Source of the DNA: Pyrenula massariospora
Lineage: Eukaryota > Ascomycota > Eurotiomycetes > Pyrenulales > Pyrenulaceae
DNA length: 64,000 nucleotides
Direction of reading: 5' to 3'
Assembly (NCBI GenBank): GCA_021030905.1
Contig: JAGFMI010000014.1
Span: forward strand, 434,001 to 498,000
Shown here: positions 1 to 64,000 of the stretch, piece after piece
How positions within the stretch are numbered: the first letter of the stretch is position 1
How the letters are laid out: each line of letters opens with the position of its first letter
Notes under the pieces: model-generated
The model's database searches: none
Told to the model about the DNA's origin: nothing
Seen by the model: the letters and a program-made list of their open reading frames with translations, nothing else
Made by a program: the position numbers and the translations under genes

Positions 1-2
1 CT

Positions 3-335
3 ACCAAGTCAAGCAGGCCTTCCCTCTCTCTGCCCTCACCAGCCGCGTTACCTCGGACTCCCATTTCCCCAACTCCCACAAGTCCGACGGCCCGCAACAC
101 AAGACTCAACCAGCGGGGCTACTCTACCATGCAACAACCAACATTTGCCTACGCAAACCATAGCTCGGCAAAGAGTATCCTCAAGAAGGGCGCGTCACCT
201 AGCTCTGCCAGCAAGCGTGCCAAGTTCAGCACTGAACCGACCATCTACTGCGTCACTCCCATCGAGAGGACCGAAGACTACTACGGTGACTACGTCAAGA
301 TGTCGCGTGAGGAACGCCGATGGCAAGTGAGGTGA
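3..335 (+). CDS. C-terminal part of a disordered fungal protein (5' end outside window)
   Basis: The frame is open from the left edge to a TGA at 333-335, so this is the 3' end of a gene that starts upstream; the ATG at 129 is probably internal. The visible 110 residues are rich in Ser, Pro and Thr, then carry SILKKG, a basic KRAKF stretch and a charged end (YYGDYVKMSREERRW). The arrangement ILK-(K/R)-x-x-F, acidic/aromatic tail resembles conserved ends of uncharacterised Pezizomycotina proteins, and KRAKF is loosely like a PP1-docking motif, although the usual Val/Ile is missing. No domain or function can be assigned. An intron just upstream of the window is possible. Confidence 0.55.
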   Translation, partial: TKSSRPSLSLPSPAALPRTPISPTPTSPTARNTRLNQRGYSTMQQPTFAYANHSSAKSILKKGASPSSASKRAKFSTEPTIYCVTPIERTEDYYGDYVKMSREERRWQVR

Positions 336-2654
336 AGGTTCAATTATTACATGGGATTGTTAGATAAACTCGACTACATCAGGGCCCGGCCCTGCACCTT
401 CTCTCCATTAGGGCAATGGGAGACTTCGCTTCCTCACCGAGGCACGGCACTTGGGTGGGGTGATGCTGTTACGACATGACGAGAAGCTTCTTTTCTTCCT
501 GCAGGGCACAACTAGGCAGACCTACTTTGGAAAGTCAATGTTCTTGCAAATGTATGATATTACAGATCGAGCTTAGGATTATGTAACCGAACGACTACTC
601 AGACGAGTTCTACAGAGACCACTGTTAATGCAATTACTTTCTTGCACTGCTTGTACCTGTTCATAAATTCATCGTGATTCTCTTGTAGGCTCACTATCGG
701 ATATCACGAGGTGAACATTGAAGGGGTTTGAGACAATTGAGGACTCCCAATCCCCTTTGTTAATTAACATTAATTTGATGTTGGCACTGTCACCAAATTC
801 AATTGCTCCCCAATTTAGTAGGTCAATCGAGAGCAGAAATTCAGTTTAGGCACGTGACCGGTCCGTGTTCGCCCTCGCCCAAAGTGGACGCCTTCCACCC
901 GTTACCTGACTCTTGGCGACATGTTCGGATGAATTTTGTCTGAGCGGCCGCTGTTTGACCTACACAGTCTTGATGTGGTTTTTGGTCTATTGCCTCAGCT
1001 CCAGCCATGACGATGAGACCTTATTAAAGAAACACCCTTCCTTTGCTGTAAGGGTGTTCTCTATTTTCTGCCAAAATCTATATTCGCGAGAGTGCTGCAT
1101 AGTGGAAATGCAGGGGTTTTCTTTTGCAGGCCTAAAATACAGACGACACAGATATATCGCTATTAGTAGCACCTTAATACCGACCTCTCCAACACGTTCG
1201 ATGCGGATGCCAAGAGGAGGAACTTGGGGGCCAAGCGCACCGCAAGCGACAGGCACTGGCTCGGCAAAGAGCACGGATCACAACGTTATAGGCAACATGG
1301 CTTCAGAGACTGTTTGAAGACTTGCGCCTGGTTCTCGAGCGGTTCCAAAGGATCTAAATGTTTTAGGTCAATACGTCTAGAATTGCGGCACTGCACGGCG
1401 GGTAGAAGCAGGAGCCAAGGCTGGCGCTTCACACCTGGATGCAGGTACAGCACGACCAGATCATGGGTGTGCAGGAGCTGTGCCGCAAAAGGGGGTGCTC
1501 TGAGCAAAAGCTAAATCCCGCAGTCGATCATGGAGAAGCTCACCGGTCGGGGCTGTCGCTATCTGTATGGCAGTTATGGTGGTGTTCGTGCGACCCCCCC
1601 GGGAGTGCGGGCGCTAACACCCTGCCAAGGCGATCTATTTCTGGAGAGTGGGTGCGTCAGCGCGCCGACGACTGCTTCGCTGTTCTCAACGCCGACGAAC
1701 CACAAGCCGGCCAGCCCTGGCCTCACGCGCCGGCCGTCGTCGCGACCGTCGCTTTTTTCGACCTATTTGACGTTGGAAGCCACCGACATAGCCCACTGCA
1801 GCCAGTAGGAAGTCCTTCCCCCCGCCGCCGACTGGCAATATCAGATCCAGAATGTGCGTGCTATTCGCACCGCGTTTGCCTGCCTACCGGAATCGCGCCG
1901 GGCTCGAGGAGACGACCGGGGATCCGGAGACGAAAATAGCCTCTCTGTGCCCTCCTTTCTCTGCCCAGAGGCGCCCCCCAAAAGACTGCGCATGCAGTTG
2001 TATCTGTCAGCAAAAGCCTTCAGCAGAGCAGTGTTGTATGCGCAGGCCAACTTCGCGGGCTTTGCAAGAAATCCTATGTTCCTATGTCTCAGAAGCTCTC
2101 TGCCATTGAAACGCTCTCGAACCAAGCTCCGCCACCGGTTGTGGCCCCGACGACCCAGCAGGCCCCGTTGTGACCGCATCAAAGAACACCGGGTCATGAC
2201 CGTTGCGGCTCCGCACTGCGCGTTTGACTGGCCGCCCCCAGAGCCTCTTTTCAGCCGCCGGACCGGTCCATTCTTATCATGCTATCCCCTCTAAAATAAG
2301 ACGCTTTCGGTGCACACTACGCCCGGATAGCGCAAGCTCGCGCTTTCCGTCTAAGGAGATGGCGTGAGTTTGAAACGCGAGGTCACCTCTGCGGCCAATG
2401 TTTGCGCCCCGCTGTCCTTCCGCCAGCACCACCTCACGCACAACGTGAAACAACCTTATCAGGTACCTCAATGTCAATAGCCGCGCTGGAGATCGTCAGA
2501 GACTCGTTGCAGTTGCCGCGTCTCATGCTTCTGTCGTTGACGCCCGCGTGTTTCTATTTATCGTGAACTCATATTCTTAATGGTATAAAGTCATTGCTTT
2601 CGAAGGAGTTGTTATGGCCAAACTCCCCAAGTCTACACACTCGTTTCCGCCCCT
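336..2654. other. intergenic, no gene recognised
   Basis: About 2.3 kb without a convincing gene. The part from about 1200 to 2350 is GC-rich and carries overlapping open frames on both strands (for example 1439-1939 plus, 1841-2197 minus), but they have low-complexity Arg/Ser-rich translations and no recognisable domain. A CACGTG palindrome lies at 851-856. The part next to the Myb gene is probably its leader and promoter. Confidence 0.5.
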
Positions 2655-3646
2655 GTGTCTTACCAAGCACCCACCTGCACCCAATTCTCAGCCTCATCTA
2701 ATCATATTCCACCTAATCCTAATACGTGCATATCTTTCTTTGGTTCCAGATCCGACCCCGGTGGTTGCATCGCTCTCCATTCGTTACCGTATTGTCCGGC
2801 ACTTGCGGCCGTTATCAGGCCTGTTTCTTCTTCCCCGACCCAAGTGGCTATGCCAAAAGCGCCCGCAGACAGACAACACAGGAGATCAGCTCCATATCTA
2901 GCCAACGCCAATATAAACATGGCCGCGCAAGTTGCGCCATCATTCTTGCCGATGGGTCCTGGTCCTTCTTGGTCGTCCCACGCTTACCATCATCAACCCG
3001 TTCTTCAATTGATCCCGCCAAATACTCTTCCCCATCATACCATGGCGTCAATGCAGACGCCAAACACGCCATCCCAACCGACATCGACGGGGCCTTGGAA
3101 TCCGACGGAAGACGAGATTCTGATGGCAGCTCGAAGAAGCGGTGCCGGGTGGTCGCAAATTCAAGAGAAGCACTTTCCTCACAAGTCTGCGAACGCTTGT
3201 CGGAAACGATTCGAACGGCTCCAGTCGAAACACAAAGCCGACGAGTGGGACGAGCACAGGCTCACAGAGCTTGCTGTCGGGTACCGAGATCTCCGCGAGA
3301 AGATCTGGAGCCCGTTAGCAGAGCGGACAGGAGAGAAGTGGGAACACGTGGAAAAAGCAGTGAGTATTTCCGACCTGCTTCTTTTTGACACAACGATCTG
3401 ACAACGTTATAGTGCATGAATCAAGGAATTAGGAATCTGCAGAATCTGGCCGCCAACCCACGTCGTGCCAATAGGGGTCATTCGAGGTATGGCAGACACG
3501 AACAGCATTTCACTCCGCCGCAAGACGAGAATGACCTACACGATGATAGTGGCCTTGGCGGCATGTCGGGAGAGGTCGAGTCACGGCGATCAAGCGGAGG
3601 CGGAATGCCGGGCTGGGCGCAGATTCTCCAACCTCCGAGACCTTAG
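2655..3646 (+). CDS. Myb/SANT-like DNA-binding protein
   Basis: Two exons, 2655-3359 and 3413-3646, joined in phase 0 over a 53-bp intron (GTGAGT donor, TTATAG acceptor). Exon 1 carries a SANT/Myb-like helix-turn-helix (GPWNPTEDEILMAARRSGAGW, then FPHKSANACRKRFERL), with spaced Trp residues (GPW, GAGW) as expected for a Myb repeat, and a second Trp-containing segment (IWSPLAERTGEKWEHVEKAC) that the splice completes. The C-terminus is polar and disordered (SSGGGMPGW). The family is common in Pezizomycotina as Myb-domain regulators of unknown target. The start is uncertain: 2655, a Met at about 2850 or one at 2919 are all possible, and the first 65 residues look like translated leader. Nuclear location is inferred. 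Confidence 0.75.
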
Positions 3647-4395
3647 TTCACGATGACCGTTTCTTTCAGCGCGCATGGGATACGTAGGTGATGTGATTTC
3701 GAGATACCTGGGAACTGGTGGACGGAGAGTCTGACGGACATTTTTATGGGCGACGGCTATCATGACCTCACTTTCTCTTGTACAACATTGACCCTAAAAC
3801 CCTTTCTGGGAGGATACCACGGGTGGCGGCTGGGAATTGGTGCATTTTCAGGATAGACGACTTACTTCACATTGTATATCATAATTCTCTCATTAGCTGA
3901 CCAATTTTAATGACAGACACTAGATTCTGAGATGGGAGCCTTACACGTGGACACAATATCCTATCAGATACGGCCATCTCGGCCGAGCTGAAAGGTTTGA
4001 CAGATGTTGAACGAGTTGTCGGGTAACCTGCCACAATGAAGTTGTAGGTCCCTGGCGATGGGAAACTTTAGAATTGGAGCTACGGAACCATGCGAGGAGC
4101 TTTCGGCTGGTAGCACCAACATTTTTTTGGAGTGTATAAACAGAGATAAAAATGATCTTGCAGCAGACCTACCTTTCTTTGCTATTCTTCATATCCCTAA
4201 ATAACTGCAGATTTCCAGAATAGTGAAAAATACGCTTTCTACCCCTAAAGTTAGTTCACCGACAGTCCAGACGACCCCAAAAATTTCCTGACAGAACTCT
4301 GATTACAACCTGCTTAGCAGGCAACGCGTCTTTGATCTATCGCTCCACCTGACCTTCTCCCACTGCCTGCATACTTTGTGTAAGGACCTACAGCT
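3647..4395. other. intergenic between Myb and carrier genes
   Basis: The stretch is AT-richer than its neighbours and holds the Myb 3' region and the promoter and leader of the carrier gene. A pyrimidine-rich tract precedes the carrier ATG. No gene was seen. Confidence 0.5.
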
Positions 4396-6600
4396 ATGGC
4401 GACCATCAAAGACTCTGTAAAGGAGTCCTTGGTCGGCACAACGCAGGAACCCCAACTCTCGCAGCAGGTCCGACAAAATTTCCTGCAACATGCCAAAAAA
4501 GACGAAAATGGAGAGCTTTATATGGAGGAAGAAGATTTCGTCGATGCTATAGCTCCCAAAGGGGAAGACTATGTATGTTGCTAAAATCTGGCACGGTCAC
4601 AGATCTCCTATTCCGTTGCCTCAGCTGACCTTTGGTCCGCCTTAGCACAAAATCAAACGCGAACAATATGCTATTCTCTTCCAAGTCGCCGATCGTCGCA
4701 ATAATGGCAGAATCAGCTTACACGACTGGGCAACCTTCGAGCACTTGTTAGCTAAGCCCGATGCAGAGTATGAAATCCCGTTTCGGTTATTTGACCGAGA
4801 AGGGACTGGCATCATCAAGTACGAGAATTTCCTAAAGCTCTACGCAATGAACAAAGGTGCCGAGTCTATACCATTCGACTGGGAATCCGAATGGGCATCA
4901 TTATACATTGGCGGGAAGAAAAGGAGGCATGATATGACGTATCCGCAATTCGCCCAGATGTTGCGAGGGCTCCAGGGCGAGCGGATACGACAAGCATTTC
5001 AGAAATTCGATAAGGATGGCGATGGCTACATTGAGCCTGAAGACTTTCAACGCATCATCCTCGAAGTTGCCAGGCATAAGCTCTCGGACCATCTCCTAGA
5101 AAATCTGCCAACGCTATGCAACATCTCGGCAGGTAGCAAGATATCATACGCAAATGTTAGAGCCTTTCAAAATGTGATCCGAGAGATGGACCTGGTTGAC
5201 CTCATCATTCGCAACGCTACTTCTAAATCAGACGATGGCAAGATCACACGGACGGATTTCCTCAACGAGGCTGCCAGAATAACCCGGTTTTCCAACTACA
5301 CACCCATGGAGGCAGACATTCTATTCCACTTTGCGAGCTTAGACGCGCCGTCTGGACGGCTGGGTCTCTCTGACTTTGCAAAGGTTCTTGACGCGAGCTG
5401 GCAAACTGCTGGTAACCAACTCGGTGCTGCTGTGGAGACGGCATCGAAAGCAGTTTCTTCTTCGAAGAGATTCCTTCACGCTGTACTCGAATCGGCACAT
5501 CATTTTGCTCTTGGTAGTATTGCCGGTGCATTCGGCGCGTTCATGGTGTATCCCATCGACCTAGTCAAGACTCGGATGCAGAATCAGAGAAGCTCCCGAG
5601 TCGGCGAAAGACTTTACAACAACAGCATCGACTGCGCAAGAAAAGTTGTCAGAAATGAAGGGTTTAGGGGAATTTATTCGGGAGTCCTGCCTCAATTGTT
5701 GGGAGTCGCACCTGAGAAGGCCATCAAACTTACTGTCAACGACCTCGTTCGAGGTACATTCACAGACAAGGAAACCGGTCGCATCCCACTAACATATGAG
5801 ATTCTTGCCGGTGGTACTGCCGGTGGATGTCAAGTGGTCAGTCTACTCAAATCTTTCCGCAAACTGTTCGCTAATCTCCAGCATAGGTCTTCACCAACCC
5901 TCTCGAAATCGTCAAAATCCGTCTCCAAGTCCAAGGCGAGCTATCTAAACGCTCTGACGCCGTTCCCAAACGCTCTGCCCTATGGATTATCCGCAATCTT
6001 GGCGTTATTGGCCTCTACAAGGGTGCATCTGCCTGCTTACTCCGCGACATCCCTTTCTCAGCAATATACTTCCCAACTTATGCGCACCTCAAGAAAGACT
6101 TGTTCGGTGAAGGGCCACAGAAACGGTTAGGCGTCGTACAGCTGTTGACCGCGGGCGCGATTGCGGGGATGCCGGCGGCGTATTTGACAACGCCATGTGA
6201 TGTAATTAAAACGAGGTTGCAGGTTGAGGCTAGGAAAGGGGAGCAGACATATAATGGCTTGGTCGACTGTGCGCGGAAAGTGTACCGAGACGAAGGATTT
6301 AAGGCGTTTTTCAAGGGCGGGCCAGCACGAATCTTAAGATCCTCTCCTCAATTTGGATTCACACTTGCGGCGTATGAGGTCTTGTCGAAAATGCTCCCCA
6401 TGCCAGGGAGCGCAGAGGCTGAGATGCAGAAAAACCTTACGGGGAGAGTGGAGCCTGGTGTTGGTTTGAGAGAAGCTAACGCACCACTGCCATACTTACG
6501 GTCGAGAAACGCTCTGAAGATTATCCTCGACCTTGACGAAAATTTCGGACGGATCAAAATTCCCAATGGGCGGAGTTGGTTGGGCTTACCTAGCAAATAA
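4396..6600 (+). CDS. agc1: Calcium-binding mitochondrial aspartate-glutamate carrier (Aralar/citrin type)
   Basis: Exons 4396-4572, 4646-5836 and 5887-6600 (both introns phase 0; donors GTATGT and GTCAGT) give 693 residues, the usual length for fungal Aralar-type carriers. The N-terminal half is an EF-hand domain; one canonical loop, [12 protein letters not shown], sits near residue 182, with degenerate hands before it ([12 protein letters not shown]). The C-terminal half has the three mitochondrial-carrier repeats with PxD/ExxK signatures: [21 protein letters not shown] and [10 protein letters not shown]. The family exchanges aspartate for glutamate plus a proton across the inner membrane and feeds the malate-aspartate shuttle; calcium on the EF-hand side regulates it. 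The last roughly 60 residues after the third repeat are a poorly conserved polar tail. Confidence 0.93.
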
Positions 6601-7098
6601 AGGAATGGTTCCGGCTGCGTGTTGAGCGGAGGTCTTGAGAAGGACACGGCATGGCTTTCACCGCCCCCACTTGAAGGTTCGAAAACGAATACTGTCGACA
6701 CTCATAATGTACAGCACGCTCTTTGGCGTTGAGCAGCATGGCGTACGGGTTTGGCATTGGTTCCGACCGCCGAAGCGATAGAACGTTCGTCACATCCGAT
6801 AGACTGGGCTTGGCTGGCGATATGATTATGCTTTGAATACACGTTTGATGTTGTGCATTAGACTTGAGATCTGTGGAGGTTTTGACTTAGGAACATATTG
6901 CAATAGAAGTGGTAGCACATCGAATTATTAGATTGTCTTTGATCCCGTGATCGCGCGTATCGCGTCCCTTCCCCACGCGTCCAATCGCCAATCGTGGCGT
7001 GCTCCGTTTTTTAGGCAGAATGCGCAGGTAATCGAATCTTTCCATGGGACAGACTTGAAAATGCCAGTGCCTCTGCCTTTGCAGCCCTCAGATATGAC
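6601..7098. other. intergenic between carrier and FAN1
   Basis: About 500 bp holding the carrier 3' region and the FAN1 promoter. No gene was seen. Confidence 0.5.
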
Positions 7099-9726
7099 AT
7101 GTCGACTATGCAGCTGCCAGCATCTGGTCAAACAATTGCGCACCCCCAGTCTACGAATTTCTACACCGACAGGGACTTCCCAACTCCACCCCCGAAGCGG
7201 CTGAAGCGACTGGACAGCACCTGTAGCTCTCGAGGCTCGGATCCTGAAGATGACGACGAAGTTCAAAGTGTTGGGTCTCCTAGACTCAACCCTTCTCACA
7301 GGACTGAGATACCGGACTCGGAAGAAGAAGAAGATTATGTCGTCCCCCAAATTGGGAGCCAGACGGAACTTGAAACCTCACTGCCACCAGTCAAGACGGA
7401 CAAGGAAGCTATCGAGGCTTATGAAGCTTACCGCGCGGCTGAAGAAAAGGAGACAGAGCTTTCGCTGCCAGATAGGCTAAGAAAAAGGTCGTGGCAGAAA
7501 GGCCGAAGCTCGATTTACGTTGATGCGTTCAATCTTGCGCTTAGGACTGTCCTAGAGGAAGAGGCACATCTGTTCAATGAGGCAGAGCTTATTCTCTTTG
7601 GTTACTGGAAGAATCTGAGTTATGAGGCTCAATATTTGTATGTCCGGCTATTTCTGCGGAAGACCAGCGCATGGCATCGCATCAACCGTTTGACGTACTA
7701 TTCCGACGTTGCGGACATGGATGCCGCAGTTGCTGAACTACAATCGGAACGCGAGCTACCTTGTCCCTTACATATGGCTCTAGAGACTCCAGGGGAGGCC
7801 GAAAAGCCTTTAGGCATGGAGCTCGCAGAAACTTTTCAGTTCGCTCAATGCTCGCAGCAGGAAATCAACAGCTTGGAAGAGGCAAGCAGTTTGCTCCTGC
7901 TAGATGAATTGAAGGTCATTGCTAAAGACGCAAGGGTGCAAGGCAAGAACAAGAGAGAACTGCTGCGTGCTCTGCGGGACACCAGTGGCAAACAGACCGG
8001 ACTGGGCTTCCGCGGCATGAAGCGCTCAGATACCGAGGAGTCTGTGACTTCAGATCACTGCACAACGCCTACCACGGACGTAGATAATGGAGACGACGTA
8101 GTTGACAAAGGTAATCGAGACGCGCATTTCACGCGCAAAATTCTTGATCACACAGGCAAGTGCATCCGATTGTCTCTCGCTCCCTTGAAGCTGTTTGAAA
8201 GGGTGCACTTAGTGTTTTATCGAAGCACAGAGTGGACTGAGAAGTCATTGACTACGATCATTCTCGCAAAGATCTCCCGTCGTAATTTTCCAACATATCT
8301 GGTAAGTCGCTCGAGCACGATCTTCACGTCGCGGGTTCTGCTACTTGAATTCGAAGCGAGCCTTCGTGTACAGTTCAACGTAGACAACATCCTTGAATTC
8401 AACGGCAATCCCGGCAACGCAGGCCTAGAACAGGTCAAGGCGATCATGGAAGAGGTCTACCCCCGCTGGAGAGTTCTCCTAGCAGAAGAACAGCGCAAAG
8501 AGGAGCGAGTATACGAAAGCGGTGAAGGAGCCTACCTCCGCCGCTTCAGCCCTGCGTGGGTATATACCCGTATCATCCACAAAGGTCTCTACCCTTTAGG
8601 ACGCTTCAAAGAGCACAAACGCGAGCACGAAATCCTTGTCGAACTCCTAGATCAACGATTATTCCACCCATCACGAAGAGGGGCGTGGTATCAACGCAAA
8701 GCCTTGCTCGAGGAGCACTACATGCATGCCCTGACTAAGATCGATGGACGGACCGACGACTCTCAGAAAAAGCATTGGAAAAGAATTGCCCTCAGGACCT
8801 GCGAGACCGGCCTCGAAGACCGAGAATGCCACCTAATCTACCACTACGACCTACAAAAACGCATCAGGAAGCTCGAGCGACAGCTCAAGATCCCCGTCCG
8901 GGAACAACACGACTTTGGCCTCGTGTCGCTCGTCAAACCCGTCGAGCGGACCGTGGAAGGGATCCGCGTCGAAAAAGAAGACCGCCCCTCCTCTTCCACC
9001 TCCCGCCGCGGAAGCGACGCAATCGCCACCCCGGCGAAACAACGCGGCGGGGCCAAGACGGTGTGGATCGACACGCGCGAAGGCGGCGGCGAGTGCTCGG
9101 TCGAGGCCATGTGCCTCTCGCACTACCACGACGCGGGCTGGAAGGGCTACCACAGCGAGGGCGGCATCGTGCGCACCCTCTTCGCCTACCTCTTCTACGA
9201 CATCCTGTTCACCTATGTGCCCAACGTGTTTCAGACCGAGTACCAGACCGCCCCGCTGGATCTGTTTACGGACGCTTTCTACCCCACGCGGCTGTCGGAG
9301 ATCAACCACCGTCTTGCGGAGATTTCGAACGGGGCTGCCCCGGAGATTGTGCGCGCGGTGCACGACCGGCACGCGGAGGCAAGGACGTGCTGCGTGGGGC
9401 TGGACTGGGAGTTTGCGCTGGACGATCTGCTGGAGATTGTTGAGTGCTTTCAAGGCGAGGCGTTGGCGACGATCTGCAAGGTCATGGCGCAGGAGTATTC
9501 GGCGAGGGGGGGTGGGGTGCCGGATCTGTTTCTGTGGCGGACTGGGGTGGGACGTGGAGAGGGGGAGGAGGAGGGAGAGAGGGGGGAGGTGATGTTTGTG
9601 GAGGTCAAGAGTGAGAATGATCGGTTGAGCGATACGCAGAGGCTGTGGGTGCATGTGTTGAGTGGGGCGGGGGTGAGGGTTGAGCTTTGCCATGCGGTTG
9701 CGGGGGAGGTGAGGGTTGTGAGATGA
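7099..9726 (+). CDS. fan1: Fanconi-associated nuclease 1 homologue (VRR-NUC domain)
   Basis: A single exon of 875 codons. The product resembles FAN1, a structure-specific nuclease that cuts 5' flaps and unhooks DNA interstrand crosslinks in the nucleus. The N-terminus is acidic and disordered (polyglutamate and Ser-rich). A SAP-like segment LLLDELKVIAKDARVQGKNK lies near residue 275, the TPR-like middle contains YTRIIHKGLYPLGRFKEHKR, and the C-terminus is a VRR-NUC fold with the PD-(D/E)xK elements G-V-P-D (Asp809) and E-V-K (Glu835, Lys837), followed by NDRLSDTQRLWV. All catalytic residues expected for the family are present. An acidic/Gly insert (GRGEGEEEGERGE) separates the two catalytic motifs. 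A GTAAGT-like string at about 8302 is not used as a donor because the frame continues with conserved sequence. The upstream ATG context is unremarkable. Confidence 0.92.
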   Translation: MSTMQLPASGQTIAHPQSTNFYTDRDFPTPPPKRLKRLDSTCSSRGSDPEDDDEVQSVGSPRLNPSHRTEIPDSEEEEDYVVPQIGSQTELETSLPPVKTDKEAIEAYEAYRAAEEKETELSLPDRLRKRSWQKGRSSIYVDAFNLALRTVLEEEAHLFNEAELILFGYWKNLSYEAQYLYVRLFLRKTSAWHRINRLTYYSDVADMDAAVAELQSERELPCPLHMALETPGEAEKPLGMELAETFQFAQCSQQEINSLEEASSLLLLDELKVIAKDARVQGKNKRELLRALRDTSGKQTGLGFRGMKRSDTEESVTSDHCTTPTTDVDNGDDVVDKGNRDAHFTRKILDHTGKCIRLSLAPLKLFERVHLVFYRSTEWTEKSLTTIILAKISRRNFPTYLVSRSSTIFTSRVLLLEFEASLRVQFNVDNILEFNGNPGNAGLEQVKAIMEEVYPRWRVLLAEEQRKEERVYESGEGAYLRRFSPAWVYTRIIHKGLYPLGRFKEHKREHEILVELLDQRLFHPSRRGAWYQRKALLEEHYMHALTKIDGRTDDSQKKHWKRIALRTCETGLEDRECHLIYHYDLQKRIRKLERQLKIPVREQHDFGLVSLVKPVERTVEGIRVEKEDRPSSSTSRRGSDAIATPAKQRGGAKTVWIDTREGGGECSVEAMCLSHYHDAGWKGYHSEGGIVRTLFAYLFYDILFTYVPNVFQTEYQTAPLDLFTDAFYPTRLSEINHRLAEISNGAAPEIVRAVHDRHAEARTCCVGLDWEFALDDLLEIVECFQGEALATICKVMAQEYSARGGGVPDLFLWRTGVGRGEGEEEGERGEVMFVEVKSENDRLSDTQRLWVHVLSGAGVRVELCHAVAGEVRVVR

Positions 9727-10214
9727 GGATAGGAGGTGGGTGGATGGCTGTGGAATGTTTGCAGGATGGAGAGGAATTGTGGTGGTTGGTTATAATGATG
9801 ATCGATGTGAATGATTGAGGGTTGTCGCTTAATCTGTGAAATCATGCCATGCCATGTTGATGAAAGATATCAACGAGTAATGATTGCATCGATTGCAAGA
9901 TGGGGCGAAAGATTGCATGTCTTGTTTTCACGAGAACATTCAGAATTCCTTCCATTGATCCGTTGCGGACAGAGTCCTATCATACATCGTTCTATCTAGG
10001 TAGATAGCAAGGCCAATATTTGACTCCCTTATAATATGATATGATGTTTCAAACGTATACTGGCGCACTCTCTCTGCCAGCGCTCCCGTCCTCCATCTTC
10101 CCGTTCCCTCGCTTTCGACATTAGCATAACAGGCTTGGTAGGTATATATACAACCCAACTCTCCCTCAATACCCCTACCACCCTTTCCACCCCAGCCAGA
10201 GAAACCCCATTCCT
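9727..10214. other. intergenic between convergent fan1 and GH43 genes
   Basis: A 3'-to-3' spacer of about 490 bp, AT-rich in the middle, so it should hold the poly(A) regions of both genes. Nothing else was seen. Confidence 0.5.
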
Positions 10215-11474
10215 TCACACCCCCGCAAGCAACGCCTCCACCTTCTGCCTCGCCTTCCTGACCAGCCCCTTCGCACCACCCCCATGCTGACCGGGCGTAA
10301 TACGCATCTGCTCATCACAGCACAGGACCGTCAGCCTCCGGCCAAAGACCTCAGGGCCCATGTCGCAGCAGTACGCCTTGCGGTTGTTCCAGCCGTCCGT
10401 CGGCGAGCCGGTGGCGTGGAAGACGCACATCAGCGTATCTGGTGGGGTGGATGGGTGGTTGATGAAACTAGGAAATTTCACCGGATTAGCTGATATCTAA
10501 GGAGCAGTGGAGGGGAGATTTACGAAGCGTGCCCCGGGCCATGCGGGCCACGGTTCCCCTGAGGATCGCTGACGAGCAGGGGACTGTACCACTTGTCCCA
10601 GCAGGACGGGTCGAGGGGGTTGGGGCCGACGAGCTGGACGACGCCGAGCCTGTAGTCGCGGGTCCAGGAGCCGTTGGCGCTGTAGACGATGCCGGTGAAG
10701 GTGGGGGTGGAGACGAATTGGGGGCCCTCGTTTATGCCTCTGTCGTTGCCGATGCGCTCCCAGGGGAGGGTGGGTTTGGAGAGGGTGATGAGGGTGGAGG
10801 GGATGGCTTCGGTGGGGGAGGAGAGCTCGATGAGGAGGAGGTCTTGTTCCGTGTCGGAGTGGTCACCGGCGGGCCAGCCGGACCAGCAGCAGTAGAGTTT
10901 GGGGCCGTGGGGGAAGACGGTGGCGTCGATGGCCCAGTGGTCGGGGAGACCTTTGAGGGGGCCGAGGAAGGTCCAGGTGCCGGCGTTCATAGGGTCGGGG
11001 CAGGAGGAGCGGAGAACGAGGGTGCGGTGGGAGCGATTTCCTTGGTCTGGATGGGCTCCACTCACGTAGACTGGGAGGGAGGTGAGTTAGCTGTAGTATG
11101 GAGGGTAGTGTATGTTTCGGGCAAGTGATACATACTGTACCAGCCAGAGGAGTGGCCGCTTATCCAGTGCAGCTCTGGTGCCCATACATCTGCTGACCAG
11201 GGAGATCCGGGGGCAGGTTGCCTCAGATACTGTCAGAGCGGTTGAGATAACGTTAAAAAGGGATTTACCAGACGCAGCTCTTTTGGCAGTTCTCAAATGA
11301 AGTCGCCGAAGGGGAGCTCCAAATCTCAACCCGGTTGCCCAATGTAAAGGTCTAACAATGTCAAAGAGGAATATTGAAATGACTGAAGCCTTGTCATACT
11401 AGATAGTAGCAATTTTGACCTGCGACCATCCAAGGATCTGGCGTGTCGACATTGCACAGAGGACCGTGCGGCAT
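10215..11474 (-). CDS. Glycoside hydrolase family 43 protein (arabinanase/arabinofuranosidase-like)
   Basis: Five exons read on the minus strand: 11474-11400, 11351-11269, 11221-11136, 11070-10524 and 10467-10215, with introns of 47-65 bp; the phases agree and give 347 residues, normal for a single-domain GH43 five-bladed propeller. Visible family landmarks are PDPW with the catalytic-base Asp13, WAPELHWISG, WAIDATVF (the pKa-modulating Asp) and NEGPQ (general-acid Glu), then GPGHASF near the end. Members remove arabinose or xylose units from plant cell-wall polysaccharides, or act on related intracellular oligosaccharides. No signal peptide precedes the first catalytic residue, so either the enzyme is cytosolic or a leader exon upstream was missed. 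Substrate cannot be told from sequence alone. Confidence 0.86.
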
Positions 11475-12013
11475 CTTAGATAGAAAGCGAGAAAAAGAAG
11501 AGAAAACAGAGGGAATAACAGGGCTAAGGGCGAAAGACAAGAACGAAACCTTCAGACTAGAGCTTCATACAACGGCGAGATACCACCAGCACGCACGAAA
11601 GAATTTCGAGAAGTCGATATTGTATTTGAATATGTTGATGACTGACGTAGTCCGCTCTTGCCAAATGAAACCGTTGACGACTCAACGCGGTGGACCTTCA
11701 TTCTAACTTCCTCCGCAATTCTTTCGCAAGACGCCAGGGACGAGAAGCACTTCGACTCCTACCCGATGCTCTATCCGTTCTTGACTCTTAAATTTGATCT
11801 GAGGGGATTGGGGGAGATCGCCAAATGCTCCGCAATGAAGTCTAGCGGGATTAAAGAGAAACTTTTTATTTCCATGGGCACGGCCACCTCCTGAACTGGT
11901 CTCCTGGATATGTCTCGTCAGAACGAGCAATCGCTCGAGACCATGGCACTCAGTCCTTTGCCACAATGCCGTTCATTTAAAGCTTCTCTGATGTTTGTAT
12001 CCTAGCATTTCCC
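11475..12013. other. intergenic, divergent promoters of GH43 and membrane protein
   Basis: A shared upstream region of about 540 bp between two divergent genes. Open frames here (11443-11894) are short and lack protein-like features. Confidence 0.5.
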
Positions 12014-12904
12014 TTGCTTCCTCTGTCCTTTCGTTCCCCCACCCATGCACTCCGCAGAGCCATGCCCACCCTCCTCCGCTCCCTCTGCTACCTTCTCCTC
12101 TTCGTCCTCTTTACCCCAATCCTCCTAATCCTAGGGTTCTACTACCTCATCGTCACCGACTCGCCCCTCCTCGCCTACATCGACCCTTCCCTCGCCCCAA
12201 CCGACGACCTAGACGACTCCTACCCAGCTCGCCCTCACACCTTCCCCGGCATCACGCCCCTCCGCCAATCCGACTACCACGACATCCTCGGCGGCGACGG
12301 CCACATCCGCCGCGGCGGCCAAAAATGGATCTACGCGCACGGCAACACAACCTCCTCCTGCACCAACGCCGACCACGACCGCCTCTCCCTCTGCACCCTC
12401 TACAACTCCGCCTTCACCTCCCTCACCCACGAATACACCCACACCAACCCCACCCTCCTCGCCGACATCACATCCCTCGACTGCGCCGCCTACCCATCCC
12501 TCTGCGCCGACTACTGGGCCGCCCCGCCCACCCTCATCCTCGTCTCCGGCACCGGCGAACCGTGCGACTTCCGCAGGAACCCCGTCGAGGGCTGGGACTA
12601 CTTCTGCCCCACCGAGTCGCGCCCCGTCTACCTCCCGCTGCAGGAGCAGCGCTACGTCGACCCGCTCCTACTGCGCGGCGGGTTTGCGGACGCGGAGCGC
12701 CAGCTGAGGAGGGTGATTGAGGATCCGTGTGCAAGGGAGCGGTTCCTCACGCCCGAGGAGTTGATTCGGTATCGCGGTCCGGAGGACGGGTGGGTGGAGT
12801 GGGTGGCTTGGCAGATGGGGACGGGGATTGGGTATGTGGTTTTGGGGGTTGGGAAGGTGTGGGATTGGGTCGCGGGAGAAAACAAAGAAATACACCCTTT
12901 TTGA
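12014..12904 (+). CDS. Membrane-anchored fungal protein, possibly thioredoxin-like luminal region
   Basis: A single-exon gene of up to 296 codons; the ATG at 12014 or the second Met at 12062 could start it. A strong hydrophobic segment (LLRSLCYLLLFVLFTPILLI, residues about 20-45) looks like a signal anchor. The rest is polar with several Cys residues; the stretch LADITSLDCAAYPSLCADYW followed by PPTLILVSG recalls the strand-helix-strand pattern of thioredoxin-fold proteins, but no CxxC pair is visible, so this is only a hint. No function is assigned. Third codon positions are almost all C up to about 12600 and then switch to G, an intragenic skew change shared with other genes here. Its opposite-strand open frames are shadows caused by that composition. 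Confidence 0.62.
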   Translation: MLPLSFRSPTHALRRAMPTLLRSLCYLLLFVLFTPILLILGFYYLIVTDSPLLAYIDPSLAPTDDLDDSYPARPHTFPGITPLRQSDYHDILGGDGHIRRGGQKWIYAHGNTTSSCTNADHDRLSLCTLYNSAFTSLTHEYTHTNPTLLADITSLDCAAYPSLCADYWAAPPTLILVSGTGEPCDFRRNPVEGWDYFCPTESRPVYLPLQEQRYVDPLLLRGGFADAERQLRRVIEDPCARERFLTPEELIRYRGPEDGWVEWVAWQMGTGIGYVVLGVGKVWDWVAGENKEIHPF

Positions 12905-13215
12905 AGACCCTGGCTTATGCCTGTTGTCAAGATTTATAGATATACACTTACACATATACATTTGCTCAGCAAAAGGGAGAAGGAAAAGTTTCATTATCTA
13001 TAAACGTTTCTCGTGGCATGAATCACGCCAACTACTCTGTACGTTGCTCACACAAAGAGCCGCGAAAGGGGGAATCTTTATCCACAACAACACCGACCCA
13101 ACGGCCGGGGTCCAGCTTTTCCTAGCCGCCCGGCTCCTTGACGCATGGCCGTCTCCTTAATCAACAAGGGCTCACATCGATCCCTTCCCAATACGAGTGA
13201 TAGTAGCTCACCAGC
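12905..13215. other. intergenic, 3' ends of two convergent genes
   Basis: About 310 bp between convergent stop codons. No gene was seen. Confidence 0.5.
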
Positions 13216-16083
13216 TTAATCCTCAAAGAAATTCATGATCGCGCGGATCCCCTTGCTCCCCAGCCCATGCGGCGGATACGCAATATACACCGGGTCCTCC
13301 TTGGCGCCCATCTTGGCCCGGAACTCGGACTTGCGGTTGAGGTGGAACTGCTTGACGATCGCGTCGTAGGCGTGCGTGAGCAGGCGGATCTTGGCGCCGC
13401 TGAGGTGGTGGCCGGGGACCAGGTGGGCGGTGGCGCCGGCGCCGAAGGTGATGGACTTGTTGCCCATCTCGGCCGCGACCGTGATGGCGTGGGTGGTGAC
13501 GAGTTCGATGGTGCCGGAGATGCAGCCGGGGAAGTCGAGGCAGTACTTGGCTTGCATGCCGTGTCGGGGGGCGAGCTGGGCGAGAACGCTGACGCCGATG
13601 ATCTTGCCGTCTTTGTCTTCGGCGAAGGTGTATCTCCTGTGTCGCCAGTCGCGGAAGAGGTGAATCTCCGACAGGTGGATTTGCGTTCCCTTGCGGTTGG
13701 CGAGCCAATCCTTCACGCCTTGTTCTGTGCGTTCCTGGAGATCTTTGGAGGGTTCCTCGCCAAATGGAACGTCGATGAGCTTGACACCCTCATTCTTTGC
13801 GTGGCGGATCTTGCGGGCTATTTCCGGATCGGCGAGAGCGCTGTTCACCGTCGGGTCAACACGCTCCTCAGCAACACATGACATGGTCTTCCAGCCTAGA
13901 CGCTCGCCAAGGACTTCCTCGACTTCAGAAGAGCAGAGGAGCCAGATCGGCTTGAGTTTTGTATCTTTCTTTAGCCACGTAAGGAACGATGAGATAATTC
14001 GGCTGTACTGACTGGGGTCGCAGAGTGGGTTTCCGGGAAGGATTGCATAACCATGACTGACAACATACGCCATAGCAGCACCTGTATCAGCATGACGCCA
14101 GATCTTGTACCGTTCATCACCCCAGGAAGTTGCGGTTGCATCGCCGTAGTTGGCAACCAGATCCTCAACTGGTGGCAATTTACGATCTGTCAGACTTGTG
14201 ATGCTGCCTTTCTCCCGATGTTCTTTGGCCCACACTGGATTCTTCGTATCAGCGTCTGGGTGAGGCAGCTTGAAAACGGCTGGTTTTGCCGGGAAAGACT
14301 TCGGGTCCCTCGGGAACATTGATGCGAGACGAATGTTTCCAACTTGCAGAATAAGCATCACGATTCGCTCTAGTCCAACGCCACAACCACCGTGTGGGGG
14401 AGCTCCCCATCTAAATCCTTCCAGGTATTCTTCCATGCTTGCTGGATCGATACCATTGGCTTTCATATTGTCTTCTAGCATCTGTGGATCATGAATACGT
14501 TGTCCACCGGAAATGATTTCTTGCCCGCGCACAAAGACATCGAAGGAATTTGTATATCGAGGATCTTTGGGGTCTGGCATAGTATAAAATGGCCGAGCAG
14601 AGGCTGGAAATTTGTCTAAAACGTAATAGTCGGTATGATACTTCTCCTTCATAAGCTGCCCAAGACGGATCTCGTCTCTGGTGTGAAGATCTTCCAAGGG
14701 GCTGGGTGGGTTTCCTTCCTCATCAAGCCAACCGGAATCGGTGAGGAGTTGGACAGCCTCTGCGAAGGGGATGACAGGGGTCTTTTCCAACCATACCAAA
14801 TTTTCATGCGGAAATTGCTCTTTGATAATGGTAATTTCTCTGTGATATCGCTTGTACACGCCCTCAAAGATGTTCTTGATTGTAGCGTCAACAACGTCCA
14901 GCATTTCATGGTAGTGAGATTCAATAGCCATCTCAAGATCCAAACCTGTATACTCAGTTAAATGGCGATGCGTGTTCGAGTTCTCTGCCCGGAATATAGC
15001 GCCGATTTCGTATACTCTTTCGAAATCCGAGGCAATTGCCATTTGCTTAGCCAGTTGAGGACTTTGTGCGAGGAACGCATCTCGACCAAAATAGCCAAGC
15101 TTGAAGACGCTTGCTCCGGATTCTGTTGCTGCACCCTGAAGTTTAGGCGTATGAATCTCAACAAAGCCTCGGTCATCCAGGGCGCTGCGGAACAGATTGC
15201 CAACTCCAGCTTGGACACGGAATATCGACTGCGAAGTACCAGTACGAAGGTCAATAATGCGATTTGTCAGCCGAGTTCGGTCTGAGATTTTGCTGTGTCG
15301 GCCTTCGATAGCTTCCTCGGCTACATTAGCCAATTCTGCTTCATACACAGAGAATGGAGTTGCCATCTCCCTCTTAACAATGACCTTCAAATCATTGATG
15401 TGAATCTCTATATTATGAATGGAAGCACCGATGATGGGCACGTCAGGCTTCTTTAAGATTCCCTTCACCTGCATGATTGAACCCGGCCGAAGCGCCTGGG
15501 CCCACTGAATCATGAGAGGGGAGATCTTGCCCGGTTCATCATGCAAGACGCCTTGGAGTGTGAAGATTTGCTGACGGAAAACAAGAAAGACAAGCTTGAT
15601 GCCCATCCGTCGGATGACGTGAAGTCTGGCACGAAAACTAATTTCTTGTTCAAGCATCTCTTGGGAAATTTCGTCAAGTTTGATGCGTGTTTCAGCCAGC
15701 TTTTCAGTAGACTGAACGAGAGGCAATTCGCCATATCGAGCCTTCATTTCGGGGGTCAGGTCCTTTTCTGCTTGCTCCATTCTCTCCTTATGTTTGGCTT
15801 CGGATTCTTCGTTCGACTCAAGGCTGTGTCGCGTTCGAGCCTCACGCAAATGTTTCCTAGCTTGCCGTTTCTGTGCGTTCTTGCTCATTCCCTCAGACTC
15901 ATCACCACTACCAAAATCGTCACTGCTGGAGACATATTCCTTCTCTGAGAATATGTTGCTCATGGCTAAGGACCTGCGCGGGCTATGGGTGCCCGAAGTC
16001 GAGGACTTTGGCGAGTGGGTACCATCCCCGCCATTTTCGTGGCCATGGGGGATGATGTGCCCCAGCGCTCTCTTGATAGACAT
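13216..16083 (-). CDS. erdS: AspRS-DUF2156 fusion, ergosteryl-3beta-O-L-aspartate synthase
   Basis: An intronless 955-codon gene. The N-terminus is low complexity with a charged helix. An OB-fold anticodon-binding region (about 150-240) leads into a class II aspartyl-tRNA synthetase core: motif 2 is FRAENSNTHRHL (364-375) and motif 3 is GCGVGLERIV (566-575), with the AspRS features QSPQLAKQ and GGQRI. From about residue 640 the frame continues without a break into a DUF2156 domain (aminoacyl-tRNA transferase fold, as in bacterial MprF), ending FGAGATAHLVPGHH and YIAYPPHGLG. This fusion is ErdS, shown in fungi to charge tRNA-Asp and pass Asp to the 3beta-hydroxyl of ergosterol. It has no MprF-like membrane domain. 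It is divergent from the hydrolase at 17329, the candidate partner ErdH. A separate housekeeping AspRS should exist elsewhere. Confidence 0.93.
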   Translation of the reverse strand: MSIKRALGHIIPHGHENGGDGTHSPKSSTSGTHSPRRSLAMSNIFSEKEYVSSSDDFGSGDESEGMSKNAQKRQARKHLREARTRHSLESNEESEAKHKERMEQAEKDLTPEMKARYGELPLVQSTEKLAETRIKLDEISQEMLEQEISFRARLHVIRRMGIKLVFLVFRQQIFTLQGVLHDEPGKISPLMIQWAQALRPGSIMQVKGILKKPDVPIIGASIHNIEIHINDLKVIVKREMATPFSVYEAELANVAEEAIEGRHSKISDRTRLTNRIIDLRTGTSQSIFRVQAGVGNLFRSALDDRGFVEIHTPKLQGAATESGASVFKLGYFGRDAFLAQSPQLAKQMAIASDFERVYEIGAIFRAENSNTHRHLTEYTGLDLEMAIESHYHEMLDVVDATIKNIFEGVYKRYHREITIIKEQFPHENLVWLEKTPVIPFAEAVQLLTDSGWLDEEGNPPSPLEDLHTRDEIRLGQLMKEKYHTDYYVLDKFPASARPFYTMPDPKDPRYTNSFDVFVRGQEIISGGQRIHDPQMLEDNMKANGIDPASMEEYLEGFRWGAPPHGGCGVGLERIVMLILQVGNIRLASMFPRDPKSFPAKPAVFKLPHPDADTKNPVWAKEHREKGSITSLTDRKLPPVEDLVANYGDATATSWGDERYKIWRHADTGAAMAYVVSHGYAILPGNPLCDPSQYSRIISSFLTWLKKDTKLKPIWLLCSSEVEEVLGERLGWKTMSCVAEERVDPTVNSALADPEIARKIRHAKNEGVKLIDVPFGEEPSKDLQERTEQGVKDWLANRKGTQIHLSEIHLFRDWRHRRYTFAEDKDGKIIGVSVLAQLAPRHGMQAKYCLDFPGCISGTIELVTTHAITVAAEMGNKSITFGAGATAHLVPGHHLSGAKIRLLTHAYDAIVKQFHLNRKSEFRAKMGAKEDPVYIAYPPHGLGSKGIRAIMNFFED

Positions 16084-17328
16084 CTTTCCTTGGTCTTCGA
16101 GGAGTAAGGTTTGTGTAGTCTATTGTTCTTCGGTCCGCTGGTAGAAGGAGAGCTTGGCCCTGAACGCGGTCAATATAAAACGATCAGTCTATTGAGCCCG
16201 AGGGTTGGAGATATGCAATGAGTCAGCAGGCATTCTCGCACCTATGAAAACGTCCGAAGAATCGTGAAAGGCTCGCTGCGTGGGCGAATCTTGGAGGGGC
16301 TGCTCTGTGAATTGGAGATCAAAGGTGGGGAAGTGATTCTCCTCGGTCGGCTGCAAAGCTTCCAACCTAAGTCAGAGTATGCAGACGACAATCCCAAGGA
16401 TCGAAAGATCTAATCGAGTAGATCAGGAGAAACCCTCGATTGCGCAACGAAACAACGCTGTGTGTGACTTGAAGGGCCTTTGGGCCTGTGGAGAAGTGGT
16501 TGGGGAGGCGGAATAGGCGGAAGCTCGCGGGACAGTCAGCGGTGGGGTTGATTATTCAGTGACCGGCCAGACCATCGACCCCAATACTGAGCGCTTATTG
16601 ATGCATCTCGAACTTTGACTTGGGTAGCGTCAACCTCGGTAGTGAAGACGAGAATATGGAATATTAAAATGAAAGCAATAAAATGAGGGAAAGAAATCGG
16701 GCTCCAGCAGTAGAAGTGCTTGTCGAACCATGATTGGCCGGTACATTACTTTCTGTGATGATAACTATGACATACTTTCTACGAGAAGTCCAGTGACCTG
16801 CGAGAGAAAATTGAGTTCCGAAGCTGCAAGAAAATCAGTGCAAAGACTGAAAATCACAAATTGGATATCAGGGAATGGCCGTCCAGACTTCTGCGTCTTG
16901 GGTCAAAGCTCGAGCATGGATGAGGCCTCTATGGAACCATAGAACGGCCCGTCGATATTTTAGAGAACACTCGTTCCCGGTGGATGATAGGAGATAGTTT
17001 AGACAGGGCAGCGATTAAGGGCCCGGACGGCCTGTTTAAGTATCCCAAATATGCCAACCATGCCCAGTAGAAGAATTATGTATGCATAGTAAAATGCGTA
17101 TGATGACCCGATGACACCCGGCACAAAATAGCTGATCCAGTTCCCACTAGTCGCCCAGAGGTGGTTTGCGCGTCATCGCCATCCTCGCATTGTCCAAGCC
17201 ACACTCGGTGATACCTCGCCGAAACACAGTGGATTGGCAATGATCCCAGGTAATGGCTGAGAGGACCCTTAAATTCCTTCGATTTCAAATATGAAGACCT
17301 CGACATCCTCTGGGACTAGAGCTATATC
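16084..17328. promoter_or_regulatory. Shared divergent promoter region of erdS and the hydrolase
   Basis: About 1.25 kb between two ATGs on opposite strands. No gene of its own is supported; the frames 16730-16942 (plus) and 17076-17306 (minus) look random. It probably contains both promoters and the two leaders, which could allow joint regulation of the synthase and hydrolase; I did not identify a specific operator. Confidence 0.5.
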
Positions 17329-18645
17329 TTGTCGTCGTCCTCTACCCACCGTCTTCTTTCCCTGCCATCATACTCAGACTTCCCTCTCACCATGTCCCAG
17401 ATGACCAGCCACGACAGAATCGACAGTACCACCAGCAGATTCTCAACAGCAAGCCGCCGTCCCTCCCGTCCTTCAGAAGATGTCCTTAAACGTGCAGAAC
17501 AAGTCCACATCCTCCAATCCATTCCAACCAGGGACTCAATCGAACCCGAGTTCCGTCCAAATCCAAAACTCCTCTCCAAGGAATATCCCCCATCACGACT
17601 ATGGCTCCAGATCCAAGCACACTGGTGGCGCTCCCTGATGCGGTTCGCCATGGTTCTGCACGATTTCTCTTCCCCCAAACCACCCAAGCCATCCTTCGTT
17701 CGCACCCTCTACCCTCCTCCTCGGGGTTCACGGATCGAAATCCAATTCTACGTCCCCACCGACTACCGTGACCAGATCCGCAGAGGTCACCATTACCCGC
17801 TCGTCGTCAATTTCCACGGCGGCGGATTCTGTCTTGGAACCGCCACTGACGACCGTTACTGGGCACGCATGGTCCTTGAAGAGACACCTGCCATCTTTGT
17901 TAGCGTAGGGTACCGCCTTGCGCCCGAATTCCCATTTCCCATCGCAGTAGACGATTGTGTCGAAGCGCTCCTCTACCTCTCCGCTAATGCTAAGTCTCTG
18001 GGCCTTGACACCTCCAAAGTAGCGCTCAGCGGCTTCTCCGCCGGCGGAAACCTGGCTTTCACCGTCCCACTCCGCTATGCCAACCACACCCTCAAATCTT
18101 CCACCGAGTCCTCCCCTTCCAACTTTTCACCCTCCCAAAGCACAACAGAGCTCGCCCGTCTCGCCTCAACCCAAGCCCTCCTCGAATCTTCCACCGGCCT
18201 AACCATTATCGGTATCGTCGCCTGGTACCCGCTAGTCGACTACACCATCCCGCGCGAAGAGAAGAGACGGACATGCCCCCATCCAAAGAAGACCCTCCCT
18301 CGCTTCTTCACCAACCTATTCGACGCATCCTACCTCCCACCACCCACCGACCATTACTCACCCTACGTCTCCCCGGCAATCGCCTCCTCCGAAATGCTCT
18401 CCGACTCTCTCCCCCAGCACATCCAGATCTTCATCTGTGAGCAAGACATGCTCGTCGCTGAAGGCCAGACCTTCGCCAGGAGATTACGAGATCTGGGCAA
18501 AGACTGCAGGGACATCCTCATCCCCGGGGTGCCGCACGGGTGGGACAAGAGCCCTAACCCCTGGCGAAATCAGGGGGCCATCGACGTGCTATATCGGCAT
18601 GCATGCGTGAAATTGAGAGGTCAATTCGGAACGGGGAGAACATGA
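17329..18645 (+). CDS. erdH: Alpha/beta hydrolase, candidate ergosteryl-aspartate hydrolase ErdH
   Basis: A single exon of 438 codons; the Met at 17392 is an alternative start. It is an alpha/beta hydrolase of the hormone-sensitive-lipase type: oxyanion-hole motif HGGG (163-166), nucleophile elbow GFSAG with Ser237, probable acid in CEQDM (Asp373) and base in PHGWDK (His403). A Ser/Thr-rich disordered N-terminus (about 60 residues) and a linker around residues 255-290 are family-variable. The family cleaves carboxyl esters. Function is inferred from position: it is head-to-head with the ErdS fusion gene, and ErdH, the hydrolase that removes Asp from ergosteryl-aspartate, is an alpha/beta hydrolase that, as I recall, often neighbours erdS in fungi. 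Without alignment it could instead be another HSL-type esterase. Confidence 0.75.
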   Translation: MSSSSTHRLLSLPSYSDFPLTMSQMTSHDRIDSTTSRFSTASRRPSRPSEDVLKRAEQVHILQSIPTRDSIEPEFRPNPKLLSKEYPPSRLWLQIQAHWWRSLMRFAMVLHDFSSPKPPKPSFVRTLYPPPRGSRIEIQFYVPTDYRDQIRRGHHYPLVVNFHGGGFCLGTATDDRYWARMVLEETPAIFVSVGYRLAPEFPFPIAVDDCVEALLYLSANAKSLGLDTSKVALSGFSAGGNLAFTVPLRYANHTLKSSTESSPSNFSPSQSTTELARLASTQALLESSTGLTIIGIVAWYPLVDYTIPREEKRRTCPHPKKTLPRFFTNLFDASYLPPPTDHYSPYVSPAIASSEMLSDSLPQHIQIFICEQDMLVAEGQTFARRLRDLGKDCRDILIPGVPHGWDKSPNPWRNQGAIDVLYRHACVKLRGQFGTGRT

Positions 18646-19440
18646 AAATATCCCATACTCCTCAGAGGCGTTGTTTACTCGGATGTCCTTCATACGCAGG
18701 GCACCCGTCGCTACAAACCCGAAAAGATCGAGCTTCTCGAAAAGCGGCCCCGGAGGAATACGAACATCCGATTCCTAGTTTTGCGGGACGAACGTTGCAA
18801 ATGACGACGATACCTCGGCATACCCGTGTCGAGCTTTCGAGTCCCGATCCAGCGCGAAGAAGAACGTTTAAGTTCAATTACGCATCCTAGACTACGGCGG
18901 CATTACTTTTTTCGCAAATGTCCATATTACCAACTTTTCCAAGGCCCCTAGTTACCTACCTACCTATGTTTAAACAACACCAAGACCTCTTTTAAAACGC
19001 GAGACAAAATTGGAGTGTACAAAATTATATGTACAGAAATCATGTATAGCGCGGATCACGATTGGAGCATGGGAAATGGGATAGATTTTCTAAACATGTC
19101 GATTAAGCTTACGAACTATATGTATTTTACAACATTCGGGCTGTCTATATTAGAAGTTTCACATTCGAATGGAATGTTGTTCTGAGAAGATCAGTGTTCA
19201 TTGATTCAGCTCATTTTGTGACACGCTATGCCCTTGCAAGCTATAGACCATTTCATCCTGTGTCATTAGGATTGTAATTCACACCACCACCAGAATCATT
19301 ACACTGTGAAACCGCCATGTCGAACAGAATTTCTACCCTCCTAGCCACCTCTCATTCCCTCCATACCCAACGCCCATCCACACGTACTCGGAACTTCACT
19401 CTTCCTGTGTTCCCTTTTTCCACCTCCATTACACCACCCC
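18646..19440. other. intergenic, no gene seen
   Basis: About 800 bp, AT-rich, between the converging hydrolase and secreted-protein genes. Short CCTA repeats occur near 18955. Nothing else is recognised. Confidence 0.5.
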
Positions 19441-20282
19441 TCACTCATCACTCTTCCCTGGCAGAACAGTCGGCACAACCGGCTCCCCCGTAACAACCGG
19501 CCTGGCATATTTACGCCACCCAGAGATCGTATCCGCCGTGTCATTAACCGACTTGACCTGTGTGGACGATGAGGGAAGAGAGCTCGGAACGGGCCCAGCA
19601 GCAGAAGGAGGGTGCGGCTTTGTGACGGGGGTATAGGAGTCCGTGTCATACGAAGCCGAACCCGTCGCCGCCCCAGACACAGACCCCGTCCCACTCGTGT
19701 ACACAGGCGGGTTTGCCCCCGTCAGACACACAAGCCTCTCAAAGTCGTCCGCACTGACATGGAATTCACCGAGCAAAGTAACATTAACATTCTGACAAAA
19801 CCTGACCACATCCTCAAAGTAAGCTCCACGACCAACACTCATCACCGCCGCTTCACCGTTCGTAAGGGTGGTCCGGATTGCGGTCGCATTGTAGTCGAGA
19901 AAGTGCCCCTCCGCGGCCCCGGACGTGCAGACCGTCTCCTCGATCCAGGCCATGTCGAGCCCGGCGGCGTTGGCTCGGACGGGCTGGTACGTGCCGTTCT
20001 GGAAGAGCGGGCAGAAGGACGACAGGCCCTTTGGGGCGGGGGAGAGCGCGACGAGGTTGGCGAGGAAGGTGGCGGTGACGAATTGGTTGGCGAGCGCGGC
20101 GAGGTTGGTGGTTCCGGCGGTCAGATTTTGAGGGGTGGAACGCTGGATTTAGACATCAGCGCGATGATAGACAAACAATAGATGATGAGGGTGGTGACCT
20201 TTAGAAGTTCGGCGGGGACATGGTGCAGTGAGCAAACTCCCAACGTGAGGGAAACGAGGATCGTGAAAAGTATTCGTGCCAT
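19441..20282 (-). CDS. Small secreted fungal protein of unknown function
   Basis: Two exons, 20282-20199 and 20142-19441, phase 0, 56-bp intron, 261 residues. The first 18 residues (MARILFTILVSLTLGVCS) are a typical signal peptide. The mature part has scattered Cys residues, two Asn-x-Ser/Thr sites early on, and a C-terminal third rich in Ser, Thr, Pro and Gly (linker-like) that ends in KSDE. There is no hydrophobic tail, so no GPI anchor. Neither a catalytic motif nor a known domain is visible. It could be a cell-wall or extracellular protein; effector-like status would be speculation. It lies tail-to-tail with the hydrolase gene and upstream of Hsp90 on the same strand. Confidence 0.7.
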
Positions 20283-20869
20283 GGTGAGAAGACAGATCTG
20301 GTCGTCGGTGAGATGCAGAATATCAGAAGTTTTTAGAAAAGAAGCCTTTGAATCGAGGTTGTAGGTGTAGTGAGGAAGCTTGATGTCCTTCGCAGAGAAG
20401 GAAACGAACAGTGGGGTGAAGCACAGGACTTGGAAATGGGACTGAAAGGCTTGTGTTATAGCTGTAGTCGTCAGTAGACAATGTGATGGAAGCGAGGCGT
20501 GGGCAAGGAAGTCGCGATCGAGTGGTTCGCTGCTTCTCGAAGTGCTCTGAAATTCGAAGTAGGGACCTCCCAGGACGTACTTGCCGTGACAAGCACTTGG
20601 TTTTGCCCACAAGGAAAAAGAGCTTGCCCGGAAACGGTGGATTCACGGTAAGACATGGTAGTGTTGTGACAGGAAATGAAAAGAGTCGAACAAGAAACAG
20701 AGAACACGTTTTTATTTGAACATTTCTACCTTCTTCGAAGCAAAATAGCTATCGTGGTGTATTACAAGCGACGCTTTTTGCATCGACCGGAGATCCCCCG
20801 AAGATGAAAGGAATTTAAATCCATGAACGCTCACGTAATGCATGAAAAACTCCCATCAAACCTCCTCAC
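20283..20869. other. intergenic, secreted-protein promoter and hsp90 3' end
   Basis: About 590 bp. The short frames at 20323-20707 on the minus strand overlap the leader of the secreted-protein gene and look random. Confidence 0.5.
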
Positions 20870-23017
20870 CTAGTCGACCTCCTCCATGGCGCTCTCACCA
20901 GCTGCAGGAGCAGCACTCTCTTCCTCAGCCTTCTCCTCACTAGTTTCGGCTTCCTCATCGACATTCAAGCCGAGAGAGACAAGCTTATGGATACGCTCGG
21001 CGAAACCGGCAGGCTCTTCAATGGTGAAACCAGAGACGAGAAGAGAGGTTTCGAACAGGAGTTGAGTGATCGACTTGACGGTTCGATCACTCTCGCCATC
21101 AGCCTCGACCTTCTTCTTGAGCTCCTTGATAATGGACGACTTTGGAGAGATCTCGAAGGTCTTCTTGGATGACATGTAAGAGCTCATGGAGGTGTCACGA
21201 AGAGCCTGGGCTTTCATGATACGCTCCATGTTAGCAGACCAACCGAATTGACCGGTGCGGATGGCACAAGGTGAGCCCAACAGTTTGTGAGAGACAACGA
21301 CCTTCTCGACCTTGTCGCCGAGAACATTTTTCAGAGCCTTGGCGAGGCTTTCGTATTCCTTCTCCTCCTCCTCACGCTGCTTCTTCTCCTCCTCGGTCTC
21401 CTCAAGCTCGAAGTCCTTGGTGATATCGACGAGCTTCTTGCCATCAAATTCTTTGAGCTGAGTCATGGCATACTCATCAATGGGGTCGACCAAGAAAAGA
21501 ACTTCGAAGTCTTTCTGCTTAAGAGTGTCGAGGAAGGGAGACTTCTTCACCGCATTCAGAGACTCGCCGGTGATATAGTAGATCTGCTTCTGGTGCTCCT
21601 GCATCCGGGTGATGTAATCAGTAAGCGAAGTGGCCTCCTCACCAGATTTGGTGGAGTTGAAACGGAGCAATTTGGCGAGAGATTGGCGGTTCTGCGAATC
21701 TTCGTGGATACCGAGCTTGATGTTCTTGCTGAAGGCAGAATAGAACTTGTCAAACATCTCACGGTCCTCGGCAATCTCGTTGAAAAGCTCAAGGGTCTTC
21801 TTCACGATGTTCTTCTTGATTACCTTCATAATCTTGTTCTGCTGCAGAGTCTCACGGGACAGGTTGAGAGGTAGGTCTTCAGAATCAACTACCCCCTTGA
21901 TGAAGCCAAGCCATTCCGGGATCAGGTCTGTAGCATCATCGGTGATAAAGACCCGGCGCACGTAGAGCTTGATGTTGTTCTTAGTCTTCTTGGTCTCGAA
22001 GAGATCGAACGGAGCTCGCTTGGGGACGAAGAGGATAGCGCGGAATTCTAGCTGACCTTCCACTGAGAAGTGCTTGACAGCAAGGTGATCTTCCCAATCA
22101 TTCGACAAGGACTTGTAGAATGAAGCGTACTCCTCCTGGGTGATATCGGCAGGATTGCGGGTCCAGATTGGCTTGGTCTTGTTGAGCTCTTCTTCCTCAA
22201 TCTTGCTCTCCTTTACCTTCTTGGTCTTCTTCTCCTTCTTCTCTTCCTCATCATCAACCTCCTCAACTTTGGGCTTCTTCTCATCGTCCTCTTCGGCCTC
22301 GTCGGCGTCCTCATCAGGGACTTCCTTCTCGGTCTCTTTGAGAACGTGGAGGTAAATAGGATAGGAAATGAATTCGGAATGCTTCTTAACGACTTCCTTA
22401 ATCTTGCTCTCGTTCAGGTAGTCGGTCTGCTCATCTTTCAAGTGAAGGATGATCTTTGTACCTCGGCCAAGCTGCTCGCCCTCGGTGTCTTGCGTGAGGG
22501 TGAAGGTTCCACCCGCGGAGGATTCCCAGATGTACTGCTCGTCATCATTGTTCTTGGAAATGACGGTGACTCTGTCGGCGACAAGGTATGCAGAGTAGAA
22601 ACCAACACCGAATTGACCAATCATGGAGATATCAGCACCTGCAGTCAGGGCTTCCATAAATTGTTTTGTACCAGAGCGGGCAATTGTTCCGAGATTGTTG
22701 ACGAGATCCTGATCGTGTTAGTTCAAGTTGTAGATCATACCGAGTGGTGTACTTACAGCTTTGGTCATGCCAATACCAGTATCTTGGATGGTCAAGGTCT
22801 TGTTGTCCTTGTCCGGGATGATGTCGATTCTCAGGTCCTTGCCGCTATCGAGCTTGCTGGGGTCTGAGAGAGCCTCATAGCGGATCTTGTCGAGGGCATC
22901 GGAGGAGTTCGAGATAATTTCTCGCAAAAAGATTTCCTTATTGGAATAGACAGTGTTGATAATGAGTGACAGGAGCTGAGAGATTTCAGCCTGAAACTCG
23001 AAAGTCTCAGAAGCCAT
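20870..23017 (-). CDS. hsp90: Hsp90 molecular chaperone (cytosolic)
   Basis: Two coding exons, 23017-22757 and 22708-20870 (48-bp intron after GMTKA, phase 0), encode 699 residues, standard for fungal Hsp90. The N-terminal ATPase domain starts [12 protein letters not shown] and shows [26 protein letters not shown] and [13 protein letters not shown]. The charged acidic linker (EEDDEKKPK...EEEEKKEKK) separates it from the middle domain, and the C-terminus ends in MEEVD, the TPR co-chaperone docking motif, marking it as cytosolic. A leader intron is likely at 23044-23209: a GTAAGT donor and a CTCCCACAG acceptor flank it just upstream of the ATG. A broken heat-shock-element-like triplet (GAAgcTTCgaGAG) lies inside that intron. 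Confidence 0.97.
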
Positions 23018-23791
23018 GGTTGCTGCGGTTGAACTTAGATAGTCTGTGGGAGAGAAGTATCAGCATCAATTCAATCAAGTTCTTTTATGAAGGAGAGGTT
23101 GAGAGTAAGTTTGAAGCGGCTGGCATGAGCTGGGGGTTGCTGGAAGCTTCGAGAGTACTCAGGAAAGTGAAGCGAGCAGGCTGAAGGGGAGAGCGAAGAC
23201 TGGACTTACCGTAGGCTTCAGTGTGAACAATTGAATGAGCTTCGTCTGACACGGGGAGACTGTAAAGGTTTTCGAAGCAATTCAAGGAAGTGGCAGAAGG
23301 TGAGAGTTCTGGGCGAAGGTGAAGCTGAAGGTGCGCAAACAGAGGGCTAAAGAATTCTGGCGCTAGCGCGGACGAGATTTCCATCGGCTTCGATCCCCCA
23401 AAATTCTGCCACTCCGCAAATCCAGAAACGGTAGGCGGTCAGCTGCCGTGCTGCCAGGCAACCAACCTCTAATTCACTGCGGTCAAATTATGCGCCAATT
23501 CAGCCCCCACAGAGCACAATAGAAGGGGGAGGAAGCTTGGATAGGAGGCTGTAGCTTTCGATACGTTGTACTGTATATTCACTGGAATGGATACACGCCT
23601 GACTACTATCGCTTTTGGAGAGGCGTTGCTGGAAATCAGCTACCGTATGCTGCACACTAACCTCCCAACCAGAAAATGCTACTGAGAAGATGAGAACTTG
23701 TTATCCCCCTGCACATTAATGGATGTATGTGAAAACAAATAGCCGCCCGCATCAAAACGCTAATCGTAGAAATAACATGAAATGCATCTGC
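23018..23791. promoter_or_regulatory. hsp90 leader with intron and promoter; 3' side of bHLH gene
   Basis: The minus-strand hsp90 leader appears to contain an intron at 23044-23209. Upstream of it, around 23210-23520, would be the promoter; I saw no perfect three-unit heat-shock element by eye. The AT-rich part from about 23550 belongs to the 3' side of the bHLH gene. Confidence 0.5.
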
Positions 23792-25827
23792 TCATCTGGA
23801 TGCCACCGGATCACTGGTACCGTTGCTGTTACTGCCTGATGTCTCGGCCAGCTTCTTCTCTGCCACATCCAGTTTGGTTTGCGTTACAGCAAGCTGCGCC
23901 TGTAGGTCTTTTATGTAGATAATCGCCATCTCGACCGTGCTGGCCTTGCTGCTACCTTGATTAGCCGAACTCCCTTTGTCGATATCCACTTCTTCCTGAC
24001 TAGTTTTACCCTTCTTGGATGACACTGATGACGTTGGTAGGAGCGCTTCAATTTCTTTCAAAGCAGTGTTAATCCGGTTTCTCCTTCCCTGTTCCGCAAT
24101 CTTGTGGCTGGTTCGTTTTGAGCTCAAGTTTTCTGCCAACGCCTGCGGATACGATACCCCCGGGAGATGGGTGCCTTCCAAGATATTTTGATAATTGGAC
24201 TTCGAAGCCAGATACAATGCGGAGGTTTCAGCAGAAATGGGTGTCTTAGCAACGTTCACTGGCCATGTTAGTTTGCACATCAAAGATCTCACTCAAACTT
24301 ACCTCCGTGTGGAATCAAAGGTTTGATACTAGGACTTATCTTGGGCCTGAGAGCCGGGCTGATTTGAGAAGAGCCTGTATTTTGCCTCTTCTTTCCACCG
24401 CGACCGGCCGCGCCTTTAGCCGCCGAAGGTTGGGTGCTCTCCCGCGGGGACATCATTGGATCAATCTGAGGGCTGGTACCACCAGACGAAGCCGGCCTTG
24501 CACGCGGGGTTGCTTGGCCATTCAAATTCGGCGTTATTGCTGGCATAGTTGGCGTAGTTTGATCCTCATTCGCAATAACGCTTCCAGAGGTTGCTGCGTC
24601 AGGAAGCTGCAAATCTTCCATGTCGACCTTAGTTTGACCGTGTGGTACTGCTTCCCTTGTGTGCGGGGATATCACTTGTTTGTTCTGAAGCTTCATCAAT
24701 GTTGCTGGTGTAGCAGGCTCATTTCCGGACGAGATCGACTTGTCGTTACCTGCAATTGTCGGTGACCGGCCGCTTGATCGAGGAAGTGCAGGGGGCGGCA
24801 TCAACGCGTCTGTTAAGGGCTCTGGAGAAACAGAATCCTGCCCTGAACTCTCACTGCTTAAAATCCCGGAACTGTCTTTGGCATTTGGCATTGAAGTCCT
24901 AGCAGAAGCCATATATTTTTGGTTTTGCACCAGGGCCGCCACGACCGGCGAAAGGTTCGTAGACCCTCGTTTCTTCCTTGATTGCGGCTTCGTCATAGGG
25001 CTCTTGCCAACACTGCGTGCTCCAGACCGCGGGTTGTCACTTGGTTTGCGACGCGCCTTTTTGGTTATCGGGGTTGGAGGAGCAGAGAAAGCTGAATCTT
25101 GCGACTGAAAGTCAATAGGAGAAGCAGTGTCTGATCCATGCCGACTGTGCCCAATACGTTGTTTCTCTCGCGGATTTTGCGCTTCGATTGCTGGAGAGGT
25201 AAGCGGGCTAAAGTATTCGCCTGGCATGGCGTACTCGGGCATGCGGAGGGACAGATCGAGTGGTGTCACAGCAGGAGACACAAGAGGCGTGAATGAGGCC
25301 TACTTTCGGTTAGCAGGTGAGAAGACGTTACCGAGAAATCTGCTTACAGGATCATTGCCCGGATGCCGATGTGCTTCAAAACCTGGATGGGGATATGGAC
25401 CAGCACTGGTGTAATAAGCAGCACCTCCGTGCAACTCATCGCTAGTGGGTGTCGGTGGGATCACATGTTGCCTCTGGTAGGATGATCTTGGAGCCATATG
25501 TTGAGAAAGGCGGCCTGCTGCATCCATGGGCATTGAGGTCGGCGCGTTTGCAAAAGACGTGTTCCCTAATGACATTGTCGATGCCGATGCCTCCCATGAC
25601 ATCGTGCCTGGAACGGTTTCGCCGGTAGACGCCTGGAGACCCAGGTGTTCGATGTCGATCCCCTCCATGTTCGTGTCCAGACTAGCAGAGGCATCTCCGA
25701 TGTTTTCCAGCGTCGAAAATTCGGGATCGGGTTCGAGAAAACTTGTGAAGTCTTCATCAGTCAGCATATTTGCCATCGAGCCATCGTCAAGGTGCTGAGG
25801 CCATGTTGAGTGGGCTTCTTGATTCAT
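23792..25827 (-). CDS. nuc-1: bHLH phosphate-starvation regulator, NUC-1/Pho4/PalcA type
   Basis: Exons 25827-25348, 25299-24303 and 24258-23792 (phases match; 48- and 44-bp introns) give 647 residues. The C-terminal bHLH has the KRTSHKIAEQGRRNRINTAL basic region and helix 1 with the His-Glu-Arg contacts for CACGTG, a long polar loop (SSKKGKTSQEEVDIDKGSS), and helix 2 KASTVEMAIIYIKDLQAQL. The sequence PQALAENLSSKRTSHKIAEQ before and within it is characteristic of NUC-1/PalcA proteins, which switch on phosphatases and phosphate transporters under phosphate limitation. A conserved SFTPLVSPAVTPLD patch lies just after the first intron, and the N-terminus is acidic, a likely activation region. 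The remainder is Ser/Pro-rich and disordered. Control by a cyclin-CDK pathway is known for the family and not visible here. Confidence 0.9.
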
Positions 25828-26962
25828 CGCAGGAGGAACCGAGAGCGCACACGATCGTCGCTGATAGGTGCCGCAAGTGGCTTGCGGCAGAGGGAGTTGG
25901 GGCCGTCAATTTGACAGCTCTATCGTATGTCCATCTCGAACATGAGAGGGACTTGCGAAGGCGAGCGTCCAACGAGGTGTTTGTTGAAAGACGAAAGCTT
26001 CAAGGGAGTCAGGAGAGGGTTTGAGAAGTCGTGGCGACGGCGCAAACCGGTTGACACGCCTGAGGTGTGGAGGAGAGCGGGAGGATGAAATGGGGGTGGG
26101 AGCGAAAGTGCAGAGGGGGAAAGTCGATTGGCCTGTGGGAGGGGTCACCCCCAGAACGCCACTGCGCCCACACCTGCTGATATCGACAAAAGCTCCCCAC
26201 CTCACGGCCTTCACCTCCAAATGTGAGATTGTGCGCCCGCTAAACCCCCCACTATGCCCCTCACAGTCTGGCCATCCCACCGTCGCAGACTCCACCCTTC
26301 ATCACCTCGAAGCCCCGAGTAATCGCCAGAGCAGCGATCATTTGCTCTCCCTCGCCGACTTTACCGATCCCGGTCTACTGAAGGGCTCCAGGTACCCTCA
26401 AACCGCTGCACGACATGAAAACCGCATCAAACGCTTGGACTAGAAGTCTGTAAGATCCGATCTCACAGAACTCGTAGCTTCATCGCGATCACTGGAGGCC
26501 AGCAGGTAGGTCTTCGGAGATGACTAAGTATTACCTATTAGATAGGCTATTCGCCGACCATTAAGCTAAAGGTAAGGTGGATAAATTTTCGAGTCAAGCT
26601 TGCATTTATATCTCTCACGGTGTTGCTGTGCCATATACTACTTGCACGAATCTAAGTCACGAAAAATTCACCTCCCTTGAGCTCCATACTACTTGCTGCC
26701 AGCGGTGACAAATATTCAACCTGCTTTGAAAGGTGGCAACGACTGATCAGTCATCCCTGCGAACCGTCTCGATCTTTATGCACACTTGACACTGAAATTC
26801 CTGTACTGGACATCTCTGTAGAAACCCCCGAAATACGAGGCTTGGTGAAGAGTTTCTTAATCCGTGGATCCTATTACGTGCTCACGGTGCGGTCTCTTCT
26901 GCACGCCTGAATTTCCTTTTCTTGGTCCATTGAGCTGGCTCTGTGTATTATCAAATTCCACT
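25828..26962. other. intergenic, divergent promoters of nuc-1 and TPR gene
   Basis: About 1.1 kb between divergent genes. The overlapping frames at 25906-26443 are opposite-strand shadows of composition. No gene was seen. Confidence 0.5.
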
Positions 26963-28648
26963 ATGTCGAAACCGAAGACCTTCTTGAAGCAGGGCAAAGG
27001 GCCAAAGAAACACCGAGAACAGGTATGCCAGACTAGATTGCAGCCGAACGTGGACTGACATTATTATAGTTACCAGAGACAGCAGATGAATTCCTTGCTG
27101 GTAGGTAAAAAGCTCCGATTTGCAGGAATATATGCTGACCCTTCCAGCCGCTGTCGAACAAGAAGAAGCTGGAGAAAAGTGGCGTGCCGGAGATGCGGCT
27201 AAATCGATGCGATTCTTTTCAAGAGCCATTGATACGTATGGACAGGGCCTAAATCGATATCCTGCAAATTTCGATCTTGCCTACAATCTTTAAGTGACCA
27301 TAACTCTCAAGACTAAATAACGTTTTCTAATAATACACCCAGAGCTCGAATAAAGTACGAAATCGCAACACATCCCATTCTGGTCACACAAATCCATCGT
27401 CCGATCGTTGATGTGCTCGTAGAAGCCTTAGAATCGCACCATTATGCCCTGAACCTCAACAATGATAACGCAGATGCACTTTTCAACACAGCGCAAGTCA
27501 TGACTAGCATCGCGGAAGAAAGCGCAAAGGACGAACATCGATCTGATACCGACGCGCTGCGGTACTTAGCTGAAGCTCTCGACATGTTTCAGAAGTGCTA
27601 CTTGATCCAGGAATCGCAATACAGACAATTCCAGGAGCAAGTGGCTGCTGCTGCTACTATTACTACTGAAGATACAGCAATGGAAGACTCCCAAATGCAG
27701 GATCAGCTATCAGGCCCGGGAAATGACCCCTTTATACCATCCAGCCAGGCAGGCGAGAAGGAACAGTGGGTCGCGATCGAAGAACCCGTAACGTCTTCTA
27801 CTCTCCTGGACACCGCCCTCGCCCAGCTTGCCACTCTCACCACCTATTGTAGCCTCCTCTCTAATACCTCAATCATAGCGCCGTCGAAAGACCTACCCTG
27901 GATCGAGTCTTTCTACTTCACATCCCTCTATGCAAAACTTGAAAATACTCAGTATAATTCGCCGGCCTCTACCCGTCAACCTGAGGTTGCGCTCGCTATA
28001 GCCTGTTTCTTCGCAACCTTCACCGAAGCTCGGTTCCGCCAGGACCTGATCGACACTCAGACCTTCAAGCACGACCTCGACGATGCATTTACATTTCGCG
28101 ATGCCGTCAAAAGCTCCTATGAAATGTATCAGAGCCATGCGGACGCACTGCAATCTTTCAATTCAGCCGTTGCGGAAAGTCCGCTTGGATCTTCTGACGC
28201 CTCCCTCCAGCTCCGCTGGCAAGCTCTTTCCTCCGCCTTTGCGCTCCAAGCCAAGGCGAGCCAGAATTCCGATATCCCCGCGGAAGACATTCCAGGAACG
28301 CATGCGCAACGTGGCGATATCTCACTGCTCCAGTATCAATTAGGTCGTCCGCCGTGGAACTACGCGCCAGCGACGAAGAATGCAGCGACACTGCTAAATA
28401 ACGCAAAGACGTTTTACGCAAATGCCGAGAAGTTGGCAAGAGATGAGGTTGAGAGGAGGAAGCTAGGGGTGAAAAGAGCGATAGTGCAGATCTTGCAGGG
28501 AGGAGGAGATGGACCGGTGGACGAGAGCTTGAAGGGAGCCCGAGAGGGGTCGATCGGGAAAGCACTGGAAGAGATGGTAGAGGAGGATTTACTACTAGAT
28601 GATGATAGAAATATGGTGATGGGAGCTCTTGCCGGTAGGGCAAGCTAA
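26963..28648 (+). CDS. TPR-type protein of unknown function with an abnormal splice donor
   Basis: Exons 26963-27022, 27070-27100, 27148-27289 and 27343-28648 give 512 residues in frame. The protein starts with a basic tail (SKPKTFLKQGKGPKKHREQ), followed by helix pairs of TPR character (GDAAKSMRFFSRAIDTYGQG, then ALESHHYALNLNNDNADALF and further helices to the end), and closes with an acidic patch. TPR proteins mostly scaffold complexes; no partner can be named. The odd point is intron 3: the reading frame and protein continuity (AYNL-ARIKYEIA) require the donor to be at 27290, where the sequence is TTAAGT rather than GTAAGT. The acceptor (CACCCAG) and branch point (CTAAT) look normal. Read through, the frame meets TAA at once. 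Confidence 0.7.
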
Positions 28649-30603
28649 GCCTCACTCAGTAGAAAGCGTCTAGATGTAGTTTTCATGTTGATCTGGGAGT
28701 ATCGATTCTCAAAGCCAAAATATGGAGCGAATATATAACTTCTGAACTTGAATGGAAACCTCATAGAAACCCCCTGCGGCAGGCTTCAGCAAACACAATC
28801 TAATGAGGTTGATAGCAGCTCGTTACAGTGATAAAGGCGTATTTGCTAGGCTGCTCTCACACGAGCCCTAAACTGAAATTTCATTTACCTACTCATATGT
28901 AGTTAACGGTCACGCTGTGCCAATGTACTCCAAACCCCAATCCCGCACCAGCTAACGAGCGATGTAAGTTTCGCCTGTGACGCAGGGCACATGCACGCAT
29001 GCAAGATACACTTCCCATACGATCGGCTGGTGTGCCGGGACGCTATCAGATCCAATGACTGTACTAGTACCTACGGTTGAATTGAGCCTTTGGTGTAGTG
29101 CGTAGCTAACGTTACCTAGCGCAGCCGCTGATGAGGTTGTTCCTGGCGATGTGGTTGAGATCGTCCGCTTGGGTTTGGATCGGGTCGGGGGGACGACGAG
29201 ATGCTGTGCTACCTCGATGATGCTCATTTGATACTTTTAGAGCGGTATGAGGCTGTAGGATAGAAGGGTGGATGATTTGAAGGAATACTGCGTGCTGTGA
29301 AGATTAATGCAAAGGGTAGTGGCGTGAGGAGCAGGTAGTACGTTGAAGGGCGGGTGTGTTCAAGATATGAAGCGGTCAGGTTTGCATAAGTATTTCAGAC
29401 AGGAAAGGCAAATGATATTGGTTAGAACTTATTATTTATAGAATGTTCATACAGCAACGGGTCTAACGTTTCTCTCCAAGACCGGTGTGTCTTTGTAAGC
29501 TCTACATCGGATATGCCTGTTATGTTCAGTATGACAGCATTAGAGAGCGTGAATCGGAAGGCTTGGAGGTTTATGATATCCACCACAGAGTTACACAACG
29601 TTTGACGTCCCCATTGGAGCGCGGCTTGGTCCGATTCAGGAGAACATCGACATCTTGCAGCAAAGACAAAAATAGACTTTGGAGAAGGGGGTACGTTAAG
29701 TTCATGAGACAGCTGCAAGGTGAGGTTAAGAAACAGACAATCCTCAGGGTTTCTAGGCAGGTAGCCATCTCATTGACCGATTCTACACCGCACAGGAAAG
29801 GAGTCCAGGATTCATCACGTTCCCGTTACTAACACACAGACATGTGGCACGCACGGAAAGAGTCGAGATGGTGGTGTTGTACTGAACGCCGAGACCAAGG
29901 TCGAGACTGGGGTAAATTGCCGAAAAACGTGGCAGCAGGGGCACTATTGCCCAGGGGCGCCTTAACCGTGTAACCATTGGCGGTGGTCGAAGGGGGCGTC
30001 TTGAAAAAGGGAGAGAATGCGGCATGGCATCCCGTCGCAGGCTGGAACCAGGCCCGCAATCGGTTACGGGCGGCGTGCGAAGCGAAGACTGACAAAAAAG
30101 CAACACCCGGCTCAACCGCTCTCGCTCCCTCGATACGGCGTGTCCCTCCTTTGTAATATCCTCGCTGACGGCCCCTCCCTGTGCTGTCCACAATATCTCC
30201 TTGCTGCTAAGTCATCAGCATCTGCAAAGCAACTTCAACCTTCGACTCACCGCTCGCACGCAATAACCATATCCATCAATCCGAGATCGTCGTTACTATC
30301 GCCTAGGATTCTCCGTCCGTGAAACAGGCGGTGCTCGTTAGCCCTATCGAGCCTCAAGTCCTTTCCCCCTTGACTCAAACCCCTCCCGTACCTTCACCAT
30401 TCCTCTTCAGCTTCAAGACCGGACGATCTCTCCTACACATCCTGACTCCTTCGGTGGGTCAACTGACGTTGTTCGCCGTCAAACCTGCTCTTGGCCACGT
30501 CGCGAGGTCGTGCAGTGTCCACCTTCTTCCCTGCCAAACTGACGAACCCTCACATTTCTACTTTTAACAACGATATTCCTCACACATTTCTAAACCAGCC
30601 TCC
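28649..30603. other. intergenic, long upstream region of the 30.6 kb gene
   Basis: Nearly 2 kb. It contains one small minus-strand frame (28952-29227, listed separately) and no other support. The part from about 29800 is GC-rich with several short upstream frames and is probably promoter and leader of the next gene. Confidence 0.45.
28952..29227 (-). CDS. Possible small hypothetical protein
   Basis: A 91-codon frame beginning MSIIEVAQHLVVPPTRSKPK, mostly Ser, Thr, Val and Ala. No domain, signal peptide or repeat is visible. It is isolated in a 2-kb intergenic stretch, and the only evidence is a clean ATG frame of modest length, so it may be chance. Confidence 0.2.
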   Translation of the reverse strand: MSIIEVAQHLVVPPTRSKPKRTISTTSPGTTSSAAALGNVSYALHQRLNSTVGTSTVIGSDSVPAHQPIVWEVYLACVHVPCVTGETYIAR

Positions 30604-31107
30604 ATGTATAAAAACATGTCGCGTCGCTCTCTTGAGTCCGAACGCCCCATAATGGCTCCTAGCGTAAGCCCCTCTCTCCCTTCATCAGACCCAGCTACAG
30701 ATATCCCCCCAAATCCCGTACAACCAGAGAACCCTGAACAACCATCTCACACCTCCCCATCTGCACAGCTCTCCTCCAAACGCACTTCGGTCCGCTTCTC
30801 CACCTATAGCGCTTCCCCGTCCTTCGCCTCTGAGCAGAGCACCGATACTGCCAACACCGCAATGGCCGAGATCAAAGAGCTTACCGACGGCCTGGACCGC
30901 CTCGACAACAAACCCCTTCAGCAACAACGCTTCGTCCCTTCCGCAGAGAAGACTGATGATTTGAGTAAGCTGGCGCTGGGTGCGAAAGTCGATCGTGCAC
31001 TTGGAAGAAGGATGAGCGGTCAGGATGCGGTCATGAAGAAGGGGAAGCCGACGACGCCAACGACGGAGATTATGAGCGAGAAGGCGGCTCTTGAAAGAGC
31101 GTCTTGA
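30604..31107 (+). CDS. Conserved disordered fungal protein
   Basis: Single exon, up to 167 codons; Met1, Met5 or Met17 could be the start. The first two thirds are Ser/Pro/Thr-rich and disordered (PSVSPSLPSSDPATDIPP). The C-terminal part, DLSKLALGAKVDRALGRRMSGQDAV, is amphipathic and resembles a block I know from unannotated Pezizomycotina proteins. There is no catalytic motif, membrane segment or signal peptide. It may be a small phospho-regulated adaptor, but that is conjecture. It has a long upstream region with several short upstream frames, which suggests a long leader. Confidence 0.6.
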   Translation: MYKNMSRRSLESERPIMAPSVSPSLPSSDPATDIPPNPVQPENPEQPSHTSPSAQLSSKRTSVRFSTYSASPSFASEQSTDTANTAMAEIKELTDGLDRLDNKPLQQQRFVPSAEKTDDLSKLALGAKVDRALGRRMSGQDAVMKKGKPTTPTTEIMSEKAALERAS

Positions 31108-32218
31108 AGGAGACATACTTGGGTGATAAAGTTACAATCTACTGAGCGTCTGGATGCAGCGGATGGACTTCTCAGCAACCATGGTGATAGATCCACAGAA
31201 GGACGACGACAAGAAGAAGAAGATTGCAATCTGGCAACGAAGCTCTCATACTAGACTCGGAGTCGATCTTTTTCGGGAAAGAGTTGAAACATGTATCAAT
31301 TTATTTCCTAGTTCGAGGCGTCAGGGAAGACTTGTTTTGTTCCAAGCGATTACGGCCAATAGCCTCTACATCTGTTTACTCGTCAAGACCTATCGCAAGT
31401 CCTGCCACAATGACCATCAAATCTAGAACCTTTATTATCTCTCAGCGCGCCTTTTCTCTTCACTATCGACTATGTTGATTCAAACTCATTCTATCCTCTC
31501 CTAACGCCTCCGCAGTACAATGCATGCTAAGTTAAACTACAGCTTCAACCCCTGAACTCGTTTCCTCATCCACCTACTTCTCACTCATATCCCCTCTCGC
31601 CTCTCCTCGCTTGCCCAATATCATCCATACCATCCCAACACCAAATTTTAAACTTTATAAGTATGTCCAACAAGCGGAATGAAATCGAATCTCACTTATC
31701 GACAGCACAGCACAAACTTGGAACGAGATGTACATACCGTTCAGCACGGTCTCCTACCCCCCTCTCCCCAGCTCTTTGTTAAGGGACTGCTAACACCACA
31801 CTCTTCCACAGGCCATCCTACTAACCCGAATCCCAGAACTCATCCATCACCGACCGAACTCCTTACACGCCGAACCTCCTTCGACCCTCAGATCCCCATT
31901 CTTGTAATGCGCAACGCAACGCGACCGCCGTCTCTCTTCCCTTCTTCCTCCCACCCAGCTTATCTACATACACCTATGCTAAGCAGGACTTGGATCTTTT
32001 CCGGCCTCCCTTTGCTTGGTCTGTGGTATGCTATACTCTACTTTACCCAACGCCCAATCCATCACATACATACCAACCCTCCCTACCTCCCCCCAAAGGC
32101 CCGAATCAACCTGTCGCGGTCTAATCCCGTTCTAGTTGATCGATCGACATCCATACTCCTCCCTGGTAGAGCCTTCAAGCACCTGCTTCGCTTCTTCCAT
32201 CTCGTCTTGAAAACTCTA

Positions 32219-32219
<1 letters not shown>

Positions 32220-32249
<30 letters not shown>

Positions 32250-32250
32250 G
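32220..32250. repeat. Tetranucleotide microsatellite (CTGT/CTAT)n
   Basis: Five uninterrupted CTGT units followed by CTAT and CTGT-like units. Such tracts change length easily; here it is intergenic. Confidence 0.9.
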
Positions 32251-32386
32251 TATAGCAAAAGTCCACCGTGTCTATCCCCACAGAACAGTTCCGATCTGAT
32301 CCTCCGAAATGAAACGTAACGAAACAAATCGAAGGGACGTCCTTGTTGGGGAAGGGCGCCGTCCTATCCAATTAGATAGAAACCCA

Positions 32387-32404
32387 CCTACCTACCTACC
32401 TACC
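32387..32404. repeat. Tetranucleotide microsatellite (CCTA)n
   Basis: Four and a half CCTA units, intergenic. A similar short CCTA run occurs near 18955. Confidence 0.85.
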
Positions 32405-32909
32405 GAGAGGAAAGAATAAAGCGTACAGGGTTGATCACAGGTTTCTAACTTAGAAGCACACCAACACCCGGAGTTTACCTGACATGACCAAAGCAAAGCA
32501 CACTCCCCTACCCGCGAGATACGACAAACATATTCCCGAAGGGTAGGGCGTGCCTTACCGCATATCCGGATAGAGGGATTGTGTAAGACGAGATTGTTCG
32601 GCGGGCTCTACCTGTGGACGGGGGGAAGGATGGGTATTGATGCTCTGGTTAGAGATTAAGGATATGGTAAGGTAGAGGATGGATGATAGGAAGTCAGGTC
32701 GGATCAATAGCCTCGCTTGGAGGCTTGTCTTGAGAAAGAGTATCTCCAGCTGAATTCCCCCCGCAAGTCTCACCGATATTAGGTAGGGTAGCAAGCTCTA
32801 TCACCATGCCATGAGATGCGTGCAAGCACACTGTCTTAACCCGACACACTCTCCTCTTCTTCAAACACAGATCTTCACTCCCATCCCCACCCCTCCCAGC
32901 ACTACCTAC

Positions 32910-34944
32910 CTAACTCCACCCCCCAAACCCCAACGATCTCGCAACCCAATACCCCAACCCCCCCACCACCCCCAAACTCCCCACAACCTGCAGCGCCACC
33001 CACCCGCCATCCCTCAGACTATCCCTCCACCTCAGTATCCCCAGCGGGTCCTGCACCGCCGCCTGCCGATACGCAAACGCATACCTCACATCCCTCTTCG
33101 CCGCCCCCGCAGTAGTAGGACTCCGGCTCCCATCAAACGGCACCAGCCTCCCGTCCTTGACTTCCTCGCCCATCCGGTCGACGAGCCAGAGCGCGCGCTC
33201 CCCCTTGGCCAGGGCCTCGAAGCGTTCGCGCTCGCGCTGCAGGCTCCGCTGGAGCTCGGCCGCCCACTCCGCGAGCCGGATCTGGGCGAGGGCCTCTTCG
33301 CGCTGGGTGTGGTCTGCTATTCGGGCGAGGGAGTGGCTGTTGGAGGGGTTTAGCGGGGGGTCGGCGGTGTAGGGGACAAGGACGCCGGAGTTTGAGAGGG
33401 GGGAGTGGATGGGGGAGGTTAGGGCGGAGGGGTGGAGGGATGAGACGGAGCGTGGGGAGGCGAGGTGTTGGTTGTGGTAGGAGAGGAGGCGTTTGGCGGA
33501 TGAGTGGCGGATGTAGGCCATATTCTCTTTGTCGAAGAGGCGGGATACGAGGAGGGTGAGCTCGGAGGGGAGGAGGGGCTGGATGTATTCGGAGGACATG
33601 AGGAGGGAGGCGTCCATGTTGTCTATGTCAGGGGAGTTGGTGGATGAGATTGCATAGGGTAGCTCATCGTCGGTGGAATTGGGAAGGGTACTTGGGATTA
33701 TTGATGCTTCGGTCAATCTAGCGTTGATGTCTGCCTTTAGAGCGGTAACCTCCTCTGGTGAACTGAGATCAGATTTTGATATCAGTGGGATTATGTTAGT
33801 TAGCTCCGCTAACTGTTTCATCTCGGATATGCCTGCTTGGAGAGAGTCTGCCTTCACGTCAGTCTATCATCAAAGGAGAGGAAAGCATGACTACCTCTCG
33901 AAAGTAGGTACAGGACTACGTCGACCTGAGAGCCTCCCCAACCACTCAGGAGGCCAATGAGATCGTTTTGGGTCGCTTTGCCAGAAAGCGCTGACCTTTG
34001 AAGTTGTCGGTGCATATATTGTAACAGTTCATCTGTGCCCGTCGCGCCAGTGTCAACGAAGCAGATGTTTCGTTCAAGTACCGAGTCTCCTGTGCTTTTT
34101 CTACTTCTGAAGCCCTTTCCAGAATCGAGGTCTGACCACCAAGAGGGGTATGGCTTGGTGCTGGCATATATCTCGGTCGTCGTCAAACGTCCAAAGGGCT
34201 TACTAGAGGAGACGCTGGTCGTGACTGGGTCGACATGTACGATGTCTTCACACATCTGCACCAATGATTTGATCAAAGATGTCTTCCCTAGGCCTGCTGG
34301 AAGTTAGCAGATTTAGCAAGAGACTGGCTAGGCAACGTACCCTTCCCACCCGCAAAAAGTATCTTTACACGGCCCATCTCTTTGCCTTTGGACGTAAAAG
34401 GTCGGCGGCTAGGCATTTTAATACTCGGCATGATAAGCTGAGGCGAGCTATCCTGAACATCCTCAGGAATTTCCTGCCCACCCTCCTCGGATTCTACGGC
34501 CTGGCTTTCGCCATCGTCTGTGGAAAATCCGAGCTCTGTCTGCCGAACGGATCGAGCAGACGTTGATTTGGGACTGCTTGGAAGGGAGCCATCTGCTGGA
34601 GATGCAATGAAGAGAGGTGTGAGTGGTTGAGAGAGAGGAGCTTCTGCATTGCTGATTGAAGGGCTTCGCTTTGAGGGGGATGCTGTTGGTGGATTCGGGT
34701 CTGAGTTAGGCGAAACTCCCGGCTCTTGGGAACTGTTCAAGGTGCTCTCAAGACTCTGCACACCATGAGAATCATCATCTTCGCGCTCTTCTTTCCTGTC
34801 ATATCCAGCACTAGTCCTGTTGCCTTTAGCTAGAAAGAAAGTAGTTGGTGCCGTAGATCGAGCCTCGGCGAAGGGCGATACACGTTCAACGAGCGAGCGT
34901 TTTCGAGGTAGCTGAGAAGACTCATGGGCACCAGCAGGCCTCAT
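32910..34944 (-). CDS. Septin-like P-loop GTPase with C-terminal membrane segment
   Basis: Exons 34944-34341, 34293-33895 and 33847-32910 give 646 residues; the first intron splits the P-loop codon and the second uses acceptor AAGGCAG. The N-terminal 180 residues are Ser/Pro-rich and acidic. The G domain shows KILFAGGKGLGKTSLIKSL (about 192-210, Walker A GxxGxGKTS), FVDTGATG (switch II-like), VDVVLYLLSRDSLQAGISEMKQL and IIPLISKSDL, the septin AKAD equivalent with Ser for Ala. A basic helix follows (LQRERERFEALAKGERALW), and the last 32 residues hold a hydrophobic, Gly-rich segment (WVALQVVGSLGVVGGLGYWV), unlike canonical septins, which lack a membrane span. Septins polymerise at membranes and septa; whether this one does is unknown. 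The start at 34944 is chosen because the upstream extension has no protein-like features. Confidence 0.8.
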
Positions 34945-35421
34945 GGTGAGAGCTGCAGTGACGAGGGGGTTGAGCGGGAAGGGTAGAAAGAATACGTTTA
35001 ACTGTGAAGGCAGAGGCTCAAGTCTCCTGCAGGCATCGAATGATGTCGTGTCACCGGATCGTGGAATCTGCCCCTCACCTTGATTGGCGGGGCTGACGGA
35101 GTTAAGATTCACTCTCAAAGTCAAGACAACACCAAATGGTTCAAGTATCAATACTACAGCTTTCATTCATTAGATCTTGTCTGTCTCTGTTCGTCATTCT
35201 CGACGGTATATGTAAAAGTATGCAAGCGTCGGAACCCGTGTCGGAAAACGCGGCATAAACGACATTGAGCGAAAATGCAATTCATGGTCCGGTCCAGCTT
35301 GCTATGCTCCTGGCCCTGAATATGTCAAACTTTTCCAAATCGCAGGCTGGAAATTGTACAAGTAAACAGCAACACTGTGCCAGTGGGGGTATGAAGCGCC
35401 GAACTCCAATGTACAAAGACC
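34945..35421. other. intergenic, promoter of septin-like gene and 3' end of NTF2-RRM gene
   Basis: About 480 bp between two genes on the same strand. No further gene was seen. Confidence 0.5.
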
Positions 35422-36922
35422 CTAAACAGGCTGAGCCTGGCTGCGCCCTTTGGGGGTAATGTTTCCACGACCACGGTTCTGGAAACCGCCACGGTTTGCT
35501 TCCTTCTGATAGTTTCCACCTTGACTGCCTTGGCGGCCCTGCATTAGACCTCCTCTACCGCGGCCAGTATTAGCTCCACCACGATTGTAGTTCTGATTTC
35601 CAAAAGCGCCCGGTCGGGGACGGCGTTCTTCAACATTGATTTGTTCAGTGCCGATGGTGTGTGGATTGGCGGCGACGGCAGCTTGATAGGCGGTAGGATC
35701 GGCAAAATCGACAAACGCACAGTTCTATGGCGGGTTAGCTTAGTTTAAAAAGAGGAGGTAAATGTATTACCTTTGGTCGAGATACATCAAAGTACTTGAG
35801 CTCGCCAAATTTCTCTAGCGTGACTTTCAAGAGATGCGCGTCAACTTTCTCGTTTACATTCTTAATGTAAGCTAAGGTATTCTGTTCGGTCGATTTCTGC
35901 TGTGGGCGGTTCTGCTTCTTGCCGTGATCGGCTGTCTGCCATCCACTACCAGAAGACGCTGGGCTTGGAATCGACTCAGCAGTAGCTGGTTGCGTAGCTG
36001 GCAACGTTGGCTTTGGAGCCTTTGGCTGAGTCGGAACTGCAGGAGGCGTAGCTGTAGAAGGAGGCGCTTTGGCGCCAACCATGTTTGCCCACGTCTTCTT
36101 TGCTGGAGGAACCTCTGCCGGGGCAGGAGTAGCAGCTTTTGGGGGGCTCCGAGCAGGTGACGGCTCTGGTTCTGGAGGATTTTCAGCCGCAATGGTCGGT
36201 AGCTCTTCTGTAGGCTCTGGGATGGGCTCAGGCTCAGGCTGAGATTGTTCTTCCTCTGTCGCACCGTTTAGAGTTACAGATTCCTCGGGCTGGTCGACAA
36301 CTTTTTCAAGCTTCGCGTCAACAATTTCGGCGGCTGCCTCGTTGGCCATTGACTCATGGCTTTGGTGAGCGTGCGGCACTTCAACGTTCTCTTCCGGCTG
36401 ATGCTCTTCAGTAGGCTCGTCAATGTAGTCATTCAAGTAGCGGAAGATGTCATTGAGCACGAAGTAGCCATTGGGTTGTTCAGCAAGAACGAAAGTCTGG
36501 ACAAATTTTCTGTGGGGCTCGGACTTGTTGGACAACTCGCCAATAACCTGGACAACGATGTTGTTGAACGAGGATTGGGAGTCGACATTGAGGACACGGA
36601 CTTTGCAGTCCTGAAAGCCAAGGTCTTTAATTTTTTCGCTGATTGCCTGCAGTAGTCAGTGCATGCTCAAGTCTGTGCTTGTGATACGAACCTTTTGACC
36701 AACGGAAGGAAGAACTTTGTCTGCTTCATCTCCCGTCACGAGTTGCGATTTCTTAGCGTAGAACAGGTGAATCTTCTCAGGGGACTTTGAGAGGTTGGTG
36801 TAGTACTGCTCCACAAAGAACCAGCCAATTTCCTGAGGATCAGCTTTAGGAGCAGAAGATTGCTGGCCTGGTGGAGGAACAGGCTCTTTGAAGCTCCCAT
36901 TCACCGGCGCAGAGTCAGCCAT
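35422..36922 (-). CDS. NTF2 and RRM protein, G3BP/Bre5/Nxt3 family
   Basis: Exons 36922-36692, 36646-35771 and 35724-35422 (all phase 0) give 469 residues. An NTF2-like domain (about 30-150) begins EIGWFFVEQYYTNLSKSPE and continues FNNIVVQVIGELSNK and FVQTFVLAEQPNGYFVLNDI. A long acidic, Pro/Glu-rich linker follows (EPEPIPEPTEELP), then an RRM (about 338-410: NTLAYIKNVNEKVDAHLLK, NCAFVDFADPTAYQAAV) and an RGG-rich tail (GRGRGG, NRGGFQNRGRGN). This order is that of G3BP in animals, Nxt3 in fission yeast and Bre5 in budding yeast: stress-granule RNA-binding proteins that also act as cofactors of the Ubp3/USP10 deubiquitinase. Function is by family; the binding partner is not shown here. Confidence 0.92.
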
Positions 36923-37757
36923 GGTTTGGGTGAGAAGATTAAAAATGGCGGGATGTCAGGGTCAGGTGATGCGGTGATGGGAAAGAGCCTCGGAGTAATT
37001 GTCAGGGACACATGGGAAGACGAAGGTGTGGACTGATCAAGGAGCAGAGCAAAGCTCGAGGACCTGAAGTGTGGGGAGGGGAGAGATGGGGAAGAACATG
37101 GTCGCGCTGGCAGCGGAACTTTTGCAAAATTGAGGCCTTGGCAAAGGTCGGGGGATTGGCCCAGGCTTCACTTTCCTCGATGGGAATGGTCGCCTAGCAT
37201 TGTTTGCCAAACACATCTATAAGTTTCAACCAGGACAATGCCACGGAATGCCTCTGTCTAAAACTCTTATTCATTGCCCATCCTGACTTTCGCCGTCAAA
37301 AGTGCTCAGAAGCACAAGAATATGGATGTTCCGGTCATGATATCGAGACAGACACACACTGTGGCATGAAGTCACTGGACAGATTGAGCAACTTCTCCCG
37401 GAAACACCACTACATATCAAATTCTACTTTCTCCTCTATCCTCCCTTCACTTACTTTTCTACTCTTCAGATATTGTACTAATCTTCACGCCGGCAAGAGT
37501 GACGAGATGTGGTGCTTTGAGCTAGACAGCGTCATTGCAATCCTGGATGGGTGTCAGACGTCGTGGCGCATCTGATCGTTAGCATTGGCGCCCGCTCCGC
37601 GCTCGCCCTGGCGTATATTGTATGCGCCACGACTTCTGACAGCGTCGGATGGCTCGTATAATTACGAACAAAACGTTTTATGCCTACTCACTAGCGTTAT
37701 ACTTCAACATCGCTATTTTGTGTTAAATACATCAATGTTCCATGTCCAAACTATTCA
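36923..37757. other. intergenic containing a short inverted-repeat element
   Basis: About 830 bp upstream of the NTF2-RRM gene and downstream of the oxygenase. It holds the 37552-37641 element; the rest shows no gene. Confidence 0.5.
37552..37641. mobile_element. Short inverted-repeat element, copy A (MITE- or solo-LTR-like)
   Basis: A 90-bp segment that starts TGTCAGA and ends TCTGACA. The first and last 20 bp are near-perfect reverse complements of each other (TGTCAGACGTCGTGGCGCAT at the left). A related 77-bp segment occurs at 57736-57812. It is non-coding. I could not see a convincing target-site duplication, so I cannot say whether it is a miniature DNA-transposon derivative or a remnant of an LTR-type element. 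Confidence 0.6.
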
Positions 37758-38719
37758 CTAGTCGGTCATCTCATTGATGACAATCAGTCTGACCTCCAAG
37801 CTCTCCCTTGCCGGTGCTTCTACCGGAGCATCCGCTAAAACAAATAAGTTGTGAGGGACACCTTCCACGTCAAGTAAGCATTTCAACGCATCGTTACGGA
37901 CACAGAAGCCTTACACCTGGGCCCATCTCCATAATCAGAGTCGTACGACAGAAACAAGACGATCTCCTCCGGAGTCTGCTCACTATGCCAGAACCATTGC
38001 TGTCCCTCGTCGTGCCTTAGCCAATATATCTCACCTTGGCTGTCAGAGGAAACGTGGATTTGGATAGGGACCAAATCCTCCGAGCGCACTGTGAAAGGGT
38101 CGCAGTAGGCTAGGGGTCTCTGCTTCACGGTGGCGCGCATCGGCCGCCAGACATTGATCATGCGCTTACGGTACTTCTTGGGACCCTCAAAGTATTTATA
38201 GATTTCTTCTTCGCTGAGATAGCGGCGAATACGCCGAGGACCGCCTTCAGCTGTTGCGTCAACATGGCATTCTCCTGACGGGGGATCATAGAGTGTACGG
38301 TCATTGGCGGTGGATGGCAATTTTCTGGTTCTGGATACTTTGGCGTCGTCTTTTCTAAATTTGTAGTCCCAGCAGATCACGGTCTCTGCGTTCAGAATCT
38401 CCTTTGTCTTGGTGCATATATAGTTGAGGTATTCCATGATTTCCGAGCGCTTCGACTTGGGGGTCAGAAAGCCATGGTCTAGAGATTTAACAATTTGCAT
38501 GCCATGCTTCTCAAGCAGTAGCTCGTCCTCCACACCTCGTATATCCCGGACTGTGATCCCTTGAACGGATTTGAGCCTTGGATTGGTAGGCGTTGACGGG
38601 TCTTGAGGACGATATTTGCCATTATAGAAGCGTATACCGCCGTCTGTGTTCTCGGGGCAGTCGATGAAGTTGAGCACAACTTCTGCCGAAGGTCTGCTTG
38701 AATTCAACGTGTCAAGCAT
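37758..38719 (-). CDS. AsaB/CmcJ-like oxygenase (GA4-desaturase family)
   Basis: Exons 38719-37915 and 37861-37758 (53-bp intron, GTAAGG donor, phase 1) give 302 residues, the usual size of the family. Landmarks are HVDATAEGGPRRIRRYL (the His-x-Asp metal-binding pair), INVWRPM, QRPLAYCDPFTV, LVPIQIHVSSDSQGEIYWLR and, across the splice, RCVPHNLF with a possible second metal His, followed by an ARESLEVR-type end. This family groups AsaB, NvfI and CmcJ-like proteins, many acting as Fe(II)-dependent oxygenases or desaturases in secondary metabolism. No backbone synthase (PKS, NRPS or terpene cyclase) lies within the window, so its pathway cannot be told. The substrate is unknown. Confidence 0.85.
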
Positions 38720-40024
38720 GACGACCCTCTATATTATGTACTTTCAAGAAAATAAACACAAAACTTCGACTTGAGCAGATACAGCTCTAGGAGAGAGAAC
38801 TAAACCGAGATGAAGAGAATCGAGGAGCAAAGGGGGAGGAGAATCGTTCTTCTCTGGAGCTTTGATGGCACTGACGTTAATGCTGCCGGGAGCCCCTGGA
38901 GATAATGCAGTCCTTCTGGCCCCGAATCCAATCGAATTCTTCGTGAGAAGCTGTTGTAGAGATTGCGCATGGCCCCTTATCGCTGGTCGCCGTGAGCGGT
39001 AGATGTGAGAGTCTTACATGATCAAGTGACAGCAGCATAGACTGGGTGTGGGTGTGGGCAAGTCGGATCTCAGGGAACAATGGCGGCTTGACTTCTTAGA
39101 TTTTCGGTACCGCGTCTCAGAAAAATGCCTCAACCTTGCATTGTGATAATTTCAGATTGTCTCATCCTCTTAAGATCTCCATACAATGCAAGGCGTTGTG
39201 GAGAGAAATGTTTGACGTAAAACAGAGCCCCGAAGGGAACACAAACTGCTCTCTTGCCACTCTTGAGAAGAACCAGGCGATAAAGGAAGTCCGGTGATTT
39301 GGAAAATGAGGTCTGAGCGCAATTTGACGTGATGCAGGACAGATAAGCGTTCCAGATCGAAAGGGGATATTCAGGTCTGGCAGAATCCTACAACAGTCGC
39401 TAATTTTTATAAAAGGCGTTATCCACCGGCCCAGAGCAGGGCGGTCGTTGTTCGCTCCAAACCTTCCAGTCCTGTCTTCCATCATCGGAAATTGGAGTTT
39501 CTAAACAGGGGATCAGAACTTGCAACAATGCCCTCCTCTACAGAAGGACGCTGTGTTAATCTTTTCAATCTTGTCCGTCTCCTTGGTGAGTACAAATTTC
39601 CAACAGGCTTTTGCAAGGTTGGCCTCTGATGTGTGACGAAAGTTCTGGCCATCTTGACGGCGCCGTTGAGCCTTGGATCGCCAGTTTCGGACTCCATTGA
39701 GACCCGTATGCTCGATGGGGATGCGCAGTATGACACGAGTGATGCGGGCCCTATTAGACTCCGCAATGAGGACACCCACCATGGCGGTTGATTGGACATT
39801 TCACCACTGCTTTGAGACTGGTAATCTCTACCCGTCTTCGAGAGCCAAGGTCAGAAATCTTGAACAACGGAGCTCAAGTTAGGAAGCAAATATAAAGGTG
39901 CCACAGTCATTCAGAATTTGAATAACAGTGAAATGTGGGAGAGAAATGATACAGGGTCACGCTCGTTCAATTGGGATTTAGTCGGCGAGTAGCTAAGCAC
40001 AAACAACTGTCAACAGACTTCTCT

Positions 40025-40615
40025 TCATAAACTTACCTTGATATGCTTTAACATTAGATTATGCACACTGTTGCATATCTGAGTTATGCTTGAACATAAA
40101 CCCCAGAATACCCTATGTTCCATTGATTTTATGAAAAGTTTTCCACGTGCGATGAATGATGCCGAAAGCTTTGCCATAAGAGTGTTGATATCGTCCGAAT
40201 TAGTTACGAATCCTGAGATTTCTCCACAGTCCCCGCCAGCGTGTAGTACCCATAAAATGGCTGGACCGCGCTTATGGTTTTTGCACAAAGCTTGATCGAG
40301 TTAAGCTCTGGAAAACAAGACTGCAAGGTTCTCTGGTGTTGAACCGAAAATTGTATCACGTGCTCTCCCTTGACCGCCGCAGTCCCATCAATACCGAGAG
40401 GTGCCCTGATCGAGTACATAATCGGCCTTCACCTCGGAATCCCACGGCAGTTCCCAAGCATTCAACTCCACTGTAAAGGCATGATAGTGCAGAACCCTCT
40501 TGTCGATCTCACTAGGTAGATGTTCCGACCCTAAAACTTGTGAATAAGTCGGAATCTCCCTCCTCGAAATAAACCACCTATTCATATCACAACTGCATGC
40601 CGGAAACCTCGCCAT
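40025..40615 (-). pseudogene. Possible remnant of a protein-coding gene
   Basis: Three successive minus-strand frames look protein-like and overlap: 40615-40388 (MARFPACSCDMNRWFISRRE start), 40419-40204 (VQHQRTLQSCFPELNSIKLC) and 40288-40025 (GPAILWVLHAGGDCGEISGF). Their order and overlap suggest one ancestral gene read through frameshifts. I could not join them with normal introns. A good pyrimidine-rich acceptor (TCTTGTTTTCCAG) exists in the middle but leads to a stop. No domain is recognised. Confidence 0.3.
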
Positions 40616-40802
40616 ATCTTTTGCCTTCTACCTTAACGAGAAGCTGGTACGCGCGTGCGCTCACGTGGTATCGATTGGGCTTTTGCCGTGAAAAAAGGCA
40701 ATGATGACAATGCTAATTCTTTGTGCCGCCCTGCGTACCTCCGAACACCAACAGACACCCATATTACTGCATTAATGGATGATTCAATGTATTCATTTCA
40801 TT

Positions 40803-41801
40803 TCACTGATCGTCGCATACTATTGAAGGTTCTGGGGCGGAAAGAGTTGAAATTGTCGAAGTCGTCGAAGTCGCCGAAGTTCTTGGAATGGTCGAAGGCT
40901 GTGACGAGGCTTTTGATGAAGCGCGGCCAGGCTGAGAGCTCGCTGCCGATTTAGTCATGTCTGTAACGGTCAACATGATCCCTAAGACCGATTCTTGAGA
41001 ACTGAGAGCAGTTTGTAGCTCGTCCAAAGCAGACTGGGGAAATTCAGCGTCGTCGTTAGAACCGACATCGCCCAGGGGCATCTCAGCCGCTGTAAAAGCG
41101 CTATCAATAATAGAAGCAGATGGAGAGCCAGACCTCTTCAAATCTAGGGTGGATTGAGAAGGACTAATCGCGAGATCAAAGTTTGTTGCAAGCGCTAGAA
41201 CTCTTTTGTTCCTTGGAGGGTTTCCATTGTTTTGCCGAGCGTGACACATTTGGAGGACAAAAATGGATTGTAGTAAGAGAGGGAAGCACACGACTATCCA
41301 GCAGAGATTCTTTAACATTTGAGACATGTACATCACAAATAGTCTTGAAGAGGCATATTTTGGAAAGAGTGCAATGCAGATTGAAAATATGGAAGGGACA
41401 GATCAAGAGCAGCTAGAATTGGCGAGACATTGAAATTGGACATTGCCCAAGCCCATCTGAACATGTTGTCCATGGCTAAGCTCCTACGTGCCATTAGAAA
41501 ATCGCAAGAGAGCGGGTCGTTACGATCATCGGAGTGCTGCCAGTCCTTCGCTCTGTCGTGAATGAAGGATCTTTCGGCCAAATTCGCCGACATAATGTCT
41601 CGGTTAGTTAATACGTTGGCGTAGGCGGTCGTCATACTTGATGATCAGGCTGTCAAATAATGGGGCGTGGCATGCAGTTTCCATGATAGGAACAGATGTT
41701 GGTGAAAGATTATCAGCGCCAGCTGATACAAATCCGGTGTTGTTCTGGGGCCAGAAGGCGAGTTCCCGTGGGGCAGAGCCTCTAACCAACAGGCATGCCA
41801 T
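40803..41801 (-). other. Cluster of uncertain open frames, possibly one broken gene
   Basis: Frames 41801-41604, 41635-41333 and 41336-40803 follow one another on the minus strand. The middle one is rich in Asp, Arg, Met and Trp (MARRSLAMDNMFRWAWAMSN); the last begins with a hydrophobic stretch (LCWIVVCFPLLLQSIFVLQM) and ends in a Ser/Thr-rich tail. They could be exons of a membrane protein, but I found no set of splice sites that keeps frame, so a decayed gene is equally likely. Confidence 0.3.
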
Positions 41802-42607
41802 GCATCCTCACACGTCTCTGTCCTCCTGTCTTGCATTCCCACACCACCAGCTTCCACCATTGGATAGCATGGCATTTTTCCCGCGCCGGACGTCTCCCTA
41901 CAACGAGAAAGCCGCGTGCACCCAGTAAAGATTTATGCATAAATCAGCATGATCTGGGATTGGGTGGCCTATTGCCTTTCTCCCCTCCAAATTGGAGTAC
42001 AGAATGTCGCATGAAGGGTTGTATTTGGTATTATTTTCAAGTTTTAAGCTTTTTTGCTATCAATTGGAGACTATTTGGGTTGCGGCACACTTGACTCGTG
42101 AGCTGAATGTGTTTGGACCTATCGCTACCCACTGGGGCCAAGTTGCTCGTCTGAGCCATGGCAGCCTGTGGACACCAACATCTCGCACCGTGAACATCGA
42201 GCAATCTATGTCCAGCAACATCAACATGGTTCGACATATCTTGAGCTGATTGCGAATTTGCTAACGTGGCACATCTGCCAACGTGCTGATGTTCTTGCCG
42301 GCTAGATATTTTCCGAAGAGCAATCCAGTCTAAGGCGCTGGAAGCTATTGACCAACAGACTCCAGCCTTACAGAATGATGATGAGGACACAGAACCTTCC
42401 AAGCCTCGAGGGAGCCGCAACTCGTCGGAAAAGCAATTCTAAGGGCTCTGCTTGTCGCAACCTGTATTCTCGACCGTTGCCAATAGGATTTGTGCGATCC
42501 TAAAAATGCCACAGGGTCATTCTGCAAAGCTAATAAGGCTTTTCAACTCTTGAACTTTCGTCTTATTCTACGGTCTTTACCCTTTCTAATTTTCTCATAA
42601 TGCCTGT

Positions 42608-44075
42608 ATGAAAGGACCCCCCATAATGCGCATCCTTTTCGTGGCTATTCTCGCGGCTCTTCCGTATCAAAGCTACACTCTCCAAAATCCTTGGTTCAAT
42701 CCATGGAGTGTCACGGACTCAGACTACGTCAACGTCCAAGGATATACAATGGTCGATGATAATGGACAATTAAGGAACCCATTTGGACCGTGGTTCAGGA
42801 CGGAGCCTGGTTACTCATCCATTAATGGAGGCTGCAACGACCGCAAAGAGTTTCCGCAAGCGTACGCCGAGTCAATGTTGACCCTTCAAGTTTGTAGGAA
42901 CGCGGTTGAGAACATTAAAAAGCCTAGAGATCAAGCGAGTAACGGCGACTACCTTGAATGGGACCGGCAGGCTAGAGCTATGAATGCTTTTTTCAAAGCT
43001 GGAATTGACCCTAACACCGGCGAGGTGGTGAAAAATGGACGATCTTCTGGAACGGAGAACCTTCGTCAGAGAATCATAGGTGCGCTAATTGCCCTATCCA
43101 CTCTAGTTCTGTGTACTTTGACTGTTTTGTCATTGTGCACACGATGAAGCGGGTTTCTATAGCATGAACCGGCGGCGCTGTCAAGCTAACGTCTACATAG
43201 ATACCATCACGAAAATCTTAGACTTGGCTACGAGCGAGAATCCATGGATGCGAGCTCGCTTTTTCTGCTCCGATGCAGGCTTGTATCATAGAAAACCAGA
43301 AGAGTCGAACCCTTGTGCATGGAATCCTATCCGTAGCCAAGGCTATCAGATGGAACCTAATCAATTTAGGTTCAGAATTAAAGATGACCCTAGTGAAGGT
43401 AATGCCTTCTATTTTTGCTAGCCGCTGCCTAGACTGACAAACATGCTTCTAGAGGTCCAGAAACTCGGAGCTTTCATCGTTCCTGCGGCGATAGAAGACT
43501 GGAGAACCTTTCCTCCGCGGGCTTTAGGCTGTCGTCCTGACGGGCTCAAGGTGTGTACTGACAGAGTGGAAGCTGTCACCGTGCCTGATTGGAAGGCCAT
43601 TATCTTCTGTCCTCATGCATACGAGACTAAGCTCGTTTCCGTCATCGCAGCGGTGCAGCAAGGGTTTATAACAGACGGGATGAAGCTTAATGCCGCTCGT
43701 TCCTACAGCTCGGTTCTGGTGCATGAGCTCATTCACCTGGTCGATAATGATGGGAGCTGTAAGCCTGACACGGGTCTACTGGAATCCTAGCTGACTTTGC
43801 TAGTCAATGACAAGATTGGGGTCAATCCAGACTCGAAAGCAAACCCAAAAGGCAAGTATAACGTCAATTCAAAGTCAAGAGACCGGTCGAAATTCGTATA
43901 CGGCGTTGGACCATCAATGCTCCTTGCGCAACATTACCCGGCACAAGCTGCCTCCTCCCCAGAGAATATTGCGCTGTTTTGCCAGGCTATTCTCCTGGAC
44001 CAATTCGATTGGTCGGATGGCGGAATTGCCCAACAAGTTCGCCCATACTCGATCAACGCGCAGATTCCGATGTGA
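42608..44075 (+). CDS. Secreted zinc metallopeptidase (HExxH), M35-like
   Basis: Exons 42608-43079, 43201-43398, 43453-43758 and 43804-44075 keep frame and give 415 residues (409 from the Met at 42626). A signal peptide is visible (MRILFVAILAALPYQSYT). The zinc motif HELIH is near residue 314 (SVLVHELIHLVDNDG); downstream YGVGPSMLLAQHYPAQAASSP resembles the region after the active site in deuterolysin/Lys-specific M35 enzymes (Y-G-x-x-x-x-x-L-A). The third zinc ligand is probably an Asp in the segment after HELIH, as in aspzincins, but this is not certain. Eight or more Cys residues suggest disulfides. Intron 1 is long (121 bp) with a perfect GCTAAC branch site. An ATG at 42600 opens a three-codon upstream frame that overlaps the start. 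Confidence 0.78.
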
Positions 44076-44576
44076 TTCTGAGCTGAACTCCCTTCTCATA
44101 TGTATTTCGCGTCATTCCGATCAGTCCTAAGTCCAGAGCTTCGATCTTTCCGAATTTAATAGTAGTGAGAGCTGAAGCAATAAAGCGAAGAGGTAAAAGC
44201 CCTTATAAGTCCGGTCAACCTCCTTTGGCGGCTGTTCGCCTTCTCCGCCGTCGTACCTGCCTCAGCTCTTCCCAAGTCTTGGCATCAATTAATGTCTAAC
44301 CTGCCATCTCCTCACCTTCGCTTTCACTGGTCCTCTGTCGCTCCCAATCCCTGCTCCAAGAAGCTTCATCTAAACTACTCTGGCCTTGGCTGCGTCTACA
44401 TCTCAAGCTCCAATTCTGTGAATCCGGTTCGAAATCCACAACGGCGCGCTTGAGGAGCCTAAATGGGCGAACGCAGGTTTCCAAGCACTCCAGTCGACAA
44501 GCAAAAGGCGAGAAATCACAGATCTAAGCGCATTAGGTCCTCTGACTGTGCATAGTCTGGCGGAAATGAAGACCAA
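44076..44576. other. intergenic, 500 bp
   Basis: Region between the protease gene and the next plus-strand gene. Nothing beyond presumed poly(A) and promoter sequence is seen. Confidence 0.45.
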
Positions 44577-45401
44577 ATGCATCACGGCTCCGCGGCAAAG
44601 GTCAGATTCACAGGCAACGACGAACCAGCTAAGGTCATTGCCAACTTCGTCAACACCGACATGACAAGCCAAGAAATCGCCACCATTCGAAAATATGAAG
44701 CGGTCAGAGCAGCCTTTGAGGCTCTGGGTGTCGAGGCCAAGCCGCACCTGCGCATATTTATGATGGCCAAGGAAGAACGCGCCGTCGGTCTGGAATTTGT
44801 TGACATGGTACGGTCGTGGAAGCCTACGGGGTCTTCTCTTGACATGGCGTGGTGGGCTTCCGGCTTTCTCCCAGACCCTCCAGCCACTGATCCAGTGGGA
44901 ACGGCCCTTGAGAAGCGACGTAGGACGTCCGTTGTCAAGCCGGATCGCGCAGAAAGAGCTCCACCCGAAGACATAGAAACTTCTAAGCAAGAAAGAGGCA
45001 GTTTGAACGAAGCCAAGTCTCCCGAGGGTGATGGACGTCCACAAAATATCCCCGCGGGAGGCGACTCCACGACCAGCCCAGCAGAAGCAGACGACCAAAT
45101 ATCAAGATCCCAGTTCATCACCGAGATGAAAGAGATCATGCACGACTATTCCAAGGACGAACGCATACGTTACGGGGACATCCTCATGCTCTGTCTCGAC
45201 GGGCTCACCATGCTCCAGAGCGAATGCGAACAGCTCAGGGAGACTTTGGCGTGGGCACCGCAAAGGAAGAAGGAGATCTATGAGAAGATACTGATACCGT
45301 GGATCAGGTGGGATCGGAGCCCGCTCTCAGGATCGATGAGGAAGCGGATGGACGTGCTGGAGTGGCAGAAGGGGAGTGCGAATGTGGCTGGAAAACCGTA
45401 G
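44577..45401 (+). CDS. Hypothetical charged protein
   Basis: A 274-codon frame. Three parts are visible: an N-terminal 100 residues with helical, chromatin- or RNA-protein-like composition (SQEIATIRKYEAVRAAFEAL), a disordered acidic/Pro-rich middle, and a C-terminal helical block (FITEMKEIMHDYSKDERIRY then DILMLCLDGLTMLQSECEQL). There is no signal peptide, membrane span or known motif. Length and composition support a real gene, but an upstream exon cannot be excluded. It is followed by a 56-bp tandem duplication. Confidence 0.5.
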   Translation: MHHGSAAKVRFTGNDEPAKVIANFVNTDMTSQEIATIRKYEAVRAAFEALGVEAKPHLRIFMMAKEERAVGLEFVDMVRSWKPTGSSLDMAWWASGFLPDPPATDPVGTALEKRRRTSVVKPDRAERAPPEDIETSKQERGSLNEAKSPEGDGRPQNIPAGGDSTTSPAEADDQISRSQFITEMKEIMHDYSKDERIRYGDILMLCLDGLTMLQSECEQLRETLAWAPQRKKEIYEKILIPWIRWDRSPLSGSMRKRMDVLEWQKGSANVAGKP

Positions 45402-45839
45402 ACTTAATCCCGCTTAACACATTAACTCAGGTACATCGCGATCTCATCGAAACTCTGTTGCGCTGAGGAGTAGATTTGGTCTAGCTTTGGTACAGTAACG
45501 ACCAGAGTCGCTCAGAGGTTGGGCAGTATATTTGGGCCAGCTTTGACAGAGTAATGACCACAGTCACTCACAGGCTGGGCAGGGACACGCGGCGTGAAGT
45601 TCTGGGAGCTAGCTATCTTGATATCTACGCATTGGTTTTGAGTGATACAAGCATTCTTGATTTTGCGGATCTCCTCTAACGTCTCGCCTTGATGCCTAAA
45701 AAAATTACGGCCCGTCACTTGAAAGTACCATCCACAGGATCCACAAGCGATAAATCAAAAGCGCAACGTGCGTCTATTACTCTATCTCAAACTCAAACCC
45801 ACAAAAACCAAGCACAACCTCTACTCAACGCATTCCCTC
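45402..45839. other. intergenic with a 56-bp tandem duplication
   Basis: About 440 bp. The minus-strand frame 45512-45718 covers part of the duplication and is probably not a gene. Confidence 0.5.
45471..45582. repeat. Diverged 56-bp tandem duplication
   Basis: Units 45471-45526 and 45527-45582 are the same length and align end to end; each contains a CAGCTTTG/TAGCTTTG core, a CAGAGTAA/CAGTAAC block and ends in TGGGCAG. They differ at roughly a quarter of positions, so the duplication is old. Confidence 0.75.
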
Positions 45840-46928
45840 TCAATTTTTCTTCCCTTCAAATTGATCAATCCCCAACCGCCCCGCCAACCTAACCTTCAGC
45901 AAATCCTGCTCCACAATCTCCTCCCTCCGCGCCTCCAACCCCTCGACGTCCCAGTTCGCGTGCACATACCGCCCGTTCAGGAACTTCTTGTCTCCGCTGA
46001 CCAGCCACACGGCGAAGCCGCCGACCAGCGCCGGCGTGTCGTTGGCGAAGTTGGCGAACCTGCATGTGTTAGCGGGTGTGAGTTTGGCGGAGAGAGGGGG
46101 GGTGGGGAGCTTACTCAGGCGACATCATCTCCGTCGGGATGATGCCGGGGTGCATCGCGATCGCCGTAACCCCGGGGTTCTCAGCGGCGATATAGTCCGC
46201 AAGCACAAGAGCTAAGTACTTGCTGGGGCCGTAGCCCGACGAGCCCGGCACCGTGATAATCGCGGCGCCGCTGCTCACATTCACAATCTTGACGCCGGAC
46301 GCCGGGTCGGCGAGGATCTCGGGGGAGTGGAGCTGGAGGAAGTGCTTGGTGACGAGGAAGGTGCCGAGGCCGTTGATCTGGTAGTTGGACCACCAGGCGG
46401 CGGGGTCGGTGTCGCGGATGGGGCTCATCTGGGAGTTGACGGCGGCGTTGTTGATCAGGATCGTGGGGGTGTCGTGGGGGAAGTGGGCGCGGATGGTGGT
46501 GAAGGCGGCGGCGACGGAGTCGGGGGAGCCGATGTCGACGGAGATGGGGAGGACGGTTGTGGAGGGGGAGATGGCGCGGACGGTGTCGGAGACGGTGGAG
46601 AGGTTGGCGGCGGAGCGGGCGAGGAGGATGAGGGCTTTGGGGCGGGCGTGGGCGAATGATTCGGCGAAGCCCTGTGTGAGGAAGGCGGAGATGGTTAGTT
46701 TTCCGGTTGAGACAGGGGGGTTTTAGGCTTGGTAGATGTTTGGGGAATTGTGGGGGAACGCGAGCTTACCTTGCTACCAAGTCCACGGCTGGCTCCAGTG
46801 ATGATGATCACTTTGCCCTCCTGAGAGAATGAAGGTTGGGATGGGTTGATGGCGGGATAGACGTCCGTGAAGTTCTTAGGGACGAAACTCAAGGTCTTGA
46901 TGAAATGATCTGGCGGGAGGTTCTCCAT
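45840..46928 (-). CDS. Short-chain dehydrogenase/reductase (SDR)
   Basis: Exons 46928-46770, 46671-46115 and 46059-45840 join in frame to 311 residues. Classical SDR landmarks are GKVIIITGASRGLGSKG (NAD(P)-binding TGxxxGxG, about residues 39-55), ILINNAAVNS (the NNAG-type motif), VNVSSGAA (catalytic Ser) and SGYGPSKYLALVLADY (YxxxK). The C-terminal part ends in a substrate-side region with VWLVSGDKKFLNGRYVHANW, typical of fungal SDRs. It oxidises or reduces an alcohol/ketone with NAD(P)H in the cytosol; the substrate is unknown. Exon 2 is C-rich at third positions on the coding strand while exon 3 is G-rich. Confidence 0.9.
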
Positions 46929-47978
46929 TGTAATAGTTGTGGGGGAAAGGAACTGTTTAGGCGAATTTAATTTAGTTTTCAAGGCGAGGGTACTGGATTA
47001 TCTGTGAGGGTTGAATATCTCTGATTGCTCTCTGAGAATTGGAAGAATAAGAGGAAAACAGCAGAGAGAATCAAAGCCTTATAAGGATCTGAAACTAGTA
47101 GAAGACTGAAACCAACTACTACACCTGATTCCTATCCTGTGCTGACAAAATAAGATGACATCAATGCATGGGTCTTCGAGAATCGACTCTAGTGAGGAAG
47201 CATTCCGTACTGAATTATCTAGTTCTCAAAGTAGCTAGCAAGAGGCTCTGAAGATGGGAGAGGGAACAGAAGCGGAACCATCAAGCACATCCTTGGGGTT
47301 AAGACTTTGATGCTTCATAAGCGAAGTAATTAGAGACGTTCTTGTTAGGGCTGGCGAGATGAAAGGGATGCGATTGCTGGATTTGGGCAGCGCATGGCTG
47401 GGTGATTGTAAAACCATGTGCACGTAAAATGAAATGGAGGCTGCATCTGGGCTTCGATTCTTGCGTCATCATTCTTGTCTGCGTCGTCGGATAGTTGCAT
47501 GTAACCGTTGCGGCTAATTTGGACCAAAAGTGCTGCCGCTTTTGTGGTGTTGTAAATCTCGGGGCCAATTGAACCCTCCGCTTAGGCAGAAAGAGTAAGC
47601 GCCGCCCTTAGGTTGCAAACGCGTCGCGTTAACTCGCACTGCTATAGGTAGCTTAAACTATTTCCTGTCTAAGATACTCTAGGATGCAAGGGGCTATTGA
47701 GGGATGGGCTCAATTGGTCTGAGTCAGCTTTCATGAAAACCCCTTTGAATAGATACTGGAGACTTGACAGAGTCTTTGAAAGTTGCCGCTCTCTCAACGC
47801 TAATTGACAATTCACCCCAGTCAAAGGCCGGACGATGGAGAAGAGAGCTAGGAAATCACGCCATGGACTTCTCGGCGTCACGCCTGCAGGGGACTCACGA
47901 GTGGGACGTCTGTACTGTAACTCTGCCCACGCTGTGTCTTAGAACCGAAGCTAATTAACAATTTATCGGAACAATAGA
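46929..47978. other. intergenic, about 1 kb
   Basis: AT-rich, several short frames of low quality. The last part upstream of 47979 should contain the leader or a missed first exon of the DUF7730-like gene. Confidence 0.45.
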
Positions 47979-48632
47979 GTGTCCCTCAATCGGACGAATT
48001 CGCCGCTATTCCGCCTTCCGTCCGAGATCCGTAATGAGATTTACAAGTATCTGCTCGGTGGCCGTCGCATTCACATTGACCACAGCTCGTATCGAAGAAT
48101 AAGAAAGAAATTCACTCCAGGGAGATTTTATGGCGTTGTTCGAGAAGATCCACGTTTACTCGAAGATGAACGGCTAAAAAATTTCTCCACGCCATATCAA
48201 GCACGACAGGAGCTCAAGCACGACAGGAGCTCAAGCACGACAGGAGCTCAAGCACGACAGGAGCTCAAGCTCACGCTCCTAGCGCCGGTCTGTCGGCAGT
48301 TGTACAAGGAGACGGCGTTGCTGCCATACAGTTGGAATGTGTGGTCGTTTGAGGACTACCATGTCATGAGGCAGTACATCATGAAGGGAAAGAAATTATC
48401 GCTATTACAAAGGAGGGCGATGCGAACACTCATGATCGAAGATTTCGACGCAATGCCTGGGGCGACAATGACAAAACACCTTGGAGGCTGGAAGGTTTTG
48501 ATCTGGGAGAAGGATCGGACACTAAATATTAGCGAAAAAGAGGGAGACCGTTGGGTCCTTAAGAGAGAATTGGTTACCAAGGTTTCGGTAAGGTTGACGA
48601 ACAACCGCTTTTTTGAACTCGATAGTTTGTAA
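47979..48632 (+). CDS. DUF7730/F-box-like protein with in-frame 17-bp minisatellite; start unclear
   Basis: The frame begins SLNRTNSPLFRLPSEIRNEI, the typical beginning of fungal DUF7730-like proteins, and continues with APVCRQLYKETALLPYSWNV, their other signature, then SLLQRRAMRTLMIEDFD. No ATG precedes this in frame; the first codon at 47979 is GTG. Either a short leader exon splices to an AG at 47976-47979, or the start has been lost. Between the two signatures four perfect tandem copies of CAAGCACGACAGGAGCT (48198-48265) encode a Gln/Arg/Ser-rich insert in three different phases. The function of the family is unknown. It could be a pseudogene if no start exon exists. Confidence 0.55.
   Translation: MSLNRTNSPLFRLPSEIRNEIYKYLLGGRRIHIDHSSYRRIRKKFTPGRFYGVVREDPRLLEDERLKNFSTPYQARQELKHDRSSSTTGAQARQELKLTLLAPVCRQLYKETALLPYSWNVWSFEDYHVMRQYIMKGKKLSLLQRRAMRTLMIEDFDAMPGATMTKHLGGWKVLIWEKDRTLNISEKEGDRWVLKRELVTKVSVRLTNNRFFELDSL
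48198..48265. repeat. 17-bp minisatellite, four perfect copies
   Basis: Units 48198-48214, 48215-48231, 48232-48248 and 48249-48265 are identical. Because 17 is not a multiple of three, each copy is read in a different phase; three extra copies over one (51 bp) preserve the frame. It lies inside the DUF7730-like gene. Confidence 0.95.
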
Positions 48633-49926
48633 TAAGCCTACGAAAACCTCTCTGATTTCCGCGGTGCGCTCAACCGATTACCGTATCTCTTCTCACATAT
48701 TTCTTCTGGAGGCGTCTCTATTTCTCGTACGACCTCGTTGGCGCCCTCCAACAACCGACAATGGCTTTAGATGCAAAGGCAGGTCGATCAAGAAGAACGA
48801 CGTTTTAAAAAGCAGCCACTCAAGTTGACGTTCTCGTAGATAATGACTGAACCCTTTGAAGCGTGAGTTGAAGGCTCAGATAAGCGAAGGCTTCTCAATC
48901 ACTATAGATGAAAAAGGCATGCACACATGTAAGGCTAATGGAAAATGGAGGGGACCAGTCTTCATTGACCGTCTATAGAGTTGCTATCAGGAGATGCTGA
49001 GGGAGTTGGACAAACTCGAGAAGCGTAAGTGAAGGACAGCTCGAAAATAATGCGCGCGCTCTTAGCTCACAGTAGGTAAGCTGGATTCTTGGTATCGTAA
49101 GCAATGGCTGCAGCGGTTGAACAAGGTCCTATCGTCCATATCAGAGCGACACTCAAATCCCAAAGAATGTCCCGCTTAAGATGCTCTTTGCTTGGGCTGT
49201 GCATTTTACTCTATTGCCACTCATCAATCAACTCTTGGGTTTCGGTATCCTTCAGTTCGAATGGTATCTTGAAAATCGTGTCTCTAGCAAGACGGTAAGC
49301 AGCGTCCGGCGCCGAACAAGATGTTAGCTTTAATTTGAGATTCCTAGACCCACATTTGTGCTTACAAGTGAGGCCACGAAAACCAAGGATTGAGATAGCC
49401 CCAAGAGATATATAGATCCCTCCCCCGTGTCTGAAGGATCATGTAATGTGGAAATCCAATACTCTCAGATCTCTGACAACAAGATAAGCAAGGCTATGAG
49501 AGAATCTCAAGCACGAACAGATGTACGTCGCTCTCGCTGAGCATATATGGTCTGATCAACATCGAAACTCATGGTAGAGAGATGTTCAAGATCTGATCGT
49601 CAAGTGGCCGGCCCCGCTTCTCAAAAAGACGAGACGGGAGGCTATTGAATATGCTGGTCGTCAGCTGGAGAAGCCGTAGGCAGAACTCGGAATGACGACG
49701 GTCCCACAACGACTGAAGTCAAGCTGAAATACCACCATTAATCTAACCTGTAACGTTATAGCGTGAGTACATTACACAAATGGCACGTGGCAGGTTCGCC
49801 TTGAGGTTTCGTTGTATCTTGACGGTAGAACACCAGCTCTTAGAAATCGTCAAGTCAGCCGAAATGTTGGAAATGGCAGTGCCAATTCAGCGGCCAAGCT
49901 CAACATGGTTGAGTGTACCCGTGAGA
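48633..49926. other. Region with gene fragments, no intact gene
   Basis: Protein-like fragments on the plus strand include a 40-codon open piece near 48860-48980 (KRELKAQISEGFSITIDEKG) and another near 49090-49170 (WYRKQWLQRLNKVLSSISER), each ended by a stop and lacking clear splice sites joining them. A nearby GTAAGT-like donor (49026) and CACAG acceptor (49071) exist. I read this as remnants of a gene or a poorly conserved spliced gene; no domain is recognised. Confidence 0.4.
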
Positions 49927-51078
49927 TCAACCACTGTTCTTTTTGCATTGCCCAATGACAACGCTAATGTCATCTAATTTGCCTGTAATAAACATTAGGC
50001 CGAAGCCTCAAGGCTTTCAGTGTAAGGCTTGCTTACCTCCTTCGATGGACAAACCTTCATCGACCGCCCTCTCCATGTACGGGCTTTCTGTAAACGGATC
50101 TTCCGCAATTTGTTTTGCGGCATCTCTCAGAGCCTTTACAATTCTGAGCATGGCGCTATCTTCACCATCATGATCGCTATGCTTTAAATTTTCCAATACC
50201 TTCTCACAGATTTCTTGATCCCATAGATTATCCGTCACGCCATCACTCGCCACGACGACACAGTCTCCTTCTTTGATATCAACGGCTTCTGCAACAGCGT
50301 CCCCTTTGGGCTCATCCTTACTATTCGTGCCGACTTGGTATGGGCAATCAAACCAATGCCACTTTTCCCTGCTCCGGTAGACTATACCTTCCCCTTCCCT
50401 AATGACGAACGTGCAGCAGTCACCGAGATTCGTCACATGTGCGACTGGACCTTCCTTATCCCAATGGAGGAGCACTCCCATCGCAGTCGTCGTTCCTAGG
50501 GCGCCTCCGCTTGCCTGCTCAGTGGCCGCCCTCGTCGCCTCCACAGCCTCTTGCAGATAATTCACAGGATCGAGCGTAATTGATCCACTGAGTAGTGCCT
50601 TCTCAGCACTCACATCCCAGAAATGGCCCAGAAGTCTCGACCAGAGCGCAGCGTGACCCTTTTCTTTCTGGCTCCATGCGCCCACTCCATCCATCACCCC
50701 AAGGAAATTTTGATTGACCACGACGGCATCGTCACCGTTGGTGATGCCCCGAATCAACTGTCCATTGACGTGCGGACGTCGGTCCCTTGACCCGGCGTGG
50801 GTGGTGAGAGGGTCCGAGAAGGAGCCGGAGGGGAGGGAGACAAATGGAGGCGGGAAGGCGCGGGAGGGTCGCTTGGCGTAGAGAGCGTAGGCGGTGTCGA
50901 AGGTGTATGGGAACGATGGTGGAGTGTGTGGCTGGGATAGTGGATCTGAGAGGGAGTAGGGCGTGTAAAGGCCGTGAGTGGTATGGGAACGGCCACGGTA
51001 GAAACGCAGCTGTTGCGAGACACAGAGCAACGAGCGTGTTAGAATTAACCGGCGTGGAGATGAAGGTATATGGAACAT
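49927..51078 (-). CDS. PP2C-type protein phosphatase, Ptc7-like
   Basis: Two exons, 51078-50037 and 49982-49927 (54-bp intron, phase 1), 365 residues. PP2C metal-binding motifs are visible: GDDAVVVNQNFLGVMDGVGA (Asp of motif 2, DGVG), TNLGDCCTFVIREGEG, CVVVASDGVTDNLWD and, across the splice, KLDDISVVIG. The DGVGAW form and N-terminal basic, Ser/Arg-rich presequence (FHIPSSPRRLILTRSLLCVS) fit the Ptc7/PPTC7 group of mitochondrial matrix phosphatases, which regulate coenzyme Q biosynthesis in yeast. The mitochondrial location is inferred from the presequence and family. The last exon is only 18 codons and was found by frame and motif continuity. Confidence 0.88.
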
Positions 51079-51862
51079 GAGATAGATATAGCGCTCCGCG
51101 ACTCAGAGCATTGTCGTGCTTGGCGATTGACGCCAGCGTGGGGTGGGAAAGGCAGCTCTCCAGCTGGCGTTGGCGGAGAACGAAGCTTTGACAGGAAATC
51201 TTGGCCAGCTCCTCCCGCTCTCACCCTCGGCCGATCTCCGCTAAGTTTACCACGGAGCTCCGCACAGCGAACCCCTTTGCTCCCGTCATACATTGCCCGC
51301 TTGCGTACCCGATAAAGGCCGCAAATGATTCTTGTCTCTGAAGAAAGAGGACTACTTTTCCTGCGCCAAATGTGTGGCGCATCCTTCGTCTCCAGAACTA
51401 TAATGGAAAGTCAAATACCCTACTCTTCGTCAATTCATGCGGATAATTAGTGAGCCCTTTACAAATCAATCGTTCTAAGGGACTTGAGAGAGAGTCGTAT
51501 GTTGTTCAAAAATATCACCATTACTAGTACAGTAGTAGTTGTGGATGGTTCTACCTGGCAGCGAAACAATTCTATTACTTTGAATAATCTGGCAGTAGAA
51601 CTTGATCTCTTCATATTCTGAAACAATCCTTCGACAATACTTGGTGTATAAGTCTGCCATAGCTTTCCAATACCGATCACATTTGTTACTGCCATCACCA
51701 CTTGCCCCAGCCTCTGGACTCCAGTGCCTCTCCTCCTTCCAAATCTTCATCGCCTTTATTGAAGTCACCGCTCACTAGTCGGTAAGGGCAAGAGGCGTGA
51801 CTTGCGGGCGGAAAAGTGTCACGGAGCCGAGCAAGACGCTTTTTCACTTCTTACTCTTCGTT
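51079..51862. other. intergenic with a small uncertain frame
   Basis: About 780 bp between two genes on the same strand. The minus-strand frame 51475-51768 is listed separately as doubtful. Confidence 0.45.
51475..51768 (-). CDS. Possible small hypothetical protein
   Basis: A 97-codon frame (MTSIKAMKIWKEERHWSPEA) rich in Tyr, Cys and Glu (YTKYCRRIVSEYEEIKFYCQ), composition more protein-like than chance, but without signal peptide, domain or visible neighbours that would support it. Confidence 0.25.
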   Translation of the reverse strand: MTSIKAMKIWKEERHWSPEAGASGDGSNKCDRYWKAMADLYTKYCRRIVSEYEEIKFYCQIIQSNRIVSLPGRTIHNYYCTSNGDIFEQHTTLSQVP

Positions 51863-53065
51863 TTAGCTCCCCGGCTGGATCGCGGAAGGTACATTGAGTA
51901 TTCCTGAGTCATAAAAGTGAGCTGAGGGTATGAATTGATATGGCCGCAGCTGTAATTCGACTTCTTTCGCCAGAGAGCATCGAAGCTCTTCATCTTTGGA
52001 TTCGAAACGGCCACCGTAGTTGTAGTTAAGGCCTAATAGGACAAGTTTCTTCAAACATGGCCAGGATTGAGTTGTCAGAATGGGCCGGATAGTTCTTCGG
52101 TATCTTTCACTCGACCTGACAGGGCAACTACATATAGGCCCAGGAAAGAGGGAAACCCGAGCACGGTTCTGTGGAAGAGTACTTGTCATATCTTTATCAT
52201 CGAATATATACGAGCTCTGTAGTGTCAGCTCCACTAGAGTTCCGGAGACTTGCTTCAGTAGTACTGCCCAATCCTCCAGAACTGCCTGATCATCGTTGTC
52301 AGTGAACCACCACCTGCCATGGCTTGGATGATTTGTTGAGAATAGTTTAGCAAGTCGTAATGTCTTCAGCTTGGTAAATCGATGGGAAATTTCGTGAAAG
52401 AAGATCAACGGACTGTAAGGAGCTCCACGCCTGTCTGAGCAGCGGAACAAGCCAACACAGGCCAACTCCTCGATGTTCGCCGGAGCTGAAAGAAGCGCAT
52501 GTATTATTTCCTTCGAGAAGTTTCCACCGATCTCGAGCCTTCTTAGACGTGGAGAACAGTCCTTCACTTGGCCGATGTAACGGCTATAAATGCCGCTCGC
52601 AGGTGTGAAGATCTGAAATACATCATATTTGAGGTGGATGCGGAGTTCTTCCAAGTTTCTTAAATCGGTTATGATCGAGAAGATGCTCGTCCTCACACAT
52701 CCCAGAACCATCCTCTGAAAGTCGTCAACTTGATATTGCGAACTCATACCAAAGTGCCTTGAGAGTCTGAGAGACCTAATCAAAGAACCGACATATTCCC
52801 ATCTGGTAGGATACAGCTTTCTCATCCAGTCGCACGTTAGAAAGAAATTTGCTGCCCTTTCCTGAGGATCCACTCTTCCAACATCCGGATCCTCTTCATT
52901 CAGTGAAACTAAATCCACGACACGCCATAGAATTGGCATGACTTTGGTGGAGAGATATCTATTTGCGTAACATATCTTTAAAAGACTATTACGGGGGAGA
53001 CTTTGCAAGATTTCGAGCTGAAGCTCAACTGGCAAGGATAGCAATGGGAAAGTGGGTGGTTCCAT
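51863..53065 (-). CDS. F-box protein with leucine-rich segments
   Basis: A single exon of 400 codons. The N-terminal F-box is recognisable (PLLSLPVELQLEILQSLPRN, then LLKICYANRYLSTKVMPILW). Further on are irregular leucine-rich segments (LRNLEELRIHLKYDVF, SPRLRRLEIGGNFS, ANIEELACVGLF, LKTLRLAKLF, LVELTLQSS, LKKLVLLGLNY). Such proteins are substrate receptors of SCF ubiquitin ligases; expansions are common in filamentous fungi and the target is not predictable. An interrupted upstream region and lack of introns are typical. No truncation is seen. Confidence 0.8.
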   Translation of the reverse strand: MEPPTFPLLSLPVELQLEILQSLPRNSLLKICYANRYLSTKVMPILWRVVDLVSLNEEDPDVGRVDPQERAANFFLTCDWMRKLYPTRWEYVGSLIRSLRLSRHFGMSSQYQVDDFQRMVLGCVRTSIFSIITDLRNLEELRIHLKYDVFQIFTPASGIYSRYIGQVKDCSPRLRRLEIGGNFSKEIIHALLSAPANIEELACVGLFRCSDRRGAPYSPLIFFHEISHRFTKLKTLRLAKLFSTNHPSHGRWWFTDNDDQAVLEDWAVLLKQVSGTLVELTLQSSYIFDDKDMTSTLPQNRARVSLFPGPICSCPVRSSERYRRTIRPILTTQSWPCLKKLVLLGLNYNYGGRFESKDEELRCSLAKEVELQLRPYQFIPSAHFYDSGILNVPSAIQPGS

Positions 53066-54101
53066 CTTGTGTACGTAATCGGTGGCAAATAACCCCGAAA
53101 ATAAAATCTGGTACCAGTCAGGCCCTAAATGGTGATTAAATTTTTGAAATCATAGCTAGTAGATTGGTCACTGCGAAAAGAAGAAAAGATAAAAACTCGA
53201 GAGCAAAAAAATAGGACCCATGTCATATTTATACCATACGTAGAACCAAAACTTCTTTCGTGTGCGAAAATCGATTCTGCCTGGCAACCATGAGATGCGG
53301 ATATGAGTCGATAGTCCGTTCATCAAAGCCGGGTCTCCTCTAGGCCTGGTAGTTCTGTTTCTCGTGGAGCCGCGAGGCCAACCTTGGTTGGCAATCTTTG
53401 GTCGCATTCAACCAAATTCTTTCGAGACCATTTCGTTCTATTAGTCGTCTTGTTTCTCGTACTTAATGTAGCCGATCAGATCACTTCGAGCCATTTGCTC
53501 ACTTGATTTAATTATTCTCGACATTGGAGGCAGCTAGTTGATGGTGTCTTAAGGAAAACACCGTGCGGCAGGCAAGTTCTTGGCACACGGAGGGTTCCTC
53601 TCCAAATCATCCGATTTCTAGCACTGAACAACGATAAAACTTCTGAGATAGTAGCATCCGATGGGCAGTAATTATATTTTTAATTTTTGATCCACCCTGC
53701 GAACCCTATAAGTCCGAACTCCGAGCAGACGACTGCCACGGATAGCTTCCGAGCAAGCCGAGTCTCTAGAAGAGTATGTTCACATCAGCCACGATACCAG
53801 CGGATCCCTTGACCTAGGATGATTTGGATACGACTAAGTAATGGATATCTTGTTGCTACTGTTGTACTCGACCCACTGATAAGAGCTTTTGCTGCACAGC
53901 CAGGCGCGAAGCAGACAGGGAATGTTTGAATGTTCGAATTCTTTGCAAAGATCCATACGACAAGCGCTCTCTGGACGACACTCACGAGCACCTTCCAAGA
54001 TAGCACCACCACCCAAGGACCTTCATGGCTTAGTCTCCGATCATGTATTAGTCTCAACTATTTTGCTCTTAAAACTTTTTGGAAGTGGCCCTTTTAAGGT
54101 G
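53066..54101. other. intergenic, about 1 kb
   Basis: AT-rich, no gene-like frame. Two adjacent same-strand genes flank it. Confidence 0.5.
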
Positions 54102-55674
54102 TCAAAGAACGCACTTCAACGATTTTGTGTCACCTTCCAAGAGCTCATCATCCCAAAAAATCCCGCTGATTGTAGCCACCAAACCGTCAAAATGGGTAAT
54201 ACACTGAGCGGCCAAGACGTTCTTCAGTATTTGGAGGAACCAATCTCGATCTTTTTGCGGACTGCGTTGCGATATAGCTGCCACCGACAAGCTCCATATC
54301 AACAACCCAGGCTGAGCTTCCAGCAGAAACAGCGAAGCAGACAATAAGGTTCTAAGCTTTTTGGCGTAGAGCGGATCGCCTGACAGTGTATCAGCGCCAA
54401 ATCGTGAGCGTAGATTGTTGACATAGAGAATCGCGGCCAATCGGAAAGCTTCTAGCTTGGCGGCGGTGATGCTTTGATCGTCAACTTGTACGCGCATGGA
54501 TAAAAGATCTCCAAGGATGGGAGAGAGGTAAAGGCCAGGAAAGAGGGTGTCATTCCACAGATCACGGGTACTCAACTCAGCCCTCATGACGCTCTGAACT
54601 TGTTTGAGTGCAGAGCAGAAGCTTTCGATCACATCAGCCACAGGCGTGTCGCTGAGAGGTTGTGAAAAGATTTCTGCGCGTCTGAAGCTGGGCCGGGGAA
54701 GTAGAAATTCAGGTGGTTGGAACCGCGGTGTCGCGTCCTGTAGATAAGCGCCATTGACGTCTGCCCTGATAGGTAATCAGCGCCATTAGACTGGCATATG
54801 CATTGGTGATGTACAAGAACAGCACCATTCTGAGTACGTAATTGGAGTCCAGCCGTTGCACGCCTCCCCTCTCATTGATCAAGAGCTCTAAGCCATCTAT
54901 GTGAACCCTCAGCGACTTTGAATCGTGTAAAAGGTTCTAATAAGTTTAATGGCTATTGAATAGGAGGGTCTGGGAGTCACTCACTGCACAGCAAACAAAA
55001 GCAAGCACTGCAGCAATAGCGTCATCTGTGGTTGACTTTATAGGGTCGTTGATTTGACTCTGCAGCCAACGCGTCGCAATCAGAGAGTATCTCATGTGCT
55101 CAGTCGTTGAACTGTTTTCAATCAAATGAGACAAATGCCACGACGACATAGCGAGCACTTGGCAGAATGCCAACGAGCCCCTAACTCGGTTCATGAATCC
55201 AATGTCCCTCAAGGTTCGAAACATGAAACAACTCCCATCGTAAACTATTCAGTTATTGGCGTCTCCTCACAGAGGGGCCAATGCCTCTTACTTACGGTGG
55301 TTGTACAGTTCACGCTCGCGGTGACGCATTGGGATAGGATACTGAAAAAAAGGGTCCCGCAGACTAATGTCGAGAGGAGTCACCGGAGTGGGACAGGCCA
55401 TTTCCCAAAAGGTCCTATTTGATTCGGAATCCAGAGTTGTTTCTCTGCCTAAGGTCGGATCCTGGAGCAGGGGGGTGATGTCAAGTTCGATCTCATTTCT
55501 TCGTAGTCTGGGACCATCTAACCGCGCACGAACGTTTCGCATGGCTCGGCTTCTTACGCGCTGTCGGTTAAGCCTAGTCTTTGCCATTTCCGGATTGGTA
55601 AAGGTGATAAACTCGAGCGGTGTGCTTGACTGCTTTTGATGAGATGAATGATCGGGAGAATTGTCGGTGTCCAT
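54102..55674 (-). CDS. Fungal-specific regulator-like protein lacking a zinc cluster (DUF3468-type)
   Basis: Exons 55674-55296, 55244-54985, 54915-54815 and 54765-54102 keep frame and give 467 residues. The N-terminus has no Zn2Cys6 cluster but starts with an EFITFTNPE-type motif and a basic patch (RLNRQRVRSRAMRNVRARL), a known layout of DUF3468 regulators. The middle is all-helical and carries VHIDGLELLINERGGVQRL and DVNGAYLQDATPRFQPP, hallmarks of this family across the introns; more helices follow to the end (SALKQVQSVMRAELSTRDLW). The family is widespread in Pezizomycotina; members are annotated as transcription-factor-like, but DNA binding is unproven for this form. It lies upstream of an oxidoreductase and a peptidase gene. 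Confidence 0.8.
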
Positions 55675-56230
55675 TTTCGGGCATCCCTTGATGTGAGAAA
55701 CAGCAACACATCTCTGCGCTCAGGAAGAGAGCGCTGCTTGCGATTATCTCCGACAAGGCTCACAGCCAACCTTCTAATGTAGTTACACGAGAGTGGCTAC
55801 CTTAGAAAGTTCGGTTGCATCTTATTTGCAGGCAATTCTAGTACCACTGAGTGCTGCTGACGTCCGGCTGGGAATGCCATGGCAGAGAAATTGAATGGAG
55901 ATGGCATCAGACAGGTCGTCCCATTTCGCATGAGGTGCATGCAGCAAAATATGGCGCTTTGCCAGCTCCAGTAAATGCAATCCCTGCATGTGCATTAGCA
56001 CCCGTGGCAAGTTGTGTGATATGATGACTAACATGCTTGAAACGCCCTCAAGACTCTTTTCGGCTTCTTCACCGTCCTCAGGGTTGGAACAGCACGGCCG
56101 ATCTTACTCAAGAGCTGGATTGTTCGCGTTCAGACTCGTCATCGCGATTGACTTAATGCAAGATTGGCTGAAATGAACTCAAATTTGACACTAAAAGGAG
56201 TAATCAGATTTTGGTCTAACTTTGACTAGT
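55675..56230. other. intergenic with a small uncertain frame
   Basis: About 560 bp between two same-strand genes; see the 55822-56034 entry. The rest shows nothing. Confidence 0.45.
55822..56034 (-). CDS. Possible small or partial gene
   Basis: A minus-strand frame of 70 codons (MLVIISHNLPRVLMHMQGLH, LLELAKRHILLHAPHAKWDD) that looks helical and protein-like. The open frame extends about 20 codons further upstream (CCSNPEDGEEAEKSLEGVSS). An ATG with a GTAAGA donor lies nearby, but the only matching acceptor would leave a 31-bp intron, too short to be usual. It may be the end of a decayed gene. Confidence 0.3.
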   Translation of the reverse strand: MLVIISHNLPRVLMHMQGLHLLELAKRHILLHAPHAKWDDLSDAISIQFLCHGIPSRTSAALSGTRIACK

Positions 56231-57220
56231 CTAGGGCCCCAAGACTACTAATTTGCCATTCGCTTTGCCATCTTCCACTGTGCGGTGTGCTTCACGAATC
56301 TGGTCAAAAGCAAAAGTCTTCGACGGTTTGACAATCAGCTTCCCATCTACAACCAATTGGAAAATATCATGAAGTGGAACATCCGAGACCGGAAACGCCG
56401 GCTGACCAAAGTCGGGACTTTTGAAAAGAGAGAAGTGAACACCGCCCGCCATTTGGAGCAAAGGATTAAAGTCCGGGATTGGTGCGAGCCCACCGAGCCA
56501 TCCTGCCAGACAGAGGCGTCCGCCACGACGAACAAGTGTCAAAGAGTCCAGCAACGCGCTATTTCCGATCAGATCTAGGACGGCGTCAAATTTATCCTGG
56601 AGTGGAAGATCCAATCGCTGCGAGAGATTCGGCCCCTCCTCTTCCAACCGTTCGAGTCCCAACGCTAGGATATCTTGATGAAGGTTTGGGTACCGAGTAG
56701 TTCCAACAACGAGCGCTCCATGATGGACCGCTAGATTGACTGCCGCTCTGCCCAGAGCAGACGTTGCCCCTCGTATTAGGAGCGTTTGGCCTTTCTGGAT
56801 TTCCAGATTTCGAAACAGACAAGTCCAAGCAGTGGCATAAGATTCTGGAATAGCAGCAAGTTGATCCCATGGTAGCAGTGGTGGCTTCGAGCCAAGAGAT
56901 ACGACATTTTCGACCGGAGCGTTGGTGAACTCTGCATAGCTTCCGTTGATCGTCCGTCCTAGCCCGCCCATGAATGCGGCTACCGCTGTTCCAGGTTGAA
57001 ACTCGCCTCCTGGACAAGCTTCGACGATACCAACGCATTCGACGCCACTGATTGGCATAGATTCCGCCCATTCGCCTCTTCTCATGTGAATCTCTGCGTG
57101 ATTGACCCCAAAGGCTTTGATTCTGATCAAAGCAAAGCCTTCTTTTGGTTCTGGATCGTTCACATCCTTGATGACGAGGACATCTGGGCTGCCAAATTTT
57201 TCAATGACAATAGCCTTCAT
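56231..57220 (-). CDS. Zinc-independent quinone oxidoreductase-like alcohol dehydrogenase (MDR family)
   Basis: Single exon, 329 codons from the Met at 57220 (MKAIVIEKFGSPDVLVIKDV); an in-frame Met at 57313 gives an extended N-terminus that is less likely. The N-terminal GroES-like domain shows GVNHAEIHMRRGEW and SGVECVGIVEACPGGEFQPG, and the Rossmann part shows LLIRGATSALGRAAVNLAVH, the NADPH-binding AxxGxxG-like stretch, and GRLCLAGWLGG. The structural zinc loop of classical alcohol dehydrogenases is missing, as in quinone oxidoreductases and enoyl reductases. The substrate is unknown; such genes often sit in detoxification or secondary-metabolism contexts, and a regulator-like gene lies next door. 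Confidence 0.88.
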   Translation of the reverse strand: MKAIVIEKFGSPDVLVIKDVNDPEPKEGFALIRIKAFGVNHAEIHMRRGEWAESMPISGVECVGIVEACPGGEFQPGTAVAAFMGGLGRTINGSYAEFTNAPVENVVSLGSKPPLLPWDQLAAIPESYATAWTCLFRNLEIQKGQTLLIRGATSALGRAAVNLAVHHGALVVGTTRYPNLHQDILALGLERLEEEGPNLSQRLDLPLQDKFDAVLDLIGNSALLDSLTLVRRGGRLCLAGWLGGLAPIPDFNPLLQMAGGVHFSLFKSPDFGQPAFPVSDVPLHDIFQLVVDGKLIVKPSKTFAFDQIREAHRTVEDGKANGKLVVLGP

Positions 57221-58284
57221 GGTCGATAGTAAGGTGATAGATGAGGGGAGATGAGGAGGTATTAATTTGAGAAAGAGCCAGCATTTCGAGCTTCTCCGGC
57301 TGAAAGGGTACACGCAGACTTTATATCCCCCGTGAATCTCGAAGCTGCGATCCCATGCCTGCTTATCCCCTCTTTAGACGCCCTGGCGTTGCGGCAGTAC
57401 GAGCAAAGTAGATATGCAATGCATAGAAGAGTCTAAACTGGTTAGACTTCCGCTGCAAGAGCATTTTCCAAATCCGGCTTGGTAGACTGTATCAATAGAA
57501 TCTTACTAGTAACGCTGAGGTGTTTCGTCAAATGCTTATCCGTTGGACTGACACGTCCTTGCTCTAGATGGCACTACGTAGTCATGAGATTGGCTTCTTT
57601 CAAGATCCTCGTATGTGGATATCGGGCAAAATCTATGACAAACCTAGAGACATTCTCTATTCATAGACGCAAGTACAAGTTCAAGGTTGAGCTGTAGGTG
57701 TTACGGACCTAATCTCTCGCGAGTACGCGTCTCGATGTCAGATGTTGGGGTGCATCTGGTTCTTAGTACTAATGCCCGCCGGCGTATATTGGATGCGTCA
57801 CGACTTCTGACACCCAGCATCGAAAGTAGCGGGCTCTTTCATAAGATTTGGGCAGCTCCCCACCGCAACAATCCAAGTGACTAATATGGAATTGAAAGAT
57901 AGATACGCTGGAGCCTTACGTGCCGTCGAGTACCTTCAGGCGACCCCGCACGGTCAGGCCGCGGGTTTACCAGGGATGTGATCCTTCACCTTGACCACCA
58001 CCGCACACCTTTAGGAGAGTTGGCTATTTTCTTGAGCTCTGTTCATACTAGATGGTTCAATTGTTGCCCGTCTTGCCCCTTGGTCCCTCTATCAGTGTCT
58101 CGCAGAGGCTGTTATCCCAGCTATCTTCTTATAAGACCCTAACGTACCCTGGCCTTAGGACTCTATCTACTTCTTACCGTTATCAGTCTGCACCGAGAAA
58201 GTTTTAGAATAATTGAACTGGGAGTATACTTACCGCTTCGCTGAAATCTGAGTGTCTCCGTAACCGCTGACAAGTCAAGCAAAT
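57221..58284. other. intergenic containing a short inverted-repeat element
   Basis: About 1.06 kb between divergent genes. It contains the element at 57736-57812; the rest has no gene. Confidence 0.5.
57736..57812. mobile_element. Short inverted-repeat element, copy B
   Basis: A 77-bp segment with the same ends (TGTCAGA ... TCTGACA) as copy A at 37552-37641 and clear similarity across most of its length (the 3' block GGCGTATATTG, CACGACTTCTGACA). It is shorter in the middle. It is non-coding and of unknown family; its occurrence 20 kb from copy A marks it as dispersed. Confidence 0.6.
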
Positions 58285-60526
58285 ATGAAGGTTGAGAAGA
58301 AACCAAAATTCACGCCGGAGTAGGTTCTGTAGGCATTTTCTAGAGCTTCGATTAATACTCGCCCTAGGCTCCTGATAGAGGCGGCTCGTTTTACCCCTCT
58401 TGTTCCTAGTCCGGACGGAAAAAGTGCTTTCTTCACATCTTCGTCATATTCGATTGCAGAAGACAAGGAGACAAAGGAGATACTTCTCAGAAATTTTGAA
58501 ACGGAGAAGACCTTTCCACTGTCGGACGACGCAGATATTAAAGAGCTGCAGTGGCTTGATGGCAATCAACTACTGTGGCTGAAGTCAACAGATGGCGGAA
58601 AGACGGAAGTCTGGATCGGCTACGTGGACAACGGCCTTCAGCGGTTTGTGTTCTATGAGATTACCAATGGACATGCGCTCACTATGGTCTAGGCAATACG
58701 TAGCGACCACTTTCGATGTACCTATCTCCAATGTCAAGGCAAAGCTTCTTCCGTCAGGGTCGATCTGCTTTGCATTTTGTGCTCTTGTCGATTCTAATGG
58801 TAACCTCTTCAACGCTGAGAAGGCACCGAAGCCTCCATCTTCTGCTCGAGAGTACGACTCAATCCGGGCCCGCTTCTGGGATACGTGGTTCACGAAGGAG
58901 CGATCTAGCTTGTGGTTTACTTACCTCAAAAACAGCTCAAGCTCTGATTACAACGTTGTAGAGCCTCCCTGCAATATTCTCGAGGGCACTCGACTTGAAT
59001 TTCCAGATGTTCAAAGCTCGGATCCCACAAACGGTGGCTCGTACGATCTAGGTGAAAATGGTATAATATTTGATGCGCTCGATCTGGAGAAAGTCAATCC
59101 CGCCATTCAGTTGTCGAATGATATGTGGTTTTACCCTTTCAATGAGTCGAAGAAGGAGCTGCACAAGGTCATTGTACCAGGATGGAATGGGGCGACGTCA
59201 GGGGGAAAGTTCGCACCAGATGGAAAACATTTCGCCTTTCTCAAGGCAAAGCACCGGAATTCAGTGACAGAATTCAACTCGATCTTCGTTGTGAGGCTGA
59301 CTGATATTGCGGAACACGCGGCAAGCCGTAGGAAGGTTCATGTGGCTCAGGTCTGTGCGGAGTCTTGGGATCGGTCGCCATCGTCACTGCTCTGGTCCAA
59401 CGATAGCAAACATCTCTACGTCACTGCAGATGATCGTGGGCGGGTTTCACTATTCCAAATAGACCTTCCCCCATTGTTGGCGAGCCTGAGGTATGCCTCC
59501 CCCAAATCCCTGTCAACACCCGGCAGTGTCTCTGCCGTATATCCCCTCGGCCATGCTCGGGAAGAGGTTCGCCTTCTTGTAAATGTCAGCACCATGACAG
59601 ATCCCGCGATATACGTTTTACTCGATCCAGCATCCGAAGAAGAGAGCCTCATTCCTACCCGCATGACTCATGGTCTCGATATGGGGCTGAATCACAAGCA
59701 AGTTTCAGAATTCTACTTCCGAAGTTCGGGAGATGGGGAGGAGTATGACGTTCAATCGTGGATCATGGTTCCCTCCAACTTTCAAAAAAACAAAAAATAT
59801 CCGGTTGCCTTCCTTATCCATGGGGGCCCAACTGGTTCATGGGCTGATACATGGTTTACACGATGGAACTCGGCAGTCTTTGCGGAACAAGGCTATGTCG
59901 TGATCATGCCCAACATCACGGGCTCCACGGGATTTGGTAAGAAGCTCACTGAAGCCGTCATCGGCAGTTGGGGTGGTCGTCCCTACAATGACATTGTTGC
60001 CTGTTTCGACTTTGTACGGGACAACCTGTCCTATGCCGACACTACCCGTGCTGTGGCTCTTGGTGCCAGCTATGGTGGCTACATGATGTACTGGCTCATG
60101 GGTCAACCTCTGGCCAAGGAGTTCAAAGCAGTCGTCTGCCACGATGGAATCTTCAGCCTCGCCAGCATCATTGGATCGGATGTTCCTGTTGGATTGGAGT
60201 ATATATTTGGCGGTATCCTTTGGGAGGATCCTAAGCTCTGGGATAAATACGACCCGTGTCGCTACACCAAGAATTGGAGCACCCCGATGCTTGTGATACA
60301 TAGTGATAGGGATTTCCGGTGTCCCATCAATGGCGGAATTGCTGCATTCAACACTTGTCAGATGAAGGGGATCCCGTCCCGGTTCCTCAACTTTCCCGAC
60401 GAGAATCATTTTGTGCAGAAGAGGGCGAATTCGCTCAAGTGGCATTACACGGTTCTGGGCTGGATCAACCATTGGACGGGGAACGAAGGAGGTGTGCGGT
60501 TACCGCCCGCGGTGAGTGAGCCTTGA
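58285..60526 (+). CDS. Dipeptidyl-peptidase V-like serine peptidase (S9C)
   Basis: Exons 58285-58319, 58368-58643 and 58693-60526 keep frame and give 714 residues. The first exon is only 12 codons (MKVEKKPKFTPE) and was inferred from the conserved KFTPELLIEAARF junction; the intron is 48 bp (GTAGGT donor). The N-terminal half is a beta-propeller (SAFFTSSSYSIAEDKETKEI, LLWLKSTDGGKTEVWIGYVD), the C-terminal half an alpha/beta hydrolase with HGGPTGSW, the nucleophile motif GASYGGYM (Ser563), the acid in VIHSDRDFRCP and the base in FPDENHFV. The family removes dipeptides from protein N-termini. No signal peptide is visible, so it is probably cytosolic, unlike secreted DPP V of Aspergillus. It lies 2 kb upstream of a Kex2-repeat peptide gene. 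Confidence 0.88.
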
Positions 60527-62537
60527 TGGAGGTCTGGAGGATGAATCCTATGGGTCGATTTTTTTCGTGGTCACATGATTGTTGGGGCTTTGTTTCTAGA
60601 AATGAGCCTCTTTTCGAGCCCGCATCCTGCGGTGTGCCTCGGCTAAGCTAAGCGGGATGTCTCGCGTAAAAAGGATCTCGGATTTCCCGGGGCAGGTAAG
60701 CTTCCTTTGAGGCTTTGATATTTTATCCAACGGGATCGTACGGTACGAGGGAGGATAAGATGGCCAAGCATAAAGAAAGGGGGGCGGAATTTGGAGATAC
60801 CGCATTGCCTAGACAGAAAAGGTGATCGGGTTCTCGTCCAATCCCATGGTCCGTGCTAGAAATAGCATCGATCGTCAAGCGAGGTGCGAAATCTGACATC
60901 TGCAGATTCACCCAATGTAGAATCAAAATTGGTCTCCCCCTCTCAATGGAGTATGCATCACGAGCTCCTGATGCCTAAGACGTCTTAAAGATAGTGATGC
61001 ATAGTCATTCTTAAACAACGGTCACACAACGCATTCCACCCTCTCTTATTCTTAAACATAGTCATGCGTGCATTTCCACCCTCGGTCTTTCTCACTCTCC
61101 CCATCCCCCCATCCCCCCCCTTTCAGAAACCCAGTTCCCCATCATCCCGAGCCATCGTCCAGCAGTCGTCCAACGTCATCCAATCTCGTGTGCGCCTTCC
61201 CACCCACTTTCCTGGCTCGGCACCGCGCCTGCTTACCTTATGCCCGCCCACGTCCCGCCCCCTGACCGGCTTGGGGGCCGCGCCACGGATCCATTGTAGA
61301 GTTTTGTTGGCTGGTGCCTGAACCAACTTGGGTGTGCGCTACTACCATGTGGGCCCGCGGAGGGGGACCGTCGTCGCTTACTCGAAAAAGTTTTCGGGTT
61401 CCTAGGGCTGTTTTCCGGGGGAATGGTAGAGACAGAGACGGCACGGGGGATGGGATGCGGGCGCAGGGTTTTGGGATCAGATACGTAAGTTGACCTGCCC
61501 GCTTTGTGTACCCGAAAGAGCAATCGAGGCCAGGTACGTGATGGAAGGAAGGGGAAAGGAATGCGTCGAATCGACATGGAAGAACCTATCTGATCCTTTG
61601 GGGGCTTGTCGGGGGGGCTTGGCTGTGCGATATCTTAAGGTAGTCCGATGGGAGATGGCTTGGGGCATGGAAGGTTGCCGAGTCGTCTTGTCTCTACACT
61701 ATCTAGCCCTTTTTCGCCCTCCCCTCACGTGGGTGCCATGCACCCTGATATCCCCCTGACGTGCAGGGCTTGCAGTGATGGCTGGAAGGTTCCGTACCGC
61801 GTTGTTCGGGTGGAATTATTGATTGGATTCCTGTACACCCATTGGCGGTCGTGGCGGAAACGTTGTGTGTAACGGGGTTTTCTTGGTCATGATGGACTAT
61901 AACATACCTTCACACACACACCTACGGCGCTGCTCCCTCTCCCATTGCGTCACTCGTTTGCGGTCTCCCCCCTTCCAGGCAACATTTTTTTCTGAGTCAT
62001 CCATCCCATTGCTTGCACCTCACCTGACCAGCAGTGCCCGAGCCAAAAGGAAAAGGCAAAAGCCCGAAACGGCATATGAAGACGACAACGAGGGAGGGAT
62101 GGGGCTTTGAAATTCCCGGCCCCCAGCCTAATCCGCGATGCTAGGCACTACACCACACCTTATCCCGCCAAGGGTCAGACTTACCTGATCACCGGAGGCA
62201 ATGAATGTGAGAGTCCCTCGGGGCCAGCTTCTGGATCTAGTCGCCTGGGCAGTGATTGGGCTTGGGCTTTTTCCAACATTGAGGGATGGGGGCGGCTCGC
62301 GGGGTTGATTAGGGCATGACTATATGAGTTATCAGGAAGGGGATCGTGGACTTATATAAGGCGACGGTCCTGGGTTGTTGAGTTTCCTAATTTACGCCGC
62401 AAGATCTAGATCGCAAAAACAGACCATTTTCTTGAATTCGTCACTATCGTTGACTTTCCCAGTTTGATCATCTACAAGGATATATTTTCATCTCTACAAG
62501 CTTTTTCTACAACCTGTCCGTCTCCAAATCGAACAAG
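60527..62537. other. Intergenic region upstream of the repeat-peptide gene
   Basis: About 2 kb. No gene. Close to 62353 is a TATA-like TATATAAG, about 185 bp before the next ATG. The region 61050-61400 is pyrimidine-rich on the plus strand and the stretch near 62100-62160 looks like a degenerate tRNA-like sequence on the minus strand (see rejected items). Confidence 0.5.
62353..62360 (+). promoter_or_regulatory. TATA box of the repeat-peptide gene
   Basis: TATATAAG about 185 bp upstream of the ATG at 62538; the leader in between is AT-rich. Typical TATA spacing in fungi is looser than in animals, so this is likely but unproven. Confidence 0.5.
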
Positions 62538-62834
62538 ATGCAGCTGTCCACCCTCCTCTCCTTCCTCCTCCTACCAGTCACCCTGACCCTCGCAGCTCCT
62601 GCCCCAAGACCAATGTACCTGTCCAGCCCAAAGGCGGCAGTCGAAACCGATCCTGAGCCTGGGACGAGCACACCGCCGAGAGACCCCATGTACCTCCACG
62701 GCGACGAGACAACCCAATCGCGAAGAAGTCCCATGTACCTCCACGGCGACGACACAACCTCATCGCGAAGAAGTCCCATGTACCTCCCAGATTACAGCGA
62801 GGGTACCGATGGTGATGCGACCACACCCCAATGA
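62538..62834 (+). CDS. Secreted precursor with Kex2-type repeated peptides (RiPP/KEP-like)
   Basis: A 98-codon intronless frame. Residues 1-20 are a signal peptide (MQLSTLLSFLLLPVTLTLAA). Then a 15-residue unit repeats: about residues 48-62 (RDPMYLHGDETTQSR), 63-77 (RSPMYLHGDDTTSSR) and a partial at 78-90 (RSPMYLPDY), with a divergent PMYL at 25-28. Arg-Arg pairs at 62-63 and 77-78 are Kex2 cleavage sites, so processing should release similar Tyr-bearing peptides of about 13 residues. The architecture is that of Kex2-processed repeat proteins, which include ustiloxin/phomopsin-type RiPP precursors and signalling peptides. No UstYa (DUF3328) oxidase lies in the visible flank, so the product may be linear or its modifying genes lie right of the window. 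Repeats are nearly identical at DNA level (45-bp units). Confidence 0.8.
   Translation: MQLSTLLSFLLLPVTLTLAAPAPRPMYLSSPKAAVETDPEPGTSTPPRDPMYLHGDETTQSRRSPMYLHGDDTTSSRRSPMYLPDYSEGTDGDATTPQ
62673..62800 (+). repeat. 45-bp tandem repeat in the precursor gene
   Basis: Two full units and a truncated third, each starting with the AGA codon of the Arg before (D/S)PMYL; the middle parts TGTACCTCCACGGCGACGA are identical between the first two. Such near-identity suggests recent expansion or gene-conversion upkeep. Confidence 0.8.
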
Positions 62835-63555
62835 AACTCCCAATAGGTGTATGTTTCGGCGGGTGGTCGTCGAAGCGGTTAGGGCCTTGACGAGGATTTC
62901 TCTATTTGGAATTTTCTTTGTCGACATGATACTAGGGGTATGAGTTGGTCAGTTATGGGTCTGTACAGCACACGGGAATCTGCATTGGCGCTGCAGGCCG
63001 GCGTGGTTGGGATATGTACAGCGGGCGTTACCCTGGAAAGAACCTTTTCCAGATAGCGACGGCGTTTTTGCATTGCTTGGAAAGATTGGGAGGGATATGA
63101 TAGGCGGATGGTCTACGCTCGTGAAGTTGCTGGAAGACGCGAAAACTGATATCATATAACAGCGGTCGCTAGAAATCTGAGCGCGGTGAAGCCGTGCAGC
63201 TAGAGAGGGGGACCACTTGAGTAGGTCGATGGCTTTTTGTTCATACGGTCCTTTTCTTGTATATATTGCAGCATCGTATGGATATTTGGCTTAAAGACGA
63301 GGGTACTTTGTCTAGTCTCTACTCGTGTCGCCGAAATCATTCATCCATGACGTGGATCCTGTGATCCCATTATCAAGCAATTAGTCTGCGTAGAGGGAGT
63401 CGTCTCTCTGGAAGATGAGCCTTTCTCATAAGCGCAGCGTCAAAACGTTTCTGACGAGCAGCACCCACAGTTCAGAAGGTACTTGAAAGGGTTCCATACA
63501 CGTGACTTTGTGCCTACGTCTCGGCCAGCATTACTACTAAGAACAGAAGACAGTG
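62835..63555. other. intergenic, 3' of repeat-peptide gene
   Basis: About 720 bp between converging genes. No gene was seen. Confidence 0.5.
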
Positions 63556-64000
63556 TCACCCTAGAATTTTTGTTACCTCTGGGAGAACCTCCTCGGCAGG
63601 TTGGCTACACCTGACGCCGAGCCTATCGTTTACTGGTTGGTCATCAGATCCTGCGAAGAATCCCTCTTCTTTCCGGACGCCCCCGAGATTTAAGATGCCA
63701 ATCGGCATTTCTCGGTCGTGCGCCCTCTTCACCAGACGCCACGCGGAATATGTCGCCAGGCTACTTCCAACTACCAAGATTCTCCCCGCTTCGTCAACTG
63801 CCTCTTCCGCTGCTTCCTTGACAATCTCTGGTATTGATTCGCCGAACATTATCACATTTGGCTTGAGAATGCCAGCTGTCGAGGTCGGTGACCAGGCGCC
63901 GTCGGCGTCAATCTCCACTTTTCCTATCCTCCCATCACCACGCATTGGCGGATTAGCTAGGCACTTTGGGCAGGCTGGATACCTGAATGTTGTGTAAGGG
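63556..64000 (-). CDS. Sirtuin, class II (SIRT4-like), C-terminal part; 5' end outside window
   Basis: The minus-strand frame is open from the right edge to the stop at 63556; only about 147 C-terminal residues are visible. It shows PYTTFRYPACPKCLANPP, a CxxC zinc-binding pair, then GILKPNVIMFGESIP (the nucleotide-binding segment after the zinc region), ILVVGSSLATYSAWRLV (GSSL, the NAD-ribose contact) and IGILNLGG. These are features of NAD-dependent deacylases of the Sir2 family, and the FGESIPE plus GSSLATYSAWRLV form matches the mitochondrial SIRT4-type group. Substrate and location are inferred by family. The catalytic His is on the unseen part. Confidence 0.87.
   Translation of the reverse strand, partial: PYTTFRYPACPKCLANPPMRGDGRIGKVEIDADGAWSPTSTAGILKPNVIMFGESIPEIVKEAAEEAVDEAGRILVVGSSLATYSAWRLVKRAHDREMPIGILNLGGVRKEEGFFAGSDDQPVNDRLGVRCSQPAEEVLPEVTKILG

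What the first reader, a model, noticed from the sequence alone, without database searches (positions are those of the whole stretch)
62538..62834. Kex2-repeat secreted peptide precursor, candidate new RiPP or signalling peptide
Signal peptide followed by near-identical 15-residue repeats (PMYLHGD(D/E)TT) separated by RR pairs is the layout of Kex2-processed precursors. The Tyr-Leu core could be a cyclisation site as in dikaritins. I do not recognise this core sequence from described RiPPs. It is alone in the visible flank; the right edge is only about 1.2 kb away, so partner genes could be just beyond (only a sirtuin is seen).
Basis: partly seen in the sequence, partly recalled or inferred. 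Interest (0 to 1): 0.75.

Follow-up and report, generated by a model that had tools for sequence, protein, structure and literature searches.

The report
Small secreted fungal peptide precursor
A fungus carries a small gene whose secreted product looks built to be cut into several short, similar peptides, much like yeast mating-factor precursors, but no relative or function was found and nothing nearby suggests a cyclic-peptide toxin.

Summary
The reading frame at 62538-62834 is really there. It encodes 98 aa with a signal-peptide-like start and four copies of PMYL, two of them in near-identical 15-residue repeats. Each PMYL follows an arginine directly or one residue later: APR-PMYL, PPRD-PMYL, RRS-PMYL, RRS-PMYL. 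Signal peptidase, Kex2, and then Ste13-type trimming of X-Pro pairs would give four peptides that all start MYL and have net negative charge. Matches to kexin P-domain and DPPIV families are in the genome. Codon use, a TATA motif and shuffles support a real gene, each modestly.

It works like a Kex2-processed repeat protein (KEP), but with two dibasic sites it falls below both published KEP cut-offs. The dikaritin/RiPP reading is not supported: the nearest UstYa match is about 90 kb away. No homologue scored in a 5.8-billion-protein search. An alpha-pheromone role is not excluded: a Ste2-type receptor match exists, and my pattern searches recognised no canonical pheromone gene. Processing and function are inferred, not shown. 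KEPs are common and their functions largely unknown, so interest is modest.

The parts
62538..62834 (+). 98-aa precursor ORF, no intron needed
   Evidence: ATG to TGA ORF; its synonymous codon score was reached by 41 of 5000 background recodings
62538..62594 (+). signal peptide, residues 1-19, predicted cleavage TLA|AP
   Evidence: hydropathy profile only; inferred
62595..62612 (+). APAPRP, three X-Pro dipeptides between the predicted signal cleavage and the first MYL
   Evidence: translation; trimming by a Ste13-type enzyme is inferred
62613..62681 (+). unit 1, MYLSSPKAAVETDPEPGTSTPPR, diverged copy
   Evidence: its PMYL uses CCA and CTG where the other three units use CCC and CTC
62682..62726 (+). 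unit 2, DPMYLHGDETTQS + RR
62727..62771 (+). unit 3, SPMYLHGDDTTSS + RR
62772..62831 (+). unit 4, SPMYLPDYSEGTDGDATTPQ, C-terminal
62721..62726 (+). Kex2-type RR site 1
   Evidence: residues 62-63
62766..62771 (+). Kex2-type RR site 2
   Evidence: residues 77-78
62353..62359 (+). TATATAA, candidate TATA box 185 bases before the ATG
   Evidence: the only hit to TATATAA, TATAAA or TATATAT on the + strand between 60601 and 62538; TATATAA occurs 3 times in the whole window, both strands; no promoter test was run

Best explanation
A secreted precursor of several linear peptides. Signal peptidase removes residues 1-19 in the ER. In the Golgi a Kex2-type protease cuts after RR (two sites) and probably after PPR, a Kex1-type enzyme trims the basic residues, and a Ste13-type dipeptidyl aminopeptidase removes the X-Pro pairs (AP-AP-RP, DP, SP, SP). 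The products would be MYLSSPK..., MYLHGDETTQS, MYLHGDDTTSS and MYLPDYSEG...: a constant MYL N-terminus with a variable, net-acidic remainder. They most likely act outside the cell as signals, to the fungus itself or to a partner. Shown: the sequence layout, the four units, and matches to the protease families in the genome. Inferred: signal cleavage, every proteolytic step, expression and the signalling role.
For: ORF and units. PMYL is kept in unit 1 although what follows has diverged, with 2 synonymous and 0 non-synonymous differences in its PMYL. Codon, TATA and shuffle support. One P_proprotein (kexin-type) match, C9:270925, with one stop inside it, as an intron would give (the catalytic domain was not checked), and two DPPIV_N matches (Ste13 and DPPIV not told apart). 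Le Marquer et al. (PMC6339444, passages) describe Ste13 as taking XA or XP after the Kex2 site and call KEPs with this signature good candidates for peptide hormones. PMC9769878 (passages) reports that alpha-pheromone-like KEPs are processed in basidiomycetes.
Against: Only two dibasic sites; units 1 and 2 would need cleavage after PR or by trimming alone, and in unit 1 proline follows the R. The X-Pro after RR could simply be part of a conserved PMYL. No homologue, so no cross-species conservation. Units 2 and 3 differ only by non-synonymous changes. The codon test is weak: the +2 frame scores nearly as well, 0.039 against 0.046. The residues after RR are not the acidic ones that Kex2 favours (PMC2515848, abstract). 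Kex1 was not searched. No expression data.
Confidence: 0.57

Rival explanations
1. It is this lineage's alpha-type mating pheromone precursor with an unusual core, read by a Ste2-type receptor.
For: X-Pro after RR, a signature that Le Marquer et al. (section 8 read) call generally dedicated to alpha pheromones in Ascomycota. A Ste2 family match at C7:144318, E 7.1e-34. No canonical pheromone gene recognised: the 3 exact WCxxxGQxC hits (contexts), the 24 in-frame hits among 50 of 51 looser hits read and the 11 CxxxGQGC hits showed by eye no repeated or single core neatly bounded by Kex2 sites behind a secretion signal.
Against: No Cys, Trp or GQ in the chain; the pheromone of two other Eurotiomycete genera is WCTRPGQGC (PMC3464258, passages). 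The constant part here is N-terminal. The pattern hits exceed their backward controls (51 against 26; 11 against 6; 3 against 3), contexts were judged by eye without a signal-peptide predictor, and other pheromone forms would be missed. One hit (L069) lies in a secreted-looking 187-aa frame, though without Kex2 sites beside it. The Ste2 frame matched no solved structure at E <= 0.001.
Confidence: 0.12
2. An ordinary small secreted acidic protein (wall-associated or effector-like) with a short tandem duplication; the RR pairs are not used as cleavage sites.
For: Only two dibasic sites; tandem duplication with only non-synonymous differences; orphan.
Against: PMYL persists in units 1 and 4, whose surroundings differ, and in all four units follows an arginine directly or one residue later.
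Confidence: 0.18
3. A dikaritin-like RiPP whose Tyr is cyclised by a UstYa enzyme encoded elsewhere in the genome.
For: Tyr in every unit; 88 UstYa matches genome-wide. PMC7329392 (passages): Tyr occurs in 65.6% of repeats of KEPs with a DUF3328 neighbour against 38.2% without.
Against: Nearest UstYa match about 90 kb away, whereas the same paper's abstract gives an average distance of 3.09 genes; no RiPP-type domain in 19 neighbouring ORFs scanned. The Ste13 signature is reported absent from precursors of the cyclic peptides (PMC6339444, passage).
Confidence: 0.06
4. Not a gene: a chance ORF over a short DNA duplication.
For: No homologue; weak codon signal.
Against: Signal-like start, TATA motif 185 bases upstream, four in-frame units, 0 of 4773 shuffled ORFs alike.
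Confidence: 0.07

Closest known systems
Kex2-processed repeat proteins (KEPs; Le Marquer 2019, Umemura 2020)
   Same: Signal-like start, near-identical short repeats separated by RR, short chain, no DUF3328 neighbour (as for most KEPs: 22% have one, PMC7329392 abstract)
   Different: Only 2 dibasic sites and 2 near-identical repeats, below both survey cut-offs; mixed PR and RR junctions; core not among the conserved cores named in PMC6339444 section 10
Ascomycete alpha-pheromone precursors
   Same: Kex2 site followed by X-Pro/X-Ala dipeptides, several copies, unmodified linear product expected
   Different: No WCxxxGQxC-type core; constant part is N-terminal; no pro-region between signal peptide and first unit
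Dikaritin precursors (ustiloxin, phomopsin, asperipin-2a)
   Same: Signal-like start, Kex2-separated repeats with Tyr
   Different: No UstYa match within 89 kb; no tyrosinase or methyltransferase domain among the ORFs scanned; no YxI or EDYxI core; X-Pro signature present

Membership tests
KEP (Le Marquer pipeline) | At least four fragments after cutting at KR/RR (else KK), at least three of them similar | tested here: not met
   Cutting at RR gives 3 fragments of 44, 15 and 20 residues (the script's 21 counts the stop sign); criterion read in PMC6339444 section 24
KEP (Umemura pipeline) | At least three tandem repeats of 8 aa or more between KR/KK/RK/RR sites | tested here: not met
   Two RR sites only; criterion in a passage of PMC7329392
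KEP (general sense) | Secretion signal | tested here: inconclusive
   Hydropathy only; no signal-peptide predictor
KEP (general sense) | Repeated units bounded by Kex2-type sites | tested here: inconclusive
   Four PMYL units, two after RR (usual Kex2 sites) but two after PR or PRD, which are less certain sites
KEP (general sense) | Peptides released in vivo | not testable with these tools
   Needs peptidomics
Ascomycete alpha-pheromone | Ste13 signature (XA/XP) after the Kex2 site | tested here: met
   SP after both RR sites, DP after PPR
Ascomycete alpha-pheromone | Class-typical core such as WCxxxGQxC | tested here: not met
   No Cys or Trp in the precursor
Ascomycete alpha-pheromone | Recognition by Ste2 | not testable with these tools
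   A Ste2 family match exists; binding unknown
Dikaritin RiPP | UstYa/DUF3328 gene close by | tested here: not met
   0 of 88 matches within 89 kb
Dikaritin RiPP | Tyrosinase or methyltransferase in the cluster | tested here: inconclusive
   No such Pfam hit in 19 neighbouring ORFs scanned, but these were chosen from longer ORF lists and read without introns
Dikaritin RiPP | Modified, cyclised Tyr | not testable with these tools
   Needs mass spectrometry

The most novel reading that the evidence does not exclude
A non-canonical alpha-type pheromone or self-signalling peptide hormone of an under-studied Eurotiomycete lineage, with a new core of MYL plus acidic tail matured by Kex2 and Ste13.
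Probability: 0.13. Interest if true: 0.6.

Novelty: new variant of a known kind. Interest (0 to 1): 0.3.

Why it matters
If processed as proposed, it is a peptide signal that both published KEP surveys would miss by their stated cut-offs, so other short precursors of this type may be uncounted. In a genome with a Ste2 match and no canonical alpha-pheromone recognised by my patterns, it gives a directly testable ligand candidate. If it is just another KEP-like gene of unknown role, it is one among thousands.

Tried and rejected
RiPP cluster: UstYa over the whole genome and Pfam on 19 neighbouring ORFs; rejected. Those 19 are the dipeptidyl-peptidase-like ORF, 8 more from the left side, so 9 of the 21 frames listed for 30000-62000, and 10 of the 51 frames listed for the right side; 7 of the 19 had no domain at E <= 0.001.

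Homologues: the 98-aa protein (10 candidates, none at E <= 10), a repeat-extended version to admit longer proteins (80 candidates, none), and the own genome (one chance-level second place, E 0.295, with a stop inside). As a control the neighbour 58592-60526 gave 2934 matches among 7999 candidates in the same database (best 120 listed), the best from Pyrenula ochraceoflavens at 62% identity. Fungal proteins are therefore held, though small unannotated ORFs may not be.

Canonical alpha-pheromone: three patterns and one typed query, contexts read; none convincing. The typed query gave one place at E 0.25 in a 706-aa frame, not followed. The hit with KRR just upstream lies antisense to a 570-aa frame. 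In one search, 50 of 51 hits were read; C33:931270 was not fetched, and its matched length of 26 bases is out of frame.

rRNA for identification: none (39 of 1309 candidates scored). tRNA in the window: none. Rfam: nothing in 58000-64000. Literature: the core strings SPMYL, PMYLHG, MYLHGD, RRSPMYL and DPMYLHGD occur in 0 papers held; other searches are. The lichen papers PMC12048977 and PMC12711211 (passages) gave nothing on this peptide. Supplementary KEP tables could not be read (0 look-ups allowed), so a relative listed there is not excluded. Structure prediction was not run: the products are short and probably disordered.

Full report
What is there. The ORF at 62538-62834 (+) encodes MQLSTLLSFLLLPVTLTLA|APAPRPMYLSSPKAAVETDPEPGTSTPPRDPMYLHGDETTQSRRSPMYLHGDDTTSSRRSPMYLPDYSEGTDGDATTPQ (the bar marks my predicted signal cleavage). 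The window lies at C5:434001-498000 of a 37.8 Mb genome in 33 contigs. The neighbour protein 58592-60526 is closest to Pyrenula ochraceoflavens (62% identity over 95% of the query; next Xylographa pallens at 48%). Pyrenula is Eurotiomycetes, Chaetothyriomycetidae, Pyrenulales, and Xylographa is Lecanoromycetes. The organism is thus probably a Eurotiomycete near Pyrenulales, on the strength of one protein.

Anatomy. PMYL occurs at residues 25, 50, 65 and 80. The residues just before it are APR, PRD, RRS and RRS. Units 2 and 3 are near-identical at the DNA level; across their 15 codons they differ in three, all non-synonymous. Unit 1 differs from the others within PMYL only by synonymous codons (CCA for CCC, CTG for CTC), although what follows is unrelated. 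Shuffling residues 20-48 gave PMYL in 75 of 200,000 trials. The constant element is therefore R-(x)-PMYL, not the whole 15-residue repeat.

Is it a gene? For: a TATATAA 185 bases before the ATG (3 in the whole window, both strands) and a synonymous codon score reached by 41 of 5000 background recodings. Also a filter passed only by this ORF among 575 ORFs from 260,460 bases, and by 0 of 4773 in 30 shuffled windows. That filter was set after seeing the ORF. Against: the +2 frame scores nearly as well on codons (0.039 against 0.046), the nine training frames were chosen as long open frames rather than annotated genes (their scores are 0.006-0.064), and GC at third positions is 0.65 against 0.53 in them. 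There is no homologue and no expression evidence.

How it would work. Kex2 sites in fungi are generally KR or RR, Kex1 trims, and Ste13 removes XA or XP pairs (PMC6339444, passages). Applied here, every unit comes out starting MYL: signal cleavage leaves AP-AP-RP-MYL, PPR leaves DP-MYL, and RR leaves SP-MYL twice. The RR steps are ordinary. The PR steps are less certain: Pro-Arg cleavage by Kex2 is recalled from yeast killer toxin and comes from no call, and unit 1 could be freed by X-Pro trimming alone. Net charges of the four predicted products are -1, -2, -2 and -4. Kex2 was found to favour acidic residues at P1', P2' and P4' (PMC2515848, abstract); the RR sites here have S, P and Y there, so they are not optimal by that measure.

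Machinery and receptor. The genome has one P_proprotein (kexin-type) match, with one stop inside it, two DPPIV_N matches and one Ste2 match. The kexin catalytic domain and Kex1 were not checked, and Ste13 was not told apart from DPPIV. A 291-residue stretch of the Ste2 frame matched no solved structure at E <= 0.001. In a mushroom, KEP peptides were still present in the kex knockouts made (PMC9769878, passages), so even a real KEP need not depend on a single kexin.

Neighbourhood. To the right: sirtuin, cation efflux, FGGY kinase, exportin-T and a CCCH/Torus zinc finger. To the left: a dipeptidyl-peptidase-V-like S9 enzyme, zinc alcohol dehydrogenase, PP2C, a short-chain dehydrogenase and a DUF7730 protein. 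Seven of the 19 ORFs scanned had no domain (ORFs read without introns and chosen from longer lists). The nearest UstYa match is at C5:586632, 89.8 kb beyond the gene; no UstYa match lies to its left on this contig.

Pheromone check. WCxxxGQxC gave 3 hits (backward control 3). A looser WC...G[QE]xC gave 51 (control 26), of which 50 were read and 24 were in frame. CxxxGQGC gave 11 (control 6). By eye, from the residues around each hit, none looks like a secreted, Kex2-bounded pheromone; one CxxxGQGC hit lies in a secreted-looking 187-aa frame without Kex2 sites beside it (L069). This does not exclude a pheromone of another form or one that is missing from the assembly.

Known or new. KEPs are widespread: 7878 in 1345 of 1461 strains, about 5 per ascomycete strain, 2560 of them stand-alone (PMC7329392, passages and part 1 of section 6). 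This gene is under both survey thresholds. Le Marquer et al. say the minimum of three repeats was set because it cut false positives, and that some pheromone precursors also fall below usual repeat numbers (section 24). In Paracoccidioides and Histoplasma the precursor holds one copy (PMC3464258, passages; Paracoccidioides is Eurotiomycetes, Histoplasma by recall). The core strings are in none of the papers held. In the same mushroom, six KEP knockouts gave no apparent phenotype (PMC9769878, passages), so an orphan precursor of this type is expected rather than startling.

Verdict. A plausible, probably real, perhaps lineage-specific secreted peptide precursor that works like a KEP with an alpha-pheromone-like Ste13 signature. 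The dikaritin reading fails its main testable feature, a UstYa neighbour. A mating or self-signalling role is the most interesting open reading.

Noticed in passing
G000 whole genome, e.g. C32:497052, C1:37880, C15:283806, C30:230015: 88 UstYa (PF11807) exon-level matches, several close together, e.g. C1:37880 and C1:39338, C30:230015 and C30:231832; a genome that may hold several dikaritin-type clusters, none near this gene.
   Followed up: no
window 58592-60526: Dipeptidyl-peptidase-V-like S9 enzyme about 2 kb upstream on the same strand; best match Pyrenula ochraceoflavens, 62% identity. The first part of that 710-aa relative is not in the listed ORF, so an upstream exon is likely.
   Followed up: partly
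G000:C7:144318-145082: Ste2 family match present, while no canonical WCxxxGQxC pheromone gene was recognised by the patterns used.
   Followed up: partly
G000 assembly: No 5.8S rRNA match (39 of 1309 candidates scored), so the rDNA is missing from the assembly or was not detected.
   Followed up: no
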